Positions 1 through 64,000 of a stretch of 64,000 nt of DNA are shown one piece after another (position 1 is the first letter of the stretch; the number at the start of each line of letters is the position of its first letter). A program made the position numbers and the translations under genes. Origin of the DNA: Candidatus Gastranaerophilales bacterium (GTDB lineage: Bacteria; Cyanobacteriota; Vampirovibrionia; Gastranaerophilales; Gastranaerophilaceae); NCBI GenBank assembly GCA_944326915.1, contig CALVFT010000002.1, positions 124,001 through 188,000 of the forward strand, given 5' to 3'. The notes beneath the pieces are model-generated. The model made no database searches and was not told the origin of the DNA. It saw only the letters and a program-made list of their open reading frames with translations.

Positions 1-76
1 TTTTGTAAAATTATTTACCAAAATTAAAAAATGTATTTTACTATTTACCATGTATCATATCGTAATATACCAATAA

Positions 77-1411
77 TTAATTCTTCTTAATTTTATTTCT
101 TTTTATATATTTAGAACTTGATTCAAGAATGCTATTATCAACTTTAATTTTATGATTATTAATAATTTCAGTGTTTGATAAATTTAGTTCAGGATCTTTA
201 TATGTAATACCGGCTTTAGTATTTATTAGCCCAATTTCATAATCAGACAGATCTTCAATAAATTTATTTTCTGAAATTAAATTTTTATTTTTCACAGCAG
301 CTGTGCCCATAAATTTATTTGAAGATTTATTATATATTTTGCCAATATAAAATCCAGCTTGTAAAAAGGCGTTTCTGATATTTGCTGAATTTGAGTATGT
401 TAGAATTATTCCATTTTCATCTAAATGTTTATATAGCTCACACATAAATTCATATGACCATAGGCAAGGACATTTTGCTGGAGTAAAAGCATCTAAAAAG
501 ACAATATCATATTGAAATTTACTCTTCATAAGAACACTTCGCGCATCATTAATCTCTGTTGTAAAGTTAATAACGTTATTTGTAAGGTGTTTAAGAGCTA
601 TTTTATAACTCTTTGATATATGCTGATAATATATATTATGTAAGAAGGCTTTTATTTTGGATGTTACCCCATAATCATACCTATTAGATTTGATAAATTT
701 GTATAAATCGATTATAGATTTATCAAAGTAGAGTGAATTTTCTTTATCATTTAATAAATTATTAAACTCTTCATCTGTAAATATTTCAGAATGAGATTCT
801 AATACTGATAGTAATATAATAAGATTAACAAATTTATGTAATTTATATTTTGGTTCCGTATTTTTCCCTAGCATTCTAGAAATTTTTTCATTATCAAAAG
901 TTAAACCGCTTTTATCGAATCTATTTTTTTTATTTTTAAAAAATGGTGACAAATAAACTAAATTTTTATCCGTGTCTATAGCATGTATAAATATTTTAGG
1001 AAAACTATTATTAGTATCTATCGTTTCGTTACTTTTAAAAGAATGGAAATTTTTTTCAATTATATTATTTGTATCTATCTTATCGATATTTTCTGAAAAA
1101 ATCTTACTTTTGTCTTTTTTGTTATTAGTATATATCGTTTCGATATTATAATTTTTTCCTTTTTCTTTTTGGGTAAAATTTTCAAAAAAATAATTTAAAA
1201 AACTTTTTGAATTATAACCAATTCCATAACAAATATCTAAAATTTTAATTTCTTTTTTATTATCAAGATATTTTTCTACGTTTGCGGGTAAAATAAATTT
1301 TTCATAAGCTTCAGATAAAGCACCGTATGTTGAGTGGTAAATATCATCTGCCTCCGGGCTGAATAGACCTACAGAACCGTCATTTGTAAAATATGGATAT
1401 AGTTTATACAT
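77..1411 (-). CDS. MnmC-like SAM-dependent tRNA-modification methyltransferase
   Basis: Resembles the methyltransferase half of MnmC (DUF752), which methylates the aminomethyl group of wobble uridine in tRNA. Seen: the N-terminal signature DGSVGLFSPEADDIYHSTYG (residues 11-30), a SAM-binding motif ILDICYGIGYNS (57-68) and the family block FLDAFTPAKCPCLW (305-318) followed by ENGIILTYS. The FAD oxidase half of classical MnmC is absent, as in stand-alone DUF752 proteins. At 444 residues it is long for that family because of a lysine/asparagine-rich insert after about residue 80 that contains a 19-residue repeat, and a lysine-rich tail after about 380. It is transcribed divergently from thrB. 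The family call is good; the exact substrate is inferred. Confidence 0.8.
   Translation of the reverse strand: MYKLYPYFTNDGSVGLFSPEADDIYHSTYGALSEAYEKFILPANVEKYLDNKKEIKILDICYGIGYNSKSFLNYFFENFTQKEKGKNYNIETIYTNNKKDKSKIFSENIDKIDTNNIIEKNFHSFKSNETIDTNNSFPKIFIHAIDTDKNLVYLSPFFKNKKNRFDKSGLTFDNEKISRMLGKNTEPKYKLHKFVNLIILLSVLESHSEIFTDEEFNNLLNDKENSLYFDKSIIDLYKFIKSNRYDYGVTSKIKAFLHNIYYQHISKSYKIALKHLTNNVINFTTEINDARSVLMKSKFQYDIVFLDAFTPAKCPCLWSYEFMCELYKHLDENGIILTYSNSANIRNAFLQAGFYIGKIYNKSSNKFMGTAAVKNKNLISENKFIEDLSDYEIGLINTKAGITYKDPELNLSNTEIINNHKIKVDNSILESSSKYIKRNKIKKN
1007..1147 (-). repeat. Degenerate 57-bp (19-codon) tandem repeat inside the methyltransferase gene
   Basis: On the + strand the core TTATTAGTATCTATCGTTTC recurs at 1008, 1065 and 1122 (degenerate), exactly 57 bp apart. 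In the protein this gives ETIYTNN (91-97), DKIDTNN (110-116) and ETIDTNN (129-135). The period is a multiple of three, so the frame is kept. It looks like an in-frame tandem duplication that has since diverged. Confidence 0.75.
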
Positions 1412-1500
1412 ACTCTTATTATAAAATGGCTTAAAAATAGTTCAAATTCTTTATATATCTTCATTATTGGTGTAATATTAGCTTTTTTTTATATTTTTGA

Positions 1501-1527
1501 TATAATACATCTAGTACAGATAAAGAG
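1501..1527 (+). promoter_or_regulatory. thrB promoter -10 and ribosome binding site
   Basis: A perfect TATAAT lies at 1501-1506, 28 bp before the thrB ATG. The matching -35 region near 1477-1483 is poor. GAGG at 1525-1528 region, about six bases before the ATG, is the ribosome binding site. Confidence 0.45.
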
Positions 1528-1533
1528 GAATAT

Positions 1534-2481
1534 ATGAAAATAAGTGTAAAAGTACCGGCTACTACAGCCAATTTGGGACCAGGTTTTGATTGTTTGGGTA
1601 TGGCGTTACCTATTTATAATACTATTACAATTGAGGAAACCGTCCTTCCTGGTACGGGAATTGAGATAAATGTTATTGCTGATACTCAAGAAGCTGATGA
1701 ATTGTCATTAGAACATATTCCATTAGACGAAAATAGTATTGTATACAAAGCCGTTGAGCTTTTATATAATTCTATCGGCCAAACTCCGAGTGAATTAAAA
1801 ATTACGATTCATTCTCAAATTCCTATCACTAGAGGTTTAGGTAGTAGTGCTTCTGTTATTGTAGGAGGTTTATTGGCTGCGAATGAATTATTAGGGCATC
1901 CTGCTGATGAAGCTGCTTTATTGTCAATAGCAACTGAAGTTGAAGGTCATCCTGATAATGTAACTCCTGCAATTATTGGAGGGCTTGTATTGGCCTCTCA
2001 AGAAGATGATGGAAGTGTTTTGTACCGTAAGCTAGATTGGCCTGATGAATGGCAGATTACTGTTTGTATTCCGGATTACGAACTTGCTACTGATATTGCT
2101 CGTTCTGTTTTGCCTAAAGAGGTTCCTATGCATGATGCAATATTTAATGCGCAACGCTTAGCAATGTTTGTACAAGCAGTGAATACAAAAGATACAGAAC
2201 TTATGAAGGCTGCACTTCATGATAAACTTCATCAGCCATATAGAATGAAACTTGTACCTGGATTAGAAAAAATTATGGAAAACTTAAAACATGAAGAAAA
2301 TGTTTTAGGTTGTGTGCTAAGTGGTGCTGGACCTTCTATTTTGATAATTTCGCATAAAAATGGTGTTGATAAAATTCATTCTATTGTAAAAGAAACTTGG
2401 GCAGATTTGAATGTTAAAGCTGAGGTGAAAACTCTTCCAATAGAAAAAAATGGAGCACAAATTATCAAACAAGATAACTAA
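1534..2481 (+). CDS. thrB: Homoserine kinase
   Basis: Phosphorylates L-homoserine with ATP to O-phospho-L-homoserine, the penultimate step of threonine synthesis, in the cytoplasm. Seen: the GHMP-kinase start VPATTANLGPGFDCLGMALP (residues 6-25), the phosphate-binding loop RGLGSSASVIVGG (about 100-112) and the C-terminal motif LSGAGPSIL. At 315 residues it is full length. The ATG is preceded by GAGG at good spacing and a TATAAT box. It stands alone: hom and thrC are not in the window, and a hairpin with a T-run follows at 2522-2560. Confidence 0.95.
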   Translation: MKISVKVPATTANLGPGFDCLGMALPIYNTITIEETVLPGTGIEINVIADTQEADELSLEHIPLDENSIVYKAVELLYNSIGQTPSELKITIHSQIPITRGLGSSASVIVGGLLAANELLGHPADEAALLSIATEVEGHPDNVTPAIIGGLVLASQEDDGSVLYRKLDWPDEWQITVCIPDYELATDIARSVLPKEVPMHDAIFNAQRLAMFVQAVNTKDTELMKAALHDKLHQPYRMKLVPGLEKIMENLKHEENVLGCVLSGAGPSILIISHKNGVDKIHSIVKETWADLNVKAEVKTLPIEKNGAQIIKQDN

Positions 2482-2521
2482 AAATTGAATTAAAGTATAA
2501 TTAAAAATGCTGTTTAATGAT

Positions 2522-2560
2522 AAATACTCAAAATAGTTTCAGTTATTTTGGGTATTTTTA
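2522..2560 (+). terminator. Terminator-like hairpin after thrB, abutting the ferredoxin start
   Basis: The arms TACTCAAAATA (2525-2535) and TATTTTGGGTA (2544-2554) pair over 11 bp with one G-T wobble. Three A-T pairs extend the base, the loop has 8 nt, and a T-run follows (2555-2559). It ends three bases before the preferred ferredoxin ATG, so it may end thrB transcription or act as an attenuator for ferredoxin. Confidence 0.6.
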
Positions 2561-2561
2561 T

Positions 2562-2744
2562 ATGGAAATTAAAATTTTGTCACGCTGCATTGGTTGTGGA
2601 GTTTGTAGTCAAATCGCACCAGAGGTATTTGATATTTATTCAAATTATGCAGTAACAAATGAATATAATATTGATAATTTTCAGGATGAGTGCATTGATG
2701 CATCAATTATTTGTCCTGTTGATGCAATAAAAGTTTTTATATAA
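2562..2744 (+). CDS. Single-cluster [4Fe-4S] ferredoxin
   Basis: A small electron carrier of about 60 residues. Seen: CIGCGVC (CxxCxxC) near the N-terminus and a final Cys-Pro in IICPVDAI, the four ligands expected for one [4Fe-4S] cluster. There is no second cluster motif. I chose the ATG at 2562 because ferredoxins of this type start just before the first cluster motif (MEIKILSRCIGCG). An in-frame ATG at 2517 would add 15 unusual residues encoded by the terminator-like hairpin. Neither start has a clear Shine-Dalgarno sequence. The redox partner cannot be told from the neighbours. Confidence 0.85.
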   Translation: MEIKILSRCIGCGVCSQIAPEVFDIYSNYAVTNEYNIDNFQDECIDASIICPVDAIKVFI

Positions 2745-2748
2745 ATAA

Positions 2749-2780
2749 AAAAGCCCTCTTTGTGGAGGGCCTTTATTTTT
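2749..2780. terminator. Bidirectional terminator between ferredoxin and the 2789 gene
   Basis: The arms GCCCTC (2753-2758) and GAGGGC (2765-2770) are flanked by an A-tract on the left and a T-rich tract on the right. This suits the end of the ferredoxin gene and of the convergent gene ending at 2789. Confidence 0.85.
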
Positions 2781-2788
2781 ATTGTTTA

Positions 2789-3307
2789 TTAACCTTGACC
2801 TGTGTAATCTGGAGCTAAGTTTTTTGCACCAGCTTTTTCTTCTTCTTTCTTTGCATCGTATTCTGCTTGTGCGATCTTTAACCTTGATTCTAAGTTATCT
2901 TTTTGTGTTTGTAATTGATCTTCTGTATCTTTTAATGGTTGTAGCATTGCTTCACGCATCATTTCAAACGTATTTTGCCATGCAGACTGAGCCATCATAA
3001 ATTGTTGTTGCTGTTGTTGTTGATAATTATTATATAAAGCTATATAACTTTGATCTAACTTACTCATAGAACTTGGATCCTGTGGATTTATACCAAGTTG
3101 TTCACCATATTTAAATACACTTCCATTCATTGCGGCTTGCATTTGAGCCTTTATAGAACTTTCTTTGGCACTAAAGAATTTTTCCATATCATCTACTTGT
3201 CTGGTGATACGGCGCAACTGACTTTGGACCATGGTCATCTCGTATTGTAGAGAACGAACCATTTTCCCAGCCATCAATTTACCATATGCGCCTGATAGAA
3301 AACCCAT
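2789..3307 (-). CDS. Unrecognised coiled-coil protein with poly-glutamine run
   Basis: I do not recognise a characterised family. The protein has 172 residues and is mainly helical. A short hydrophobic/glycine start (MGFLSGAYGKLMAGKM) is followed by heptad-like helices, a run of seven Gln (YQQQQQQQF, about 95-103), a Met/Gln-rich stretch, and a charged coiled coil from about 120 to the end. It has no signal peptide or clear membrane segment. AAAGGAT lies just before the ATG. In general design (short conserved start, long coiled-coil end) it recalls the protein at 27162-28202, but I cannot align the two convincingly. The CAA/CAG tract could vary in length by slippage. Confidence 0.7.
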   Translation of the reverse strand: MGFLSGAYGKLMAGKMVRSLQYEMTMVQSQLRRITRQVDDMEKFFSAKESSIKAQMQAAMNGSVFKYGEQLGINPQDPSSMSKLDQSYIALYNNYQQQQQQQFMMAQSAWQNTFEMMREAMLQPLKDTEDQLQTQKDNLESRLKIAQAEYDAKKEEEKAGAKNLAPDYTGQG

Positions 3308-3488
3308 GTCGTATCCTTTTGTTTATAATCCTCGTAAATATATAAAGTATATATTCTTTGTAAAATTGCGTAATATTAAAATTTATGTAACATTTCTTAA
3401 TATTTGTTTCAGAATTATCTATTACTACAATTGAAAAATTTATATTTTTTATGTAATATTTTCAGAGACTTGGAAATTGGAGATATAT

Positions 3489-4529
3489 ATGTTTAAAAGA
3501 TTATGGACTACAAAAAATATTATTTTTTCTATTTTGGTTATAGTACTATTACTTTTATTACCAAAAATTTCAGGAATTTTAATGTTATTTTTTGCAGCAT
3601 ACGTGATTGCATGCGCAATGAATCCATACGTTATTAAATTATCTGAAAAAATGAATAGAACTGCTGCTTCTTCATTGGTTATTACTGCAGCTGTAGCTTC
3701 TATTTTTGCATTATTTATTCCAATATTTTTTGTTGCATATAAAGAAATAAAAACATTTTTATTATATTTTCCTGAAAAAATCACAAGTGTTTCAAATTAT
3801 TTAATGAATGCAACATTCTACGGACACAGATTAGCTGATATATTTGACCTTAATTCCATTATGAACTCTACACCAGGGGTCGCAAAAGGTCTAGTTGATC
3901 AGTCTTGGAGCTTTACAGTAAGTATTTTCCAACTAGTTATGGTATTTGTTGCTTTAACTATGATTGTGTACTATATACTTGTAGACAAAGTATATTTGAA
4001 GAATAAGTTCATAGAATTCTTTCCACAAGATTTAAAAGAAAAAGCAAATCATATTTTAGTTGCAATAAGTAATAAAGTTGGTGGATATGTTAGAGCTCAG
4101 ATATTGTCAATGGTTGCAGTGGGTATTATGATGACTATAGGCCTTTTGATTCTTAGAGTTGAATATCCTATATTACTTGGTTTAATAACAGGTATTTTGG
4201 ATATTATTCCACTTTTAGGACCTACAATTGCTCTAGCTGTAATTTTGCTTGTTGCATATCCTTTAGGTATTGTAAAAATTGTATTGATAATTGTTGCTTT
4301 CCTAGTAGTTCAACAGTTGTCTAATTACATCGTAAGACCTGTCTTGTTTGGAAAGTTTATGGAATTACACCCTTTAATGATATTTTTTGCACTATTTGTT
4401 GCTGAACAATTTTTAGGTTTTTGGGGAGTAATTTTATCTCCTGCAATAGCAGCTACTATTTGTGTTTTAATTGATGAGCTGTATATATTACCAATTAATC
4501 AGGGTAATGATTTGGAAGTTAAGGATTAA
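3489..4529 (+). CDS. AI-2E (UPF0118) family membrane permease
   Basis: A polytopic inner-membrane protein of 346 residues with about seven or eight hydrophobic segments. Its central and C-terminal features are typical of the AI-2E/UPF0118 family: the late motif GLITGILDIIPLLGPTIALA and the closing segment with EQFLGFWGVILSPAIAATI. Members have been linked to autoinducer-2 or ion export, but the substrate here is unknown. I prefer the ATG at 3489 (MFKRLW) because GGAG at 3479-3482 is well placed for it; the upstream TTG at 3477 is not. The next gene begins one base after the stop, so the two are probably co-transcribed. Confidence 0.88.
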   Translation: MFKRLWTTKNIIFSILVIVLLLLLPKISGILMLFFAAYVIACAMNPYVIKLSEKMNRTAASSLVITAAVASIFALFIPIFFVAYKEIKTFLLYFPEKITSVSNYLMNATFYGHRLADIFDLNSIMNSTPGVAKGLVDQSWSFTVSIFQLVMVFVALTMIVYYILVDKVYLKNKFIEFFPQDLKEKANHILVAISNKVGGYVRAQILSMVAVGIMMTIGLLILRVEYPILLGLITGILDIIPLLGPTIALAVILLVAYPLGIVKIVLIIVAFLVVQQLSNYIVRPVLFGKFMELHPLMIFFALFVAEQFLGFWGVILSPAIAATICVLIDELYILPINQGNDLEVKD

Positions 4530-4530
4530 A

Positions 4531-6072
4531 ATGAGTAAGAAAGAACTTTTTTTATATAATAGAAAAGAGTCTCATAATGACGATTTTAAGATATGGATGG
4601 CTTTTCCTGGAATTTATTCATTTTCATTGTCATCTTTAGGCTTTTTATGGATGTTTAAAACTATAGATGAATTGGATGGAGTTGGGATTGAGAGAATTTG
4701 CTCTGATACAGAAAAAACACAATATAGAATCTGTGATATTAAGTTATTTGGATTTTCATTTTCATTTGATTTGGATTTTTTAACAATTTTTTCAATGCTA
4801 GAAAAATACGGTATTCCTCTTAAGGCATCAGAAAGAGGAGATGAATTCCCCCTAGTGTTTGCAGGAGGGCCTGTAATTACAGCAAATCCAACTTCTTATA
4901 GTGATTTTTTTGATTTCTTTATTATTGGAGATGGAGAAGATGTTAATATTGATGTTGTAAATATATGCAAGAATAATCAGGATAAGTCAAAAGATGAGAT
5001 ATTAAAATTATTAGCGGAAATTGAGGGAGTATATGTACCTAAATTAGGAAAAAGAAATGTAAAAAAATTAACTAAAAGGTTGAGTGAATGTATTTATACT
5101 CCAATTTTAAGTGAAAATGCGTTTTTTAAAAATACTTTTATTTTAGAATTAGCTCGTGGATGTGCTAATAGATGTGGTTTTTGCCTTGCTTCGTATCTAA
5201 ATTTACCATTGCGTTTTATGCCATATGAAGATGTTTTAGCTGTTATTAAGCTCGGTCTTTCTTATACAAATAAAATAGCACTCCTTGGTGCACAAATAAG
5301 CGCTCATCCTCATTTCAAAGATATTTGTAAGTTTATATACGAAAAAATCCTTAACGGAGAGAATATAGAAATGAGTGTATCTTCGCTTAGGGTAGATGCT
5401 ATTGAGACAGATGTTGTAAAAACTCTTGTTGCTGCCGGACAAAAAAATTCTACTTTAGCAATTGAAGCAGGCAGTGATAGACTAAGAAAAGTTATTAATA
5501 AAAATTTGACTGAAGAACAAATTTTTAATGCTGTTAAAATTGCAAAGGATAACGGTTTAAAAGGTTTAAAGTTCTATGGAATGATAGGTTTACCTACTGA
5601 GTCCGAAGAAGATATCAATGCTTTAATAATGCTTAGTAAAAAATTAAAACAAGAATATAAGGGATTTGATATAAGTTTTGGATTTTCAAGTTTTGTTCCT
5701 AAACCTCATACTCCATTTCAATGGTGTGGACGTGAAAATACTAAGTCTTTGGAGGAAAAGGCTAATTATCTAAAAAAAGAGTTTCATAAAATTGGTATAG
5801 GTGCTAATGTTTCAAGTATAAAATGGGATTATTGGCAAGCAGTATTATCAAGAGGCGATGAAACATTTACAGAATTTTTAATTGATATTTATCGTGATGG
5901 AGGAAAACTAGGAGCTTTTAAAAAAGCTGCCAAAAAGCATAATATCAATTCTGATTATTATGCTTATGAAAATTATTCATTCAATACAATACTTCCTTGG
6001 GACTTTATTGACATCAGGCCAGGAAAAGAGTTCCTTGAAAAAGAAAATCAACGTCTTTTATCAATTAAATAA
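4531..6072 (+). CDS. B12-binding-domain radical SAM protein
   Basis: A 513-residue protein. The N-terminal half resembles a cobalamin-binding-type Rossmann domain (FGFSFSFDLDFLTIFSMLEK, then FAGGPVITANP and FFIIGDGED). A radical SAM core follows with the cluster motif C211-x3-C215-x2-C218 (ELARGCANRCGFC). Downstream are the SAM-binding strand GLKFYGMIGLPTE and a FVPKPHTPFQW block, as in the TIGR03960-like family. The substrate is unknown. An upstream in-frame ATG would overlap the permease gene by 59 bases; the ATG at 4531, directly after the permease stop, fits the family start (MSKKELFLYNRK). It is probably translated together with the permease gene. Confidence 0.85.
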   Translation: MSKKELFLYNRKESHNDDFKIWMAFPGIYSFSLSSLGFLWMFKTIDELDGVGIERICSDTEKTQYRICDIKLFGFSFSFDLDFLTIFSMLEKYGIPLKASERGDEFPLVFAGGPVITANPTSYSDFFDFFIIGDGEDVNIDVVNICKNNQDKSKDEILKLLAEIEGVYVPKLGKRNVKKLTKRLSECIYTPILSENAFFKNTFILELARGCANRCGFCLASYLNLPLRFMPYEDVLAVIKLGLSYTNKIALLGAQISAHPHFKDICKFIYEKILNGENIEMSVSSLRVDAIETDVVKTLVAAGQKNSTLAIEAGSDRLRKVINKNLTEEQIFNAVKIAKDNGLKGLKFYGMIGLPTESEEDINALIMLSKKLKQEYKGFDISFGFSSFVPKPHTPFQWCGRENTKSLEEKANYLKKEFHKIGIGANVSSIKWDYWQAVLSRGDETFTEFLIDIYRDGGKLGAFKKAAKKHNINSDYYAYENYSFNTILPWDFIDIRPGKEFLEKENQRLLSIK

Positions 6073-6074
6073 TT

Positions 6075-6698
6075 TTATATAGGGACGTAACCAGAATATT
6101 TTAGGCTTGCCCAAGTGTCATAGTAACTAATTTGAGTCGCACTTCCTGTGTTTATAAAAAATCTAAACATTCTTTCAGGAGGTAATTCTAGTGCTGATAC
6201 GATTGCAGCCTGAATTACATCAGGATATGTTACTATAATAAGTCTATTCCCGATATTCTTTTCTACAATTGAGTTTATTGTTGCAGATACTCTGGTTACA
6301 AATTCATTTATACTTTCACAATTTTCAAAAAGTTTTTCGTTCGGAAATTTTATTAACTTATCAAGCATTTCAGGATGTTGAGATTCTATTTGATCAAAAG
6401 TCAACCCATTCCAGTCTCCACACATTCTTGGTTTTAAATCTTCAATTATTTCAAAGTCTTGTTTATATATTTTACTGATTAATTTTGCTGATTGAACTGT
6501 TCTTGCAGCTGAAGATGAGTAAATTATATCATTTTTTACTCCTCTTCTCTTTAAAAATTCGCAAATTCTATCAATTTCTTCTTGTCCAGCATCATTAAGT
6601 GGTGGATATACTTCGTTATCTGAAACTCTAAATTCATCTGAATATATTGTTGCTCCATGGCATATAAAAGTTATTTTACATTTTCTATCAAAATACAT
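6075..6698 (-). CDS. Histidine-phosphatase-fold protein lacking key catalytic residues
   Basis: This has the phosphoglycerate-mutase-like fold, in which the RHG histidine is normally phosphorylated. The first motif reads ICHGAT (C13-H14-G15), so the Arg of RHG is Cys. The SSSAARTVQSA block with R66 is kept. The usual WEG motif is WNG (96-98). The second catalytic His motif reads VTYPDV, with Tyr158 in place of His. The nucleophile His14 and one Arg remain, but two or three other active-site residues are gone, so phosphatase activity is doubtful. It may bind a phosphorylated ligand or act in regulation. It lies convergently two bases after the radical SAM gene and divergently from leuD. Confidence 0.8.
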   Translation of the reverse strand: MYFDRKCKITFICHGATIYSDEFRVSDNEVYPPLNDAGQEEIDRICEFLKRRGVKNDIIYSSSAARTVQSAKLISKIYKQDFEIIEDLKPRMCGDWNGLTFDQIESQHPEMLDKLIKFPNEKLFENCESINEFVTRVSATINSIVEKNIGNRLIIVTYPDVIQAAIVSALELPPERMFRFFINTGSATQISYYDTWASLKYSGYVPI

Positions 6699-6789
6699 AA
6701 TTTATCCTCTTTATCTTTCTTAATTATATCATATTTTTTACTTTTTTGTAGTATTATAAAGTAAAATATGTTATTTAGAGGAGATTTGT

Positions 6790-7287
6790 ATGAGAGGAAA
6801 AGCTTTTAAATTCGGGGATAATATTTCAACTGATCATATTGCACCAGGAAGACTATTTCATTTAAGATCTAACTTACCTGAGTTTGCTAAGCATGTCCTT
6901 GAAGATGCAGACCCTGAATTTGCATCAAAAATGAGTAAAGGAGATTTTGTAGTTGCAGGATCAAACTTTGGTTTAGGCTCTTCTAGAGAACACGCTCCAC
7001 AAATTATTAAAATAGCAGGTGTTGGTGCGGTTATAGCTAAATCATTTGCAAGAATTTTCTATAGAAATGCAATAAATATCGGGCTCCTTGCAATAGAATG
7101 TGATACTGATTCTATTGATGCTGGAGATGAATTGGATTTAGACATTGAAAAAGGGATACTAAAGAACCTTACAAATGGTACTATCACCCAAATTGAACCT
7201 CTTCCTCCTGTAATGATTAAATTGTTGCAAGATGGAGGGTTAGTTGAACATATTAAGAAAAATGGTGGTTTTAACCTAACTGATTAA
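6790..7287 (+). CDS. leuD: 3-isopropylmalate dehydratase small subunit (LeuD, HACN type)
   Basis: The swivelling small subunit that, with LeuC, isomerises 2- to 3-isopropylmalate in leucine synthesis. Seen: KFGDNISTDHIAPGR at the start, the AGSNFGLGSSREHAP block (about 57-71) and the AKSFARIFYRNAINIGL strand-helix. The 165-residue length is usual for the HACN/archaeal-type small subunit. GAGGAGA precedes the ATG. The likely partner leuC is at 42369-43610, so the pair is split by 35 kb. A related hydro-lyase such as homoaconitase or dimethylmalate dehydratase cannot be excluded from sequence alone. Confidence 0.87.
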   Translation: MRGKAFKFGDNISTDHIAPGRLFHLRSNLPEFAKHVLEDADPEFASKMSKGDFVVAGSNFGLGSSREHAPQIIKIAGVGAVIAKSFARIFYRNAINIGLLAIECDTDSIDAGDELDLDIEKGILKNLTNGTITQIEPLPPVMIKLLQDGGLVEHIKKNGGFNLTD

Positions 7288-7962
7288 TTACCAACCCTTT
7301 AATTTTTCAATATAGTCAGTTGCTATTTTTGAGTCACGAGCTTTAATAGCAACGAATTCTTCTCTTTTTGGATTTATAATGCACATAGTTCTTGCACACC
7401 TTTCAACAAATGCTGAAGCCGCAGAATAGTTATTTGCTCTTACTGCTTGATTTCTGCATTCTTCTAGTGAATTGCAAATTTTAGAAGGTCCTATATCGCC
7501 ACCTGTGCGCATATATTCATATCTTTTAGTATCAAAAGCTACCAGATTGTAATAATATGAGTTATTATTTTCTGATAAAATTCCTGAAATTTTGTTATAG
7601 AAATCACTATCTGCATATTTTGAATCACTAGTAGAATATACAAAAAATATAACTTTTTTATCAGACTTAAACAAAACATTCCATTGATATGAATTATCAA
7701 CAGCTGAAAGGACGTTAGCCGGAATATACCGAACTTTGATACCATTATACTCAGAGCGAGTTTTTTGGTTACCTGGATTTATTTTTCCTTTTTCAATATC
7801 AGTTGATGATAGTGTTGAAGTAAATTTTCCAAAAGATGTAAATATACTATCAAAATTTATTACTTTTAAAAAGCCAGCATAATTTGCAATTAGTAATAGG
7901 ACTATTACACACAAAACTAAACTAATAAGCTCTCTAAATTTATCTGAATTTTCCTTTTTCAT
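7288..7962 (-). CDS. Unrecognised membrane-anchored protein
   Basis: A 224-residue protein with one N-terminal membrane segment (LISLVLCVIVLLLIANYAG, about 13-31) and a soluble domain presumably outside the cytoplasm. The soluble part has a thioredoxin-like rhythm: a strand KKVIFFVYSTSDSKYA, a helix, a strand YYYNLVAFDT, two cysteine pairs (CNSLEEC and CARTMC), and a late strand-helix EEFVAIKARDS. No CxxC redox motif is visible, so the thioredoxin idea is weak. It is convergent with leuD with no gap and is followed on the other side by the rpsL promoter region. Confidence 0.6.
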   Translation of the reverse strand: MKKENSDKFRELISLVLCVIVLLLIANYAGFLKVINFDSIFTSFGKFTSTLSSTDIEKGKINPGNQKTRSEYNGIKVRYIPANVLSAVDNSYQWNVLFKSDKKVIFFVYSTSDSKYADSDFYNKISGILSENNNSYYYNLVAFDTKRYEYMRTGGDIGPSKICNSLEECRNQAVRANNYSAASAFVERCARTMCIINPKREEFVAIKARDSKIATDYIEKLKGW

Positions 7963-8004
7963 ATCAAATATTATACAACTTTTTGTTAAAATATCAAGAG
8001 ATTA

Positions 8005-8033
8005 TTGACAATTATTCTTGTACGTTGTTTAAT
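8005..8033 (+). promoter_or_regulatory. Promoter of the rpsL-rpsG operon
   Basis: TTGACA (8005-8010) and TTTAAT (8028-8033) are separated by 17 bp, a near-consensus sigma-70 promoter. Transcription would begin around 8040, at the foot of a foldable leader. Confidence 0.8.
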
Positions 8034-8035
8034 TA

Positions 8036-8097
8036 AGTTACACGCTTAGCCGAAATTTTCGTGCTGGATTTGACGGTTAAGAGAAGAAGTGTAGTTA
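8036..8097 (+). promoter_or_regulatory. Foldable leader RNA of rpsL-rpsG
   Basis: Two nested helices can be drawn. An outer helix pairs 8036-8043 with 8089-8096. An inner 7-bp helix pairs TTAGCCG (8046-8052) with CGGTTAA (8074-8080), with one G-T pair. A weaker AAAT/ATTT extension (8053-8056 with 8068-8071) continues inward. It lies between the predicted start of transcription and the rpsL ribosome binding site, so it is a candidate ribosomal-protein autoregulatory leader. The fold was drawn by eye. Confidence 0.5.
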
Positions 8098-8122
8098 ACA
8101 AAAACAGCAAAAGGAGAAACAA

Positions 8123-8506
8123 ATGCCTACAATTAACCAGCTTGTACGTAGAGAACGTAAAAAGCTAACAGACAAAACAAAATCTCCTGCTTTGATGGAT
8201 TGTCCTCAAAGACGTGGAGTATGTACTAGGGTTTATACTACAACCCCTAAAAAACCTAACTCAGCTCTTAGAAAAGTTGCAAGGGTTAGATTGACTAATG
8301 GATTTGAAGTTACTTCATATATTCCAGGTATCGGTCACAACTTGCAAGAACACAGTGTTGTTCTAATCAGAGGTGGAAGGGTTAAAGACCTTCCAGGTGT
8401 AAGATACCACATTGTTAGAGGTACTCTTGATACTGCAGGTGTTGCTAACCGTACACAAAGCAGATCAAAATATGGTGCTAAAAAGGCTAAAGGAGGTAAG
8501 AAATAA
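8123..8506 (+). CDS. rpsL: 30S ribosomal protein S12
   Basis: S12 lies at the decoding centre of the small subunit. Its 127 residues match the family throughout: [13 protein letters not shown], the loop [19 protein letters not shown] and [18 protein letters not shown]. The lysines in PKKPNS and RVKDLPG that are mutated in streptomycin-resistant strains are present, so this is the usual drug-sensitive form. AAAGGAG precedes the ATG. The stop overlaps the rpsG start as TAATG, which suggests coupled translation. Confidence 0.98.
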
Positions 8507-8976
8507 TGTCTAGACGTTCTAAACCAGCTAAAAGAATTCCTTTAGCAGATCCGGTATATAACAGCGTTGATATTTCAAAATTCATTAACCGTATTATGAG
8601 ACGCGGTAAAAAATCAATTGCTGAAAAGATTTTCTACGCTACAATGGATAGAATTAAAGAAAGAACTAATGAAGATGCTATTGAAATCTTCCAAAAAGCT
8701 CTTACTAATGCAACTCCATTGTTAGAAGTAAAAGCTAGACGTATTGGTGGTTCTACTTACCAAGTACCTATTGAAGTAAAAGCTGATAGAGGTTTTGCTC
8801 TTGCTTCTTCTTGGTTGATTGAATCAGCTAAAAAACGCGGCGGAAAATCTTTCATCGAAAAATTAACTAATGAATTAATTGATGCTTCAAATGGAGCTGG
8901 TTCTGCAGTTAAAAAACGTGAAGATACTCACAAAATGGCTGAAGCAAACAAAGCTTTCGCTCACTACAGATATTAA
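8506..8976 (+). CDS. rpsG: 30S ribosomal protein S7
   Basis: S7 nucleates assembly of the 30S head by binding 16S rRNA. The 156 residues include [36 protein letters not shown], a KARRIGGSTYQVPIEV block and the closing KMAEANKAFAHYRY. The start shares one base with the rpsL stop. The operon ends here at a strong terminator, so fusA and tuf, often next in the str operon, are not linked to it. Confidence 0.98.
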   Translation: MSRRSKPAKRIPLADPVYNSVDISKFINRIMRRGKKSIAEKIFYATMDRIKERTNEDAIEIFQKALTNATPLLEVKARRIGGSTYQVPIEVKADRGFALASSWLIESAKKRGGKSFIEKLTNELIDASNGAGSAVKKREDTHKMAEANKAFAHYRY

Positions 8977-9000
8977 TCTTTTATATCTGTTTAGGTTTAA

Positions 9001-9034
9001 AAAAGAAGAATACTTATGTATTCTTCTTTTTTTT
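9001..9034. terminator. Strong bidirectional terminator after rpsG
   Basis: A perfect 13-bp stem (AAAAGAAGAATAC, 9001-9013, with its complement at 9018-9030), a 4-nt loop and a T-run on the + side with an A-run on the other. It serves rpsG and the convergent gene ending at 9033. Confidence 0.92.
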
Positions 9035-10625
9035 ATTCTAATTTGATATTTTCCAAATCATTTTTTGGATTATTCGTTATTTTTACTTCAAAAAGCTCAG
9101 TAAACTCTTTCATGACAGTAGGATTAATTACCATTGAAGGACATTCAGATAAAAATATGTTTTTTGCGCCATGATTTTTTAAATTTATAATACTTGTTAG
9201 AGTATTAATATCGCATTTTGTTAAATAAAAGATTAAGTTGTTACTTTTCAATGGAACTTTATTAAATAATTCATGTATGACTGCAAGAGCGATTGAATAA
9301 TCATTTCCTATATTTATTACACGTGTGTTATCTGTATTTTTACCATAGGAAAAGCTTATAACATAGCTTTTTTCAGGAATTAGTTTAAATAGTCGTGAAA
9401 AATATTCATCTTGTTGCATTGAATAGTCTCCAAGACCTATCACAAATATATTTTCTATTTTTTTGTTAATTATATCTTGTGATATTCCTTCAAATTCTGT
9501 AATTAATTCATTCATGTTAAATCCGACAGTTACAGATTTTCTGTCTTGACCTTTTTTAAAGCCCTTTGATTCATTACATGATTTAAATAGTTCTGTATAA
9601 TCGTTGTTATCAAGATGAACTATTCCCTTAGGAGCCATTGAGTCAGTAGTGAATAATTTACCTCTATACAGATATTCTAGATTTTTTGTTTCATTTTTGG
9701 TTAACAATACTGGGCCAGGGAAGGTTGCAAAATCAAGGATAGTTGATTTTTTTTGATTTCCAAAATGACCTTTTAAATTTTCAAATTCTTTAAATTTTGA
9801 AAAAGCATGTGCAATAATCAAATCACCATTTGTGTATATATCAAATTCTTTTTTATCCTTTGAATATTCAAGCAAACTATATAGTTCATTTAAATCGCTA
9901 CCTGAAACTAATATTGCTTTACCCTTTGTTGTAGAAAAAGATGTATCAGTCTCAGATATTTCTCCAAATTTCTTTAATTTTTCATCATAAATTAGTTTAA
10001 GCAATTCAATATTTAATTGTGATAATTTGTCTATTGAACTTTTAACTTTCCTTGGAGAAACTTTTGTCTTATTTAATAAATCAAGAGCAATTATAACTTG
10101 TTCTGAGGACTCATTATGAAGCTCACTAAGCTCATAATATGTTAGAATATTATTTGAAATACTTTTTAAAACTGCTATTAAAATCTCATTTATGTACTTT
10201 GATTTACTATTTTCACCCCTATATTTTTTTATGTATTTTTGTTCGACATCTTTTATAAGTTTCGAAATTTTTATATCAGGTGTTATTTCAAATAGCAATT
10301 TAGGGCTCTTTATAATCTTATTTTCGCAAGAACAATCTTTATAAATATCATTTAAATAATCAAATTCTAAACGAAGTGTATCGAGAATTTGTGATTCTGT
10401 GTACTCTTTTAATGAATCTAGGGTTGTAATTTGTTTAATTATAAATAAGATTTTATCTTTATCACAGTTGTCAAATCCCTTAAAATTAGAGATATAATAA
10501 GATATTTGCGCAAGTGTAGATAACATAATTGTCTGTAATGAGACTATATTAGGAGATACAGAACATGCTCCCCTTGAATTACATTCATTATAATCAAAAT
10601 TGTTGCTAGAATATCCGTAAAACAT
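9033..10625 (-). CDS. Hybrid-cluster-protein (Hcp) homologue without cluster ligands
   Basis: The whole length follows hybrid cluster protein (prismane, hydroxylamine/NO reductase): the N-terminal CNSRGACSVSPNIVSLQT block, then SGSDLNELYSLLEYS, IYTNGDLIIAHAFSKFKE, ATFPGPVLLTKNE, LFTTDSMAPKGIVHL, FVIGLGDYS and a final HGAKNIFL. Yet the ligands are replaced: YTHGE reads YTNGD, TTNC reads LTKNE, GGCDG reads GLGDY, the ACGK-type Cys reads SYGKN, GQCND reads GNDYS, and WYEQK reads LTKCD. Only two of the four N-terminal cluster cysteines remain. It cannot build the normal hybrid cluster, so enzymatic NO or hydroxylamine reduction is unlikely. The start at 10625 is set by AGGAGA six bases upstream; a further upstream start adds 16 residues foreign to the family. 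Confidence 0.8.
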   Translation of the reverse strand: MFYGYSSNNFDYNECNSRGACSVSPNIVSLQTIMLSTLAQISYYISNFKGFDNCDKDKILFIIKQITTLDSLKEYTESQILDTLRLEFDYLNDIYKDCSCENKIIKSPKLLFEITPDIKISKLIKDVEQKYIKKYRGENSKSKYINEILIAVLKSISNNILTYYELSELHNESSEQVIIALDLLNKTKVSPRKVKSSIDKLSQLNIELLKLIYDEKLKKFGEISETDTSFSTTKGKAILVSGSDLNELYSLLEYSKDKKEFDIYTNGDLIIAHAFSKFKEFENLKGHFGNQKKSTILDFATFPGPVLLTKNETKNLEYLYRGKLFTTDSMAPKGIVHLDNNDYTELFKSCNESKGFKKGQDRKSVTVGFNMNELITEFEGISQDIINKKIENIFVIGLGDYSMQQDEYFSRLFKLIPEKSYVISFSYGKNTDNTRVINIGNDYSIALAVIHELFNKVPLKSNNLIFYLTKCDINTLTSIINLKNHGAKNIFLSECPSMVINPTVMKEFTELFEVKITNNPKNDLENIKLE

Positions 10626-10753
10626 ACATTCTCCTATTATTTTTGCTAATATAAGTAAATTATATTCATTCAATAAAAAATTTAATTCCCCTAAAAGTTA
10701 ATAGTTTGGATATACAATTGCATGCGAATATTGTTTATATTAAACTATTAATT

Positions 10754-11881
10754 ATGGAAAAGAAAACTATTTTATTTGTATTTGGGACAAGACCGGAAGT
10801 AATAAAACTGGCTCCGGTGATATTAGAATTAAAAAAACATAGTGATAGGTATAATGTTATAGTATGCAATACAGAACAGCAAAAAGAGCTATCAAATCAA
10901 ACTCTAGCTTATTTTGGACTAAAAGCAGATATAAATCTTGATTGTATGAAACCAAATCAGACTTTGCTAGAAGTACAAACAAGAATTTTGACGGCACTTG
11001 ATTCTGTATTTCAAAATAATAATATTGATGCAACAGTTGTGCAAGGTGACACGATGACTGTTTTATGTGGAGCATTAGCTAGTTTTTATCGTAAAATTCC
11101 TGTATTTCACGTAGAGGCTGGACTTCGTTCATACGATATTTATGAGCCATTTCCTGAAGAGGTTATGCGTCAAATGACAACAAGAGTTGCAGAATTGAAT
11201 TTTGCACCAACAGAAAAAAATAGGAATGCGCTATTAAAGGAAAATATTTCTGACGATAAAATTCATGTTGTTGGCAATACAGTAATTGATGCATTGTTTT
11301 GCCTTTCGGAAGAAACTCTTTTATCTGCTAAAGATTTTTATAAAAATCAAGAGATTGAAATTAATGATAAATTAGTTCTTATCACGGCTCATAGAAGAGA
11401 AAATCATGGTGAAAGAATCGATCGTATTATTAACTCTATTGAATATCTTGCAAAAAAATATACTGACCATACATTTGTGATTCCTGTTCACCCTAATCCA
11501 AATGTAAAAGATAAAATTTATGCAAGATTGGATAAATTTACAAATATTAAATTACTTAAGCCATTAGATTATCCTAATTTGGTTTACTTAATGAAAAATG
11601 CTAAACTTATTTTAACTGATTCCGGAGGGATTCAAGAAGAAGCGCCTTCATTTGGTTGCCCAACATTGGTTATGAGGTATGAAACAGAACGTCAAGAAGG
11701 TATTGATGCTGGAGTATCTATTTTGGTAGGTGCAGACTATGATAAAATTATCAAATATTCAGAAGAAATTCTTTCTAAAACACGCGAGGAAACTAGATTA
11801 AAAGCATCAAATCCATATGGAGATGGTACTTCTTCTAAACAAATAGAGAAAATTATTTTTGATTATTATAATAACAAGTAA
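10754..11881 (+). CDS. wecB: UDP-N-acetylglucosamine 2-epimerase (non-hydrolysing)
   Basis: Interconverts UDP-GlcNAc and UDP-ManNAc, giving ManNAc precursors for surface polysaccharide. Seen: FGTRPEVIKLAPVI at the start, QGDTMTVLCGALASFY, the active-site region HVEAGLRSYDIYEPFPEE, ITAHRREN, and DSGGIQEEAPSFGCP near the C-terminus. These match the non-hydrolysing GT-B-fold enzyme. The ATG at 10754 gives 375 residues, the usual length; a TTG 48 bases upstream would add an unlike N-terminus. There is no strong ribosome binding site at either. No polysaccharide cluster surrounds it. A terminator follows. Confidence 0.92.
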   Translation: MEKKTILFVFGTRPEVIKLAPVILELKKHSDRYNVIVCNTEQQKELSNQTLAYFGLKADINLDCMKPNQTLLEVQTRILTALDSVFQNNNIDATVVQGDTMTVLCGALASFYRKIPVFHVEAGLRSYDIYEPFPEEVMRQMTTRVAELNFAPTEKNRNALLKENISDDKIHVVGNTVIDALFCLSEETLLSAKDFYKNQEIEINDKLVLITAHRRENHGERIDRIINSIEYLAKKYTDHTFVIPVHPNPNVKDKIYARLDKFTNIKLLKPLDYPNLVYLMKNAKLILTDSGGIQEEAPSFGCPTLVMRYETERQEGIDAGVSILVGADYDKIIKYSEEILSKTREETRLKASNPYGDGTSSKQIEKIIFDYYNNK

Positions 11882-11907
11882 ATAAAAAATTAATATTAAA
11901 ATAAAAA

Positions 11908-11936
11908 AATACCTGACTTTTAGTCAGGTATTAAAA
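11908..11936. terminator. Bidirectional terminator after wecB
   Basis: An 11-bp stem (AATACCTGACT, 11908-11918, with AGTCAGGTATT, 11922-11932) with a 3-nt loop and flanking A- and T-rich tracts, between convergent genes. Confidence 0.88.
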
Positions 11937-11951
11937 TTAAATACGTGTTAG

Positions 11952-12596
11952 TTATTTTGAATTTTTAATGGTCCTTATTGTTTCATTATGCCTTAAATTT
12001 CTCGACATTTGAGAATGTTTATTCAGATTATAATTTATACTCGGCATTTGTTTTAATTCTTGTTTAAAATTTGCATACATTTCCATTTCGCGTTCTCTAA
12101 CTACTTGTTGATGCAAATCATAAAGTAGATTACCTGTTTTAACGTTCTTAGACGATTTCATAATCATCAAAAGAACAAATAAAGATATTACGCTCCAAGT
12201 AATTTTTTCTCCTGCAAAGTGATCCCCAACTGCTATTGGAGCAGAATTTGGAGTATCAAACAATACATCAGCCTTTGCAACATCAGGCGCTTGAATATAT
12301 ACCTTTACGGTGTCAGTATCAACATTTTCAACAACTATATTACTTACATCAGATGTGTTTTTATACATAGTGTTAAAATCACTTGCCGTAGAAACATCAT
12401 TTATAGTAAGTACAACTTTATCAGATGATTGTATTGATTTTTTTACTTTTGCTAAATTGTCAGTTCTTAACAAAACCTCATAGCCATCATCGTTTTTTTC
12501 TAGCACTACCGAATTTAAAAAGTTAGTACTTGCTAAAGCCCTTCCTGAACTTACTATAAATATTAGAGTTGTAATTGTTAGTATTTTCTTTAACAT
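11952..12596 (-). CDS. Secreted/membrane protein with AMIN-like domain
   Basis: A 214-residue protein with a signal peptide (MLKKILTITTLIFIVSSGRALA, cleavage near ALA-S) and a beta-rich domain of about 95 residues (YEVLLRTDN, DKVVLTINDV, VKVYIQAPD). The strand pattern suggests the AMIN domain of envelope proteins such as PilQ and AmiC, common in cyanobacterial relatives. A membrane segment follows (ITWSVISLFVLLMIM, about 130-145), then a charged cytoplasmic tail. The AMIN assignment is tentative. It is monocistronic, convergent with wecB, and its upstream region is shared with the divergent gene at 12798. Confidence 0.6.
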   Translation of the reverse strand: MLKKILTITTLIFIVSSGRALASTNFLNSVVLEKNDDGYEVLLRTDNLAKVKKSIQSSDKVVLTINDVSTASDFNTMYKNTSDVSNIVVENVDTDTVKVYIQAPDVAKADVLFDTPNSAPIAVGDHFAGEKITWSVISLFVLLMIMKSSKNVKTGNLLYDLHQQVVREREMEMYANFKQELKQMPSINYNLNKHSQMSRNLRHNETIRTIKNSK

Positions 12597-12667
12597 AATT
12601 CCCCAATCTTCTTACACTACTAGTTTACATATATTATAAAAATAAGACATCAATCACTGGATTTATA

Positions 12668-12691
12668 TTGACTAGCCAGTCGGTCTAGTTT
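12668..12691. promoter_or_regulatory. Operator-like palindrome in a divergent promoter region
   Basis: The arms ACTAG...CC and GG...CTAGT form an imperfect inverted repeat around CAGTC (12671-12689), overlapping a TTGACT -35-like element at 12668-12673. The pattern recalls TetR-family operators. No TetR gene is present in the window. Confidence 0.4.
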
Positions 12692-12797
12692 AAAAATGAT
12701 AATTATTAACAAATGTAACAAAAGAATTACATGCTGAAATTGGATAAATTTCAAATTTTTTATATTAATGTAAGCACGAGATTTATAGGAGCTAAAG

Positions 12798-13145
12798 ATG
12801 AATAATATAACTTCACAAGGATCACAAGATAGAACAGCAAATCAAATTGCAGCTCACAAACCTATAGAATCAGTAGAAACAGCAGGATCATTAGCAATGG
12901 CAACAAAAAGTTTGTTCTCTACAAATGTGTATGATGTATTTTCATCTAGCAATCCTTTTGCAGTAGATTATAGCCAATATGCAAATGTTGGAGGAGAAAC
13001 TTCTTCTGAAAGCGGATTTTTAAGTAATTTTTCTTCAGCTGTGTCAGTTCTAGGAGGAGCATCAGCAGCTGGAGGAGCTACAGCTTCCTCTTGTGGAGCA
13101 TCTTCTAGTGGATGTTCTGGAGGCTCAAGCAGTTTTATTTGTTAA
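12798..13145 (+). CDS. Small protein with Gly/Ser/Ala/Cys-rich C-terminal tail
   Basis: I do not recognise this 115-residue protein. A polar N-terminal half (MNNITSQGSQDRTANQIAAH) is followed by Ser/Phe-rich sequence and, from about residue 84, a low-complexity tail of Gly, Ala, Ser and three Cys (C99, C106, and C115 as the last residue). It has no signal peptide or membrane helix. GGAG precedes the ATG (ATAGGAGCTAAAG), and a terminator follows. The leader-plus-Cys/Ser/Gly-tail layout resembles precursors of modified peptides or a disulfide-linked surface or structural protein, but no modifying enzyme lies beside it. Function unknown. Confidence 0.7.
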   Translation: MNNITSQGSQDRTANQIAAHKPIESVETAGSLAMATKSLFSTNVYDVFSSSNPFAVDYSQYANVGGETSSESGFLSNFSSAVSVLGGASAAGGATASSCGASSSGCSGGSSSFIC

Positions 13146-13180
13146 TAAAAAAAAGAAATAAAGAAAAAGAAAATACATTG

Positions 13181-13210
13181 AAAAGTGGTTACTTAAACCG
13201 CTTTTTTGTT
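13181..13210 (+). terminator. Terminator after the Cys-tailed protein gene
   Basis: AAGTGGTT (13183-13190) pairs with AACCGCTT (13196-13203) with one wobble pair, extended by A-T pairs, and TTTTTT follows. Confidence 0.85.
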
Positions 13211-13224
13211 TATAAAATATATTT

Positions 13225-13485
13225 ATGGATAAAAAATATTTTGTTTATATATTGCTTACAGAAAAAGGTACATTCTACTGTGGATATACCGATGATGTAC
13301 AAAAACGTTTTGAGACTCATTTACAAGGTAAAGGAGCAAAATATACTCGCGCAAACAAACCGATAAAAATTGTTTATATGCAAGAATTTAATACTAAATC
13401 AGAAGCTATGAGAGAAGAAAGAAGGATAAAAAAGTTAACCCACAAAGATAAAGAAATGCTTATAATGAATTTCCAGAAGAATTAG
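13225..13485 (+). CDS. GIY-YIG domain protein, YhbQ/UPF0213 type
   Basis: An 86-residue stand-alone GIY-YIG nuclease domain. Seen: YFVYILL at the start and FYCGYT as the YIG half, the helix DVQKRFETH with its conserved Arg, and the conserved Glu in EAMREERRIKKLT. Members of this UPF0213/YhbQ group are small presumed DNA nucleases of uncertain cellular role. No ribosome binding site is evident before the ATG, and the gene starts shortly after a terminator. Its last 26 bases overlap the convergent gene ending at 13460. Confidence 0.88.
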   Translation: MDKKYFVYILLTEKGTFYCGYTDDVQKRFETHLQGKGAKYTRANKPIKIVYMQEFNTKSEAMREERRIKKLTHKDKEMLIMNFQKN

Positions 13486-14830
13486 TACTATCTTTAGATT
13501 TTTTTCTATTTTGTCTTTCTAATTTTTTGAATTCTTTTTCCTTTTTCTTTTCAAGCGCTTTTTGCTCTTTTTCTTCTAACTTTGTTTTTGCTTCAAGATA
13601 TTTTGGCTCAACTTCATTTAAGCTTGTAGAACCTTCTATTTTTTGTTTTAACTTATAATCTTTTTGTTTTTCTTTATAATTTGCATCTATTTCTTTTATT
13701 TTTGATTTGTAAGACTGCTCAAGAGTTTTTAATTCTTTCTTTTCTTCCAATTTTTTCTGCTTCTCAGTATCTTTTTCAACACGTTTCATTTGTTTTTCTT
13801 CTCGTTCTGAAACAGATTTAGGAACCACTCCATCTTGAACAATTTTCAATCCATTCATACTAACTTGAACTTCTGACTGATTAAAAGTAATTAACCTTGA
13901 CTGTTGACCTTGATAATCAATACTCCAAGTTCCAAGATTTACAGGTTTCTCCCCTGTATATGCATAAGCATTTACTATAACTCTGTCTGGATTATTTAAA
14001 TCAAATCCTAAAGGATATATATCCCAACGTTTATCCTCCAAATCCAAGTTTGCATTTTCTTTCCAATAATAAATTATAGCATCTCTTACTTCAACCAAAT
14101 TATATGAAATTTTATTTGTAAAATCATATACCCATGCATTAGTTTGCCATATTCCATCATGAGCATTACCAATTTTTTCTTTAGCTAAAAGTTTTGTACA
14201 ATCAGCTGAAAAATCAACCGGAGTAAGAGTTCTAAAAGTTGCATAGTTATCTATTGTTTTATCTGTTGATAAAATAGGATCAGGTATTCTATGCATAACA
14301 TGAGCAGTTTTAATTTTGTTTATGTTAGATTCAGAATCATCAAGAGGAATAACGAATAAATCTGATGCAGTTGACCCATTATTTGGATAATAATAAATTG
14401 TAGAATATACCATTTTTGAATAATCAGGAGCAACAATTCCCTGTGCATTTTTTTGTCGGTTTTTATAAAGATCCTTATCAAGAATTATCTCAGGACTTCC
14501 TGGAGGATTATTATATCTAACAATTTTATATGAAGGTTGAGGCACATATTTCATGTCAGAAGGTTTTTCAAGTTTTGGAACTTCAATCTTTTGAGCAAAC
14601 TTATCTTTAGGAGCAGACAACTCTTCATATTCCTCAACTGTCATATAACCAGACGGATTTCTATTGAATTTAGCTCTTTGGTATTGTTCTTTGGCTTCTT
14701 TTTTTTCTACATCACTTATATATTTTATTTCTTGTTCTTTAGGATCCTTTATCTGAGGCAAATTTATATCATCACTAACTTGAATATATCCAAATAAAGC
14801 CACAAATATAGCCACTAAAGCATAAATCAT
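13460..14830 (-). CDS. Unrecognised membrane-anchored protein in a two-component operon
   Basis: A 456-residue protein with an N-terminal membrane anchor (MIYALVAIFVALFGYIQV), a beta-rich middle domain (about 90-330; repeated strand-turn units such as KMVYSTIYYYPNNGS and DIYPLGFDLNNPDRVIVNAY) and a long Lys/Glu-rich coiled-coil tail (about 335-456). The middle could be a beta-propeller-like sensor or binding domain, but no family motif is clear. Its ATG directly follows the stop of the response-regulator gene (TAAATG), so it is probably translated with it and may work in, or be the output of, the same signalling pathway. Confidence 0.65.
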   Translation of the reverse strand: MIYALVAIFVALFGYIQVSDDINLPQIKDPKEQEIKYISDVEKKEAKEQYQRAKFNRNPSGYMTVEEYEELSAPKDKFAQKIEVPKLEKPSDMKYVPQPSYKIVRYNNPPGSPEIILDKDLYKNRQKNAQGIVAPDYSKMVYSTIYYYPNNGSTASDLFVIPLDDSESNINKIKTAHVMHRIPDPILSTDKTIDNYATFRTLTPVDFSADCTKLLAKEKIGNAHDGIWQTNAWVYDFTNKISYNLVEVRDAIIYYWKENANLDLEDKRWDIYPLGFDLNNPDRVIVNAYAYTGEKPVNLGTWSIDYQGQQSRLITFNQSEVQVSMNGLKIVQDGVVPKSVSEREEKQMKRVEKDTEKQKKLEEKKELKTLEQSYKSKIKEIDANYKEKQKDYKLKQKIEGSTSLNEVEPKYLEAKTKLEEKEQKALEKKKEKEFKKLERQNRKKSKDSTNSSGNSL

Positions 14831-15502
14831 TTATACAAGACCTTCCTTCATTGCCATAGCAATAGCTTTTGCACGGGTTCCAACATACAATTTTTGTAAA
14901 ATACTATGAACATGAGTTTTTGTAGTAGAAATTGTAATAACTAGTTTTTCTGCAATCTGCGGATTAGTCAATCCATCTACTATCAATGCTAAGACTTCCA
15001 TTTCTCGTTCTGTCAGTCCATATAAATTTTTACCTAATTTGTAGTTAATTTCACCACGTTTTTCAGGAATATCATTTCCACGTCTAATATTTGTTAAAAC
15101 TACTTTGGCAATAGCAGGATCTAACCAGCCTGCACCTTCACTTACCGCAATTACTGCTGATACAGTTTGCTCAGATGTAGCACCTTTTGTAATATAGCCA
15201 TCAGCACCAGCTTGAAATGAATCAAATATATCATCATCGCCTTCTCTTGATGTATACATTAAAACTTTTATTTTAGGATTTGAAGCTTTAATCTTTTTAG
15301 TTGCTTCTATTCCATCAATAGTAGGAAGTCCAATATCCATAATTACAACATCAGGTAATAGTTCTAATGCCTTGTCAACACCTATTTGTCCATCTGCACA
15401 CATATCAGCAATTTCAATACGAGGATTGCTACCTAAAATAACAGATAAACCCATCCTTGCCATATCATGATCTTCAACAATTAATACTCTGACTTTATCC
15501 AT
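14831..15502 (-). CDS. NarL/LuxR-type response regulator
   Basis: A DNA-binding response regulator of 223 residues. The receiver domain (about 4-120) has the acidic pair ED near the start, the phospho-acceptor D56 (DVVIMDIGLP) and the KG motif (GYITKG). The C-terminal LuxR-type helix-turn-helix (about 155-220) shows LTEREMEVLALIVDGLTNPQ and STTKTHVHSILQKL. It sits 7 bases after the hybrid kinase gene at 15510-17102, its likely partner, and is followed with no gap by the membrane protein gene. Confidence 0.93.
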   Translation of the reverse strand: MDKVRVLIVEDHDMARMGLSVILGSNPRIEIADMCADGQIGVDKALELLPDVVIMDIGLPTIDGIEATKKIKASNPKIKVLMYTSREGDDDIFDSFQAGADGYITKGATSEQTVSAVIAVSEGAGWLDPAIAKVVLTNIRRGNDIPEKRGEINYKLGKNLYGLTEREMEVLALIVDGLTNPQIAEKLVITISTTKTHVHSILQKLYVGTRAKAIAMAMKEGLV

Positions 15503-15509
15503 TTGTAAC

Positions 15510-17102
15510 CTATCCTTTAACCTTTTTATTATCTAATTCTACAACATCAGTTAATAAAAATGAAAATTCACTTCCTTTATTAACTTTGCTTTCAACCCAA
15601 ATTTTCCCATTATGCGCTTCAATAATCTGTCTCGATAAATATAAACCTAGTCCTGTACCAGTTGATCTTTTTCTACTTGTACCTTGAGAAAAACGTGTAA
15701 ATAGATTTGGAATATCTTCCTCTGGAATACCATTACCATTATCTGCAACAGAAAAGATCAAATCCCCACTTTGAGATTTTGTAAATACAGTAATTTCTCC
15801 ACCCTTGTTAGTATAATTTACTGCATTACCGCAAAGATTTGTAATAACCCTTTTTAATTCTGCTCTGTCCGCTTTAATTTCGGTATTTTCAGGCATATCA
15901 AAAACTAAATTTATCTTTAAATCTTTATTATTAATTAGAGATTTTAATTCTTCAACACATTGATTAACCAAATCTTTAATATTAAATACAGTTTTACAAA
16001 GCGTTAACTTTCCACTTTCAAAACGGTACACCTCTAATAGAGCATTCACTAGACCAAGCAAATCTTCATTACTTTGAAGCATAGTCGATAATAGAACTTT
16101 TTGTTTTTCATCCAATTCGCCTATTGCACCTTCTAAGAAGAATTTCAAGGTCTGAATAGCCGCAAGTAACGGAGTCCTCATATCGTGAGTCAATGTAGCT
16201 ATAAAATCATCTCTTAATCGCTCTGTTTCTTTTTGAACGCTTACATCTCTTATGACTCCAACAAACTTTTTAGGGAGTTTTTCATCTAAACTTGAAATAA
16301 CAGCAAAACTAATCTCTACCGGAATATGTTTTCCACTAAGGTTATTCACAACATAATAATCTCTCAACAATATCTCAGAGCAATCATTGCCTAGCCCGAA
16401 AATATTCCCATTTTTATTATCTTTTGAAGAATTTTGTTCAGGAGAATTTGAATAAGCTATTTGTTGAAATTTTTTCTTACATAAAGAACTTTCTGATAAC
16501 CCTACCATATTTTCACAAGCAGGATTTACTTGTTCAATATTTCCCTTTGAATCTACAATTATAATTCCATCTGCACAGTAATTGATTATACCACTCAACT
16601 TACTGTTTGCCTGTACTAAATCGGCAGTGCGTTCTGCAACTATTTTTTCTAAATTAGTAGAATAATCTTCAAGTTGCTTTTTTGCAACTTCTAATTCCGC
16701 GATTTTTTCTCTTAAATTTTCTAGTAAATGACTTCTTTCAATACCATTTCTGATATTCATTAAAAGATCATCATTATCCCAAGGCTTTTCAATGTATTTG
16801 TATAAACCTATTTCATTAATAGCTTTTATCGCATTTTCTTTATCTGCATAACCGGTAAGCAATATCATACTTACTTCTGGATAAAGTTTTTTTGCCTCTG
16901 TTAAAAATTCAAGTCCATTCATTTCAGGCATCAAAAAATCAGAAATAATTAGATCCGGAGTATTTGCTTTTAAAAACTCTATAGCATCTTTTGGGGCATT
17001 GAAAAGATGTACATTATTATATCCTTCTACTTTAAAAAGCGTTTTAAAAGCAGAAGTTACCATCTTTTCATCATCAACTACTACAATTTTACCGTTATTC
17101 AT
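15510..17102 (-). CDS. Receiver-PAS-histidine kinase hybrid sensor
   Basis: A cytoplasmic sensor kinase of 530 residues without membrane segments. Domains in order: a receiver with acceptor D55 (LIISDFLMPEMNG) and closing KPW; a coiled coil (about 125-165); a PAS domain (about 165-285, IINYCADGIIIVD); HisKA with phospho-acceptor H306 (FIATLTHDMRTP); and a HATPase with N box NLCGNAVNYT, GNGIPEEDI and TGTGLGLYLS. A receiver at the N-terminus means it is itself controlled by another kinase or by phosphotransfer. It heads a three-gene operon with the LuxR-type regulator and the membrane protein. Confidence 0.93.
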   Translation of the reverse strand: MNNGKIVVVDDEKMVTSAFKTLFKVEGYNNVHLFNAPKDAIEFLKANTPDLIISDFLMPEMNGLEFLTEAKKLYPEVSMILLTGYADKENAIKAINEIGLYKYIEKPWDNDDLLMNIRNGIERSHLLENLREKIAELEVAKKQLEDYSTNLEKIVAERTADLVQANSKLSGIINYCADGIIIVDSKGNIEQVNPACENMVGLSESSLCKKKFQQIAYSNSPEQNSSKDNKNGNIFGLGNDCSEILLRDYYVVNNLSGKHIPVEISFAVISSLDEKLPKKFVGVIRDVSVQKETERLRDDFIATLTHDMRTPLLAAIQTLKFFLEGAIGELDEKQKVLLSTMLQSNEDLLGLVNALLEVYRFESGKLTLCKTVFNIKDLVNQCVEELKSLINNKDLKINLVFDMPENTEIKADRAELKRVITNLCGNAVNYTNKGGEITVFTKSQSGDLIFSVADNGNGIPEEDIPNLFTRFSQGTSRKRSTGTGLGLYLSRQIIEAHNGKIWVESKVNKGSEFSFLLTDVVELDNKKVKG

Positions 17103-17154
17103 ACTATAATCATAAGCTATTTTTATAATTCAGACAAATTGTTTACAAATTCGC

Positions 17155-17187
17155 AATAAAAAAGAGGATAATGTGATACCCTCTTTT
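17155..17187 (-). terminator. Terminator after the ferritin gene
   Basis: Read on the minus strand, GAGGGTA and TATCCTC pair with one wobble and are followed by a run of six T, downstream of the ferritin stop at 17196. Confidence 0.75.
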
Positions 17188-17195
17188 TTACTAAT

Positions 17196-17708
17196 TTATT
17201 TATTATAAGAATGAGACTTATATTCTCGTTGCATTAATTCTTTGTCGAATAAATACAACGCCGCTTTATTATCTTCAAACATTTTAAGTTTTGAAATAAC
17301 GTCCATTACATTTGATTCTTCTTCTACTTGTTCTGCAATATACCAGTTTATGAAATTTCGTGTAGCTAAATCACATTCTTCTTCAGACATTGATGCAACA
17401 CATTCAATACTTTCTGTAACTGATTTTTCATGTTCGTATATTTTATTAAATACCTGTAAAGGATTTTCAAAGTTTTTTTCTGGAACATTAATCTGCTGCA
17501 AATCAACAGTACCATTTCTATCGATAATATAATCGAATATGATCATTCCATGCTCTACTTCTTCTCGAGCTTGAACTTTGGTCCAATGTGCAAAACCATA
17601 CAGACCACTTTGGTCAAAAAAAGCAGACATAGCAAGATATAAATAAGCTGAATAAAATTCTTTGTTAATTTGAGCATTTAGTACACTCTCGACTTTCTTA
17701 TTAATCAC
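17196..17708 (-). CDS. ftnA: Non-haem ferritin
   Basis: A four-helix iron-storage protein of 171 codons including stop. Seen: NKEFYSAYLYLAMSAFFD with the first ferroxidase Glu, REEVEHGMIIFDYI with Glu and His, and later SIECV and NWYIAEQVEEES with the remaining ferroxidase Glu/Gln. I place the start at the GTG at 17708: GGGAGG stands six bases upstream and the family start is (M)INKKVESVLNAQINKEFYSA. An upstream ATG would add seven residues encoding the Shine-Dalgarno itself. It overlaps the desulfoferrodoxin stop by 8 bases, so the two oxygen-defence genes are translated together. Confidence 0.95.
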   Translation of the reverse strand: MINKKVESVLNAQINKEFYSAYLYLAMSAFFDQSGLYGFAHWTKVQAREEVEHGMIIFDYIIDRNGTVDLQQINVPEKNFENPLQVFNKIYEHEKSVTESIECVASMSEEECDLATRNFINWYIAEQVEEESNVMDVISKLKMFEDNKAALYLFDKELMQREYKSHSYNK

Positions 17709-18093
17709 TTTCGCCCTCCCATAGACCATGTAAATTACAAAATTCTCTAGCTAGAACCTTTCCAAATTTTTCTTCCAAAATCATTTCAGGTTTGTCCCCT
17801 GGAGACAAATAGTGTAAATGGGCATCCTTTTTGTCTTCAGAAATTGTCTCAATAAACATAATATAATGCCCTTCATCCATAGGATGAAGCTCTTTACCAA
17901 CTCTTACTATAGATTTATTATCATCATTTTTTACAAATACAGGTAAATGTTTTTCCATTGACATTTCTTCTTTATTTTTACCTTCAATATGATGCATCGG
18001 TTCGCCACAACATACCAATTCACCACCACCTGGTATAATAACTTCAACTAAATTTCCACAAATTTCACATCTGTATAAATCTAATTTTTCCAT
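17701..18093 (-). CDS. dfx: Desulfoferrodoxin / superoxide reductase (2Fe type)
   Basis: Reduces superoxide to peroxide without releasing oxygen, the typical defence of anaerobes. The 130 residues contain an N-terminal desulforedoxin domain with YRCEICGNLVEV and LVCCGEP (the CxxC and CC rubredoxin-like iron ligands). The superoxide reductase domain has MEKHLPVF, HPMDEGHYIMFIE and the Cys/His pair in REFCNLHGLWEG that ligates the active iron. GGAG precedes the ATG. It forms an operon with ferritin, which would store iron released in oxidative stress. Confidence 0.96.
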   Translation of the reverse strand: MEKLDLYRCEICGNLVEVIIPGGGELVCCGEPMHHIEGKNKEEMSMEKHLPVFVKNDDNKSIVRVGKELHPMDEGHYIMFIETISEDKKDAHLHYLSPGDKPEMILEEKFGKVLAREFCNLHGLWEGESD

Positions 18094-18185
18094 AGAAATA
18101 TTTCTCCTTTCATTTAAAGAGTAATATCAATTAAGTTAAAATATATTGCCTTATCTAGCTATTTAAAAGTATGATAAAAAACGTC

Positions 18186-18213
18186 TAGACTAAAAAAAGT
18201 TTTGTGTTAGAAT
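18186..18213 (+). promoter_or_regulatory. Likely promoter of the SRP RNA gene
   Basis: TAGACT (18186-18191) and TAGAAT (18208-18213) lie 16 bp apart. Transcription would start about 18220-18222, matching the first base of the SRP RNA terminal stem. Confidence 0.6.
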
Positions 18214-18221
18214 AAATTTAA

Positions 18222-18476
18222 GCCGTGCTCCACGGGGAATTGCAATCCCTCGACCCGAAGTTTATGCGGGGTGCAGAGCCTGTTGTGAGGGTTTGGCGGA
18301 TTTGATTGATAAATATATTGTTGTTGACGTTTAAGGATATGGTGGCGTAAGCTGTCGAACCGTGTCAGGATGGAAACATAGCAGCACTAAGACAATACTT
18401 ACGGGTATCATATTTTTGAAAAGAGATAATATATTTAAAGACTAAGTCCAAAAAATTCGATAAACAGTGGCACGGC
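18222..18476 (+). ncRNA. ffs: Signal recognition particle RNA, long bacterial form
   Basis: The 5' GCCGTGC (18222-18228) pairs with GCACGGC (18470-18476), closing an RNA of about 255 nt that ends in a T-run. An Alu-type domain is suggested by GTGCAGAGCCTGTTGTGAGG (18271-18290 region). Downstream are GTTGACGTTT and the Ffh-binding domain with CAGG...AGCAGC around ATG-GAAA-CAT (about 18369-18390), whose loop is the GNRA tetraloop GAAA. This is the long bacterial SRP RNA, not the roughly 100-nt 4.5S form. It fills the otherwise gene-free stretch 18094-18506. Confidence 0.93.
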
Positions 18477-18506
18477 TTTTTTTATTTATAATTCAATTAA
18501 TTACTT

Positions 18507-19460
18507 TTACTTTAATTCTACATCTTTAATATATCTAGGTCTTGATTTTACTTCTCTAAATACTTGTCCTACATATTCTCCAATAATTCCAAGACAAAAT
18601 AGCTGAATTCCTCCGAAGACGCACAACAAAATTATTGTTGTTGCCCAACCGTTAGGAGAGTTATGCCAAAATATTTTTTCGATAACAGTTTCAACACCTA
18701 CTAAAAAGCCAAATAGCGCCATAAAAAAGCCTAAAACAGTTACAAACCTTAGAGGAACGACACTATAAGAAGTTATACCATTAAGAGCAAGCCCCATTAA
18801 GGAAACAAAGTTAAATTTAGAAACTCCTGCCATCCTTGGCTTAACATCAAATTTCACATAAGCTGTTTTTAAGCCAACTTCGTTGAAAAAACCTCTTAAA
18901 AAAAGATATTTTTCTGTATAAAGTTCCAATATATCAAGAGCTTTTTTGCTTACTAAACGATAATCAGAATGATTTTGAGGAATTTTTGCTCCCAAAATAT
19001 TCATCGTTTTGTAAAAACAAAGAGCTGTAAATTTTTTAAAGAAAGAATCAGTCTTTCTATCATTACGAATTCCTGAAACTATATCTGCACCATTATTAAA
19101 TTCTTGGATAAACTTTTCTATAGCCCATTCATCTTGTTGCAAATCCGCATCAATAGATACTGCACAATCACAACCGATACTACGAACGCCTTCCAGACCT
19201 GCAAGTAGAGCTTTTTGGTTCCCAAAATTACGAACAAATTTCAACGCTTTAACTTTAGCATTGTTTTTATGTAAGTCTTCTATAATTTCCCATGTAGAAT
19301 CTTTAGAGCCATCATCAACTAAATAAAGATAGCTGTTTTCAGAAATCATATTTTTACTAATTAAATCGTTAATTACAAGAAATAACTTTTCAACAGTCTT
19401 TCTTATACATAATTCCTCGTTATAACAAGGAATAACTACTGCTAAAGTTGGTTTATCCAT
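18507..19460 (-). CDS. Family 2 glycosyltransferase with C-terminal membrane helices (GtrB/DPM1 type)
   Basis: Probably transfers a sugar from a nucleotide sugar to a polyprenyl-phosphate carrier at the inner membrane. Seen in 317 residues: LAVVIPCYNEE, VDDGSKDSTW, the catalytic SIDADLQQDEW, and two C-terminal membrane segments (VTVLGFFMALFGFLVGV and TTIILLCVFGGIQLFCLGII) ending in GEYVGQVFREVKSRPRYI, all typical of this family. The ATG at 19460 gives the family start MDKPTLAVVIP; a longer form would add 26 unlike residues. It is divergent from the deacetylase gene at 19551. Confidence 0.92.
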   Translation of the reverse strand: MDKPTLAVVIPCYNEELCIRKTVEKLFLVINDLISKNMISENSYLYLVDDGSKDSTWEIIEDLHKNNAKVKALKFVRNFGNQKALLAGLEGVRSIGCDCAVSIDADLQQDEWAIEKFIQEFNNGADIVSGIRNDRKTDSFFKKFTALCFYKTMNILGAKIPQNHSDYRLVSKKALDILELYTEKYLFLRGFFNEVGLKTAYVKFDVKPRMAGVSKFNFVSLMGLALNGITSYSVVPLRFVTVLGFFMALFGFLVGVETVIEKIFWHNSPNGWATTIILLCVFGGIQLFCLGIIGEYVGQVFREVKSRPRYIKDVELK

Positions 19461-19550
19461 AATTTCTCTTCTCACTAATAGTATAAATGTTGCCAAAAGG
19501 CGCAAACTTATATTATAATATCCATAAAAATTAAGCAAGGGAATTTTTCA

Positions 19551-20408
19551 ATGAGTAACAAGAAATTTATATTAAACGCAGATGATTTTGGGATGTCAAA
19601 GGCTCATAATAGAGCAGTCCTAGATGGATACAATAATGGTTTTTTAAGTAGTGCGAGTATTTGTGCAAACGGAAAGGCATTTAATGCAGCTGTTAACGAA
19701 ATTTTGCCAGAGTGCCCTAATTTAGGAATAGGAGTGCATTTAAATATCATTGAAGGACGTTCCCTCACAAAAGCTCCTTTACTTACTAACAAACGAGGCA
19801 AATTTAACAACGGATATCTTGCACTTATTTTAAAATCATACAATCAGGAATTTTTAAAGCAAGTAGAATATGAATTTAGAACTCAAATTGAAACTGTATT
19901 AAATTATACTAAAGTTGATCATATCGATTCTCACGTGCATACACATGCTATTCCAAATTTGTTCAAACTTACAGCTAAGCTTGCAAAAGAATATAATATT
20001 CCATATGTAAGAACTCAATTTGAAGAAATGTATTTTATTCCTAGCGTAAAAAAACACATAAATCTAAACTATCCATTGAATGTAATCAAAATAGCATTAT
20101 TAAACTCTTTTACTATAAGTAATAGAAAAACAGTCAAAGAATTAGGTCTAAAAACAAATGACTACTTGATTGGTGTTGGATATACAGGAATGATGGATGA
20201 TAAAACTATTGAATTTGGTCTTAAAACTCTCGATGATGATTGTCTTGTAGAAGCCTTAATCCATCCTTGTAATTATGCCAAACCTACAAAAAATCAACAC
20301 TTTAGGGAATTTTTAATTACACAAAAGAAAGAATTGGAAGATAAAATTAAAAGATTAGGGTTTGAAATTACAAATTATAAAAAAGAACAATCACTTCAAG
20401 AAGTTTAA
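19551..20408 (+). CDS. ChbG/HpnK (YdjC) family polysaccharide or glycolipid deacetylase
   Basis: A 285-residue metal-dependent deacetylase of the YdjC fold. Seen: ILNADDFGMSKAHNRAV with the catalytic and metal-binding Asp pair, LGIGVHLNIIEG, and the metal site DHIDSHVHTHAIPN. Family members remove N-acetyl groups from chitobiose, or act in hopanoid synthesis (HpnK). The divergent GT2 glycosyltransferase suggests a role on a lipid-linked or surface glycan. Its stop overlaps the start of the next gene by one base (TAATG). Confidence 0.88.
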   Translation: MSNKKFILNADDFGMSKAHNRAVLDGYNNGFLSSASICANGKAFNAAVNEILPECPNLGIGVHLNIIEGRSLTKAPLLTNKRGKFNNGYLALILKSYNQEFLKQVEYEFRTQIETVLNYTKVDHIDSHVHTHAIPNLFKLTAKLAKEYNIPYVRTQFEEMYFIPSVKKHINLNYPLNVIKIALLNSFTISNRKTVKELGLKTNDYLIGVGYTGMMDDKTIEFGLKTLDDDCLVEALIHPCNYAKPTKNQHFREFLITQKKELEDKIKRLGFEITNYKKEQSLQEV

Positions 20409-22189
20409 TGAAAAAGACTTTAGCGATATTTTTAATATTATTATTTTATACTTCATTCTTATTTGTTGAAAACAATAGAACATCAGAAAAAAGAGTGATA
20501 AGGGTTATTACACCTACAGTTTTTGAAATAGATTTAAATAATAATGGTTCGTATGATACTGGAGAGAAATTTTGTATTTCTAACATTAAGTCGTTTTCAA
20601 CTAATTTAAATCCTGACAGCTTATATTTAGAAAAGATTTTAAAATTATCCAAAAAAGATAGCATAACTATTGGTTATTTTGCAGATGAATATGCCAAAAG
20701 TACTCTTTTAAATAAAAAAGTTAAACTAAAAAATATAAGTAAGAATGATTATGACTGCCAAAATGCTGAAATCATTATCAATGGAATAAGCTATCAAGAT
20801 TTACTGAAAAATTCTGGATTTGCCATAGTTAATGAAAAACCTGTAAATCGATCTAAATTTGAAAAAATATTAAATAAAGCAAAACATACCGAACTTGTTA
20901 TTTTAAATAATTCAAGTAATAAATATCATAAGCTAGATTGCAAATATGGTAAAATGGCAAATAATTCCGTTATTTTACCTAAAAAAGATTTGTCAAAAGA
21001 AGCACGGCCATGTAAGTTTTGTCATATACAAAATAAATCCAACAGAAAAAAATTAAGTGCAAAAGAAGTTATCTACCCTGAATCTATTACAGATGGGCAT
21101 ATCAAACTTTATATTACAGACTTTACTAGGAATTTAAAACCAAACAACAGTTGTAATTCAAATGTATGCAAAGAAATTCTAAACAAAATTAATTCCTCAA
21201 ATAAAAGCATTGATATAGCAGCATATGGCTGGAACGACAACCCTACACTTGAAAAAGCTATATATAATGCTAAAGCTAGAGGAGTAAAATTCCGTCTTGT
21301 ATATGACAGAACTCCTCAAATAATTTCCTATTATAAAGGGACAGAAAATCTTGTAAAACTAGCTGATGAGTCCCTAAGTGATATTTCCGATCTAAATTCA
21401 GAAACTGCAAAACTTATGCATAACAAATTTATAATCATTGATAAAAAACTCGTAATTACAGGTTCGATGAATTTTTCTAACACAGGACTTTCCGGGTTTA
21501 ATTCAAATTCAATAATTTTTATAAATTCAGAAACTATTGCAAATAAATATCGTGAAGAATTTGAACAAATGCTTTCTGGGAAATTCCACAATAATAAAAA
21601 TAAATTTAGTACTGAAACGTATTATCTTGATAATTCTAAAATTAAAATATTCTTTTCTCCACAAGATAAAATAATTACTACCCATATAATTCCAATGATA
21701 AATAATTCAAGAAAAGAAATTCTAATTCCGGCTTTTCTTGTAACACATACTGAGGTTGTAGATTCCTTAATATCTGCCCATAAAAGAGGAGTTTTAATAA
21801 AAATAATTATTGATGCTACAGGCTATCATAACAATATCAAAAAAATACAAAAACTTAGAAATTCAGGGATTTTAGTTAAAGTAGAGAATTATGCGGGAAA
21901 AATGCACGCAAAAACTATGCTCATTGATGAAAAATATCTAATTACAGGATCAATGAATTTTTCACAATCAGGAGAAATAAAAAATGATGAAAATTGTTTA
22001 ATTATTGAAAATCCCAAACTAGTAAAATTTTATAAAGGCTACTTTAATTATGTATGGGAAAAAATACCTGATAGATATCTAAAACATGGAATAAGAGCCG
22101 AAAGTAAATTTTCAATAGGTTCTTGCTCTGATGGAATAGATAACAATTTTGACGGAAAAATTGATAAAGATGATGCAGGCTGTCAATAA
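20408..22189 (+). CDS. Secreted phospholipase-D-like protein with two HKD motifs
   Basis: A 593-residue exported protein with an N-terminal hydrophobic anchor (LAIFLILLFYTSFLFV). The next region (about 30-200) resembles a staphylococcal-nuclease/Ada-like module with a Cys pair (DCKYGKMA and CKFCH). Two PLD domains follow with complete motifs HNKFIIIDKKLVITGSMN and HAKTMLIDEKYLITGSMN, so a full two-HKD active site is present. The C-terminus has SCSDGIDNNFDGKIDKDDAG, the acidic calcium-binding-like motif seen in large secreted proteins. The substrate could be phospholipid or DNA. It is translationally coupled to the deacetylase gene. Confidence 0.88.
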   Translation: MKKTLAIFLILLFYTSFLFVENNRTSEKRVIRVITPTVFEIDLNNNGSYDTGEKFCISNIKSFSTNLNPDSLYLEKILKLSKKDSITIGYFADEYAKSTLLNKKVKLKNISKNDYDCQNAEIIINGISYQDLLKNSGFAIVNEKPVNRSKFEKILNKAKHTELVILNNSSNKYHKLDCKYGKMANNSVILPKKDLSKEARPCKFCHIQNKSNRKKLSAKEVIYPESITDGHIKLYITDFTRNLKPNNSCNSNVCKEILNKINSSNKSIDIAAYGWNDNPTLEKAIYNAKARGVKFRLVYDRTPQIISYYKGTENLVKLADESLSDISDLNSETAKLMHNKFIIIDKKLVITGSMNFSNTGLSGFNSNSIIFINSETIANKYREEFEQMLSGKFHNNKNKFSTETYYLDNSKIKIFFSPQDKIITTHIIPMINNSRKEILIPAFLVTHTEVVDSLISAHKRGVLIKIIIDATGYHNNIKKIQKLRNSGILVKVENYAGKMHAKTMLIDEKYLITGSMNFSQSGEIKNDENCLIIENPKLVKFYKGYFNYVWEKIPDRYLKHGIRAESKFSIGSCSDGIDNNFDGKIDKDDAGCQ

Positions 22190-22195
22190 ACAGAG

Positions 22196-22993
22196 TTATA
22201 TTGGTATAGCTACCAAACGTTTATAAAAAATATTTTCTAAGTAAACTTCAGGCATATTATCCCAATATCTATATATTGTAATTCCTCTATCAGTTAGTTC
22301 ATTTACCAAAGAATCTGCATCATTATTACATTGTGCTAAATAAGGGTAACAAAAAGGAACATCTTCATTGTCCAAATTAATTTTTAAAAGATTCGTATCA
22401 CTATAAATTTTGTGTAATTTTTCAAAATTCTTTCTTCTTTTTATTTTTTCTCTATTTAAATCAATAGATTCAAATAAATTATATGTAGTATCAGACATAA
22501 TTTTCATTTCAAGATTATCAATTCTTTGCTCATTTTTACACACTTCAGAATAATCTAAATTTTTAGGTATATAAAAATAATCATCAATATCAATATTTAA
22601 GAAAGTATTTTTTGTAATATAAAGAAATCCTCCATCCCGAATCTGTGAAAAAAATTTCCTCAATGAGTTAAATGATGCAATCCCTGTATGTTTTGAATAA
22701 AAAGAATGAGAATTATCAACTATTAAATTTGGATAATCTTGAGACAAATTTTTTACAATATTTGAGCAGATTCCAAAATAATTCGGATATAAAATATAAG
22801 AATTTTTAGGGAATGTACATACAGGCGAAAAGTCTTTATTTATATGATAAAAATTAATCTTGCAACCCTCACTAAACGCAATATGACGTATGCATGAACA
22901 TAGATAGTATGGGATATAAATTTCTTTTATTTCAAGAGATTTTATCAAATATTTAAAACAATTTCTCGCAGAATTTAACTTAACTACTTCCAT
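22196..22993 (-). CDS. Short DegT/aminotransferase-like protein
   Basis: A 265-residue protein with partial similarity to fold-I PLP enzymes of the DegT/DnrJ kind: an opening LNSARNCFKYLIKSL, IYIPYYLCSCI, the strand NLIVDNSHSFYSKH with an Asp positioned like the PLP-ring Asp, and SLRKFFSQIRDGGFLYI where a Lys or Arg-Lys follows as in the Lys block. It is about 100 residues shorter than usual, mostly at the C-terminus. Either it is a compact variant or it is degenerate. It is convergent with the PLD gene and lies downstream of the VWA gene. Confidence 0.5.
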   Translation of the reverse strand: MEVVKLNSARNCFKYLIKSLEIKEIYIPYYLCSCIRHIAFSEGCKINFYHINKDFSPVCTFPKNSYILYPNYFGICSNIVKNLSQDYPNLIVDNSHSFYSKHTGIASFNSLRKFFSQIRDGGFLYITKNTFLNIDIDDYFYIPKNLDYSEVCKNEQRIDNLEMKIMSDTTYNLFESIDLNREKIKRRKNFEKLHKIYSDTNLLKINLDNEDVPFCYPYLAQCNNDADSLVNELTDRGITIYRYWDNMPEVYLENIFYKRLVAIPI

Positions 22994-23032
22994 AAAAAGA
23001 TTATATAATAGAAAATTTTAGATAAAAATAAG

Positions 23033-23761
23033 TTAAGGATTTGGAATAATTCTAGCTTGAACCTCTTTTTTCATATCCAAACTGCTATTCAAACTTTTTG
23101 CTAGTTCTGCAGCAGTATTAGCAGAATAAAACTTTCCACTAGTTACCAATGAAGTGCATTCTAGTTGTTCAAGATCGTCCTCATCTGCAATATTAAAAGC
23201 AATTACATCAATTATGACATCTTTTCTAAATTTAATTAATTCCATTACAAATTTACAAGGACTCTCATCACAATTTTCTCCTCCATCAGTTAACAAAATT
23301 ATATGTTTTTTTCCATTGTATCCCATAAAATCGTACCTAATTGCCTGTTTTAATGAATATGTTATAGGAGTCATTCCTGTAGGTTTTACCTCAGAAAGAC
23401 TACTAATAACACTCTTTGAATTACCTGCAGATATAGGATTAATCAAAGTAGATGCATGACATGCATCGTAAGGAGTAAACCCCATTTTATGTCCATAAAC
23501 TCGTAAACCAATCGATGTATTTGGATTGATGTTAGGTAAAATAGATTTTAAAGTAGATATCATTAAATCAACTTTTCTTGATCCATCAAGATACTCAGAC
23601 ATACTATTAGAAAAATCTAAAATAAATAATATCTTTTCACCAGAATCAAAATTTAGAGAACTTTTTGATAAATTCTCAGGACTATGTACTGAATAACCAT
23701 TTGCAAATGTTATCGTTGAACTTACTATGAATATCAAAATAAAAAATAATATATTTTTCAT
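23033..23761 (-). CDS. Exported von Willebrand factor A domain protein
   Basis: A 242-residue protein with a signal peptide (MKNILFFILIFIVSSTITFA). One VWA domain has the metal-ion-dependent adhesion site: DFSNS (DxSxS), the Thr in KPTGMTPITYSL and the Asp in LLTDGGENCD. It is probably periplasmic or surface-bound and binds a protein partner through a divalent metal. It has no C-terminal anchor. The upstream region is divergent with the PLP lyase gene. Confidence 0.88.
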   Translation of the reverse strand: MKNILFFILIFIVSSTITFANGYSVHSPENLSKSSLNFDSGEKILFILDFSNSMSEYLDGSRKVDLMISTLKSILPNINPNTSIGLRVYGHKMGFTPYDACHASTLINPISAGNSKSVISSLSEVKPTGMTPITYSLKQAIRYDFMGYNGKKHIILLTDGGENCDESPCKFVMELIKFRKDVIIDVIAFNIADEDDLEQLECTSLVTSGKFYSANTAAELAKSLNSSLDMKKEVQARIIPNP

Positions 23762-23875
23762 ACTCTATATTATAAATTTATTTCTAATATCGAATATTAG
23801 CCAATTATCCCTTAGATTGACGATTAAATTTTCTTGCAATATTATAATTATGAAATTAATTACTAGGGGAAAGGT

Positions 23876-25108
23876 ATGAATAACAGACAAACAATTAAAT
23901 TAGCCGAAAAAAGTTTAGAAAAAGAATTTGAATATATAAATGATATTAGAGATTTTAACCAAAATAAAGTCTTAGAAGCTTTTGTTGATAATAAAGTTGC
24001 GCCTGAACATTTTTATACAGTATCTGGATATGGGCACGATGATTTAGGAAGAGAAGTTCTTGATAAAGTTTTTGCACAAGTATTCAAAGCAGAAAAAGCC
24101 ATTGTAAGAGTTCATTTCGCTTCTGGGACACACACACTTGCTTGTTGCCTTTTTGGGAATTTGAGACCGGGCAACAAATTGATATCAGTGGCAGGCGCTC
24201 CATATGACACTATGCAAGAAGTTATTGGGACAGCCGGAGATGAAACAACAAAAGAAGATTCATTAATTGCTCACGGTGTACAATATGATGAAGTACCACT
24301 AAAAAATGATAAAGTTGATTTTGATAAACTAAATGAAATGATTGATAAATCTATAACTATGGTGCTTATTCAACGATCAAAAGGATACTCTACAAGACAA
24401 TCATTATCTATTGAAACAATAGGAAAAATTTGTAGCATTGTTAAAAGCAAAAATCCAAATTGTATATGCTTTGTAGACAATTGTTATGGTGAATTTGTAG
24501 AAGATAAAGAACCTTTAGAAGTTGGAGCTGATCTAATAGCAGGCTCACTAATTAAAAATCCTGGCGGAGGAATTGTTGAAGCTGGCGGATATATTGCAGG
24601 GAAATCAAGATATGTTGATAAAGCTGCTAATCGTCTCACAGCTCCAGGAATTGGATGCGAAGGCGGAGCTATGTTTAATCAACATCGATTGATGTTCCAA
24701 GGATTGTTTATGGCTCCATCAGTTGTCTCTGATGCCGTAAAAGGAGCAGTACTTGCTGCTAAAATTTTTGAAGATCTAGGCTTCAATACAGCTCCTAAAT
24801 ATAACGAAAAAAGAACTGACATCATTCAAAATATTATTTTTGAAAAGCCAGACCCCCTAGAAGAGTTCTGTAGAACAATCCAGTCCCTATCTCCAATAAA
24901 CGGTTACGTAACACCGATTCCTGAATATATACCTGGATATGAAGATCAAGTAATTATGGCTGGAGGTACTTTTATAGAAGGTTCTACGATAGAATTGTCT
25001 GCCGACGGACCAATGCGTGCTCCATATGTTGCGTATATGCAAGGTGGACTAAATTATGCACACGTAAAAATTGCTCTAACTAAATTCCTCGATAAAATTG
25101 TTAAATAG
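23876..25108 (+). CDS. Methionine gamma-lyase-like PLP enzyme (aluminium-resistance family)
   Basis: A 410-residue fold-I PLP enzyme of the YnbB group, annotated as methionine gamma-lyase-like or aluminium resistance protein. Seen: HFYTVSGYGHDDLGREVLD, VRVHFASGTHTLA, the aspartate strand CFVDNCYGEFVE, the PLP lysine in AGSLIKNPGGGI, and the C-terminal PMRAPYVAYMQGGLNYAH. All catalytic blocks look intact. It probably cleaves sulfur amino acids, but the physiological substrate is not established for this group. GGGGAAAGG precedes the ATG and a hairpin follows the stop. Confidence 0.88.
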   Translation: MNNRQTIKLAEKSLEKEFEYINDIRDFNQNKVLEAFVDNKVAPEHFYTVSGYGHDDLGREVLDKVFAQVFKAEKAIVRVHFASGTHTLACCLFGNLRPGNKLISVAGAPYDTMQEVIGTAGDETTKEDSLIAHGVQYDEVPLKNDKVDFDKLNEMIDKSITMVLIQRSKGYSTRQSLSIETIGKICSIVKSKNPNCICFVDNCYGEFVEDKEPLEVGADLIAGSLIKNPGGGIVEAGGYIAGKSRYVDKAANRLTAPGIGCEGGAMFNQHRLMFQGLFMAPSVVSDAVKGAVLAAKIFEDLGFNTAPKYNEKRTDIIQNIIFEKPDPLEEFCRTIQSLSPINGYVTPIPEYIPGYEDQVIMAGGTFIEGSTIELSADGPMRAPYVAYMQGGLNYAHVKIALTKFLDKIVK

Positions 25109-25171
25109 AGCTACTTTTAATGCATATACATTTAAATGTTAACTTTTATAAAGCACTCAATAACCTTATAT

Positions 25172-25205
25172 GACTAATTCTTTAGAATTAGTCTTAAAAG
25201 ATTTT
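25172..25205 (+). terminator. Hairpin after the PLP lyase gene
   Basis: GACTAATTCT (25172-25181) and AGAATTAGTC (25184-25193) are perfect complements. The following tract is only moderately T-rich, so it is a likely but weak terminator. Confidence 0.55.
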
Positions 25206-25245
25206 CTAATAACAATTGATTATATAATTTTTGTGATATGCTATT

Positions 25246-25270
25246 TAATGTACCCCGAAATGGGACGTTA
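25246..25270 (+). promoter_or_regulatory. Small hairpin in the phosphorylase leader
   Basis: TAATGTACCC (25246-25255) pairs with GGGACGTTA (25262-25270) with one bulged base and a G-T pair. It lies 39 bp before the phosphorylase ATG, downstream of TATTTAAT. It may be a leader stem or operator. Confidence 0.3.
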
Positions 25271-25308
25271 AATTTAGTGTACATAGTATAAGAAGAGGAA
25301 GGTTAAAT

Positions 25309-27000
25309 ATGTCATTACCAAATGTAGCATATTTCTCAATGGAAATCGCAATGGATCAGTCATTGAAAACTTATTCAGGCGGTTTAGGATTTTTGGCAGG
25401 ATCTCATATGTTATCTGCCGGTTATTTGCAAATGCCTATGGTTGGTGTTACCATGCTATGGTCTTATGGTTATTACGATCAACGTATTGCACAAGATGGT
25501 CAAGTTGAAGTTGCTTATATCAGAAAATATTATGACTTCTTAAAAGATTTAAATGTTTCAACAGAAGTTGAAATTTTTGGAGAAAAAGTAAAAGTAAAAG
25601 CTTACTATGTTGAACCAGAATTATTCGGTGCTTGCCCTGTATACTTGTTAACAACTGATATTGAAGGAAACAGCGATTGGGCTAAGAGCATTTCTCACAA
25701 ACTATATGATGGAAATGAAAAAATAAGAATTGCTCAAGAAACAGTTCTTGGTGTAGCTGGTGTTAGAATTCTTCAACAAGTTGGATATAAATTTGATGTT
25801 ATTCACATGAATGAAGGACACGCACTTCCTGCAGCATTTGAATTATTGAGACAAAATAATGGTGATTTGGAAGCAGTAAAAAGACAAACTGTATTCACAA
25901 CTCACACTCCTGTAGCTGCTGGTAATGAAGTTCACTGGGTAGATACTCTTCTTGAAGGTGGATTCTTTGCTGGATGTTCTAGAGAAACAGCTGTTCAACT
26001 TGGTGGTGAAAACTTCTCATTAACAGTTGCAGCTCTAAGAATGTCAAGAATTGCAAACGCAGTATCACAGCTTCATGGTCTTGTTGCAAATAAAATGTGG
26101 GAATGGGTAGATGGAAGATGCCCTATCAGAGCTATCACTAACGCTGTTAACTTACATTATTGGCAAGATGACAGAATTAAAGAAGCTAATACTCCTGAAA
26201 AATTATTAGCAGTAAAACGAGAAATGAAAGCAGAATTGTTTGAATATGTTGCTAATGTTTCAGGAAAAAGATTTGATCCTGATGTATTAACAATCACTTG
26301 GGCAAGAAGATTTGCTGACTACAAACGTGCTTGGTTAATTTTAATGGATAAAGATAGAATCAACAAGCTATTAGATGCAAATAAAATTCAAATTATCTTT
26401 GCTGGTAAATTCCACCCAGATGATGTTATGGGTAAAGAAATGTTCAATAAATTACTTAACCGTTCTCACAGCTTGAAAAATGTTGTTGTATTACCTGGTT
26501 ACGAACTTGAACTTTCTGGAAGATTGAAACGCGGTTCTGATATTTGGTTAAACACACCATTAAGACCATTTGAAGCATCAGGTACTTCTGGAATGTCTGC
26601 TAACGCAAACGGTGCATTACACTTATCAATCTATGATGGATGGACTGTTGAAGGAACATTTAATGGTATTAACGGTTATACTGTTGAATATCCAGGACTT
26701 GATGATGAAATGCCTTGGGAAGAACGTCATTGGAAAGATCATGAATGTGTAATGAACATTATTGAAAATGAAATTATCCCAACATACTATGAAAATAAAG
26801 CAGAATGGGCTAGATTAATGAGACAAGCTATCAGAACATCTGAAGCATACTTCAATTCTGATAGAATGGTAATTGAATACTACAATAGATTGTATAAACC
26901 AATTGCTCATGATGATTCTACTAGTGGTTCAGATAAGAAAGAAATGAATATTTCTGAAGCTCCTACATTTGATGCTTGGACATTCTCAAATATCAAATAG
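25309..27000 (+). CDS. glgP: Alpha-glucan phosphorylase (GT35, short type) lacking the PLP lysine
   Basis: This matches the short glycogen/alpha-glucan phosphorylase family (TIGR02094 type) along its 563 residues: VAYFSMEIAMDQSLKTYSGG, VIHMNEGHALPAAFELL, TTHTPVAAGNEVH, WARRFADYKRAWLIL, FAGKFHPDD and WLNTPLRPFEASGTSGM. In that family the last motif continues with Lys, which forms the Schiff base with pyridoxal phosphate. Here it continues SANANGAL, with Ser in place of Lys. Without it the normal phosphorolysis mechanism should fail. The gene is otherwise intact, unbroken and well conserved, so it may bind glucan or use another mechanism. GAGGAAGG precedes the ATG. glgC is at 46244. Confidence 0.87.
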   Translation: MSLPNVAYFSMEIAMDQSLKTYSGGLGFLAGSHMLSAGYLQMPMVGVTMLWSYGYYDQRIAQDGQVEVAYIRKYYDFLKDLNVSTEVEIFGEKVKVKAYYVEPELFGACPVYLLTTDIEGNSDWAKSISHKLYDGNEKIRIAQETVLGVAGVRILQQVGYKFDVIHMNEGHALPAAFELLRQNNGDLEAVKRQTVFTTHTPVAAGNEVHWVDTLLEGGFFAGCSRETAVQLGGENFSLTVAALRMSRIANAVSQLHGLVANKMWEWVDGRCPIRAITNAVNLHYWQDDRIKEANTPEKLLAVKREMKAELFEYVANVSGKRFDPDVLTITWARRFADYKRAWLILMDKDRINKLLDANKIQIIFAGKFHPDDVMGKEMFNKLLNRSHSLKNVVVLPGYELELSGRLKRGSDIWLNTPLRPFEASGTSGMSANANGALHLSIYDGWTVEGTFNGINGYTVEYPGLDDEMPWEERHWKDHECVMNIIENEIIPTYYENKAEWARLMRQAIRTSEAYFNSDRMVIEYYNRLYKPIAHDDSTSGSDKKEMNISEAPTFDAWTFSNIK

Positions 27001-27018
27001 TAGAAATGTTGTAAAGAG

Positions 27019-27053
27019 TAAGGTGAGATTGTTATTATCTCACCTTATTTTTT
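27019..27053 (+). terminator. Terminator after the phosphorylase gene
   Basis: An 11-bp perfect stem (TAAGGTGAGAT, 27019-27029, with ATCTCACCTTA, 27037-27047), a 7-nt loop and a T-run. Confidence 0.93.
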
Positions 27054-27161
27054 ATATTTAATATTAAGATTTATTAAGAAAATTATTTAAATAATTAAAG
27101 AATTTGAAAAAGTATTCCGTATTAAAAGACATAAGGGACAAAGAAGAAAGGAAAGATTGTC

Positions 27162-28202
27162 ATGGGTATGGCAGCATCTCAAGCTCGTTTCTTGGGCTTG
27201 ACAGCTAGAAAGACAAATGTTGAATATGAAGGACAACAAGTCAATCAACAAAGAACTGCATTGTCTAACCAATCCGCTAACTACTACAATCAGTTGTTAG
27301 GTATGACAGTTCCTACTCCACCTTCTATTCAAGATTTCACTAAAACTGTATATTCTTTTAACGATGGAGCTTTAACTAATAATATTACTTCATTAATTGC
27401 TCAAGCAAATGGTACTTACATAGTTAGTTATACTTCTTCTTGGACTGATGATTTTGCAGCTGTTTCTGCCGGATCTTCTATTATTACAAGAGCTGGAGAT
27501 GATGATACGGGGTATACATATAGTATTGGTTCTAAAGAATTAAGAACTCTTGGTTCTATAACCACTGATGATGAAGGCAATTATACTGGAAATGATGAGT
27601 ATCTTAAAACTTTATCTAAACCTCAAATTGCGAAATTAAAAACTGAAGAAGATCAATATGTTAAACTTTTAAACAGTCAATATGGAAATGCAGATTGGCA
27701 AGTAAGATACGTATTTAATTCTACTACTAAAACTTACTCTCCATACTTCTATAAAAAAGATGATGTTGATAAAGCTACTTATTCTGACAACGGAGCTTCT
27801 CAATCATATATTCCGGCTTATACTATTGGTTCTGCACAAAAAACTGAAGAACACAAAGGAGTACCGGCTAGAATTGAACAAGATTCTTCTGGAAGATTAA
27901 TTAACATTACTCTTAACCCTGGTACTGATGATGAAATTACATATTCATTAACTACAAATACTACTACTGATCAAGCGGCTTACGATGATGCGATGAACCA
28001 ATATGAATATGATAAGTATCAATATGATCAGTCTATTCAAGAAATTAACGCTAAAATTGAAATTGTTCAAGCTGAAGACAAAAACCTTGAATTAAGATTA
28101 AAACAACTAGATACAGAACAAGATGCTATACAAACCGAAATGGACGCTGTTCAAAAAGTTATTGAAAAGAATACTGAATCTACTTTCAAAACTTTCGGTT
28201 AA
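27162..28202 (+). CDS. Unrecognised protein with conserved-looking N-terminal motif and coiled-coil end
   Basis: A 346-residue protein without signal peptide or membrane segment. The first 45 residues (MGMAASQARFLGLTARKTNV, then a Gln/Asn/Arg-rich helix) read like an N-terminal helix-forming signal of the kind found on flagellar or secreted structural proteins. The middle (about 50-260) is Thr/Ser/Tyr-rich and beta-like. The last 85 residues form a charged coiled coil. The N-terminal motif is likely shared by paralogues elsewhere in the genome, but I cannot show that here. AAAGGAAAG precedes the ATG. The gene is monocistronic between terminators. Confidence 0.65.
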   Translation: MGMAASQARFLGLTARKTNVEYEGQQVNQQRTALSNQSANYYNQLLGMTVPTPPSIQDFTKTVYSFNDGALTNNITSLIAQANGTYIVSYTSSWTDDFAAVSAGSSIITRAGDDDTGYTYSIGSKELRTLGSITTDDEGNYTGNDEYLKTLSKPQIAKLKTEEDQYVKLLNSQYGNADWQVRYVFNSTTKTYSPYFYKKDDVDKATYSDNGASQSYIPAYTIGSAQKTEEHKGVPARIEQDSSGRLINITLNPGTDDEITYSLTTNTTTDQAAYDDAMNQYEYDKYQYDQSIQEINAKIEIVQAEDKNLELRLKQLDTEQDAIQTEMDAVQKVIEKNTESTFKTFG

Positions 28203-28206
28203 TAAA

Positions 28207-28271
28207 ACAAATTCCTCCATTAATTTTACTAAATGGAATTTACGCAAGATTTATAGAGGAATTTGTTTTTA
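28207..28271 (+). terminator. Long-loop terminator after the 27162 gene
   Basis: ACAAATTCCTC (28207-28217) and GAGGAATTTGT (28256-28266) are perfect 11-bp complements around a 38-nt loop, followed by TTTTT. Confidence 0.75.
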
Positions 28272-28312
28272 TAAAAAAATTTTTATTTTTCCTTTCCCTT
28301 TTTTCCCTTTTC

Positions 28313-28340
28313 AACGACTAAGAATAGTCGTTTTTTTTTA
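28313..28340 (+). terminator. Second terminator before smc
   Basis: AACGACTA (28313-28320), loop AGAA, TAGTCGTT (28325-28332) and a long T-run. It isolates the smc operon from upstream transcription. Confidence 0.9.
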
Positions 28341-28361
28341 TTTTAAGAACTTGTAATTATT

Positions 28362-28403
28362 TTGACATATATAAAAATATATAGTCTAATTAGAATAAGA
28401 CTA
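28362..28403 (+). promoter_or_regulatory. smc operon promoter with overlapping inverted repeat
   Basis: TTGACA (28362-28367) and TCTAAT (28385-28390) are 17 bp apart. The inverted repeat TAGTCT (28382-28387) and AGACTA (28398-28403) spans the -10 element and start site, so it could be an operator. Confidence 0.7.
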
Positions 28404-28418
28404 TAATGGGTAGGATTA

Positions 28419-31400
28419 ATGTATATCAAACAATTAGAAATTGACAATTTTAAATCATTTGCTAATAAGTCAGAAATTCCTTTATTAAAGGGGTTTACAA
28501 CAATTTCAGGACCAAATGGTTCAGGAAAAAGTAACATAATTGATAGTGTACTGTTTGCTCTTGGACTTGCAAATGCAAGTGAGTTGCGTGCTGAGAATTT
28601 ATCTCATTTTATTTCCACTTACACCAAAAGAAATGATGCTTTTGTTAAAGTAACATTTGGGGATACTGAAAATGGAGAAGATTTAAGTATAGCAAGAAAG
28701 ATTAGAAAAACCTCACAAGGATATGCAAGTACTTATTATATTAATGATAGTCCTACAACACTAACAAATGTACATGCTCTTTTAGAAAAATATAATGTTA
28801 CACCAAACAGCTATAACGTAATGATGCAAGGTGATGTTATGGGAATTACGAATTGTTCTCCCAAAAACAGACGTAAAATCATTGATGAAATAGCCGGCAT
28901 TGCTGATTTTGACAGAAGAATAGATCAAGCGACAAATGAGCTAGAAACAGTAGAACAACGTGTAGAACGTTCTTCTGTAATTCTTAATGAAGTAGATAAC
29001 AGACTTGAGCAACTAAAAGAAGAAAGAGAAGTTGCGCTTAAATATCAGAAATTACGTGAAGAAAAACAAGAGCTTGAAAGTCAAGTTAATAAAGTTAGAT
29101 TCTTTGACTTAAAACGAAACTTGGAACAAGCTCATGAAAATATTTTAGAGTTCACAAAAAAGAAAAAAGAAGAAGAAATAAAAAACAAAGATTTAGATGA
29201 AAGACTCACCCTAATTAAAGCTAAATATCAAGAAATATCTGAACTTGTAAAAGAAAAAGGTGAAGCGCAACAAATAGAATTAAAAAAACAAGAAGAATCT
29301 ATCAAAGGTGAGATTGATAGAAAAAATAATGCTTCAAATTATGCTGATAAACAAATTCACGATGGACTTCGTTCAATCGAAAATGCTAAAAATGGAATTG
29401 AAGGTTTTAAGAAAAAAATTGAAGAATTTAAGCTAAAAATTGAAGCTAAAGATGTTGAACTCAAAAAAATCCAAGAGAATATTTCAGATAGAGAAATTGA
29501 ATTAAAGAAAATTCTTGAAGATATGACTGGTCTTAATGCAACTGCTGACCAACATATTGAAAATAGAAACAGGTTAAGAAAACAACTAGAGGATTTGAGA
29601 GATAAAGAAACAAAACTTATTCAGGAAAAACTGCCTTTAGAAAATGAACTTAAAAACTTACAAAATGAATTAAGTTCTGCTAAATCAAAAGTTGATGAAT
29701 TAAATGAATTAAAACAGAATTTCTCATCAGATTTTGATTTAAAAAAGACTTTAGTTGAACAATTACAAAAAGAATTATCAGATTTTAAAATCATACAACA
29801 AAATGCTCTTCATGATTTAGACACTACAAAAAATGAAATTAATGACCTGAATTATAATATTCAAATGGCATATAGAAAAATAACTTCTATGGAGGCAAAG
29901 AAACAAGTTGCTGAAGAAGCAAATTTGGGAAGAGCCATTGATACAATAATGAGTGCAAAACTTAGAGGTGTTCATGCTCCACTAGTTCAATTAGGGACTG
30001 TAGATAAAGAATATTCTACCGCTATGGAAGTTGCATTCGGTGGTAGAATGGCACATATAGTTGTAGATGATGAGCACGTTGCCGGTGTTGCAATTGAAAT
30101 GCTTCGTTCAAATAATGCAGGCAGAGCGACATTTATACCTTTAAATAAAATAAGAAAAGCTCCTACAAAATTACAACTACCTAAAGATAAAGGAGTTATT
30201 GATTTTGCTATAAACCTTGTTGATTTTGATGAAGAATATATTGATGCATTTTTCTATGCAGTAGGAGATACTATTGTAGTCGAAGATAGAGAATGTGCAA
30301 ACAAATTAATTGGTAAATACAGAATGGTAACTCTACAAGGTGACTTATTCGAAAAAACAGGATCTATTACTGGTGGTACCAAATTACGTACTGGTTTAAG
30401 TTTTAGTCAAAATGATGATGAAGAATTAAATAGATACAAAGACAGACTAAAGGAAATGGAAAATAAACTGTCTTCTTTAGAAACTAAAAAATCATTACTT
30501 GAAACTAAACTTGAAGACGTAAGATCTAAGTATTCTGATGCAATGAGTGAGTTTTCTAAGTCTAAAATAGAACTAGAAAATATGAATCGTAGCTATGAAA
30601 ATAGTGAAAATATTCTAAAAGATAAAATTGAATTTATCTCTGTAACTGAACCTAAGATTTCTGAATTAAATAAAAAGCTCGATAAATTAGAAGAAGACAA
30701 TGTCAAAATTTACGATGAAATGGCAGTGGTCCAAGAGCAGATTGAAGAAGTTGAGAAATTGATAAATGATCAGGATCTTAAAGATCTTAAAGAAAAGACT
30801 GAAGGTGTAGAATATGAAATTAAAAGACTTCAGTCAAACCTAATGAATGCAAATAATGACAAAAACGAATTAAACAGACAAATTGCATTCCATGATAACT
30901 TAATAGAAACAAAACAAGAAGAAATTGTTAACATTGAACATAATAATGTAAAACTTGAGGAAGATAAAAAACGTTATCAATCAGAAATTGTCCAACTTAA
31001 TGAAAAAATGAAAGTTTTGCATGAACAAATACTTGAAATAGAAGAAAAACTCGGAAAACTTCTAAAAGAAAGAGATGAAATTAACAATGATCTTATTGAG
31101 CTTGAAAAGCAAAAACATATAAGAGTTTCTGATATTGAACGTATAGCAGAACAAATTGAATCATTCAAAGCAAGAAGACGAGAATTAGAACCTCAACTTG
31201 AAAATGCAAAAAAAGAACTGGAAGAAGCAGGTGTAGAAGTTTCTAAACTTGAACCTGTACAAATCTCAATTGAAGAAATCACATCAAAAATCCAACGTTT
31301 AGAAAAACGTATGGCAGAACTGGGTGATGTTAATATGAGAGCACTTGCTGCTTACGAAGAAGTTCTTGCAAGACAAACCGAACTGAAAGAACAAATTGAA

Positions 31401-31925
31401 ACTCTTTCAAAAGAGAGAAAAGAAATACTTGATAGAATGCAAGGATATGAACAGTTGAAAAAGGAAACTTTCTTAAAGACATATAACAACATTAATGAAA
31501 ACTTTAAAGAAGTGTTCCACAGACTTTCAGAAGGAGAAGGAGAACTAAAACTGGAATGTCCGGAAGATCCACTATCTGGAGGTATGACAATTGAGGCTCA
31601 GCCTAGAGATAAAAAGCTTCAAAGATTAGAAAGTATGTCAGGTGGAGAAAAATCTTTGACTGCGCTTGCTTTCGTATTTGCAATTCAAAGATATATGCCA
31701 TCTCCTTTCTATGCATTTGACGAAGTAGATGCAAGTTTAGATACTATGAATGTTGAACGTATCGCGCAAATGGTACAAAACCAATCAAAAGATACTCAAT
31801 TTATAGTAGTTAGTCACAGAAAACCTATGATAGAATCTGCACATAGAACTATTGGGGTTACACAAAAAGAAAAAGGTATTACCAGAGTGACAGGTATAAA
31901 ACTAAGGGAAGAAGTTGAAGTATGA
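28419..31925 (+). CDS. smc: Chromosome segregation ATPase SMC
   Basis: The condensin core that extrudes and holds DNA loops. The 1168 residues contain the Walker A motif GPNGSGKSN (31-39), a long coiled coil, the hinge (about 500-650, RGVHAPLVQLGTVDKEYSTA), the returning coiled coil, the ABC signature MSGGEKSLTALAF and the Walker B/D-loop FDEVDASLD near the C-terminus. Length and order are standard. TAGGATT precedes the ATG. The stop overlaps scpA by four bases, giving a complete smc-scpA-scpB operon. Confidence 0.98.
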   Translation: MYIKQLEIDNFKSFANKSEIPLLKGFTTISGPNGSGKSNIIDSVLFALGLANASELRAENLSHFISTYTKRNDAFVKVTFGDTENGEDLSIARKIRKTSQGYASTYYINDSPTTLTNVHALLEKYNVTPNSYNVMMQGDVMGITNCSPKNRRKIIDEIAGIADFDRRIDQATNELETVEQRVERSSVILNEVDNRLEQLKEEREVALKYQKLREEKQELESQVNKVRFFDLKRNLEQAHENILEFTKKKKEEEIKNKDLDERLTLIKAKYQEISELVKEKGEAQQIELKKQEESIKGEIDRKNNASNYADKQIHDGLRSIENAKNGIEGFKKKIEEFKLKIEAKDVELKKIQENISDREIELKKILEDMTGLNATADQHIENRNRLRKQLEDLRDKETKLIQEKLPLENELKNLQNELSSAKSKVDELNELKQNFSSDFDLKKTLVEQLQKELSDFKIIQQNALHDLDTTKNEINDLNYNIQMAYRKITSMEAKKQVAEEANLGRAIDTIMSAKLRGVHAPLVQLGTVDKEYSTAMEVAFGGRMAHIVVDDEHVAGVAIEMLRSNNAGRATFIPLNKIRKAPTKLQLPKDKGVIDFAINLVDFDEEYIDAFFYAVGDTIVVEDRECANKLIGKYRMVTLQGDLFEKTGSITGGTKLRTGLSFSQNDDEELNRYKDRLKEMENKLSSLETKKSLLETKLEDVRSKYSDAMSEFSKSKIELENMNRSYENSENILKDKIEFISVTEPKISELNKKLDKLEEDNVKIYDEMAVVQEQIEEVEKLINDQDLKDLKEKTEGVEYEIKRLQSNLMNANNDKNELNRQIAFHDNLIETKQEEIVNIEHNNVKLEEDKKRYQSEIVQLNEKMKVLHEQILEIEEKLGKLLKERDEINNDLIELEKQKHIRVSDIERIAEQIESFKARRRELEPQLENAKKELEEAGVEVSKLEPVQISIEEITSKIQRLEKRMAELGDVNMRALAAYEEVLARQTELKEQIETLSKERKEILDRMQGYEQLKKETFLKTYNNINENFKEVFHRLSEGEGELKLECPEDPLSGGMTIEAQPRDKKLQRLESMSGGEKSLTALAFVFAIQRYMPSPFYAFDEVDASLDTMNVERIAQMVQNQSKDTQFIVVSHRKPMIESAHRTIGVTQKEKGITRVTGIKLREEVEV

Positions 31926-32758
31926 CAAGTGAAGTTGCATTAAATTATAATATTGATGTTGATTTACCTGATTTAGGCTTATCTGAAGGCTCTAAAAGTA
32001 AAAGTGAAGGTATCGGGATTCTTGTAGATATGGCTAAAGCTGGTAAAATTGACCCTTGGAACATAGATATCGTTGATGTTACGGATAAATATCTTGCTCA
32101 TATTTGTGAGATGAAAACACAAAACCTACGTCTTACAGGTAGAACTTTCCTTTTTGCAGCTGTCCTTCTTAAGTTGAAATCAAATGTACTTGAAGGAATA
32201 GATGTAATGCAGTTTGAGCCATATGATCCTGCAAACGATATTCAATATGATGATGACGGGTTTATTGTAGATTATGGAGAAGATGATTACGTACCTACAA
32301 ATAACGTAATTTCTATTGACGAAGTATTACAAAGAAGAACAAGTGTAAGGTTAAATCATAACAGAGTTGTTACTTTGAAAGATTTGATTAGACAATTGGA
32401 ATTCTACGAAAAATTAGAAAAGAAACAATCTCTAAAAGAAGCTCATGAAAGGGCAAAGCGTCGTGTCCAATCTTATTCAAGATTGACTGCAGATGATATC
32501 GTAAATCTTGCGCATGAAGAGTACATTGAAACCTGTGTACTTAAACTAAAAGAAAATCTTGCACAAATATTTACTAAAAATGATAAAATTGAGCTTAATG
32601 AATTAACTTTACTTGGTATGGATAAAATTAGTGCTTATATTGCACTCTTATTCTTGACAGCAGAAACAGATTACGAATTAAAACAAGACGCATTTTATTC
32701 AGATCTGTATGTGGTAAAAGGTGGAGAAAATGAAGAATATAGAACAGTTGAAGTCTAG
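31922..32758 (+). CDS. scpA: Segregation and condensation protein A
   Basis: The kleisin that bridges the SMC heads. In 278 residues, the N-terminal block GIGILVDMAKAGKIDPWNID with TDKYLAHI binds the SMC neck, an acidic linker follows (about 100-125), then the middle helix RRTSVRLNHNR and a C-terminal winged helix (LTLLGMDKISAYIALLFLTA). The ATGA overlap with smc and the 29-base overlap with scpB point to tight stoichiometric coupling. Confidence 0.95.
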   Translation: MTSEVALNYNIDVDLPDLGLSEGSKSKSEGIGILVDMAKAGKIDPWNIDIVDVTDKYLAHICEMKTQNLRLTGRTFLFAAVLLKLKSNVLEGIDVMQFEPYDPANDIQYDDDGFIVDYGEDDYVPTNNVISIDEVLQRRTSVRLNHNRVVTLKDLIRQLEFYEKLEKKQSLKEAHERAKRRVQSYSRLTADDIVNLAHEEYIETCVLKLKENLAQIFTKNDKIELNELTLLGMDKISAYIALLFLTAETDYELKQDAFYSDLYVVKGGENEEYRTVEV

Positions 32759-33263
32759 AATTGAAGCTGTTTTATTTATAACAGCCAGAGCAATTTCTCT
32801 AGATGAAATTGCTACAATACTTGGAGAAGAAACTGAGACAATTGAAGAAGCAATTTTAGAGTTAATTATGGATTACTCCGCAAGAGACGGTGCTCTTGAA
32901 ATTGATGATGAAAACGGATATATTCTTCAAGTAAAAGAAGAACATATGGATCTTGTTGAACTTCTATGTCCTGTTGATTTGAAACCTGCAGTTTTAAGGA
33001 CTTTATCTGTAATTGCACTCAAAGAACCAATAAGACAAACAGAACTTAAAGAACTTAGGGGTTCTACAGCATATGATCATGTTCAAGAATTAGTGGAAAA
33101 AGGATTGATATCAAAAACTCGAGATAAAAATGGAAGAAGTTTTAACCTAAAAACAACTCCTAAATTTAAAGAATACTTTAAACTAAAAGGAGATACGCGT
33201 TCTCTTGCAAAAATTTTAGAACTGGATAAGGGTATTAAAGATAACGAGAAAATTGATGAATAA
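32730..33263 (+). CDS. scpB: Segregation and condensation protein B
   Basis: A paired winged-helix protein that dimerises on ScpA. In 177 residues it shows IEAVLFITARAISLDEIATI at the start and the second domain PAVLRTLSVIALKEPIRQTE with ELRGSTAYDHVQELVEKGLI. I prefer the ATG at 32730 (MKNIEQLKSRIEAVLF), which has GGTGGAG upstream, over the GTG nine bases before it. It overlaps scpA by 29 bases and the following protease gene by 8 bases. Confidence 0.94.
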   Translation: MKNIEQLKSRIEAVLFITARAISLDEIATILGEETETIEEAILELIMDYSARDGALEIDDENGYILQVKEEHMDLVELLCPVDLKPAVLRTLSVIALKEPIRQTELKELRGSTAYDHVQELVEKGLISKTRDKNGRSFNLKTTPKFKEYFKLKGDTRSLAKILELDKGIKDNEKIDE

Positions 33264-34590
33264 AAATCTTGACCATAAAAATATATTATTAACTGCAATT
33301 GTGATAATTGTAATTGTTTGGAAAGCTACACCTGCTGTTTTATTAGGTCTTGGGAAAGCTGATTTAAAAAAACAAAATTATGTATCTGCAACAAAAAAAT
33401 TAGAAAAAGCATACTCACTTAATAAAACAAATAAAGATATCAGATATTATTATGTACAGGCTCTAGTAAATATAAAACCTACTATTAAAGTTCAAAAAGA
33501 GATTTTTGAAATTGCGAATGGCGAAATAAAAGATAGCGCTTCATTGCTTGCACAAGATAAAATTTCTGATTGGAAGAACAACATATTTTATAATATTGGA
33601 GACAATTACATAGAACAAGCTCCTTATGAAAAAGGTATCATAAGATGGGATGAAGCTAAATTCCCTCTAAAAATAAATATTACAGATGAAAGTAATCAAA
33701 ATATCCCTTCTTACTATGAATCTGAAATATTAAATGCTTTTAATCAATGGTCACAAAGTGTAAATATCTTAAAATTTACAACTGTCGAAAAACCCTCAAA
33801 TGCTGATATAGAAGTAAAAATTGTGCCAATACCATCCAATATTTGTAGTGAAGAACCTTGTAAATACGTTGTTGGGTACACTAATCCGATTATTCAAGGA
33901 AATATTCTAAAAAAGATGGTAATAACACTTTATGCAACTGATCCTAACGGAAACTATTTTTCTGATAAAGAGTTGTATAATACCATTTTGCATGAAGGAG
34001 GTCATGCACTAGGGATTATGGGGCATAGCTACAGTTCTGAAGACTTAATGTATATGACAACTGATAACACAAACTACTATACTCCTTATAGAAGTTCTTT
34101 TCAGTACCTTTCATCAAAAGACATTAATACAATGAAACTTCTATATAAAATCAAACCTACAATATCAAATACTAATCCAAATAAATTGATAAGTTCTAAT
34201 CTAGTATATGCTCCAATTATTCTTGGAACAACTGAAGAAATTACAAATAGAAAACTTGAAGAAGCTAAAAGATATGTAGAACAAGCTCCTGATATCTATG
34301 GTGGTTACGTTGACTTAGCAGTTGCATATGCTGAACTGAATAAGAAAAAAGAAGCTGTTAAAAGCCTTGAAAAGGCATTAGAACTTACAAAATCTAACGC
34401 TGAGAAGTATATTGTATTATACAATCTCGCAGTAGTATATATGAACTCTAATGACTTAGATAAATCTTTGATGTATGCAAAACAAGCAAAAGATATTCAA
34501 AATACAGAAGAAATTCAGGAATTGATAATGAATATCAATCATGCAATATCATCTGATACAAAACCTTTTAAAGATAATTTAATCAAGTAA
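33256..34590 (+). CDS. Membrane-anchored TPR protein with matrixin-type metalloprotease domain
   Basis: About 444 residues. An N-terminal membrane helix (ILLTAIVIIVIVWKATPAVL) is followed by a TPR-like stretch (about 35-110). The protease domain carries the metzincin zinc site HEGGHALGIMGH (HExxHxxGxxGH) and a Met-turn (DLMYM), and TPR repeats close the C-terminus (about 345-440). The zinc ligands and catalytic Glu are intact. It is probably a periplasmic or surface protease that finds its substrate or partner through TPRs. It overlaps scpB by 8 bases (ATG at 33256), so it belongs to the condensin operon without an obvious functional link. Confidence 0.87.
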   Translation: MNKNLDHKNILLTAIVIIVIVWKATPAVLLGLGKADLKKQNYVSATKKLEKAYSLNKTNKDIRYYYVQALVNIKPTIKVQKEIFEIANGEIKDSASLLAQDKISDWKNNIFYNIGDNYIEQAPYEKGIIRWDEAKFPLKINITDESNQNIPSYYESEILNAFNQWSQSVNILKFTTVEKPSNADIEVKIVPIPSNICSEEPCKYVVGYTNPIIQGNILKKMVITLYATDPNGNYFSDKELYNTILHEGGHALGIMGHSYSSEDLMYMTTDNTNYYTPYRSSFQYLSSKDINTMKLLYKIKPTISNTNPNKLISSNLVYAPIILGTTEEITNRKLEEAKRYVEQAPDIYGGYVDLAVAYAELNKKKEAVKSLEKALELTKSNAEKYIVLYNLAVVYMNSNDLDKSLMYAKQAKDIQNTEEIQELIMNINHAISSDTKPFKDNLIK

Positions 34591-34683
34591 TTCCGACTTA
34601 ACAAAAACTTCACAAAGGCTTTAATTTGCAATGTGTTTAAGTTATATTTTATTGGTTGCGTAAAATTATTGGAGAATTAAAGA

Positions 34684-36060
34684 ATGTATAATGTAGCTAT
34701 TATCGGAGCTGGACCTGCCGGAATATTCGCGGCTTTAGAAATTACAAAACTAAGACCTGATTGGAAAGTTGTACTAGTTGAAAAAGGTCAAAAAATAGAA
34801 AATAGAAAATGTTTGCTTCGAGAAGGTTATGAAAAATGTCCATCTTGCAAAAAATGTGGACTTCTTTGCGGTTGGGGCGGAGCAGGAGCTTTTTCTGACG
34901 GGAAACTAACTCTTACCCCTGATGTTGGAGGACACCTTGTAGATTACATGGACAGAAAAAAGGTTGAAGACTTAATTAGCTACTCTGACCAATTATATCT
35001 TGATTTTGGAGCAACTGATGAAGTATTCGGTACTGATATGAAAGTATTTAGAGAGCTTGAAAGACAAGCTTCCCTAGCTGAGTTAAAATTAGTACATTCT
35101 CCTGTAAGACACTTAGGAACAGAAAGAAGTCTTGATGTATTGAAAAATATGCAAGACTACTTAAATGAAAGAATTACAATATTAAATAATGTTGCAGCTA
35201 AATCTCTTATCGTAGAATGTGAACAAGTTAAAGGCATTTTGTTAGATAATGGAGAAACAATTTCTGCCCAGTATACAATTATTGCCCCTGGTAGAGAAGG
35301 TGCTGACTGGCTTACTCAAGAATTTGCTGCAAATAAAATAGGAATGGTAAATAATGCCGTAGATGTCGGAGTAAGAGTTGAATTACCAGCTCCTGTTTTT
35401 GAACCACTCACTGATAAATTATATGAATCTAAATTAATTTATCACTCTCCTACATTTGGGGATGAAGTTCGTACATTCTGTATGAATCCAAATGGAGAAG
35501 TTGTACAAGAAAACTACAATGGTATTTCTACTGTAAACGGTCATAGTTACGCAGAAAAGACAACTAATAATACAAATTTTGCATTATTAGTAAGTGAAAA
35601 ATTCACAGAACCTTTCAAAGAACCAATTCAGTATGGCCAACATATTGCAAGACTTGCAAATATGTTAGGTGGCGGAATACTTGTACAAAGATTTGGAGAT
35701 TTGCTAGATGGACGTCGTTCAACTCCTGAAAGAATTAAAGCTAGTATTTTAAAACCAACACTAACATGTGCAACTCCTGGTGATTTAAGTTTGGTTATCC
35801 CTTACAGACAGATGACAAGTATAATTGAAATGCTTCAAGCTCTTGATAAAATTTGTCCGGGAACTGCTTCTAGATATACACTTCTTTATGGTATTGAAGT
35901 TAAATTCTATTCAGCAAGAGTAAAACTTACAAATGAATTAGAAACAGAAGGTGTAAAAAATCTATTTGCAATTGGTGATGGAGCTGGAGTAACAAGAGGT
36001 CTAATCCAAGCATCTGCATCAGGTGTTCATGTTGCTAGAACTATCTGCAATAGAGGATAA
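34684..36060 (+). CDS. FAD-dependent dehydrogenase, COG2509-like
   Basis: A 458-residue flavoprotein. The N-terminal dinucleotide fold IIGAGPAGIFAALEI is followed by a cysteine-rich block (NRKCLLREGYEKCPSCKKCG with a further LLCGWGGAGAFSDGKLT), the hallmark of the COG2509 group. The C-terminus has the second FAD motif FAIGDGAGVTRGLIQASASG. The group is uncharacterised; an oxidoreductase is likely but the substrate is unknown. The extra cysteines may bind metal or an Fe-S cluster, which is conjecture. It stands alone with its own terminator. Confidence 0.86.
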   Translation: MYNVAIIGAGPAGIFAALEITKLRPDWKVVLVEKGQKIENRKCLLREGYEKCPSCKKCGLLCGWGGAGAFSDGKLTLTPDVGGHLVDYMDRKKVEDLISYSDQLYLDFGATDEVFGTDMKVFRELERQASLAELKLVHSPVRHLGTERSLDVLKNMQDYLNERITILNNVAAKSLIVECEQVKGILLDNGETISAQYTIIAPGREGADWLTQEFAANKIGMVNNAVDVGVRVELPAPVFEPLTDKLYESKLIYHSPTFGDEVRTFCMNPNGEVVQENYNGISTVNGHSYAEKTTNNTNFALLVSEKFTEPFKEPIQYGQHIARLANMLGGGILVQRFGDLLDGRRSTPERIKASILKPTLTCATPGDLSLVIPYRQMTSIIEMLQALDKICPGTASRYTLLYGIEVKFYSARVKLTNELETEGVKNLFAIGDGAGVTRGLIQASASGVHVARTICNRG

Positions 36061-36080
36061 TTTAAATTTTAAACCAATAA

Positions 36081-36107
36081 AAAGCCTATTTATTAGGCTT
36101 TTTTATT
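36081..36107 (+). terminator. Terminator after the FAD-dehydrogenase gene
   Basis: AAAGCCTA (36081-36088) pairs with TAGGCTTT (36094-36101) across a 5-nt loop, and a T-run follows. Confidence 0.9.
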
Positions 36108-36159
36108 ACTAAAATTACAAAATTTTACATGTGGATTATATAAGAGTATAATTTTAATT

Positions 36160-37962
36160 ATGAATAATAGACAATTAAGTTTAAGTACACAAAATAAGTT
36201 AATAATATTTGGCCTACTTTTAAGTACATTTTTAATAGTTGCAATTGCGATTTTCGCAATTTTTAATATTCAAAAAAAACTTAATGAAGGTTACCAAAAT
36301 TTTGGACGAGTTATTTCGAAAGCACTTGCTATTGAAAGTGTAGAGGTTATAAAAAAAGCCCCAAGAAACGAGGCTTTTGAAATACTAAAAAATCACTCTG
36401 ACTCAATATTAAAAAGTCATAATGATATTGTACTTATTGAATTTAGAGATACATCAGGTAATGTACTTTATTCCGGACATAACTATTCACATGAAAATAA
36501 CAATAAACCAACAATCAGAGTGAATTCTCCTATGGTAATAAGTTTAAACGGACAAGACAAAACTGTAGGAACTGTTACTGTAGGATTATCAGGGAATATA
36601 ATTAACCAAATATCTTCAACAACTAGAGCCTCCCTATTATTTGTATTTACAGTGGCATGGATAGTATTTGCTTTTGTTATTTTAATCAATACATATTTAA
36701 TAACAAGAGAATTGAGAATACTACATAACGGTGTACAAAAAATATCCTCAGGGGAATTTGGATATACAATTGAAGGAAAAGACGTAAGTAACGAAGTAAA
36801 AGAACTTTTTGAAGCTTTCAACAATATGTCTAGACGTCTCCATATATATGAAGAACAAAACATAGAACAGTTAACTCTTGAAAGAAATAAGCTTGAAGCC
36901 GTACTTATGAGCATCGCAAACGGCGTTGTAGTATGTGATAACAACGATAATGTTGTTCTGCTTAACAACCATGCTCAAAAATTATTAGAAGCAGAGGAAG
37001 AACAGCTTTTAGATACAAAAATTCAGCAATATATTGATACAGAAGGTCATTTTTGTTTTAAAGATAAAATTGAAGAATTCAAAGATACACCTCTTGATAT
37101 CATTGAGAAAAAACCTATTGAATTTAACATAAATATTGATCAAAAAGTCATAAAATCAATAATATCACCAATGTTTACCAGAAATAAAGACTACGTGGGC
37201 TATATAATTGTGCTTATTGATATGACAAAAGAAGCTGAAATGGATCAAATGCGTTCTACATTCATATCTAATGTATCCCATGAATTAAGAACACCTGTAA
37301 CTGTTCTTCGTAGCTACATTGACACTTTATATAACTATGGAAATGAATTTGATTATGAAACCCAAAAAGAATTCATTGGAACTATTAACCAAGAAATCAT
37401 AAGGCTCAATGGCATGGTAAATGATATTCTTGATTTTTCAAGAATGGAATCAAATGCACAAATGGAAAAATCTCTGAATAACATTGTAGAAGTTGTTGAA
37501 ACTTGTGTAAATCAAGTTCAAGTACTAACTAAAGAGCATCACCTAACAATTTCTGTAAGCAAAGATGATGATATTCCAGAGCTAATGTTTAATTACAATG
37601 GTATAGAAAGGGCTCTTACAAACTTTTTATCTAACGCTATAAAATACTCTCCAGAAAATGGAGTAATTAGTGTAAAAATCTCAAACCATCCACAATCTGA
37701 AGAAGTAGAAGTAACTGTATCAGACCAAGGATGTGGCATTGCTCCTGAGCATCAAAAGAAAATTTTTGATCGATTCTATCGAGTAGAAAATAACATACAT
37801 ACAGTAAAAGGTACAGGATTGGGGTTACATCTCGTAAAAACTACAATAGAAAAATACCATAACGGAAGAGTTTTCGTAAAATCAGAAGTTGGAAAAGGTT
37901 CTACCTTTGGGTTCATTCTTCCTACAAAAATTAGAGAAGAAGATACTGTAAATCTTTCTTAA
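36160..37962 (+). CDS. Membrane sensor histidine kinase (WalK/PhoR-like)
   Basis: A 600-residue kinase: membrane helix 1 (about 14-34, LIIFGLLLSTFLIVAIAIFA), an extracytoplasmic sensor domain (about 35-160), helix 2 (ASLLFVFTVAWIVFAFVILI), HAMP (about 185-235), PAS (about 245-360), HisKA with H374 (FISNVSHELRTP), and HATPase with NFLSNAIKYSP, DQGCGIAPEHQ and GTGLGLHLV. All kinase boxes are intact. There is no adjacent response regulator, so it is an orphan kinase. The next gene follows after 11 bases. Confidence 0.94.
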   Translation: MNNRQLSLSTQNKLIIFGLLLSTFLIVAIAIFAIFNIQKKLNEGYQNFGRVISKALAIESVEVIKKAPRNEAFEILKNHSDSILKSHNDIVLIEFRDTSGNVLYSGHNYSHENNNKPTIRVNSPMVISLNGQDKTVGTVTVGLSGNIINQISSTTRASLLFVFTVAWIVFAFVILINTYLITRELRILHNGVQKISSGEFGYTIEGKDVSNEVKELFEAFNNMSRRLHIYEEQNIEQLTLERNKLEAVLMSIANGVVVCDNNDNVVLLNNHAQKLLEAEEEQLLDTKIQQYIDTEGHFCFKDKIEEFKDTPLDIIEKKPIEFNINIDQKVIKSIISPMFTRNKDYVGYIIVLIDMTKEAEMDQMRSTFISNVSHELRTPVTVLRSYIDTLYNYGNEFDYETQKEFIGTINQEIIRLNGMVNDILDFSRMESNAQMEKSLNNIVEVVETCVNQVQVLTKEHHLTISVSKDDDIPELMFNYNGIERALTNFLSNAIKYSPENGVISVKISNHPQSEEVEVTVSDQGCGIAPEHQKKIFDRFYRVENNIHTVKGTGLGLHLVKTTIEKYHNGRVFVKSEVGKGSTFGFILPTKIREEDTVNLS

Positions 37963-37973
37963 GGAGATATTTT

Positions 37974-38720
37974 GTGAGTTTATATGTAGAAAATATTTGG
38001 GATTACTTTTGCAAAGGATGTCTTATATTCATTATTTTTGTAATTCTCAACTCATTTCTTGGAGATATTAAATTTAAATCTAAATATTCATTTCCTAAAG
38101 TTAGCCAAATATCACAACAAACGATTAATACTAATCAAGATCCCATCCAAGTTGATTTAAAAGATGCAAAATATATTAAAGCATATGGGGAAAAAGATAT
38201 TTATGCACTAAAACCGATGGCAGAATATTCTATTTCAGGGTTGGTTGTAACTAAAAACACTAATTTTTGGCTTAGAGATGTTATGCGTAGCACTTTTGAT
38301 GATATATGTTTAGCGGATATAGGAATTGTATGGGGCGATTTAGCTCAAGATAAAAAAGAATTATATAAATATTGGAAATTCAAATCTTATAAAAGTTTAG
38401 GACAAAGCAGAAGACTCGAATGGCGTTCAAAAACTAAAATTAATGAATTACCTTGGGAAATGGATTTTGTAAATACACATATTTCTCATACACACCTAAT
38501 TCCTGCAAATCCAAATGTAATGGGTGGAATACTAAAAATCAAAAAGAATGATATTGTAAAATTAGATGGATACCTTGTAGATATATACACAGATAAAGGT
38601 GAATTAGTCGCAAGAACAAGTATGTCCAGATCAGATACTGATCCAACAAGCAGAGGCTACGGAGCTTGTGAAGATATGTATGTAAAACAAGTACAGTTGG
38701 GAAATAAAATTTATAAATAA
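37974..38720 (+). CDS. Unrecognised single-pass membrane protein downstream of the sensor kinase
   Basis: A 248-residue protein with one N-terminal membrane helix (CLIFIIFVILNSFL) and a soluble part rich in aromatic and charged residues. It contains a block around FVNTHISHTHLIPANPNV followed by DIVKLDGYLVDIY that looks like a conserved domain found in uncharacterised membrane proteins. The start is GTG, set by AAGGAGAT 7 bases upstream. It is co-transcribed with the kinase, so it may take part in signal sensing. Function unknown. Confidence 0.65.
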   Translation: MSLYVENIWDYFCKGCLIFIIFVILNSFLGDIKFKSKYSFPKVSQISQQTINTNQDPIQVDLKDAKYIKAYGEKDIYALKPMAEYSISGLVVTKNTNFWLRDVMRSTFDDICLADIGIVWGDLAQDKKELYKYWKFKSYKSLGQSRRLEWRSKTKINELPWEMDFVNTHISHTHLIPANPNVMGGILKIKKNDIVKLDGYLVDIYTDKGELVARTSMSRSDTDPTSRGYGACEDMYVKQVQLGNKIYK

Positions 38721-38728
38721 GAAATAGG

Positions 38729-38753
38729 AAAAGAACCTAAAAGGTTCTTTTTC
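38729..38753. terminator. Terminator between convergent genes
   Basis: A 10-bp stem (AAAAGAACCT, 38729-38738, with AGGTTCTTTT, 38742-38751) and a 3-nt loop, with A- and T-tracts on either side. Confidence 0.9.
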
Positions 38754-38798
38754 TATCTTACAATTTTAAATTTTTCCAATAATTTTTTATTTTAAGTA

Positions 38799-40391
38799 CT
38801 AGTTAAATAAAGCATTTATCTTATCAAGGATTTCTTGAGGATCAATTTCATTCGTAACTTTATTTATATCTTGAGCTATTTGGTATAATTTTGCAGCTTC
38901 TATTTTATCTCCGGTTATTGCTATTGCTCGTGCCAAATTAAAATGAGCAAGTGCATAATTAGGATTGTATTCAACAGACTTTTTAAACAAATCAATAGCC
39001 TGTCTTACACGACCTAAATCATCAAGATATATAACCCCCATATTATTGTATGCAATATCATAGTCAGGTTTATACTCGATAGCTAAGCTATATTCTTTCA
39101 AAGCTTCATCAATATCACCTTTCCCCCAGTATAAAAAGCCTAAGTTACAGTGAATCTGAGCATTTTTAGGATCTAAATCCAAAGCATTTCGATATACAGT
39201 CAAAGCATTATCAATATCTTCTTTATCATAAAAAGCACTTCCTAAATTTATGTAAATATCAATATCTTTAGGAGTAAGAAGATAAGCACTTTGATAAGAA
39301 CTTATTGCAGCATCCAAATCCTGTTTTCCTTCTTGATAGACAAAACCAAGAGTCTGATTAATTACACTCGTCCATTGTTTTCTAGGGTTTAGCGTAACAG
39401 CTGTTTGGAAATGAGAAATAGCACCTTGGATATCACCTTTTACATACAAAATATTTGCCAAATTAGAATGCACATCAGGCATATTTGGCATAATTTGAAT
39501 TAACTTTTGATAGATTTCAACAGCACTATCATAATCACCTTGTTCTTCATAAGCCTGACAAAGATGCCTATAAGCAGAAATATTCAAACTATCTAGCCAT
39601 ATCGCCATTTTATACTCAGTAATAGCATCATCAAAATGTCCAAGAGCTCTATATACATCACCTAACAGACAGTATAAAGGAACAAATCCCGGAGCTTTTT
39701 CAATAGCTTCAACATAAGTGTCTACGGCTTCATTTAAAGCTTTAGTTTGTACTTGATAAAACCCTTTAACTAGCATAGGGAAAAATTTCAAATATGATAA
39801 AGATCTAAAGACATTACCTATTGCTACTTTATCAAATGGCAAAGTAAGCCAAGATAAAAATAATTCAAATTGAGATAGTACCCAATTTTTTAAACTTCTT
39901 GCTGAAGAAAGACTATACAAATTTGATAATAAAAAGTGTGCACAAGAATTTCTTAAAGGTGCATATTTTATAGCTTTTTTAGCGTTGATTGAAGCTTCTA
40001 AGAACCTAGCTCTTTTAGTATACGTCTCAGCCAAAAGATAATATGCTTTTGCTAATTTACTGTCTTTTGAAATAGCCATATCCAAATAATTGATAGCTTT
40101 ATCCAAATCACCTTTAAAGAAATGTGCTTGACCTATTTTAAAGTAAATTTCTGCTGAATCTATATAAGATTCCAAAGCTCTTTGATATTCTGTTATAGCT
40201 TCATCAATATACTGACAAGAATTGTAAATATCCAAATGCCATGCCAAATACAAATCACCTAAGCGAACATGTAAATCTGCATTAGTAGGGTCATCTTGCA
40301 AACCTATCTGGCAAAGCTCAATAGCATTTTTTACATTTCCAGTTTTATATTCTTTATTAATCTTTTTTTCCAGTTGTTTTGTTATAGTCAT
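38799..40391 (-). CDS. TPR-repeat protein
   Basis: A 530-residue protein built almost wholly of tetratricopeptide repeats (about twelve). Seen repeatedly: patterns such as AEIYFKIGQAHFFKGDLDKA, VPLYCLLGDVYRALGHFDDA and AQIHCNLGFLYWGKGDIDEA. There is no signal peptide, membrane helix or catalytic domain, so it should be a cytoplasmic scaffold. A less regular stretch (about 165-215) interrupts the repeats. It is monocistronic and divergent from the LeuA-like gene. Its partner is unknown. Confidence 0.88.
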   Translation of the reverse strand: MTITKQLEKKINKEYKTGNVKNAIELCQIGLQDDPTNADLHVRLGDLYLAWHLDIYNSCQYIDEAITEYQRALESYIDSAEIYFKIGQAHFFKGDLDKAINYLDMAISKDSKLAKAYYLLAETYTKRARFLEASINAKKAIKYAPLRNSCAHFLLSNLYSLSSARSLKNWVLSQFELFLSWLTLPFDKVAIGNVFRSLSYLKFFPMLVKGFYQVQTKALNEAVDTYVEAIEKAPGFVPLYCLLGDVYRALGHFDDAITEYKMAIWLDSLNISAYRHLCQAYEEQGDYDSAVEIYQKLIQIMPNMPDVHSNLANILYVKGDIQGAISHFQTAVTLNPRKQWTSVINQTLGFVYQEGKQDLDAAISSYQSAYLLTPKDIDIYINLGSAFYDKEDIDNALTVYRNALDLDPKNAQIHCNLGFLYWGKGDIDEALKEYSLAIEYKPDYDIAYNNMGVIYLDDLGRVRQAIDLFKKSVEYNPNYALAHFNLARAIAITGDKIEAAKLYQIAQDINKVTNEIDPQEILDKINALFN

Positions 40392-40529
40392 AATCTATTA
40401 TTTTAAGTTCTTGACAGAACTTCCAAAAAGTACCATACTAACATTGTAAATAATTTAGTGTCAAAATGCAAGTTATTAATCAGTAGAAATAAAAAAAACA
40501 TATATGTGTACTATATTCAAGGAGTCAAT

Positions 40530-41840
40530 ATGAAAGAAAACAAAATCTATTTTGTCGATGTAACAAACAGAGATGGGGTTCAAACATCACGTTTAGGACT
40601 TGCTAAACTGCAAAAAACAATTATTAACCTAATGCTTGATGATATGGGGATTACTCAATCAGAATTTGGATTTCCAACTACAAAACACGAAATAAACTAT
40701 CTTAACGGCAACCTTGAATTAGTAGAGCATGGAGTAATTTCTAGAACAAAATTGTCAGGCTGGATGCGAGGTATTGCAGAAGATGTAGAAACATCATTTT
40801 CAAATGTTCCAAAACTTAAAAATGTAAATCTTTCTCAATCAACTTCAGAACAAATGATTGTAGGGAAATACATGGGCAAAAAAACTAGTAATGACATTAT
40901 TAAAATGACTTGTGAAGCAGTAGAATGCGCTCAATCTAAAGGAGCTGAAATTATAGGCGTCAATGCTGAAGATGCCTCAAGAAGTGATATAGACTTTTTG
41001 ATTAAATATGCAAAAGAAGCTAAAAAAGCAGGTGCTTCACGCTTTAGATACTGTGATACACTAGGATATGAAGATCCAAAGACAACTTATGACAGAATTT
41101 TTAAAATTGCTAAAGAAACACAAATGCCCATAGAACTCCATTACCATAATGATCTTGGCATGGCAGTTGCATGTTCTGTAATGGGTGCTAAGGCAGCTAT
41201 TGATGCAGGAGTTGATGCATATATAAATACAGCAATAAACGGAATGGGAGAAAGAGCTGGAAATGCTGATTTGGTATCTTGCCTACTTGCTATTTTAAAG
41301 TCTGCAGGATTTAGTAACAAATACAACATTGACCCAAATATTGATTTAAGCAAAGCATGGAAGCTTGCGAAATACACATCATATGCTTTTGGTGTACCTA
41401 TCCCAATCAACCAACCAGCGGTAGGTGACAATGCTTTTGCTCATGAATCTGGAATTCATGCAGATGGAGCTTTAAAAGATAGAAGAAATTACGAATTATA
41501 CGATTTTGAAGAACTTGGCAGAGGTGAACCTGAAATTATTGAAACTGGAAGAATGATTACTACAGGGGAATATGGAGGTATTAAAGGTTTCAGAAACGTT
41601 TATGATAACCTTGAATTAGAATTTAAAGATGAACATGAAGCACGTAACATTCTTGAACTAGCACGTTATGCGAACGTTCATACTCAAAAACCTCTTACAT
41701 CAAGTGAATTAAGGTTTATATACTATTATCCTGATGTAGCAGCAAAAATAATGACTGTATCTCCATACTATGAGCCACAAGGAGCTATCAAAGAAAGAGT
41801 TGATGCACATCTACTTACAAAACCTCATAGGATAATATAA
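40530..41840 (+). CDS. 2-isopropylmalate/homocitrate synthase family enzyme without regulatory domain
   Basis: Condenses acetyl-CoA with a 2-oxo acid; in this context most likely 2-oxoisovalerate, the first step of leucine synthesis. In 436 residues: FVDVTNRDGVQT with the catalytic Arg-Asp, FGFPTTKHE, the metal-binding HYHNDLG with NTAINGMGERAGNADL, and the subdomain motif AFAHESGIHADGAL. The C-terminal leucine-binding allosteric domain of classical LeuA is missing, so feedback control must differ. Homocitrate, citramalate or Re-citrate synthase activity cannot be excluded. The ATG at 40530 has GGAG five bases before it; an upstream start adds 24 unlike residues. leuC lies two genes downstream. 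Confidence 0.83.
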   Translation: MKENKIYFVDVTNRDGVQTSRLGLAKLQKTIINLMLDDMGITQSEFGFPTTKHEINYLNGNLELVEHGVISRTKLSGWMRGIAEDVETSFSNVPKLKNVNLSQSTSEQMIVGKYMGKKTSNDIIKMTCEAVECAQSKGAEIIGVNAEDASRSDIDFLIKYAKEAKKAGASRFRYCDTLGYEDPKTTYDRIFKIAKETQMPIELHYHNDLGMAVACSVMGAKAAIDAGVDAYINTAINGMGERAGNADLVSCLLAILKSAGFSNKYNIDPNIDLSKAWKLAKYTSYAFGVPIPINQPAVGDNAFAHESGIHADGALKDRRNYELYDFEELGRGEPEIIETGRMITTGEYGGIKGFRNVYDNLELEFKDEHEARNILELARYANVHTQKPLTSSELRFIYYYPDVAAKIMTVSPYYEPQGAIKERVDAHLLTKPHRII

Positions 41841-41841
41841 A

Positions 41842-42339
41842 ATGTCACTTGATAAAGTTAAAGAATACCTGAAACAATTTAATAAAGACAAAGATATTAT
41901 CATACTGAATACATCCACTGCCACTGTTGAATTAGCTTCAAAAGCTCTTGGAGTTGAACCTGATAAAATAGCGAAGACACTTTCGTTTAAGACTCAAGAT
42001 GGGGCAATTATAATAGTTACATCTGGAATGGCTAGGATTGATAATAAAAAATATAGAAACACTTTTCATCTAAAGGCTAAAATGCTTTCTGCCGAAGAAG
42101 TAGAAATTTTAATTGGTCATGAAATAGGAGGAGTGTGTCCTTTTGCAATCGAAAATAAAAATGTAAAAATTTATCTTGATAAATCTTTACAAAAATATGA
42201 TTATGTATATCCTGCTTGCGGAAGTAAGAATTCTGCAATAAAACTCTCTTGTAAAGAACTTGAGGATTTATCGAACTCACTATCTTGGGTGGATGTTTGC
42301 AAGGATTATCAAAATAGCCAAGAGAATTGTTCATGCTAA
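41842..42339 (+). CDS. YbaK/EbsC-family aminoacyl-tRNA deacylase
   Basis: A 165-residue trans-editing protein that hydrolyses mischarged tRNA. Seen: the early strand TSTATVELASKALGVEPDKIAKTL, IIVTSGMARIDNKKY and the core GHEIGGVCPFAI, where the glycine-rich loop and Cys-Pro block are those of YbaK. A CSC tail ends the protein. It starts one base after the synthase stop and lies before leuC, so the three genes form an operon. Its place between leucine genes suggests no more than co-expression. Confidence 0.88.
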   Translation: MSLDKVKEYLKQFNKDKDIIILNTSTATVELASKALGVEPDKIAKTLSFKTQDGAIIIVTSGMARIDNKKYRNTFHLKAKMLSAEEVEILIGHEIGGVCPFAIENKNVKIYLDKSLQKYDYVYPACGSKNSAIKLSCKELEDLSNSLSWVDVCKDYQNSQENCSC

Positions 42340-42368
42340 AATAATAATGGATATAAGGAGAATATGTT

Positions 42369-43610
42369 ATGGGACAAACTTTAGCAGAAAAAATAATATC
42401 AAAACATACAAATAAATCTGTAAAAGCAGGAGAATTAGTTATTGCAAATGTTGATGTTACAGCAGTTCAAGATGGTACCGGACCGCTTACGGTGCAAGAA
42501 TTTAAAAAACTTGGACTACCAAAACTAAATAACCCTGAAAGAACTATTTTATTTATTGACCATGCTTCTCCTAGTCCTAGAAAAGAGTTATCCAATACCC
42601 ATACAGTCCTAAGGGATTTTTCAAAAGAATACGGAGCAGTTCTTTCTGATGTAGGAGCTGGAGTATGTCACCAAAGACTGGTTGAAACATTTGTCAACCC
42701 TGGAGAAATACTCGTTGGAGCTGATTCTCATACATGTACTTCAGGAGCTTTAGGAGCTTTTGCTACAGGCATGGGCTCAACAGACATAGCAGTTGCTATG
42801 GGACTTGGACAAACCTGGCTAAAAGTTCCTGGAACTTTTAAAATTGAAGTCACAGGTAAATTTAGACCAGGCATTACTTCTAAAGATTTAATGCTTCACT
42901 TAATCGGTCTTATTGGTGCAGATGGGGCTACATACAAAGCTCTTGAATTCTGCGGTGATACCATTGAAAATATGGAAATGTCCGAACGTTTTACGCTCGC
43001 CAATATGGCTGTAGAAGCAGGTGCAAAAGCCGGCTTATTTGAGTCCGACAATAAAACTAAAGAATTTCTTAAATCAAGAGGTCGTGAGGATAAATTTATC
43101 CCTCTAAAAGCTGATGAAGATGCTGTATATGAAAGGGTTATTAAGATTAATGCAGAAGACGTTCCTCATACAGTATCTTGTCCTCACACAGTAGATAATA
43201 CTAAAACGGTAGATGAATTGAAAAATATAAAAGTTGATCAAGTATTTGTCGGAACTTGCACAAACGGAAGAATTGAAGATTTAAGAATTGTAGAGAAAAT
43301 TCTTAAAGGTAAAAAAGTTCATAAAGATGTTAGAATGTTGATTTGTCCGGCATCTAAAGATGTTTACATTCAAGCATTGAAAGAAGGCTTAATCGAAACT
43401 TTTGTAGAAGCTAATGCAACAATTTTACCTCCTGGATGCGGACCTTGTGTCGGAGTACACGCTGGAACTCTTGCAGATGGTGAGGTATGTCTTGCAACAC
43501 AAAATAGAAACTTTCAAGGCCGAATGGGTAACACAAAAGGATTTATTTACCTTGCATCTCCATATGTAGCAGCATATACTGCTTTGAATGGATATATTAG
43601 TGCTGAATAA
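42369..43610 (+). CDS. leuC: 3-isopropylmalate dehydratase large subunit (LeuC, HACN type)
   Basis: The [4Fe-4S] large subunit that pairs with LeuD. Its 413 residues are typical of the HACN/archaeal-type subunit: FIDHASPSPRKELSNTH, HQRLVETFVNPGEILVGADS, CTSGALGAFATGMGSTD, and the cluster cysteines in VGTCTNGRIEDLR and PPGCGPCVG, followed by TQNRNFQGRMGN. All three cluster Cys are present. AAGGAG precedes the ATG. Homoaconitase activity is a less likely alternative. leuD is 35 kb away. Confidence 0.92.
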   Translation: MGQTLAEKIISKHTNKSVKAGELVIANVDVTAVQDGTGPLTVQEFKKLGLPKLNNPERTILFIDHASPSPRKELSNTHTVLRDFSKEYGAVLSDVGAGVCHQRLVETFVNPGEILVGADSHTCTSGALGAFATGMGSTDIAVAMGLGQTWLKVPGTFKIEVTGKFRPGITSKDLMLHLIGLIGADGATYKALEFCGDTIENMEMSERFTLANMAVEAGAKAGLFESDNKTKEFLKSRGREDKFIPLKADEDAVYERVIKINAEDVPHTVSCPHTVDNTKTVDELKNIKVDQVFVGTCTNGRIEDLRIVEKILKGKKVHKDVRMLICPASKDVYIQALKEGLIETFVEANATILPPGCGPCVGVHAGTLADGEVCLATQNRNFQGRMGNTKGFIYLASPYVAAYTALNGYISAE

Positions 43611-43640
43611 TAAAATATTTATTATTATATAAAAAAAAAT

Positions 43641-43705
43641 ATACTCTATCGATTATATATTAGAGTATAGACAATTATGCCTGCATATTCCTTAGTATAG
43701 ACAAT
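43641..43705. promoter_or_regulatory. Inverted and direct repeats upstream of the ECF sigma gene
   Basis: Two elements are visible. The inverted repeat ATACTCTA (43641-43648) / TAGAGTAT (43661-43668) spans 12 bases. The direct repeat AGTATAGACAAT occurs at 43664-43675 and 43694-43705, 30 bp apart, the second copy ending five bases before the ribosome binding site. It may be the site where the sigma factor or a regulator acts on its own operon. Confidence 0.5.
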
Positions 43706-43718
43706 AAGGAGATATAAT

Positions 43719-44318
43719 ATGTCTGGCAAATCTCAGTACAAAAAAATGTCTTTAGAAGAACTTGTAGTACTTTCACAGCAAAACGATTTTGTCGCTCTGG
43801 AAGAATTAATAAGACGTGAACAAAAAAATATTTTTGCAGCTTTTTCATATCTTTGCTCTAAAAATGAAAATGTTTCTGATCTTACACAAGAAGCACTTCT
43901 TAGAGTTGCAAAAAATATACATAACCTTAAAAATCCTAAAAATTTTAAAAGTTGGCTAAATCAAATTATTACCAACTTATTCTATGATGAACTTAGGAAA
44001 AATCAAAAAAAGCCCAATATAATATCAATTGATCACGAAGATAATGAAGAAATTCTAAATACACCAATAAAATTTCAATTATTAGATAAAAAATGTAAAC
44101 CACACGAAAAGTGTGTGTCTCAAGAACTTGGTAAAGTTATAAAAAATGCAATATTAGATCTTCCAGAGCAATTTAGAATTGTAATTATTCTACGGGAGCT
44201 GCAAGGTCTTTCTTATGAAGAAATTGCAGAAGCAACAAATACAACTATAGGAACAGTAAAATCAAGAATTGCAAGAGCAAGGGGAAAACTACAAGAAGGT
44301 CTAAAATCTTACATATAA
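43719..44318 (+). CDS. ECF-type RNA polymerase sigma factor
   Basis: A 199-residue sigma-70-family factor with only regions 2 and 4. Region 2 (about 35-100) shows NVSDLTQEALLRVAKNIHNL and the NPKNFKSWLNQIITNLFYDE helix. Region 4 (about 135-195) shows LPEQFRIVIILRELQGLSYE and EIAEATNTTIGTVKSRIARA. It should direct polymerase to stress or envelope genes. AAGGAGA precedes the ATG. It is followed after 10 bases by a zinc-finger anti-sigma gene, and repeats lie upstream. Confidence 0.94.
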   Translation: MSGKSQYKKMSLEELVVLSQQNDFVALEELIRREQKNIFAAFSYLCSKNENVSDLTQEALLRVAKNIHNLKNPKNFKSWLNQIITNLFYDELRKNQKKPNIISIDHEDNEEILNTPIKFQLLDKKCKPHEKCVSQELGKVIKNAILDLPEQFRIVIILRELQGLSYEEIAEATNTTIGTVKSRIARARGKLQEGLKSYI

Positions 44319-44328
44319 AGGAGTAAAA

Positions 44329-44886
44329 ATGCAATATCAATTAACATGTGAACAGGTAGGAGCTTTAATGGCTTTTTATATAGAAGATAAACTTAGTGAA
44401 AAATTATCAAAATATGTTGAACAACATCTAGAAGTCTGTCCTGCTTGCCGTGAAAAATACGAAACTATGAAAAAAATCATAAAAAAATACGCAGCAATCC
44501 AAAGAAATATAAACAAAGAACAAAATGCAGAAAATCAATCAATCTATATAACAAAACAATATGAAGAGTTTAAATCAAATCTTTCTGCTTATATTGACAA
44601 TGAATTAGATGATGATGAAAATATAAAAATAAAAAAAATAACAATATCAAATCCACTTGCAAGAAAAGATCTAGAAGAAATGTACACCTTCAAAAGACTT
44701 TTACATAATTCTTTTGAGAAAACAAAAAATGATTCAAAAGAAGATTATACAAAATGCATAATGAACAAACTACAAAATGATAATGCTAATTGTTACGAAA
44801 AAGAACCTATATTTGGAATTATAGCAATATTTAGCGCACTAATAATCTGCATAGTTGCAGGAATAATAGGAATATTATATCTTTAA
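44329..44886 (+). CDS. Zinc-finger anti-sigma factor with C-terminal membrane helix
   Basis: Expected to hold the preceding ECF sigma at the membrane. In 185 residues: an N-terminal zf-HC2/ZAS domain with C8 and HLEVCPACREK (HxxxCxxC, about 44-53), a second similar helical unit (about 83-125, SNLSAYIDNELDDDENIKIK) lacking the His/Cys site, and a C-terminal membrane helix (FGIIAIFSALIICIVAGIIG). GGAG precedes the ATG. Its last 12 bases overlap the convergent gene ending at 44875. Confidence 0.9.
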   Translation: MQYQLTCEQVGALMAFYIEDKLSEKLSKYVEQHLEVCPACREKYETMKKIIKKYAAIQRNINKEQNAENQSIYITKQYEEFKSNLSAYIDNELDDDENIKIKKITISNPLARKDLEEMYTFKRLLHNSFEKTKNDSKEDYTKCIMNKLQNDNANCYEKEPIFGIIAIFSALIICIVAGIIGILYL

Positions 44887-45549
44887 AGAACTACCAGAAT
44901 GATACTTAATAGATGCAATTTTCTGATAATCAAGCATAGAAATTCCTCTTACCTGAGGAGTTGAAGCTTTCCCATCATTAGCGTTTGGAGAATTTAGAGC
45001 TTGTTTCTGTTTTATCGCAGCATATTTATTTCTTGCAATTGGAGTGATTAAGTTACTTGATATAATTGATCCAATAAGTCCTGTAATTACTTCTGCACCA
45101 TTCTTAAATGGTTTAAACTTTCCTGCAATATCTGCATTGTAATTTGGGAGCTTTGTAATATCAAAGTTCCAATCTCCAGCATAAACTTTTCCTTTTACAC
45201 GACTTTGTCCTTTTTCAAGAATATGACCATTCTTTTTAAGTAACTCAGTAATCTCAGCAGTTCTCCATTTAGCTGTTTTGGTAAGTTTTGAACCAATATG
45301 TTTTACACCATTTGTAAACGTATAAAAAGATAATATATTTACCGCAGCATCAGCAACTTCCTGAGGAATTAAAAATACTTTTTGCTCAGATGAAATTTTA
45401 TCATTCAATAATACCGCACTGATTTGAGCAGCAGATGACAAAATCCAACCGATCACACCTGTATGCACAAGCATAGTACCTGGATTTTCACCATAATTTT
45501 TATAAATTGTTGATTTTGCACTATTCCACATTTTAGAAGGAGAAAACAT
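44875..45549 (-). CDS. Unrecognised membrane protein
   Basis: A 224-residue protein with several hydrophobic stretches (VHTGVIGWILSSAAQISAVL, DAAVNILSFYTFTNGV, and GLIGSIISSNLITPIA). Its ATG is the TAATG overlap with the upstream gene at 45549, so the two are translated together. The Lys-rich loops and the C-terminal SYTH-like polar tail give no family clue. I see no characterised domain. Sequence style matches the membrane proteins at 45549-46112 and 57997-61326. Confidence 0.65.
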   Translation of the reverse strand: MFSPSKMWNSAKSTIYKNYGENPGTMLVHTGVIGWILSSAAQISAVLLNDKISSEQKVFLIPQEVADAAVNILSFYTFTNGVKHIGSKLTKTAKWRTAEITELLKKNGHILEKGQSRVKGKVYAGDWNFDITKLPNYNADIAGKFKPFKNGAEVITGLIGSIISSNLITPIARNKYAAIKQKQALNSPNANDGKASTPQVRGISMLDYQKIASIKYHSGSSLKI

Positions 45550-46112
45550 TATTTAATTTCTCCTTTCTCTTGCTGATATTTTATAAGTTTATTAGTTAAA
45601 AATTTTGTTAAAGGAGCATCTATTGCAAAATTTGTAAATAACATCACAACTAAAGAGACAATAGTCCCCATAGCATTCCTGTATTGAGCAAATGCATCTT
45701 TATTAGCCGGATCAAGATTTTTAGGCGTAAATAATTGTCTTAACTTTTTTTGCATTGGTGATGCATTTTTAGGTATTTCCGCAAGTGTTTTAGATGTGGC
45801 AGCAATTCCCTTGATACAAGCGTACCTTACAGCATAACCTGTCAATGTTCCGGCAACAATTTTTGCAATAGTTCTTGCAACAGAAACTTTTCGTGTTTTT
45901 TCATCAACAGCTTTATTATGATAGTCAATAAAAGGCTGCATAAATATAGCAGTGGCACCCATAACAACACGCTGTTGTGGAGATGACCATTTTCTACCGA
46001 TATAAGCAACTGAATCAATGATTTTATCTTTTTTAACCTCCATTGAAGGTAAACGATTATACATTGATTTTATTGGAGTAATAATTGGTTTAAAAAAGCT
46101 TATACCTGACAT
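45549..46112 (-). CDS. Unrecognised membrane protein
   Basis: A 187-residue protein with hydrophobic segments (VVMGATAIFMQPFIDY, IVAGTLTGYAVRYACIKGIA, IVSLVVMLFTNFAIDAPL). The MQPFIDYHNKAV piece recalls SVQPLNMYMTKK and SAQPINRWITRK in the two large proteins at 57997-61326, so it may be a compact relative. The ATG at 46112 is preferred; GGTGGA lies just before it, and a GTG 12 bases upstream is the alternative. It overlaps the next gene by the TAATG junction. Confidence 0.65.
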   Translation of the reverse strand: MSGISFFKPIITPIKSMYNRLPSMEVKKDKIIDSVAYIGRKWSSPQQRVVMGATAIFMQPFIDYHNKAVDEKTRKVSVARTIAKIVAGTLTGYAVRYACIKGIAATSKTLAEIPKNASPMQKKLRQLFTPKNLDPANKDAFAQYRNAMGTIVSLVVMLFTNFAIDAPLTKFLTNKLIKYQQEKGEIK

Positions 46113-46243
46113 ATTTCCACCCACAAAAGTAAAGTCTGTAAAGCTCTAAAATTGCTATAACATCGATACAATTTAATAAATATTTACAAACCTAATCAGC
46201 TTTTGTATTGTACTACAGGTATAGTTTTTTGTAAATAGGGAAA

Positions 46244-47479
46244 CTACAATTTAGCACCCTTAGGTACGACTGTTACCCCGCCTTCTGAAACATGGAAACC
46301 TCGACTTAAATCTTCCTCACGGTCAAAGCCTATTCTTGTATTAGGAGGTATCACAACATTCTTGTCAATAATAGCCTTTCTAATTTGAGAATAACGTCCT
46401 ATATCTACATTCTCCATAATAATGCTATCAGTAACTTGAGAATAACTGTTAATTCTAACCTTTGGAGAAAGCACACATCTCGAAAGTCCTCCACCTGAGA
46501 CTATACAACCTTCTGAAACCATAGAGTTAGTAGCCATACCAACTCTATCTCCTTCTTCCCATACAAATTTGGCAGGAGGATAGTTATGATTGTAAGTCCT
46601 TAACGGCCATTCCTTTGAATACAAATTTAATTCAGGATTATAATTCAATAGATCCATATTTGCTTGCCAATATGCATCAATACTTCCAACATCTCTCCAG
46701 TATCCACGTTCTGTATCTGTCATTCCTGGAAAAGTATTGTTAGCAAAATTGTATATAAAAATCCTTTTACCTTCATTTAAAAGCATAGGAATAACATTTT
46801 TCCCAAAATCATGACTTGATTCTTGAATCTGTTCATCACGATCTAGTGCATCTAACAAGGCTGCTTTATTAAAAATATAATTGCCCATAGAAGCAAGACA
46901 CATATTCGGATTCCCAGGAATTGATTTTGGTCTATCTTTTGGCTTTTCAACAAAATTTATCAAACGCCAATCATCATCTACCTCAATAATTCCAAATTCA
47001 TGAGCCTCTTCTATTGGAATAGGAATTGCAGAAATGGATAAATCAGCACCTTTTTCTTTGTGAAAATCCAACATCTGTGAAACGTCCATTTTATAAATGT
47101 GATCGCCTCCAAAAATACAAACATAATCAGGATCTTCGTCAGTTATATGAAAAACATTTTGATAAATAGCATCAGCAGTTCCACGATACCAATCCTGACC
47201 TGTTCTCATCTGCGCAGGAGCTAAATCAACATATTGATTTAAAAATGGAGATAGCGCCCAACCTCTTGTTATATGCTTATTTAATGAATCTGATTTGTAT
47301 TGAGTTAAAACTTTAATCTTATAAAAACCTGAATTTATAAAATTATTCAACACGAAATCAATAATTCTGTATCTGCCACCAAAAGGTACTGCAGGTTTAG
47401 CCCTTTCCTTGGTTAAGGGTAACAATCTTTTCCCCTCTCCACCCGCTAAAATCATAACCAATGCATCATCTATTGACAT
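46244..47479 (-). CDS. glgC: Glucose-1-phosphate adenylyltransferase (ADP-glucose pyrophosphorylase)
   Basis: Makes ADP-glucose for glycogen synthesis. In 411 residues: [20 protein letters not shown] with the nucleotide-binding glycine loop and catalytic Lys, [33 protein letters not shown] and [10 protein letters not shown] with the sugar-phosphate Lys, then a C-terminal left-handed beta helix with imperfect hexapeptide repeats. The ATG at 47479 ([14 protein letters not shown]) fits the family; an earlier start would add 34 hydrophobic residues. It lies downstream of purN on the same strand. Confidence 0.94.
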
Positions 47480-47564
47480 ATCCAAAATCCTTTTCAAACT
47501 ATTTCTTGTTAAATTATAAAATATTTTAGCTATACATGCAAAAATAAAATAAAATTTAACAAAC

Positions 47565-48164
47565 TTAATTACATCTGCCACAGCCTCCGCAACTAGAAGA
47601 ATTAGAACAATTAGAACTTAGCAAGTCTTGAAAATCAAAAACTTCATCTTTAAGAATTTTATCAATTACTATAGGGTATAATAAGTCTTCTAATTGGTGT
47701 ATTTCTTTTTCATATTCATCAAAATGTGTTAAATTTCCAATAAGAACCGGATATTGTGCAATTATTTTACCACCGTCTAAATCCTCATTTACCCAATGTA
47801 CAGTAACACCTGAGACCTTGACACCAGATGAAAATGCACGGTTTATAGCATCCGGACCTTTAAAAGCAGGCAATAAAGAAGGATGTACATGAATAAATTT
47901 ACCTAATTCTAATACGTTATTTTGCAATTGTCTTCTATAATCTGATAAAGCTATTAAATTAAAATCATGAGATGAAAAATACTCAAAATTCATTTCATAT
48001 GGAAGATATTTATAGCTCACACCTAGCTCTTTTGCTTTATACAAAAAGTCAGAATTTTCTATATCTGACAATGCTGTAATTTCAACATCCTTTTGTTTGA
48101 AATAATTATAAATTGCTTCCAAATTTTGCCCACTTGCTGAGCCTAAAATTGCAATTCTAAACAT
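47565..48164 (-). CDS. purN: GAR-transformylase-like (PurN) protein with C-terminal cysteine tail
   Basis: Resembles phosphoribosylglycinamide formyltransferase, which adds the formyl group to GAR in purine synthesis. Seen in 199 residues: [13 protein letters not shown], the catalytic block [13 protein letters not shown] with His94 and, at the position of the usual Asn, His92, and [16 protein letters not shown] with the catalytic Asp130. Two oddities: the Asn-to-His change, and a terminal tail with C186, C192, C195 and C198 (C-x5-CxxCxxC), which classical PurN lacks. It may be an altered GART or a related formyltransferase. GGAG precedes the ATG. Confidence 0.75.
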
Positions 48165-48233
48165 ACCACTCCTCCTGCTTTATATTTTATAACAAAATGT
48201 GAAAAAAATCTATGTTTATCGTTTAATACAAAT

Positions 48234-48584
48234 ATGAAAGTAAATAATATAAATAAAACATCATTTGGAAATTTAACTAAAACAAGAGAATTAATGGAAA
48301 CTGTACTACAAAAAAACTTTCAAAGTGAAGGAATAGACTCTGTAGTAAATGTTGTAAAATCTGTGTATCCAAACCAAAAACCAATAGGTAGATATAGAGG
48401 ATATAAATATTACGCAGGTCAAATTAAAGAACTTGTTAATTCTCAATATCCACAACTTAGCAAAGATATAAGTACAATATCAGAACATATAAAAGAAAAT
48501 CCTAAAATATCAAAAAAAGAACTATCAGATTTTGTAGAACCTTATATTCAAAAATATGGTGAAACGATTGATATAAAAGCATAA
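48234..48584 (+). CDS. Unrecognised small helical protein
   Basis: A 116-residue, mostly helical, basic protein without signal peptide or membrane helix. The opening MKVNNINKTSFGN resembles the polar-then-F(K/G)G start of the large proteins at 57997-61326 (PNFKGAYE, PAFKGVVD), suggesting a shared N-terminal motif, though it is short. The rest shows no family I know. There is no strong ribosome binding site. A perfect terminator follows at 48583. Confidence 0.6.
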   Translation: MKVNNINKTSFGNLTKTRELMETVLQKNFQSEGIDSVVNVVKSVYPNQKPIGRYRGYKYYAGQIKELVNSQYPQLSKDISTISEHIKENPKISKKELSDFVEPYIQKYGETIDIKA

Positions 48585-48615
48585 AAGAGCTTCTTTTTTC
48601 GAAGCTCTTTTATTT
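48583..48615. terminator. Bidirectional terminator between the 48234 gene and oadB
   Basis: A perfect 11-bp stem (AAAAGAGCTTC, 48583-48593, with GAAGCTCTTTT, 48601-48611), a 7-nt loop and A-/T-rich flanks. Confidence 0.93.
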
Positions 48616-48639
48616 ATAAAAAATTTATTATCGTTACGC

Positions 48640-49815
48640 CTATTTACAAAGAGCAAGTAAAATACCAGCTGCTACAGCAGACCCGATAACACCTGCTACA
48701 TTTGGTCCCATAGCGTGCATTAACAAGAAGTTTTGAGGATTAGCTTCCAAACCGACTTTATTCGACACTCTTGCAGCCATAGGAACAGCTGATACACCTG
48801 CAGAACCAATAAGCGGATTGATTTTATTTTTGGAGAATAAATTCATAAATTTAGCAAATAAAACACCCGCCCCTGTTGCAAATGAAAATGCAAGAATTCC
48901 TAATAATAAAATAAATAAAGTTTGAACTGTTAAAAATTGATCTGCAGATAATTTTGATCCAACAGATAGCCCTAAGAATATCGTTGTAATATTAATTAAA
49001 GCATTCTGCATCGTATCTGAAAGTCTATCTACAACACCACATTCTTTACACAAATTACCAAAAGTTAAAGCACCGATCAATGGACATGCATCTGGTAAAA
49101 ATATTATGCATAAAAATAAAACAACTAAAGGAAATACAATTTTTTCTCTTTTTGAAACTTCTCTAAGTTGTTTCATTTCAATTTGTCTTTCCTCTTTAGT
49201 TGTAAGAAGTTTCATTATAGGAGGTTGAATTACAGGAACTAAAGCCATATAAGAGTATGCGGCAACCGCGATTGCTCCCAATAATTCTGGAGCAAGTTTA
49301 GTTGTAACATATATTGATGTCGGTCCATCAGCACCACCAATGATACCAATTGCACCAGCTTGAGGCAAAGTGAATCCAAAAACACAAAATGCAAGTAACA
49401 ATGCTCCAAAAATACCAAATTGAGCTGCACCACCTAATAAAGCAGTTTTAGGATTTGCAATTAACGGACCAAAATCAGTCATAGCTCCGACACCCATAAA
49501 GATTATTAGCGGGAATAATCCACTATGAATTCCTATTTCATAAATAATTCCTAAAAATCCATGCGGTCCTGCAATATCAGCAACCGGAATATTAGACAAC
49601 AACCCTCCAAATGCAATCGGAACAAGTAATAAAGGTTCGTACTGTTTTTTTATACCTAACCATAATAAAAACAAACAAATAATAAGCATAATAGGCGAAC
49701 CAAACTGATGCAAAAACTGTTCAAATCCATTTGTAATGTTCGGATCCACCGGCTGAACAAAATTCGCAATCCCTGTTGACTGCCATAATTTTATTAAACT
49801 TTCTGCTAAATTCAT
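48640..49815 (-). CDS. oadB: Sodium-pumping decarboxylase beta subunit (OadB)
   Basis: The integral membrane subunit that decarboxylates carboxybiotin and exports Na+. Its 391 residues form about nine or more membrane segments with the hallmark [35 protein letters not shown] and the late [16 protein letters not shown] and [17 protein letters not shown]. The Asp in ADGPTS is the proposed sodium-site residue. It is the last gene of birA-oadG-oadA-oadB, with 32 bases between the oadA stop and its start. Confidence 0.96.
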
Positions 49816-49847
49816 ATCTTCTTTCCTTTTTAAATTTCAATTAACAA

Positions 49848-51632
49848 TTATCCAATAACAACAATTGTATCACCGGTTTTAACTTTTCCACCGACTTCAA
49901 TTTCAATTTCTTTTACAACGCCAGCTTTTGGTGATTTAATTTCAGTTTCCATTTTCATTGACTCAACTACCGCAATCACATCACCTTCTGCTATAGAGTC
50001 TCCTTCTGAAACTAAAACTTTTAACACTACCCCAGGTAATGCAGCATTTACAGGAATTCCTTCTCCTGAATTTACACTGTGCTCAATACCAGATTTAACT
50101 GAGAACTCATAATCTTTTCCATTAACTTTAGCATTTTGCCCATCAAGAGTAATTGCAAACTTTTTACCATTTACAGTCACTGTATATTCATTAGTACCTT
50201 TATCAACAGATGGAGTTGTATCATTCTTTTCACATTTTCTAACCCCAATTGTTCCCTTACCTTGCAAGAATAAAATACCTTTTTCTTTACAAGCAGCTGA
50301 AATAAATATATTTTCATCATTAACAGGCAATCCTGCTTCTTCTAGACGTTTTTTAGCAGGTTCTATACCTTTTGCAGGATCCTTATCATTTAGATCTACA
50401 ACTTTTTCACTTGTTGGCTGAAGATTTAACTGTTCTGATGCTATTTTTACAACATCAGCATCCGGTTCACACGGAGTTTTTCCAAAGTAACCCAAAACCA
50501 TTTCTCCATATCCTTCTGCAATTTTTTGCCAAGGGCCATGAATTACATTGTTAAAAGCTTGTTGAAAATAAAACTGAGATACCGGAGTCACTGATGTACC
50601 AAAACCGCCTTTTTCGACAACTTCTTTCATTGCAGCTACAATTTCAGGATATTTATCCATCAAATTGTTATCACGTAACATTTGTGTATTAGCGGTCAAT
50701 GCTCCGCCAGGGAGCGGAGATTGAATAATCATAGGATTTACTGCTAAAGCTTCAGGTGGTAAGAAATAATCTTTCATGCATTCTTTAAATATTTCTTCAG
50801 TTTCAAGAATTTTTTCTACATCAATTCCTAAGTCATAATCAGTTCCCTTAAGTGCGTGCCACATAGATACAATATCAGGCTGAGCAGTACCGCCTGATAC
50901 CGGCTTCATAGCCAAATCAATACCATCAGCGCCACCGTCCAATGCAGCTAGATAAGCAGCAAGACCTGTACCAGCTGTCTCATGAGAATGGAATCTGATA
51001 TGAGCGTCAGAACCTAATATTTCACGGGTACGCTTTATTGTTTCATAGACCTTTCTAGGATTAGAAGTACCAGAAGCATCTTTAAATGCTAAACTATCAA
51101 AAGGAATTCCAGCATCTAAAATATTTCTTAAAACTTGAATATAAAATTCAACATCATGAGCCCCACTACATCCTATAGGTAGTTCCATCATTGTTATTGT
51201 TACTTCATGATTAAGACCATTATCTTTAATGCATTGAGCAGAATAAATTAGGTTATTTACATCATTTAATGCATCAAAGTTTCTTACAGTAGTAACCCCA
51301 TGCTTTTTAAACATCTTAGCATGTAAATTAATTATATCTCTAGGCTGAGAATCCAGTCCTACAACATTTACCCCACGTGCTAACGATTGCAAATTGATAT
51401 CAGGTCCTACTGCCTCCCTTATTTTGTCCATAGTATCAAATGCATTTTCATTACAATAGAAAATCGGAGATTGGAACCTTGCTCCACCTGCTACTTCAAA
51501 ATGCTTTATTCCAGCATTCACTGCAGCCTGAAGCGCAGGAATGAAATCATCTACAAAAACTCTCGCCCCATAAACTGATTGGAAACCGTCTCTAAAAGAA
51601 GTATCCATGACCTTAATCAATTTTTTAGTCAT
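49848..51632 (-). CDS. oadA: Oxaloacetate decarboxylase alpha subunit (carboxyltransferase with biotin domain)
   Basis: Transfers CO2 from oxaloacetate to biotin. In 594 residues: an HMGL-like carboxyltransferase TIM barrel (MDTSFRDGFQSVYGARV at the start; the metal residues in HSHETAGTGLA), the conserved PLPGGALTANTQM block, and a C-terminal biotinyl domain with VVESMKMETEI, whose Lys is biotinylated. Pyruvate carboxylase B-type and methylmalonyl-CoA decarboxylase alpha are possible alternatives, but the order oadG-oadA-oadB favours oxaloacetate. A good AAGGA precedes the ATG. Confidence 0.94.
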   Translation of the reverse strand: MTKKLIKVMDTSFRDGFQSVYGARVFVDDFIPALQAAVNAGIKHFEVAGGARFQSPIFYCNENAFDTMDKIREAVGPDINLQSLARGVNVVGLDSQPRDIINLHAKMFKKHGVTTVRNFDALNDVNNLIYSAQCIKDNGLNHEVTITMMELPIGCSGAHDVEFYIQVLRNILDAGIPFDSLAFKDASGTSNPRKVYETIKRTREILGSDAHIRFHSHETAGTGLAAYLAALDGGADGIDLAMKPVSGGTAQPDIVSMWHALKGTDYDLGIDVEKILETEEIFKECMKDYFLPPEALAVNPMIIQSPLPGGALTANTQMLRDNNLMDKYPEIVAAMKEVVEKGGFGTSVTPVSQFYFQQAFNNVIHGPWQKIAEGYGEMVLGYFGKTPCEPDADVVKIASEQLNLQPTSEKVVDLNDKDPAKGIEPAKKRLEEAGLPVNDENIFISAACKEKGILFLQGKGTIGVRKCEKNDTTPSVDKGTNEYTVTVNGKKFAITLDGQNAKVNGKDYEFSVKSGIEHSVNSGEGIPVNAALPGVVLKVLVSEGDSIAEGDVIAVVESMKMETEIKSPKAGVVKEIEIEVGGKVKTGDTIVVIG

Positions 51633-51671
51633 AATCGTAATCCTTTCTATAAAACAAAATATTAATAAACA

Positions 51672-51905
51672 CTATTTTTTTGAAACAATAGCAGCTAAAG
51701 CTACTGCAATTAAATCATCTTCTGAAGAAGCAACTTTTTTAGATTTTCGTTCAACAACTTCTACAGCTTCAGGAAAAATTTTATTCAAATATCCAACAAC
51801 CATGGACATAACATACATAGCTCCGACCAATATACACAAAAAGGCCAAAACAAATCCCATTCCAAGGACTAAAAGCTCAAGACCTATTAACAAATTTTCA
51901 CTCAT
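51672..51905 (-). CDS. oadG: Decarboxylase gamma subunit (OadG)
   Basis: A 77-residue single-pass membrane protein (helix about 10-32, LVLGMGFVLAFLCILVGAMY) with a charged C-terminal part. In the family it anchors alpha to beta and binds zinc through a C-terminal His-rich stretch. I see no His-rich tail here. It lies between birA and oadA and overlaps birA by four bases (ATGA). Confidence 0.85.
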   Translation of the reverse strand: MSENLLIGLELLVLGMGFVLAFLCILVGAMYVMSMVVGYLNKIFPEAVEVVERKSKKVASSEDDLIAVALAAIVSKK

Positions 51906-52618
51906 AATATATCTCCCATTGTTAACACTATATCATTGCCATTTCTTGATATTACAAGTTCACCATCTTCATTTATATTTTTAGCGTATCCAGAAACTTT
52001 CTCATTAAACACTTGAACAGAAATTTGATTACCAATAAAATTTGCACGACTTATATAATCTTTTGATATCATTCTAAACCCCTGCTCTAGAAATTTATCA
52101 TAATCCTTAAAGAATAAATCTGTCAACCTATTAAGAAAAATTTTTAAATCGATGTCTTCCCCTACTTCTAAATTTAATGAAGTAATTTCTTTATCTACAA
52201 GAGAAAAATTTTCACTAGAAGCATTAAGATTCACCCCCACACCAATAACTAAGCCTTTAAATTTATTACCACATACTACTGATTCTGAAAGAATTCCTGA
52301 AATTTTTTTACCATCTATAAGTACATCATTTGGCCATTTTATGCTAGGAGTTAATCCATAATCTTCAAAAATTTTACAAAGAACAACAGATAGGTACTGA
52401 GTCAAATTAGAATAGACCGATCTAAATTCTTCAGACGGTTTTAGCACAAAAGACACAAATAGATTTGCACCGCCTAAATCAATCCAACTTCTTTGCAATC
52501 TTCCCCTGCCGGAATTTTGTTTTGCAGCATGCACAATAGTACGATCTGCTAATTTATCCAGATTACTTTTTGCGTATAAATTAGTTGAATCTATTTCTTC
52601 AAAAAAAAGGTACTCCAT
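51902..52618 (-). CDS. birA: Biotin--protein ligase
   Basis: Attaches biotin to the OadA biotinyl lysine. Its 238 residues are the catalytic type without an N-terminal DNA-binding domain: the biotin-binding NSGRGRLQRSWIDLGGANL, KWPNDVLIDGKKISGILSES and GVGVNLNAS, then the C-terminal SH3-like domain (about 190-238). Without a helix-turn-helix it should not act as a repressor. It is the first gene of the operon, divergent from atpB. Confidence 0.92.
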   Translation of the reverse strand: MEYLFFEEIDSTNLYAKSNLDKLADRTIVHAAKQNSGRGRLQRSWIDLGGANLFVSFVLKPSEEFRSVYSNLTQYLSVVLCKIFEDYGLTPSIKWPNDVLIDGKKISGILSESVVCGNKFKGLVIGVGVNLNASSENFSLVDKEITSLNLEVGEDIDLKIFLNRLTDLFFKDYDKFLEQGFRMISKDYISRANFIGNQISVQVFNEKVSGYAKNINEDGELVISRNGNDIVLTMGDIL

Positions 52619-52669
52619 ACAACCCCATAAATATTTTACGAGGATAATTTTATTACAAATAAAAAAAAT

Positions 52670-52704
52670 TTGCGATTTTTTTTTTACGAGTTAAAATAGA
52701 CTCG
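52670..52704 (+). promoter_or_regulatory. atp operon promoter with overlapping inverted repeat
   Basis: TTGCGA (52670-52675) and TAAAAT (52692-52697) are 16 bp apart. The -10 box fills the spacer of an inverted repeat, CGAGT (52687-52691) and ACTCG (52700-52704), so a bound protein would cover it. GGGAGAG follows before atpB. Confidence 0.55.
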
Positions 52705-52720
52705 CAAGGGAGAGTTTAAA

Positions 52721-53410
52721 ATGGAACATTGGGTTTATACATTAAATTTAGCCGGACATGCTATAAAAATGAACATGGATACCCTTATTACAATGTGGTT
52801 TACTATGTTTTTATTAATAATAATTGCATTTATAACAACTAGGAAGGTATCAATTGTTCCAACAAAAATGCAAGCTGTAGCTGAAGGTATTATTAATTAT
52901 TTTTCAGGTATAGCTAAGGCAAGTATGGGTGAAGATGAATCAAAAAAACATCTGCCTCTTATTTTGACCTTATTTATGTTTATTCTAACAGCCAATTTGG
53001 CAGGTCAGCTTCCTTGGCATTTAATTCACCTTAAGACAGGTGAATTGGCGGCTCCTACTAATGATATAAATTTAACTGCAGCAATGGCGATTGTTGTATC
53101 TATTTATTATATTTATTATGGTGTTAAGAAAAAAGGATTCCACTTTTTTGTACATGGATTTAGTATTGATGGAATAATTATTACATTGGTCGATACTTTG
53201 GAATTGTTTGTAAGACCTTTTTCTTTAGCACTTCGACTTTTTGCAAACATATTTGCAGGAGAGGTACTTGTATTTACAATAGTTGGAATGGTTGCATATT
53301 TTGCACCACTTCCATTTATGTTGTTTGAATTATTTGTAGCACTAATACAAGCGTTAGTATTTACACTTCTTTCAACAACTTACATATCAATGGCTATAAA
53401 AGAAGAGTAG
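52721..53410 (+). CDS. atpB: ATP synthase subunit a
   Basis: The membrane stator of the proton half-channels. Its 229 residues contain several membrane segments and the essential Arg in RPFSLALRLFANIFAGE (residue about 177), with FELFVALIQALVFTLLSTTY after it. It is first in a cyanobacteria-like atp order (a, c, b', b, delta, alpha, gamma). GGGAGAG precedes the ATG. No atpI gene is seen upstream. Confidence 0.95.
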   Translation: MEHWVYTLNLAGHAIKMNMDTLITMWFTMFLLIIIAFITTRKVSIVPTKMQAVAEGIINYFSGIAKASMGEDESKKHLPLILTLFMFILTANLAGQLPWHLIHLKTGELAAPTNDINLTAAMAIVVSIYYIYYGVKKKGFHFFVHGFSIDGIIITLVDTLELFVRPFSLALRLFANIFAGEVLVFTIVGMVAYFAPLPFMLFELFVALIQALVFTLLSTTYISMAIKEE

Positions 53411-53430
53411 AGTAATAAAAGGAGAAAATT

Positions 53431-53673
53431 ATGGCAGTAGAACAATTAGCAGGGTTAGATTTAGCAAAACTAGGCGCAGGTATTGCAATCGGTTTCGGTG
53501 CAATCGGCGGAGGTCTTGGTCTTGGTATCGCTACTAAAGGTGTACTAGATGCAATTGCTAGACAACCTGAAATTAAAGATGAAGCATTCAAAAACTTCAT
53601 TATCGGTGCAGGTCTTGCAGAAGCAACAGCTATTTATGCATTACTTGTAGCTATGTTATTGATTTTTGCATAA
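53431..53673 (+). CDS. atpE: ATP synthase subunit c
   Basis: The rotor-ring proteolipid of 80 residues. Two membrane helices flank the loop ARQPEIKDE, and the ion-binding Glu is E64 in GLAEATAIYALL. Compared with Na+-binding rings, the helix-1 Gln position is Leu31 and the Ser after Glu is Ala65, while Thr66 and Tyr69 remain. Protons are therefore the more likely coupling ion. AAAGGAG precedes the ATG. Confidence 0.95.
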   Translation: MAVEQLAGLDLAKLGAGIAIGFGAIGGGLGLGIATKGVLDAIARQPEIKDEAFKNFIIGAGLAEATAIYALLVAMLLIFA

Positions 53674-53694
53674 GAAAGTTTTATAGAGGGAATT

Positions 53695-54165
53695 ATGTTA
53701 GAATTTAACGCAACATTTTTAATAGCAATGATTAGTTTTGTAATATTCATATTAATTATGAATTGGATATTTTACAAACCAATTTTGGAAGTCATTGAAA
53801 AAAGACAAAAATTTATCGATGACAATTATAATGATGCGAAAAATTCTAAGAATCAAGCAGATTCTATTCTTCTTGAGAAAGATGAACGTTTGAAAAATAC
53901 CCTTGGAGAATCAAGAAAAATTGTTTCAGATAAGATTAATCAGGCTAATGAAAAATCTCTAAAACAAACAGAAGAAGCAAAAGAATTAGCTAAAAACAAA
54001 ATTAATCTTGCCAAACAAAATCTTTCTCAAGAAGCAAATTCCACTAAAAATGAACTAAAATCAAACGTTAAAGATTTGGCGGAAAATATTTCATCTAAAA
54101 TTTTAGGAGAAAATTTTCCAATAAATGATATTAATTATGATGTAGTTGATAGGATAATGAACTAA
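53695..54165 (+). CDS. atpF2: ATP synthase subunit b' (second stator b)
   Basis: A 156-residue stator subunit: an N-terminal membrane helix (FLIAMISFVIFILIMNWIFY), the family KPILEVIEKRQKFI, and a long charged helix. It lies directly after atpE and before a second, distinct b gene, as the b'/b pair in cyanobacteria and relatives. GAGGGA precedes the ATG. Confidence 0.9.
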   Translation: MLEFNATFLIAMISFVIFILIMNWIFYKPILEVIEKRQKFIDDNYNDAKNSKNQADSILLEKDERLKNTLGESRKIVSDKINQANEKSLKQTEEAKELAKNKINLAKQNLSQEANSTKNELKSNVKDLAENISSKILGENFPINDINYDVVDRIMN

Positions 54166-54166
54166 T

Positions 54167-54676
54167 ATGAAAAATATTTTAGACATATGGAATTTTATTG
54201 TACACAGTAACGCATTTAACTTTATAGTTATGGTGCTACTACTATCTTGGATTATAAAAAAAATAAATCTCAAAGAATCTTTAAATGTTATGAAAAATAA
54301 CATTATTGATAAAATCGAAAATTCCAAGTCTGAAAAGGAATCCGCTTCAAAAATCCTTGATGATGCAAAAGATCAAGTAAAAAATCTTGACACAGAAATC
54401 AAAAACAGATTAAAACAAGCAGAGAGTCATGGTCAAGATTTGGCAGAAAAAATATTTAAAGATACTGAACTAAAAATTAAACAGATTGAAAATAATATTG
54501 AAAAAGTTATTGATACAGAAGAAAAGACTCTGTCTGCAAATTTAACAAAAAAAACAGTAAAAGCTTCTGTTGAACTTGCAGTAAAACAAGTTCAAAATAT
54601 TTTGGCTAATAATCCACAACTACATGAAAAATTTATTAACGAAAGTATAGACGAAATAGATAGGATAAAATTGTAA
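54167..54676 (+). CDS. atpF: ATP synthase subunit b
   Basis: The second b-type stator, 169 residues, with an N-terminal hydrophobic helix (FNFIVMVLLLSWIIKK) and a long charged coiled coil that reaches F1. It is clearly different in sequence from the b' subunit. It starts one base after the b' stop and ends one base before atpH. Confidence 0.88.
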   Translation: MKNILDIWNFIVHSNAFNFIVMVLLLSWIIKKINLKESLNVMKNNIIDKIENSKSEKESASKILDDAKDQVKNLDTEIKNRLKQAESHGQDLAEKIFKDTELKIKQIENNIEKVIDTEEKTLSANLTKKTVKASVELAVKQVQNILANNPQLHEKFINESIDEIDRIKL

Positions 54677-54677
54677 A

Positions 54678-56761
<2,084 letters not shown>

Positions 56762-56772
56762 GGAGAGTATAG

Positions 56773-56979
56773 ATGAAGTGTTTTAACCATCATGACAGAG
56801 ATGCTTTTGGGATTTGTTCCGTATGTGGAAAGGGACTATGCCTTGAATGTATGGAAAAAGTAAATGATATAATTACTTGTAAAAATCCTATCTGCAAAAA
56901 TAAGGCAAAACAAATGAGGTTATGGAGAATCATACTTATAATACTCATATTTGTTGGTATATTACTAATACTTGACTAG
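56773..56979 (+). CDS. B-box-type zinc-finger small membrane protein inside the atp operon
   Basis: A 68-residue protein. Two compact zinc-binding halves are suggested by MKCFNHHDRDAFGICSVCGK (C3, H6, C15, C18), LCLECM (C23, C26) and TCKNPICK (C36, C41), matching the B-box-like Cxx(H)...CxxC...CxxC layout. A single C-terminal membrane helix follows (about 48-66, RIILIILIFVGILLIL). GGAGAGT precedes the ATG. It lies between atpA and atpG, 11 bases after the first and 15 before the second, so it is co-expressed with the ATP synthase. Function unknown; assembly or regulation of the complex is a guess. Confidence 0.8.
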   Translation: MKCFNHHDRDAFGICSVCGKGLCLECMEKVNDIITCKNPICKNKAKQMRLWRIILIILIFVGILLILD

Positions 56980-56994
56980 ATAACGGATAAAATT

Positions 56995-57927
56995 ATGGCG
57001 AACTTAAAAGATATCAAAGATAGAATACAAAGCGTAAAAAGTACTCAAAAAATTACGCGCGCGATGAAAATGGTAGCTGCAGCTAAAGTAAAAAAAGCTG
57101 AAAATACAGTAAAAGCTTCAAGACCTTTTACTGCAGAATTAACTGCTATGTTTAAAAAGCTTTTGAGCAGTGTTGATGGCTATAACTCAACTACATTGAA
57201 GATAAAATCTGCTATTGATAATTATCCAGAATTACTTGAAGTTAGAGAGACAAAGGCTGTAGGACTTTTGGTTATCACTTCAAATAAAGGTCTAGCAGGG
57301 GCTTATAATGCAAATATTGTAAGAAAAACGCTTACAACTATTCAAGACTACAATTCAAGAGGAATAAAAACAATCCTTTTTGTTGTTGGTCAAAAAGGAA
57401 TAGCAGCATTAAAAAGGAAATGCAAAGAATTTAATTCTGAAATTATAAAAACCTATGTGGGTGTCGCAAATACTCCTTCTGGAGAAGGCGCAAAGATGAT
57501 TATTGAAGATATAGCAGAGTATTTTGTTAGTCATAAAATTGATAAAATAGAAATCATTACAACCAGATTTAAAAATATGATGAGCTATTTTACCGAAAGT
57601 TGGGATGTACTACCATTAAAAGGTCTAAATGAAGATTATGAAAAATATCACGATGGCATTCCTGAACCATTGATGGAATTTGAACCTGATATGCATGGTA
57701 TTTTGCAAAAAATTGTACCTATGTACATTACCAATATAGTTTACCAAGCTTTATTGGAAGCTCAGGCTAGTGAACTAGCTTCACGTATGACAGCAATGTC
57801 CGCAGCTACTACAAACGCAGAAAAAATGCTTCATACACTAACAATTGATTATAATAAGACAAGACAGTGGGCTATTACTCAAGAAATTATTGAAGTTGCT
57901 TCAGGAGCAAATGCTCAACTGGGATAG
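56995..57927 (+). CDS. atpG: ATP synthase subunit gamma
   Basis: The central rotor shaft, 310 residues: the N-terminal coiled coil ANLKDIKDRIQSVKSTQKIT with RAMKMVAAAKVKKA, VITSNKGLAGAYNANI, and the C-terminal ASELASRMTAMSAATTNAEK. I see no cysteine-bearing insert of the kind that gives light control in photosynthetic cyanobacteria and plants. It closes the operon; a terminator follows. Confidence 0.96.
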   Translation: MANLKDIKDRIQSVKSTQKITRAMKMVAAAKVKKAENTVKASRPFTAELTAMFKKLLSSVDGYNSTTLKIKSAIDNYPELLEVRETKAVGLLVITSNKGLAGAYNANIVRKTLTTIQDYNSRGIKTILFVVGQKGIAALKRKCKEFNSEIIKTYVGVANTPSGEGAKMIIEDIAEYFVSHKIDKIEIITTRFKNMMSYFTESWDVLPLKGLNEDYEKYHDGIPEPLMEFEPDMHGILQKIVPMYITNIVYQALLEAQASELASRMTAMSAATTNAEKMLHTLTIDYNKTRQWAITQEIIEVASGANAQLG

Positions 57928-57960
57928 TAAAAGTTAGTTAAATCATTAATTACAAATAAA

Positions 57961-57990
57961 AAACGCTCTTTTATTAGAGCGTTTTTTTAT
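57961..57990. terminator. Bidirectional terminator after atpG
   Basis: AAACGCTCT (57961-57969) and AGAGCGTTT (57976-57984) pair perfectly across a 6-nt loop, with A- and T-runs on the two sides. Confidence 0.93.
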
Positions 57991-57996
57991 ATATGA

Positions 57997-59652
57997 TTAC
58001 ATCTTTTTACTTAGAAAACCAAGATTTTCAGGATCCAACATTAATCCATATCCTTTATTGTCTATATTTTGAGTTTTGGGAGTATTTGCTTCCTTTTCTG
58101 CTAACTTAGCTTTACGTTTAGCTTCTGATTTATTTGTCATATAAATATTTAACTTAGGAATACCAACACCAAGCACTATTCCTGAATATAAATATCCAAC
58201 AATTTGAGAAATATTCAATGTACGTAATTTTTTCTTAGTTGCATCATCAGCTTTACCGATCAAATCTTTAAATGGAATAGCTTTTCCATCTTTTACGGTT
58301 TCTATACCTCTTTTCTTCAAGGACTCAAATAATACTTCATCTCTAGTTTTTAAACTTGAACTTGTTAACCAAGAAAAGAAGTTTTTAGATTTATCTTTTG
58401 TCACATTAATTAAAGATTTATCAAGCAATCTCGCTGTACCTTTAGATACTAAAGCACCTAAAATTAATAAGTTCAAAAATCCTAAAGAATCTTTTACAGC
58501 AGATTCTCTCAATTCATCCTTATCACGAGCAGCCATCAAACGTGATGCAATAGTCATTCCATATACAAATTTCAACTGATTAATAGTTGGTGACATACCT
58601 TGGAATTGAATTTTGCTCAAGAATTTTTTCGGATTAGTTGTAATCATTGACAAACAACCTAATGAAAAACCTATTGCCGTAATCGTTTTAAGAACCTTAA
58701 ATTCTTTAGACTTATCTTTTTCACGACCAGCAACACCGACAAAACCATCACTACCTGTTCTTTTCTTTGTCATATACATATTCAATGGTTGTACAGACAT
58801 ACCTATTGCAGCAGCAATACCAAGCCCAAATGCTGAACGTTTCAAGTTTAGTTTCTTCAAACCATTTACAAAATCATTAGAATCAACCATTTTTGAATTT
58901 TTGAAAATATTATCAACTTTATCTTCCATAAATGTTTTTGATACATTATAGATATTTGATAAAAGTGTTTTTGAAGAATTATCAGCAGTTCTTTCAAAGC
59001 CTTCTAATACAACTCTAGTTTCTGCGCCAGTATCAGAAGTCATCAATGTATGTAAATAGTTATGAAAATCTTTTTCTATTGTTTTACTATTACTATTTAA
59101 CAATTTATCAGATAAAGCTTGAGAGAATTTTTCTTGAGCCTCTTTAGACATTGAAACCATTCCCTTTTCTTTATCTACATCAGTATTAAAGAATTTTATA
59201 TTTTCAGCAAGTTTATCAGTAAAAGATTTTACGTAAGTAGTTTTATCATCACTTGATTTACGAGCTTCGTGCCAATATTTTGCCAAAATATCAATCGTAT
59301 TATTATCAGCAAATAACTTATCTGCTCTGACTCCATATTTATTATTAAATGCAGTAGCTAGAGCCAAACCAGCAAAAGTTCCATACAACCCAACTGATGC
59401 GTGGTTAATTGTACCGCAAGATTCACGGAAAGCTGTTTCTGCACCAGCCTGAGGGCCACGATCTTTGAAATCGGTAATAGACCTTGGTAACACCATTGAA
59501 CCAACATCAACAGCATTAGCTCCCCATGCTTGGTTAGTATCCAAAAATCTTAACAACGAATTTGTAGCTTCATATGCTCCTTTAAAATTTGGTTGTTTTG
59601 TTTTTATATTGTTACTATTTATATTTAGGGGTGTAATTTGTTGAGTTATCAT
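57997..59652 (-). CDS. Large unrecognised membrane protein, paralogue of the next gene
   Basis: A 551-residue protein with several membrane-like segments. It shares a common ground plan with the protein at 59665-61326: QPNFKGAYE near the N-terminus, LPRSITDF, AFRESCGTI, NNTIDI, SVQPLNMYMTKKRTGSDG, IQFQGMSPTINQ, and ASRLMAARDKDELRESAVKD. It has no signal peptide and no known domain. AGGAG precedes the ATG, and the upstream gene ends 12 bases before it, so both are expressed together. The conserved ELRES block and Lys/Arg-rich loops suggest a specific partner or ligand. Function unknown. Confidence 0.7.
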   Translation of the reverse strand: MITQQITPLNINSNNIKTKQPNFKGAYEATNSLLRFLDTNQAWGANAVDVGSMVLPRSITDFKDRGPQAGAETAFRESCGTINHASVGLYGTFAGLALATAFNNKYGVRADKLFADNNTIDILAKYWHEARKSSDDKTTYVKSFTDKLAENIKFFNTDVDKEKGMVSMSKEAQEKFSQALSDKLLNSNSKTIEKDFHNYLHTLMTSDTGAETRVVLEGFERTADNSSKTLLSNIYNVSKTFMEDKVDNIFKNSKMVDSNDFVNGLKKLNLKRSAFGLGIAAAIGMSVQPLNMYMTKKRTGSDGFVGVAGREKDKSKEFKVLKTITAIGFSLGCLSMITTNPKKFLSKIQFQGMSPTINQLKFVYGMTIASRLMAARDKDELRESAVKDSLGFLNLLILGALVSKGTARLLDKSLINVTKDKSKNFFSWLTSSSLKTRDEVLFESLKKRGIETVKDGKAIPFKDLIGKADDATKKKLRTLNISQIVGYLYSGIVLGVGIPKLNIYMTNKSEAKRKAKLAEKEANTPKTQNIDNKGYGLMLDPENLGFLSKKM

Positions 59653-59664
59653 TTGTGTATTCTC

Positions 59665-61326
59665 CTACGAATTAAAAAAAGTCTTGAATGCTTGATTTCC
59701 TTGGACTAGATTTGATGTAAATTTATTATCAATGCTTTTCGACTGTTCATTCGTTTGTTTTTCTTTTAATTTAGCCAATTCTTGTTGACGTTTTTTATTT
59801 GTTTGTGTCCTTGTATATAATGGAACAAAAACACCTAGAGTTAATAGTGAAAATGCTAAGTTTCCAATTTGACATAGAGTTCTTAATCTTCTATCTTTTA
59901 CAGTTGCTAATTCATCAGTTGACTTGATAGAAGTATGTTTTGCCCAATTCCAGAATTTTTTCAATACACCAGCATCTTTAGGAACTTCTTTCATTCTATT
60001 CAACAATCTTGCTTCTGGGTTATGTTTTTCAATAGCTGTAGCTATACCTTTTGCAGCATAATCGCCTAGGAAATAGAAACTTGAGAAAGTAGCAATATCA
60101 CGAATTGTTGATTCTCTAAGTTCATTCGGATCCTCTGAAGCTGCCATTCTGCTAGCAAATGTAGCTGTTGAAATTATTCTAGCTTGATCCATACTAGGGA
60201 AAAGACCTTTGAATTGTAAAAGATTTTTACTTGGTCTATCCATAAACATTGATAAAGCAGCCACTCCAATCATTGAACCGACTGAAATGAATTTTTGCTT
60301 TAATAACTGTCTTTTTTGTTTTGGAGTCAATTCTTGTTCTTCTTTTCTATCTGAAAAATCACTATAAATAGGTGCACCTTTTTTACCAGACATCTTTCTT
60401 GTAATCCATCTATTTATAGGTTGAGCTGATATAGCTAAAGGAATAATGATTCCTAATCCTGCTAAACTTTTTGCATTTACAAGAGTTTTAGCTTTAGAAA
60501 AATATCTTTCCAACAATTTTGGATCAGTAATATTTTCTTTTACAACATTATGAAGCAACTTACTGCCGTCTACAGTCAATGACTCTAAAGAATTTGCAAA
60601 ATAACCTTTATCTTTTACAAATTTAATATTTTCAGAGATATTAGTCTTAGCTACAATTTCTTGATAGACTTTATTCGCTGCTTTTTCATCAAACTTATCC
60701 GCACAAATGATATTAGAAAGTTTCTTTATTGAAGGATCCAATACTGAATACATATCATTAAATTTCTTAATACCACCCTTTTCAGCATTACCATCTACAC
60801 CTTCAATGGATGCTATCATTGTTTTCAATGTATTGTACACTCTATCTTGACGAGTTTTACCTTCAGCTTTCAAATAAAAATCATGTACTTTGTCAATAGT
60901 ATCACTATTTGCCCATACATTAGTTAGCTTTGAATTTTTAAAATCTCCCAGAATAGGTCTTTGCAACAATTTTGCAGCACCCATTACAATAAAGCTTGGA
61001 ATTATACAGTTAATAATAAGACCTGAGCTTTCACGCCTAAAAGCCTCAAAACCACCATAAAAGTTAAATTGTCTTTTTGTGTTACCGTCCTCATCTTTTT
61101 TCTTAGAACCTGCACAAGTTTCAATTACAGTACGAGGAATAATAGCTGTAGACAAATCAAGTACAGAAACATTTACCATAGGGTGTTTTTCGCACATCTG
61201 TACGCCAGCTATCAAACCATCGACAACACCTTTAAATGCCGGCTGATTCTTTTTTAAATCTTCTTTTCCTTCTTTAAAAGGGGTATAAGAACTATTTACA
61301 CTACCTAATCTAACTTTTTCTATCAT
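59665..61326 (-). CDS. Large unrecognised membrane protein, paralogue of the previous gene
   Basis: A 553-residue protein with the same motifs as its neighbour: QPAFKGVVDG, IIPRTVIE, EAFRRESSG, NSDTIDK, SAQPINRWITRKMSGKKG, LQFKGLFPSMDQ and ASRMAASEDPNELRESTIRD. Hydrophobic stretches (SFIVMGAAKLL, AGLGIIIPLAISAQPI, LAFSLLTLGVFVPLY) mark the membrane part. The ATG at 61326 gives MIEKVRLGSVNSS; a longer form would add 22 hydrophobic residues without a ribosome binding site. It is the first gene of the two-gene operon. About 310 bases from its start to cca (61327-61637) are AT-rich and show no gene. Confidence 0.7.
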   Translation of the reverse strand: MIEKVRLGSVNSSYTPFKEGKEDLKKNQPAFKGVVDGLIAGVQMCEKHPMVNVSVLDLSTAIIPRTVIETCAGSKKKDEDGNTKRQFNFYGGFEAFRRESSGLIINCIIPSFIVMGAAKLLQRPILGDFKNSKLTNVWANSDTIDKVHDFYLKAEGKTRQDRVYNTLKTMIASIEGVDGNAEKGGIKKFNDMYSVLDPSIKKLSNIICADKFDEKAANKVYQEIVAKTNISENIKFVKDKGYFANSLESLTVDGSKLLHNVVKENITDPKLLERYFSKAKTLVNAKSLAGLGIIIPLAISAQPINRWITRKMSGKKGAPIYSDFSDRKEEQELTPKQKRQLLKQKFISVGSMIGVAALSMFMDRPSKNLLQFKGLFPSMDQARIISTATFASRMAASEDPNELRESTIRDIATFSSFYFLGDYAAKGIATAIEKHNPEARLLNRMKEVPKDAGVLKKFWNWAKHTSIKSTDELATVKDRRLRTLCQIGNLAFSLLTLGVFVPLYTRTQTNKKRQQELAKLKEKQTNEQSKSIDNKFTSNLVQGNQAFKTFFNS

Positions 61327-61637
61327 AATTTCTTTTTTATAAACTGTCTGGATTTTAACTACAAGAGCTATTATAACAATCCCACAAAACATTTAAAAGC
61401 CGTGAAAATAAAAAATTGCTAGTAAAACCCAAAATGTTAAGGAGATATTAAGAGCCATTTTTGTTTTTTTTTTTAATAATAGAAAAATATTAAAAGGATT
61501 TTCAAATTTTTTAACTAAAAATAAAAGAAGCAATCACATAATTACATGAAATACATCAAAAATATTTTAAAAATTTTTGTAAATAATTGTAACAAATACG
61601 CTTAATATAATGGAAAAATTTAAAATTTAGTATGTAT

Positions 61638-63044
61638 TTATGAAAAATCTACATGCTTAACAAACTCAATAGCTTGTTCTTTTGTTAAAACATCACCTGA
61701 CAATTGTGCTTCATGCAAAGCATTCATAATTATCCCCAATGATTTCGATGGAGAAATATTTAAAATTTCCATTACATCATTGCCTGAAAGTAATTTAGGT
61801 AAAGGCTCTAGAGTATCTCTGACTTCTAAATAGAATTTTAAAAGCATATCAAGAGAATTTAAATTTCGTTGAACAACTAAATCTGTTATTTCCGGACCTC
61901 TAGCAGACAATCTATCAGCTTTTGCAAGAATAATTGCATCAATAGCATCATCCTCCATTTTTCGAACATACCTCATCATCACTTTTTCAGTAATTTGTGG
62001 AGATTGCATTACACTAGATGGATAAATATGATGTTTAATCATTGATGATATGTAGTCAACTTGTTTATTAGAAAAAGCCATTTTTTTTAGAAATTTTATT
62101 GCTAATTTAGCACCTACATCATCATGTTTTATAAAACGATGTCTACCTGATTCTTCTATTGTCCATGTAGAAAATTTACCGATGTCATGCATAAAACCTG
62201 CAAGTTTTAAATGCGCAATTCTTGGCATACCTCCAAAATCGACTCGATTTAAATGCAATTTTACTTCATCTGAAGCATTCTCATATATCTCTGTAATTTG
62301 CTTTACAGTTTCCAATGAATGATGAAATAAGTCTAAATGATGATGAGAATTAGGAGGAACTTGCTTTAATTCTTTCACAAAAGGAAAAACCTTTTCTAAA
62401 AGCCAAGTTTTATTCATATTCTCAATAGCCTTATAAGCATATTTTCCACTAAATAAGTACATTAATTCATAATTAATACGTTCGACAGCCGGTTTTGATA
62501 TTAAATCAGCATATTTACATACAGCATTTATAGTTTCTGGAGCCAAATCAAAACCCAACAGCGCTTGAAATCTGTAAACACGTAATAAACGTAAAGGATC
62601 ATCAACAAAGTTTAACTCATTAACATAATTAATTTGTTTATTTTTTATGTCAGTTATCCCTCCTGAAATATCAACAATTTCTCCAGTTCGAATATTTACA
62701 GCAATTGCATTGATAGTTAAATCCCTTCTCATTAAATCCTTTTCCAAAGAATTCTCTATAGGGTTTGTGATATCGATATAATTAATCTTATCTTTAAGTA
62801 CTAATCGATAAATCTTATTTTCTTCATCTAATGGAACAAAAGTAGCTTCCAAATAATCAGATAACCTTAATGCGAAAGATTTTGCATCTTCATCCATCAC
62901 TATAATATCTCTATCTGTACTGTCTTTTTCAAGAAAAAAATCCCTGACAGTACCACCAACCAGATAAATCTCATTATTACAAAACTCTACGATTCTAGTC
63001 AAAATTGCGTCAGATTTAATTTTTTCTATAATTGTTGAACTCAT
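61638..63044 (-). CDS. cca: CCA-adding tRNA nucleotidyltransferase with HD domain
   Basis: Adds or repairs the 3' CCA of tRNA. The 468 residues contain the class II nucleotidyltransferase site LVGGTVRDFFL and DRDIIVMDE (catalytic Asp), RRDLTINAIAVNI, RLLRVYRFQALLGF, and a C-terminal HD domain with HDIGKFSTW and HLKLAGFMHDIG. Whether it is a complete CCA-adder or only an A-adding enzyme cannot be told from sequence. It overlaps rsmE by 29 bases, so both are translated together. Confidence 0.93.
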   Translation of the reverse strand: MSSTIIEKIKSDAILTRIVEFCNNEIYLVGGTVRDFFLEKDSTDRDIIVMDEDAKSFALRLSDYLEATFVPLDEENKIYRLVLKDKINYIDITNPIENSLEKDLMRRDLTINAIAVNIRTGEIVDISGGITDIKNKQINYVNELNFVDDPLRLLRVYRFQALLGFDLAPETINAVCKYADLISKPAVERINYELMYLFSGKYAYKAIENMNKTWLLEKVFPFVKELKQVPPNSHHHLDLFHHSLETVKQITEIYENASDEVKLHLNRVDFGGMPRIAHLKLAGFMHDIGKFSTWTIEESGRHRFIKHDDVGAKLAIKFLKKMAFSNKQVDYISSMIKHHIYPSSVMQSPQITEKVMMRYVRKMEDDAIDAIILAKADRLSARGPEITDLVVQRNLNSLDMLLKFYLEVRDTLEPLPKLLSGNDVMEILNISPSKSLGIIMNALHEAQLSGDVLTKEQAIEFVKHVDFS

Positions 63045-63765
63045 AAATAATATTTCCTAAACCTACAATAACAGCTGTCTCCGCTTTTAGAATTAAATCA
63101 CCTAATGTTAACATTGGGATTTGGTAATCTTTAAGTAATTGAAACTCTCTTTGAGAAAAACCTCCTTCAGGGCCAATAATTACTAGTAAATTTTCACCGG
63201 ATGCTATCTCATTATAAGATACATATTCTCTTAATGTCAAATCAGTTTGTCTTTCACAAAATGCGATTATTTTATCAAACTTTTTATTTTTTAAAATATC
63301 CTCTAGAGTATTAATTGGTTCAAAACATGTTGGAATAAATGCTCTTTCACATTGTTTTGAAGCTTCGTACATGATTTTTTGCCACTTTTCTACTTTTTTA
63401 GATACCACATCTTTTTTTACAGCACAATTATCTGTTAGGACAGGAAAAACTCCACAAACACCTAATTCTGTCGCTTTTTCAATAACAGTTGACTGAGCAT
63501 CACTTCTAAGCGGAGATTGTGCCAAAAAAAGGTTAAAGTCTAGATAACGATTAGATGGATACAACTTATTAATATTTACAACTATTTCTTTAGATGTAAT
63601 TTCTACAACACTTACTTCATATTGGATACGCTTTTCATCAATCAACAAAAGTTCTTCTCCAACTTTAGTTCTTAATGATTTTGCAATATGTTGGTACGTA
63701 TCCTTATCTGATATTATTAGCCTATTATTAATTACATCCTTGGAACTTACAAAAAAATGTGGCAT
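63016..63765 (-). CDS. rsmE: 16S rRNA m3U1498 methyltransferase
   Basis: A SPOUT methyltransferase that methylates U1498 of 16S rRNA. The 249 residues include FFVSSKDVINNRLIIS, LAQSPLRSDAQSTVIEKATE, VIIGPEGGFSQREF and the knotted tail LTLGDLILKAETAVIVGLG. In the family the last motif usually has Arg before the ETA; here it is Lys, a mild change. It leads the rsmE-cca pair. Confidence 0.94.
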   Translation of the reverse strand: MPHFFVSSKDVINNRLIISDKDTYQHIAKSLRTKVGEELLLIDEKRIQYEVSVVEITSKEIVVNINKLYPSNRYLDFNLFLAQSPLRSDAQSTVIEKATELGVCGVFPVLTDNCAVKKDVVSKKVEKWQKIMYEASKQCERAFIPTCFEPINTLEDILKNKKFDKIIAFCERQTDLTLREYVSYNEIASGENLLVIIGPEGGFSQREFQLLKDYQIPMLTLGDLILKAETAVIVGLGNIIYEFNNYRKN

Positions 63766-63911
63766 AAAAACACCTCTTAGTCTTTTTTATATTATAACAA
63801 ATATATTAAATATTTATTAAAATTTAAATAAAAAAGTAGCAAAATATTTTATTTTGAAGTATTATAACAGTAGTAAAAAACAGTTACCCGTTAAGGAACA
63901 AAGGGGATAAA

Positions 63912-64000
63912 GTGGAAAATAATAAAAAACAAAATAATGATATGACTATCGGGATACCCCGTGCAATGTCTTTTTATCACAATTATCCGTTTTATTACGG
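63912..64000 (+). CDS. Acyl-CoA-dehydratase-activase-related protein (DUF2229-like), 5' end only
   Basis: Only the first 29 or so codons are present. The opening IGIPRAMSFYHNYPFYYG resembles the start of DUF2229 proteins linked to 2-hydroxyacyl-CoA dehydratase activation, normally IGIPRAL followed by an aromatic-rich stretch. AAGGGG precedes the GTG at 63912; the internal ATG at 63942 is an alternative start. The gene runs off the window edge. Confidence 0.6.
   Translation, partial: MENNKKQNNDMTIGIPRAMSFYHNYPFYY

Follow-up and report, generated by a model that had tools for sequence, protein, structure and literature searches.

The hybrid cluster protein (Hcp) is normally recognised by the metal clusters it holds, and related proteins are commonly named hydroxylamine or NO reductases. 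The window analysed here, a stretch of 64,000 nucleotides from a Candidatus Gastranaerophilales bacterium, encodes a protein that resembles Hcp from end to end and in which the cluster ligands are replaced, raising the question of whether it is an Hcp at all and, if not, what the fold is now used for. The gene and the hairpin beside it are as follows.

9033..10625, minus strand: Hcp-like gene without the ligands, coding for 530 aa in an intact frame from ATG to TAA
8999..9032, no strand assigned (detected on the plus strand): terminator-like hairpin where rpsG and the Hcp-like gene converge

Hcp homology and the cluster ligands

The frame is intact, as an earlier note on this DNA had stated, and its claim that the Hcp pattern runs over the whole length is borne out by profile, sequence and fold comparisons. 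The protein matches PF03063 (Prismane; 1.3e-23, 83.9 bits, above the gathering cut-off of 27) and, over residues 9–527, TIGR01703 (177 bits, below the NCBIfam equivalog cut-off of 360.8). Comparison with the sequences of solved structures returned Hcps (up to 1.8e-30) and no CODH. An AlphaFold model calculated from an alignment of 80 relatives (mean pLDDT 86.3, pTM 0.88) has Hcps for all of its top fold matches in the PDB, E. coli Hcp (7de4) being first with E 8.4e-26 and TM 0.80; CODH folds rank after these, at 1.9e-11 and weaker. A grouping with CODH was rejected on these values (E of about 1e-25 for Hcp versus about 1e-11 for CODH). The pLDDT falls below 50 for residues 1–20, the place where the missing [4Fe-4S] cluster would sit. 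The hairpin has A-rich sequence to one side and T-rich sequence to the other, a composition with which it could serve as a bidirectional terminator.

The established ligands of the hybrid cluster, in D. vulgaris Hcp numbering, are H244, E268, C312, C406, C434, C459 and E494. They were located by aligning the D. vulgaris protein to the canonical Hcp from the window's own genome and counting residues. The census was made on an alignment of 163 sequences (147 relatives and 16 canonical Hcps), in which 146 relatives were counted. The corresponding positions in the window, assigned by alignment, are given below.

10581..10583, minus strand: Cys15, third cysteine of the Hcp [4Fe-4S] motif, kept (135/146)
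10563..10565, minus strand: Cys21, fourth cysteine of the Hcp [4Fe-4S] motif, kept (135/146)
9897..9899, minus strand: Ser243 at the position of ligand His244
9822..9824, minus strand: Asp268 at the position of ligand Glu268
9690..9692, minus strand: Glu312 at the position of ligand Cys312
9429..9431, minus strand: Gly399 at the position of ligand Cys406 (persulphide)
9345..9347, minus strand: Tyr427 at the position of ligand Cys434
9210..9212, minus strand: Asp472 at the position of ligand Glu494 (Asp in 110/146)

Every hybrid-cluster ligand is present in all 16 canonical Hcps. The window protein keeps none of the seven, with a conservative Asp at both Glu positions; C459 corresponds to G440 or is deleted, and K496 has become N474. 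Among the 146 relatives, H244 is replaced by S, N or T, E268 by D or N (E in only 18), C312 by S, E or F, C406 by S, L or T, C434 by Y or H, E494 by D (110/146), N or T, and K496 by N, S or H; C459 has no aligned residue. The N-terminal [4Fe-4S] motif of the window protein has lost C3 and C6 but retains C15 and C21. The same pattern holds across the family, with C15 and C21 retained in 135/146.

The claim that all of the hybrid-cluster ligands had changed therefore holds for the full set, including the two late Cys positions (C434 to Y427, C459 to G440 or deleted), but two of the motif details behind it were wrong. The His ligand, H244, sits in GHDL (here Ser243); the ligand in YTHGE is E268, and the change to YTNGD alters one ligand (E to D), not two. 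The pairing of WYEQK with LTKCD was two columns off: the best alignment is with K-C-D-I-N, which sets Asp472 at E494 and Cys471 at the preceding Tyr. A gapped arrangement returning Cys, His or Glu to the ligand positions was rejected on the 163-sequence alignment, which restores none of them. A shorter form, mostly of about 480–510 aa, is found at L093–L104 in several genera (e.g. g3, g22, g36, g37 and g39); the segment around the GGCDG and LACGK positions is missing from it and C471 and C495 are kept.

At the level of sequence, these replacements show that a hybrid cluster could not be bound in the fashion of Hcp. The N-terminal [4Fe-4S] cluster is most likely absent as well, because a C67Y change at the first of the four cysteines of a class III Hcp abolishes the cluster and leaves the N-terminal domain disordered (PMC10502027), and Tyr is the commonest residue at position 3 in the present family (60%).

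Distribution and descent of the family

At an E-value of 1e-10 the window protein is matched in 141 of 146 Gastranaerophilaceae genomes, in at least one of them (G055) apparently through a canonical Hcp copy only. The divergent form is thus estimated to occur in about 95% of the Gastranaerophilaceae sampled, a figure that also allows for a few weak matches, and it is absent from six nearly complete genomes. A canonical, near-full-length Hcp is found in only 51 of 142, and this gut lineage keeps an Hcp-shaped non-Hcp more widely than the real enzyme. A second, canonical hcp was sought in the window's genome and found at G000:C3:16479-17987 (557 bits), where it adjoins a Crp-like regulator and a flavin-reductase/rubredoxin-like gene, both read from sequence.

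The ligand-less form is represented by 147 distinct sequences with intact frames from about 40 genera. Pairs with measurable dS give dN/dS of 0.03–0.16, with 0.11 for the window protein and its nearest relative, and in a tree of 47 sequences (quick search) the family is monophyletic with full support. The gene, far from being a pseudogene in most relatives, is intact in nearly all. The earlier view of a gene under selection without the known activity agrees with the dN/dS values, the clade-wide loss of ligands and the separate canonical Hcp, and we infer from the sequence that the window protein lacks Hcp activity.

Close examination covered Gastranaerophilales and a sample of the phylum. The best 80 matches listed in named genomes all belong to the ligand-less family by sequence; their titles are mostly Gastranaerophilales or Melainabacteria, and the few labelled Fusobacterium, Brachyspira or Heliobacteriaceae are probably misassigned. 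Tandem ligand-less copies, mutually well diverged, occur at L066 (G011:C145; three, 4011–8882) and L054 (G015:C41; two, 417–3685).

A less altered Hcp is encoded in a related family of the same order (L227 and L228, from G294 and G297). It retains C312 and E268; its other hybrid-cluster ligands are lost, and the new cysteines described below are absent. Its gene adjoins rpoB-rpoC, and that of the Gastranaerophilaceae adjoins rpsL-rpsG. Since rpoBC and rpsL-rpsG form one region in most bacteria, the two positions suggest a single old copy at this site from which the ligands were lost stepwise. L227 and L228 sit on their own long branch between the groups in the 47-sequence tree, and because of this separate branch they may either be intermediates in the evolution of the family or have lost the ligands independently.

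The gained cysteines and the glutaredoxin neighbour

Three cysteines of the window protein are characteristic of the family, as assigned by alignment.

9213..9215, minus strand: new Cys471 in place of the Tyr preceding Glu494; 141/146 relatives have Cys here
9141..9143, minus strand: new Cys495 in place of the Thr of LGPTLPAF; 140/146 relatives have Cys here, and its losses coincide with those of Cys471
10332..10334, minus strand: Cys98, family-specific (92%)

C471 (97% of the family) and C495 (96%) are invariant in the 80-sequence alignment, and hardly any residue of the C-terminal domain is better conserved. With one truncated contig left out, neither is ever found alone. Five sequences lack both, and these correspond to three independent events on the tree, each losing the pair; with three events the joint loss is not significant (sign test, p 0.25). 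Predicted strands 464–468 and 489–492 of the AlphaFold model end three residues before C471 and C495, respectively, which would place the two cysteines in consecutive beta-alpha turns, on the face of the Rossmann-like domain that is turned to the cluster, their nearness being argued purely from secondary structure. A pairing of C98 with C15/C21 or with C471 was rejected, as the losses are not consistently joint and C98 varies independently.

A glutaredoxin/GST_N ORF lies directly upstream on the same strand in 99 of the 147 distinct relatives, with a gap of mostly -40 to +20. It matches Pfam GST_N_3 and Glutaredoxin, and the active site reads CP[YF][CS] in 97/99 (CPYC in 78, CPYS in 14, CPFC in 5). 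The commonest setting, wecB - glutaredoxin - Hcp-like - rpsG - rpsL, is seen at 78 loci, and common descent therefore accounts for much of the linkage. The pair is also kept at 12 loci (15 with short contigs) without wecB and rpsG. These represent several other settings, for example next to yebC and TPR genes or next to clpP and trigger factor, all named from sequence. Roughly one third of relatives have no adjoining glutaredoxin, several of them having an unlinked copy. G030 and G254 encode the GST_N-type glutaredoxin without a ligand-less Hcp, so that it is not strictly tied to the Hcp-like gene. Presence of the glutaredoxin was rejected as a predictor of the Cys pair, the two showing no relation among relatives; three of the five sequences without the pair still have it.

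The window's genus has lost this neighbour: no GST_N-type glutaredoxin was found in its three genomes, adjoining or elsewhere. The usual ORF is cleanly absent from 10626–10753 of the window, and a vestigial copy was rejected for want of room between 10625 and wecB. The window's genome does encode a GrxC-like protein and a thioredoxin reductase, as well as a homologue of glutathione synthase that scores below its cut-off.

Our preferred reading, to which we give a probability of about 0.4, is that of a neofunctionalised Hcp paralogue, ancestral to Gastranaerophilaceae, which acts as a thiol-redox protein served by glutaredoxin. That it is not an Hcp is well supported; the thiol mechanism we infer. 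The Hcp fold is kept, and the work would be done through the new dithiol Cys471/Cys495, situated in loops after two successive C-terminal Rossmann-like strands and bordering the vacated cluster pocket. The pair may cycle between dithiol and disulphide, or carry a persulphide or nitrosothiol, and the upstream GST_N-type CPYC glutaredoxin would reduce or exchange this site. In the window's genus another thiol reductase may stand in, the GrxC-like protein and thioredoxin reductase being candidates. The thiol reading is weakened because the five sequences (three events) without the Cys pair keep the gene, and the partnership because the window's genus and about one third of relatives have no adjoining copy and some genomes have the glutaredoxin only. 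The odds are roughly even that the family is a class of its own within the Hcp/CODH superfamily, present in nearly all Gastranaerophilaceae, whose catalytic metal site has given way to a dithiol or other new two-Cys site with a dedicated glutaredoxin. The two gained cysteines with their joint loss, the glutaredoxin partner gene and the near-universality are new here, beyond the earlier reading.

The chief rival, unlikely though a serious contender, is metal binding by the C471/C495 pair with Asp472 and His273. A mononuclear or small centre, perhaps with residue 268 as a further ligand, would occupy the old pocket of a metalloenzyme or metal sensor. The joint gain and loss of two Cys suits metal ligation as well as a disulphide, the E494 position is mostly Asp, and H273 is invariant in the 80-sequence alignment; however, many relatives have Asn or another weak ligand at position 268, and the glutaredoxin neighbour indicates thiol chemistry. 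By analogy with the CODH D-cluster, to which each subunit contributes two Cys (PMC6344411), C15 and C21 might also hold a cluster between two subunits. Yet the outer helices that hinder dimer formation in monomeric class I/II Hcps (PMC10502027) are retained here, judging by length and fold match, and C15/C21 are lost in 11 sequences in which C471/C495 stay.

Somewhat less probable again is a pseudoenzyme proper, that is, a metal-free and thiol-independent binding protein or structural partner in which the cysteines are structural. Such a protein would fit the loss of ligands alongside strong purifying selection, the retention of the gene in three lineages after loss of the Cys pair, and a glutaredoxin that is dispensable in one third of lineages, but not easily the conservation of C471 and C495, and a structural disulphide would be unusual in the cytoplasm.

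We consider it improbable that an Fe-S cluster is still held through unusual ligands and supports NO or hydroxylamine chemistry of the Hcp type. Two of the cubane cysteines do remain, as does an acidic residue in place of E494, and CODH-V offers a shifted ligand set within the superfamily, but Hcp is impaired even when a single ligand, the Glu or the first cubane Cys, is changed (PMC10502027), and here four Cys and one His ligands are gone in essentially all members. A decaying pseudogene or an assembly error, for which the loss of all catalytic ligands might speak, has a negligible chance given 147 distinct intact frames in about 40 genera with dN/dS of 0.03–0.16.

If the thiol-redox reading is true, the family provides a clear-cut example of a metalloenzyme fold whose active site has been replaced, a natural conversion of the scaffold to other chemistry, with a testable partner (the glutaredoxin) and testable residues (C471 and C495). 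It also counsels caution in naming Hcp-like genes by homology.

Comparison with known systems

A literature search returned no paper on a ligand-less Hcp, which is not proof of absence, and none that joins Hcp with Melainabacteria or pseudoenzymes, or Gastranaerophilales with hydroxylamine reductase; titles and abstracts found for Hcp and glutaredoxin describe no such pair.

The window protein resembles class I/II Hcp (TIGR01703, PF03063) in its full-length homology and fold, which matches those of the E. coli and the M. thermolithotrophicus Hcp at TM 0.80, and has the long N-terminal helical part of the monomeric Hcps. Unlike them, it has none of the seven hybrid-cluster ligands and just C15 and C21 of the four [4Fe-4S] Cys, scores at half the NCBIfam cut-off and possesses C98, C471 and C495; its family further differs in the glutaredoxin neighbour, absent in the window's genus. 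With Ni,Fe-CODH, including CODH-V, it shares a superfamily. CODH clades with altered active-site motifs exist (PMC6344411), and CODH-V has no C-cluster, yet holds an Fe-S-O cluster by an Hcp-like ligand set (PMC10502027). In contrast to CODH-V, the window protein has no such set and is much closer to Hcp by fold. The half-degraded Hcp of the sister family (L227, L228) belongs to the same order, is likewise without C3/C6, H244, C406, C434 and C459, and is encoded near rpoBC, in the region that usually holds rpsL-rpsG. It differs from the window protein in keeping C312 and E268, in having neither C471/C495 nor a glutaredoxin, and in its separate long branch.
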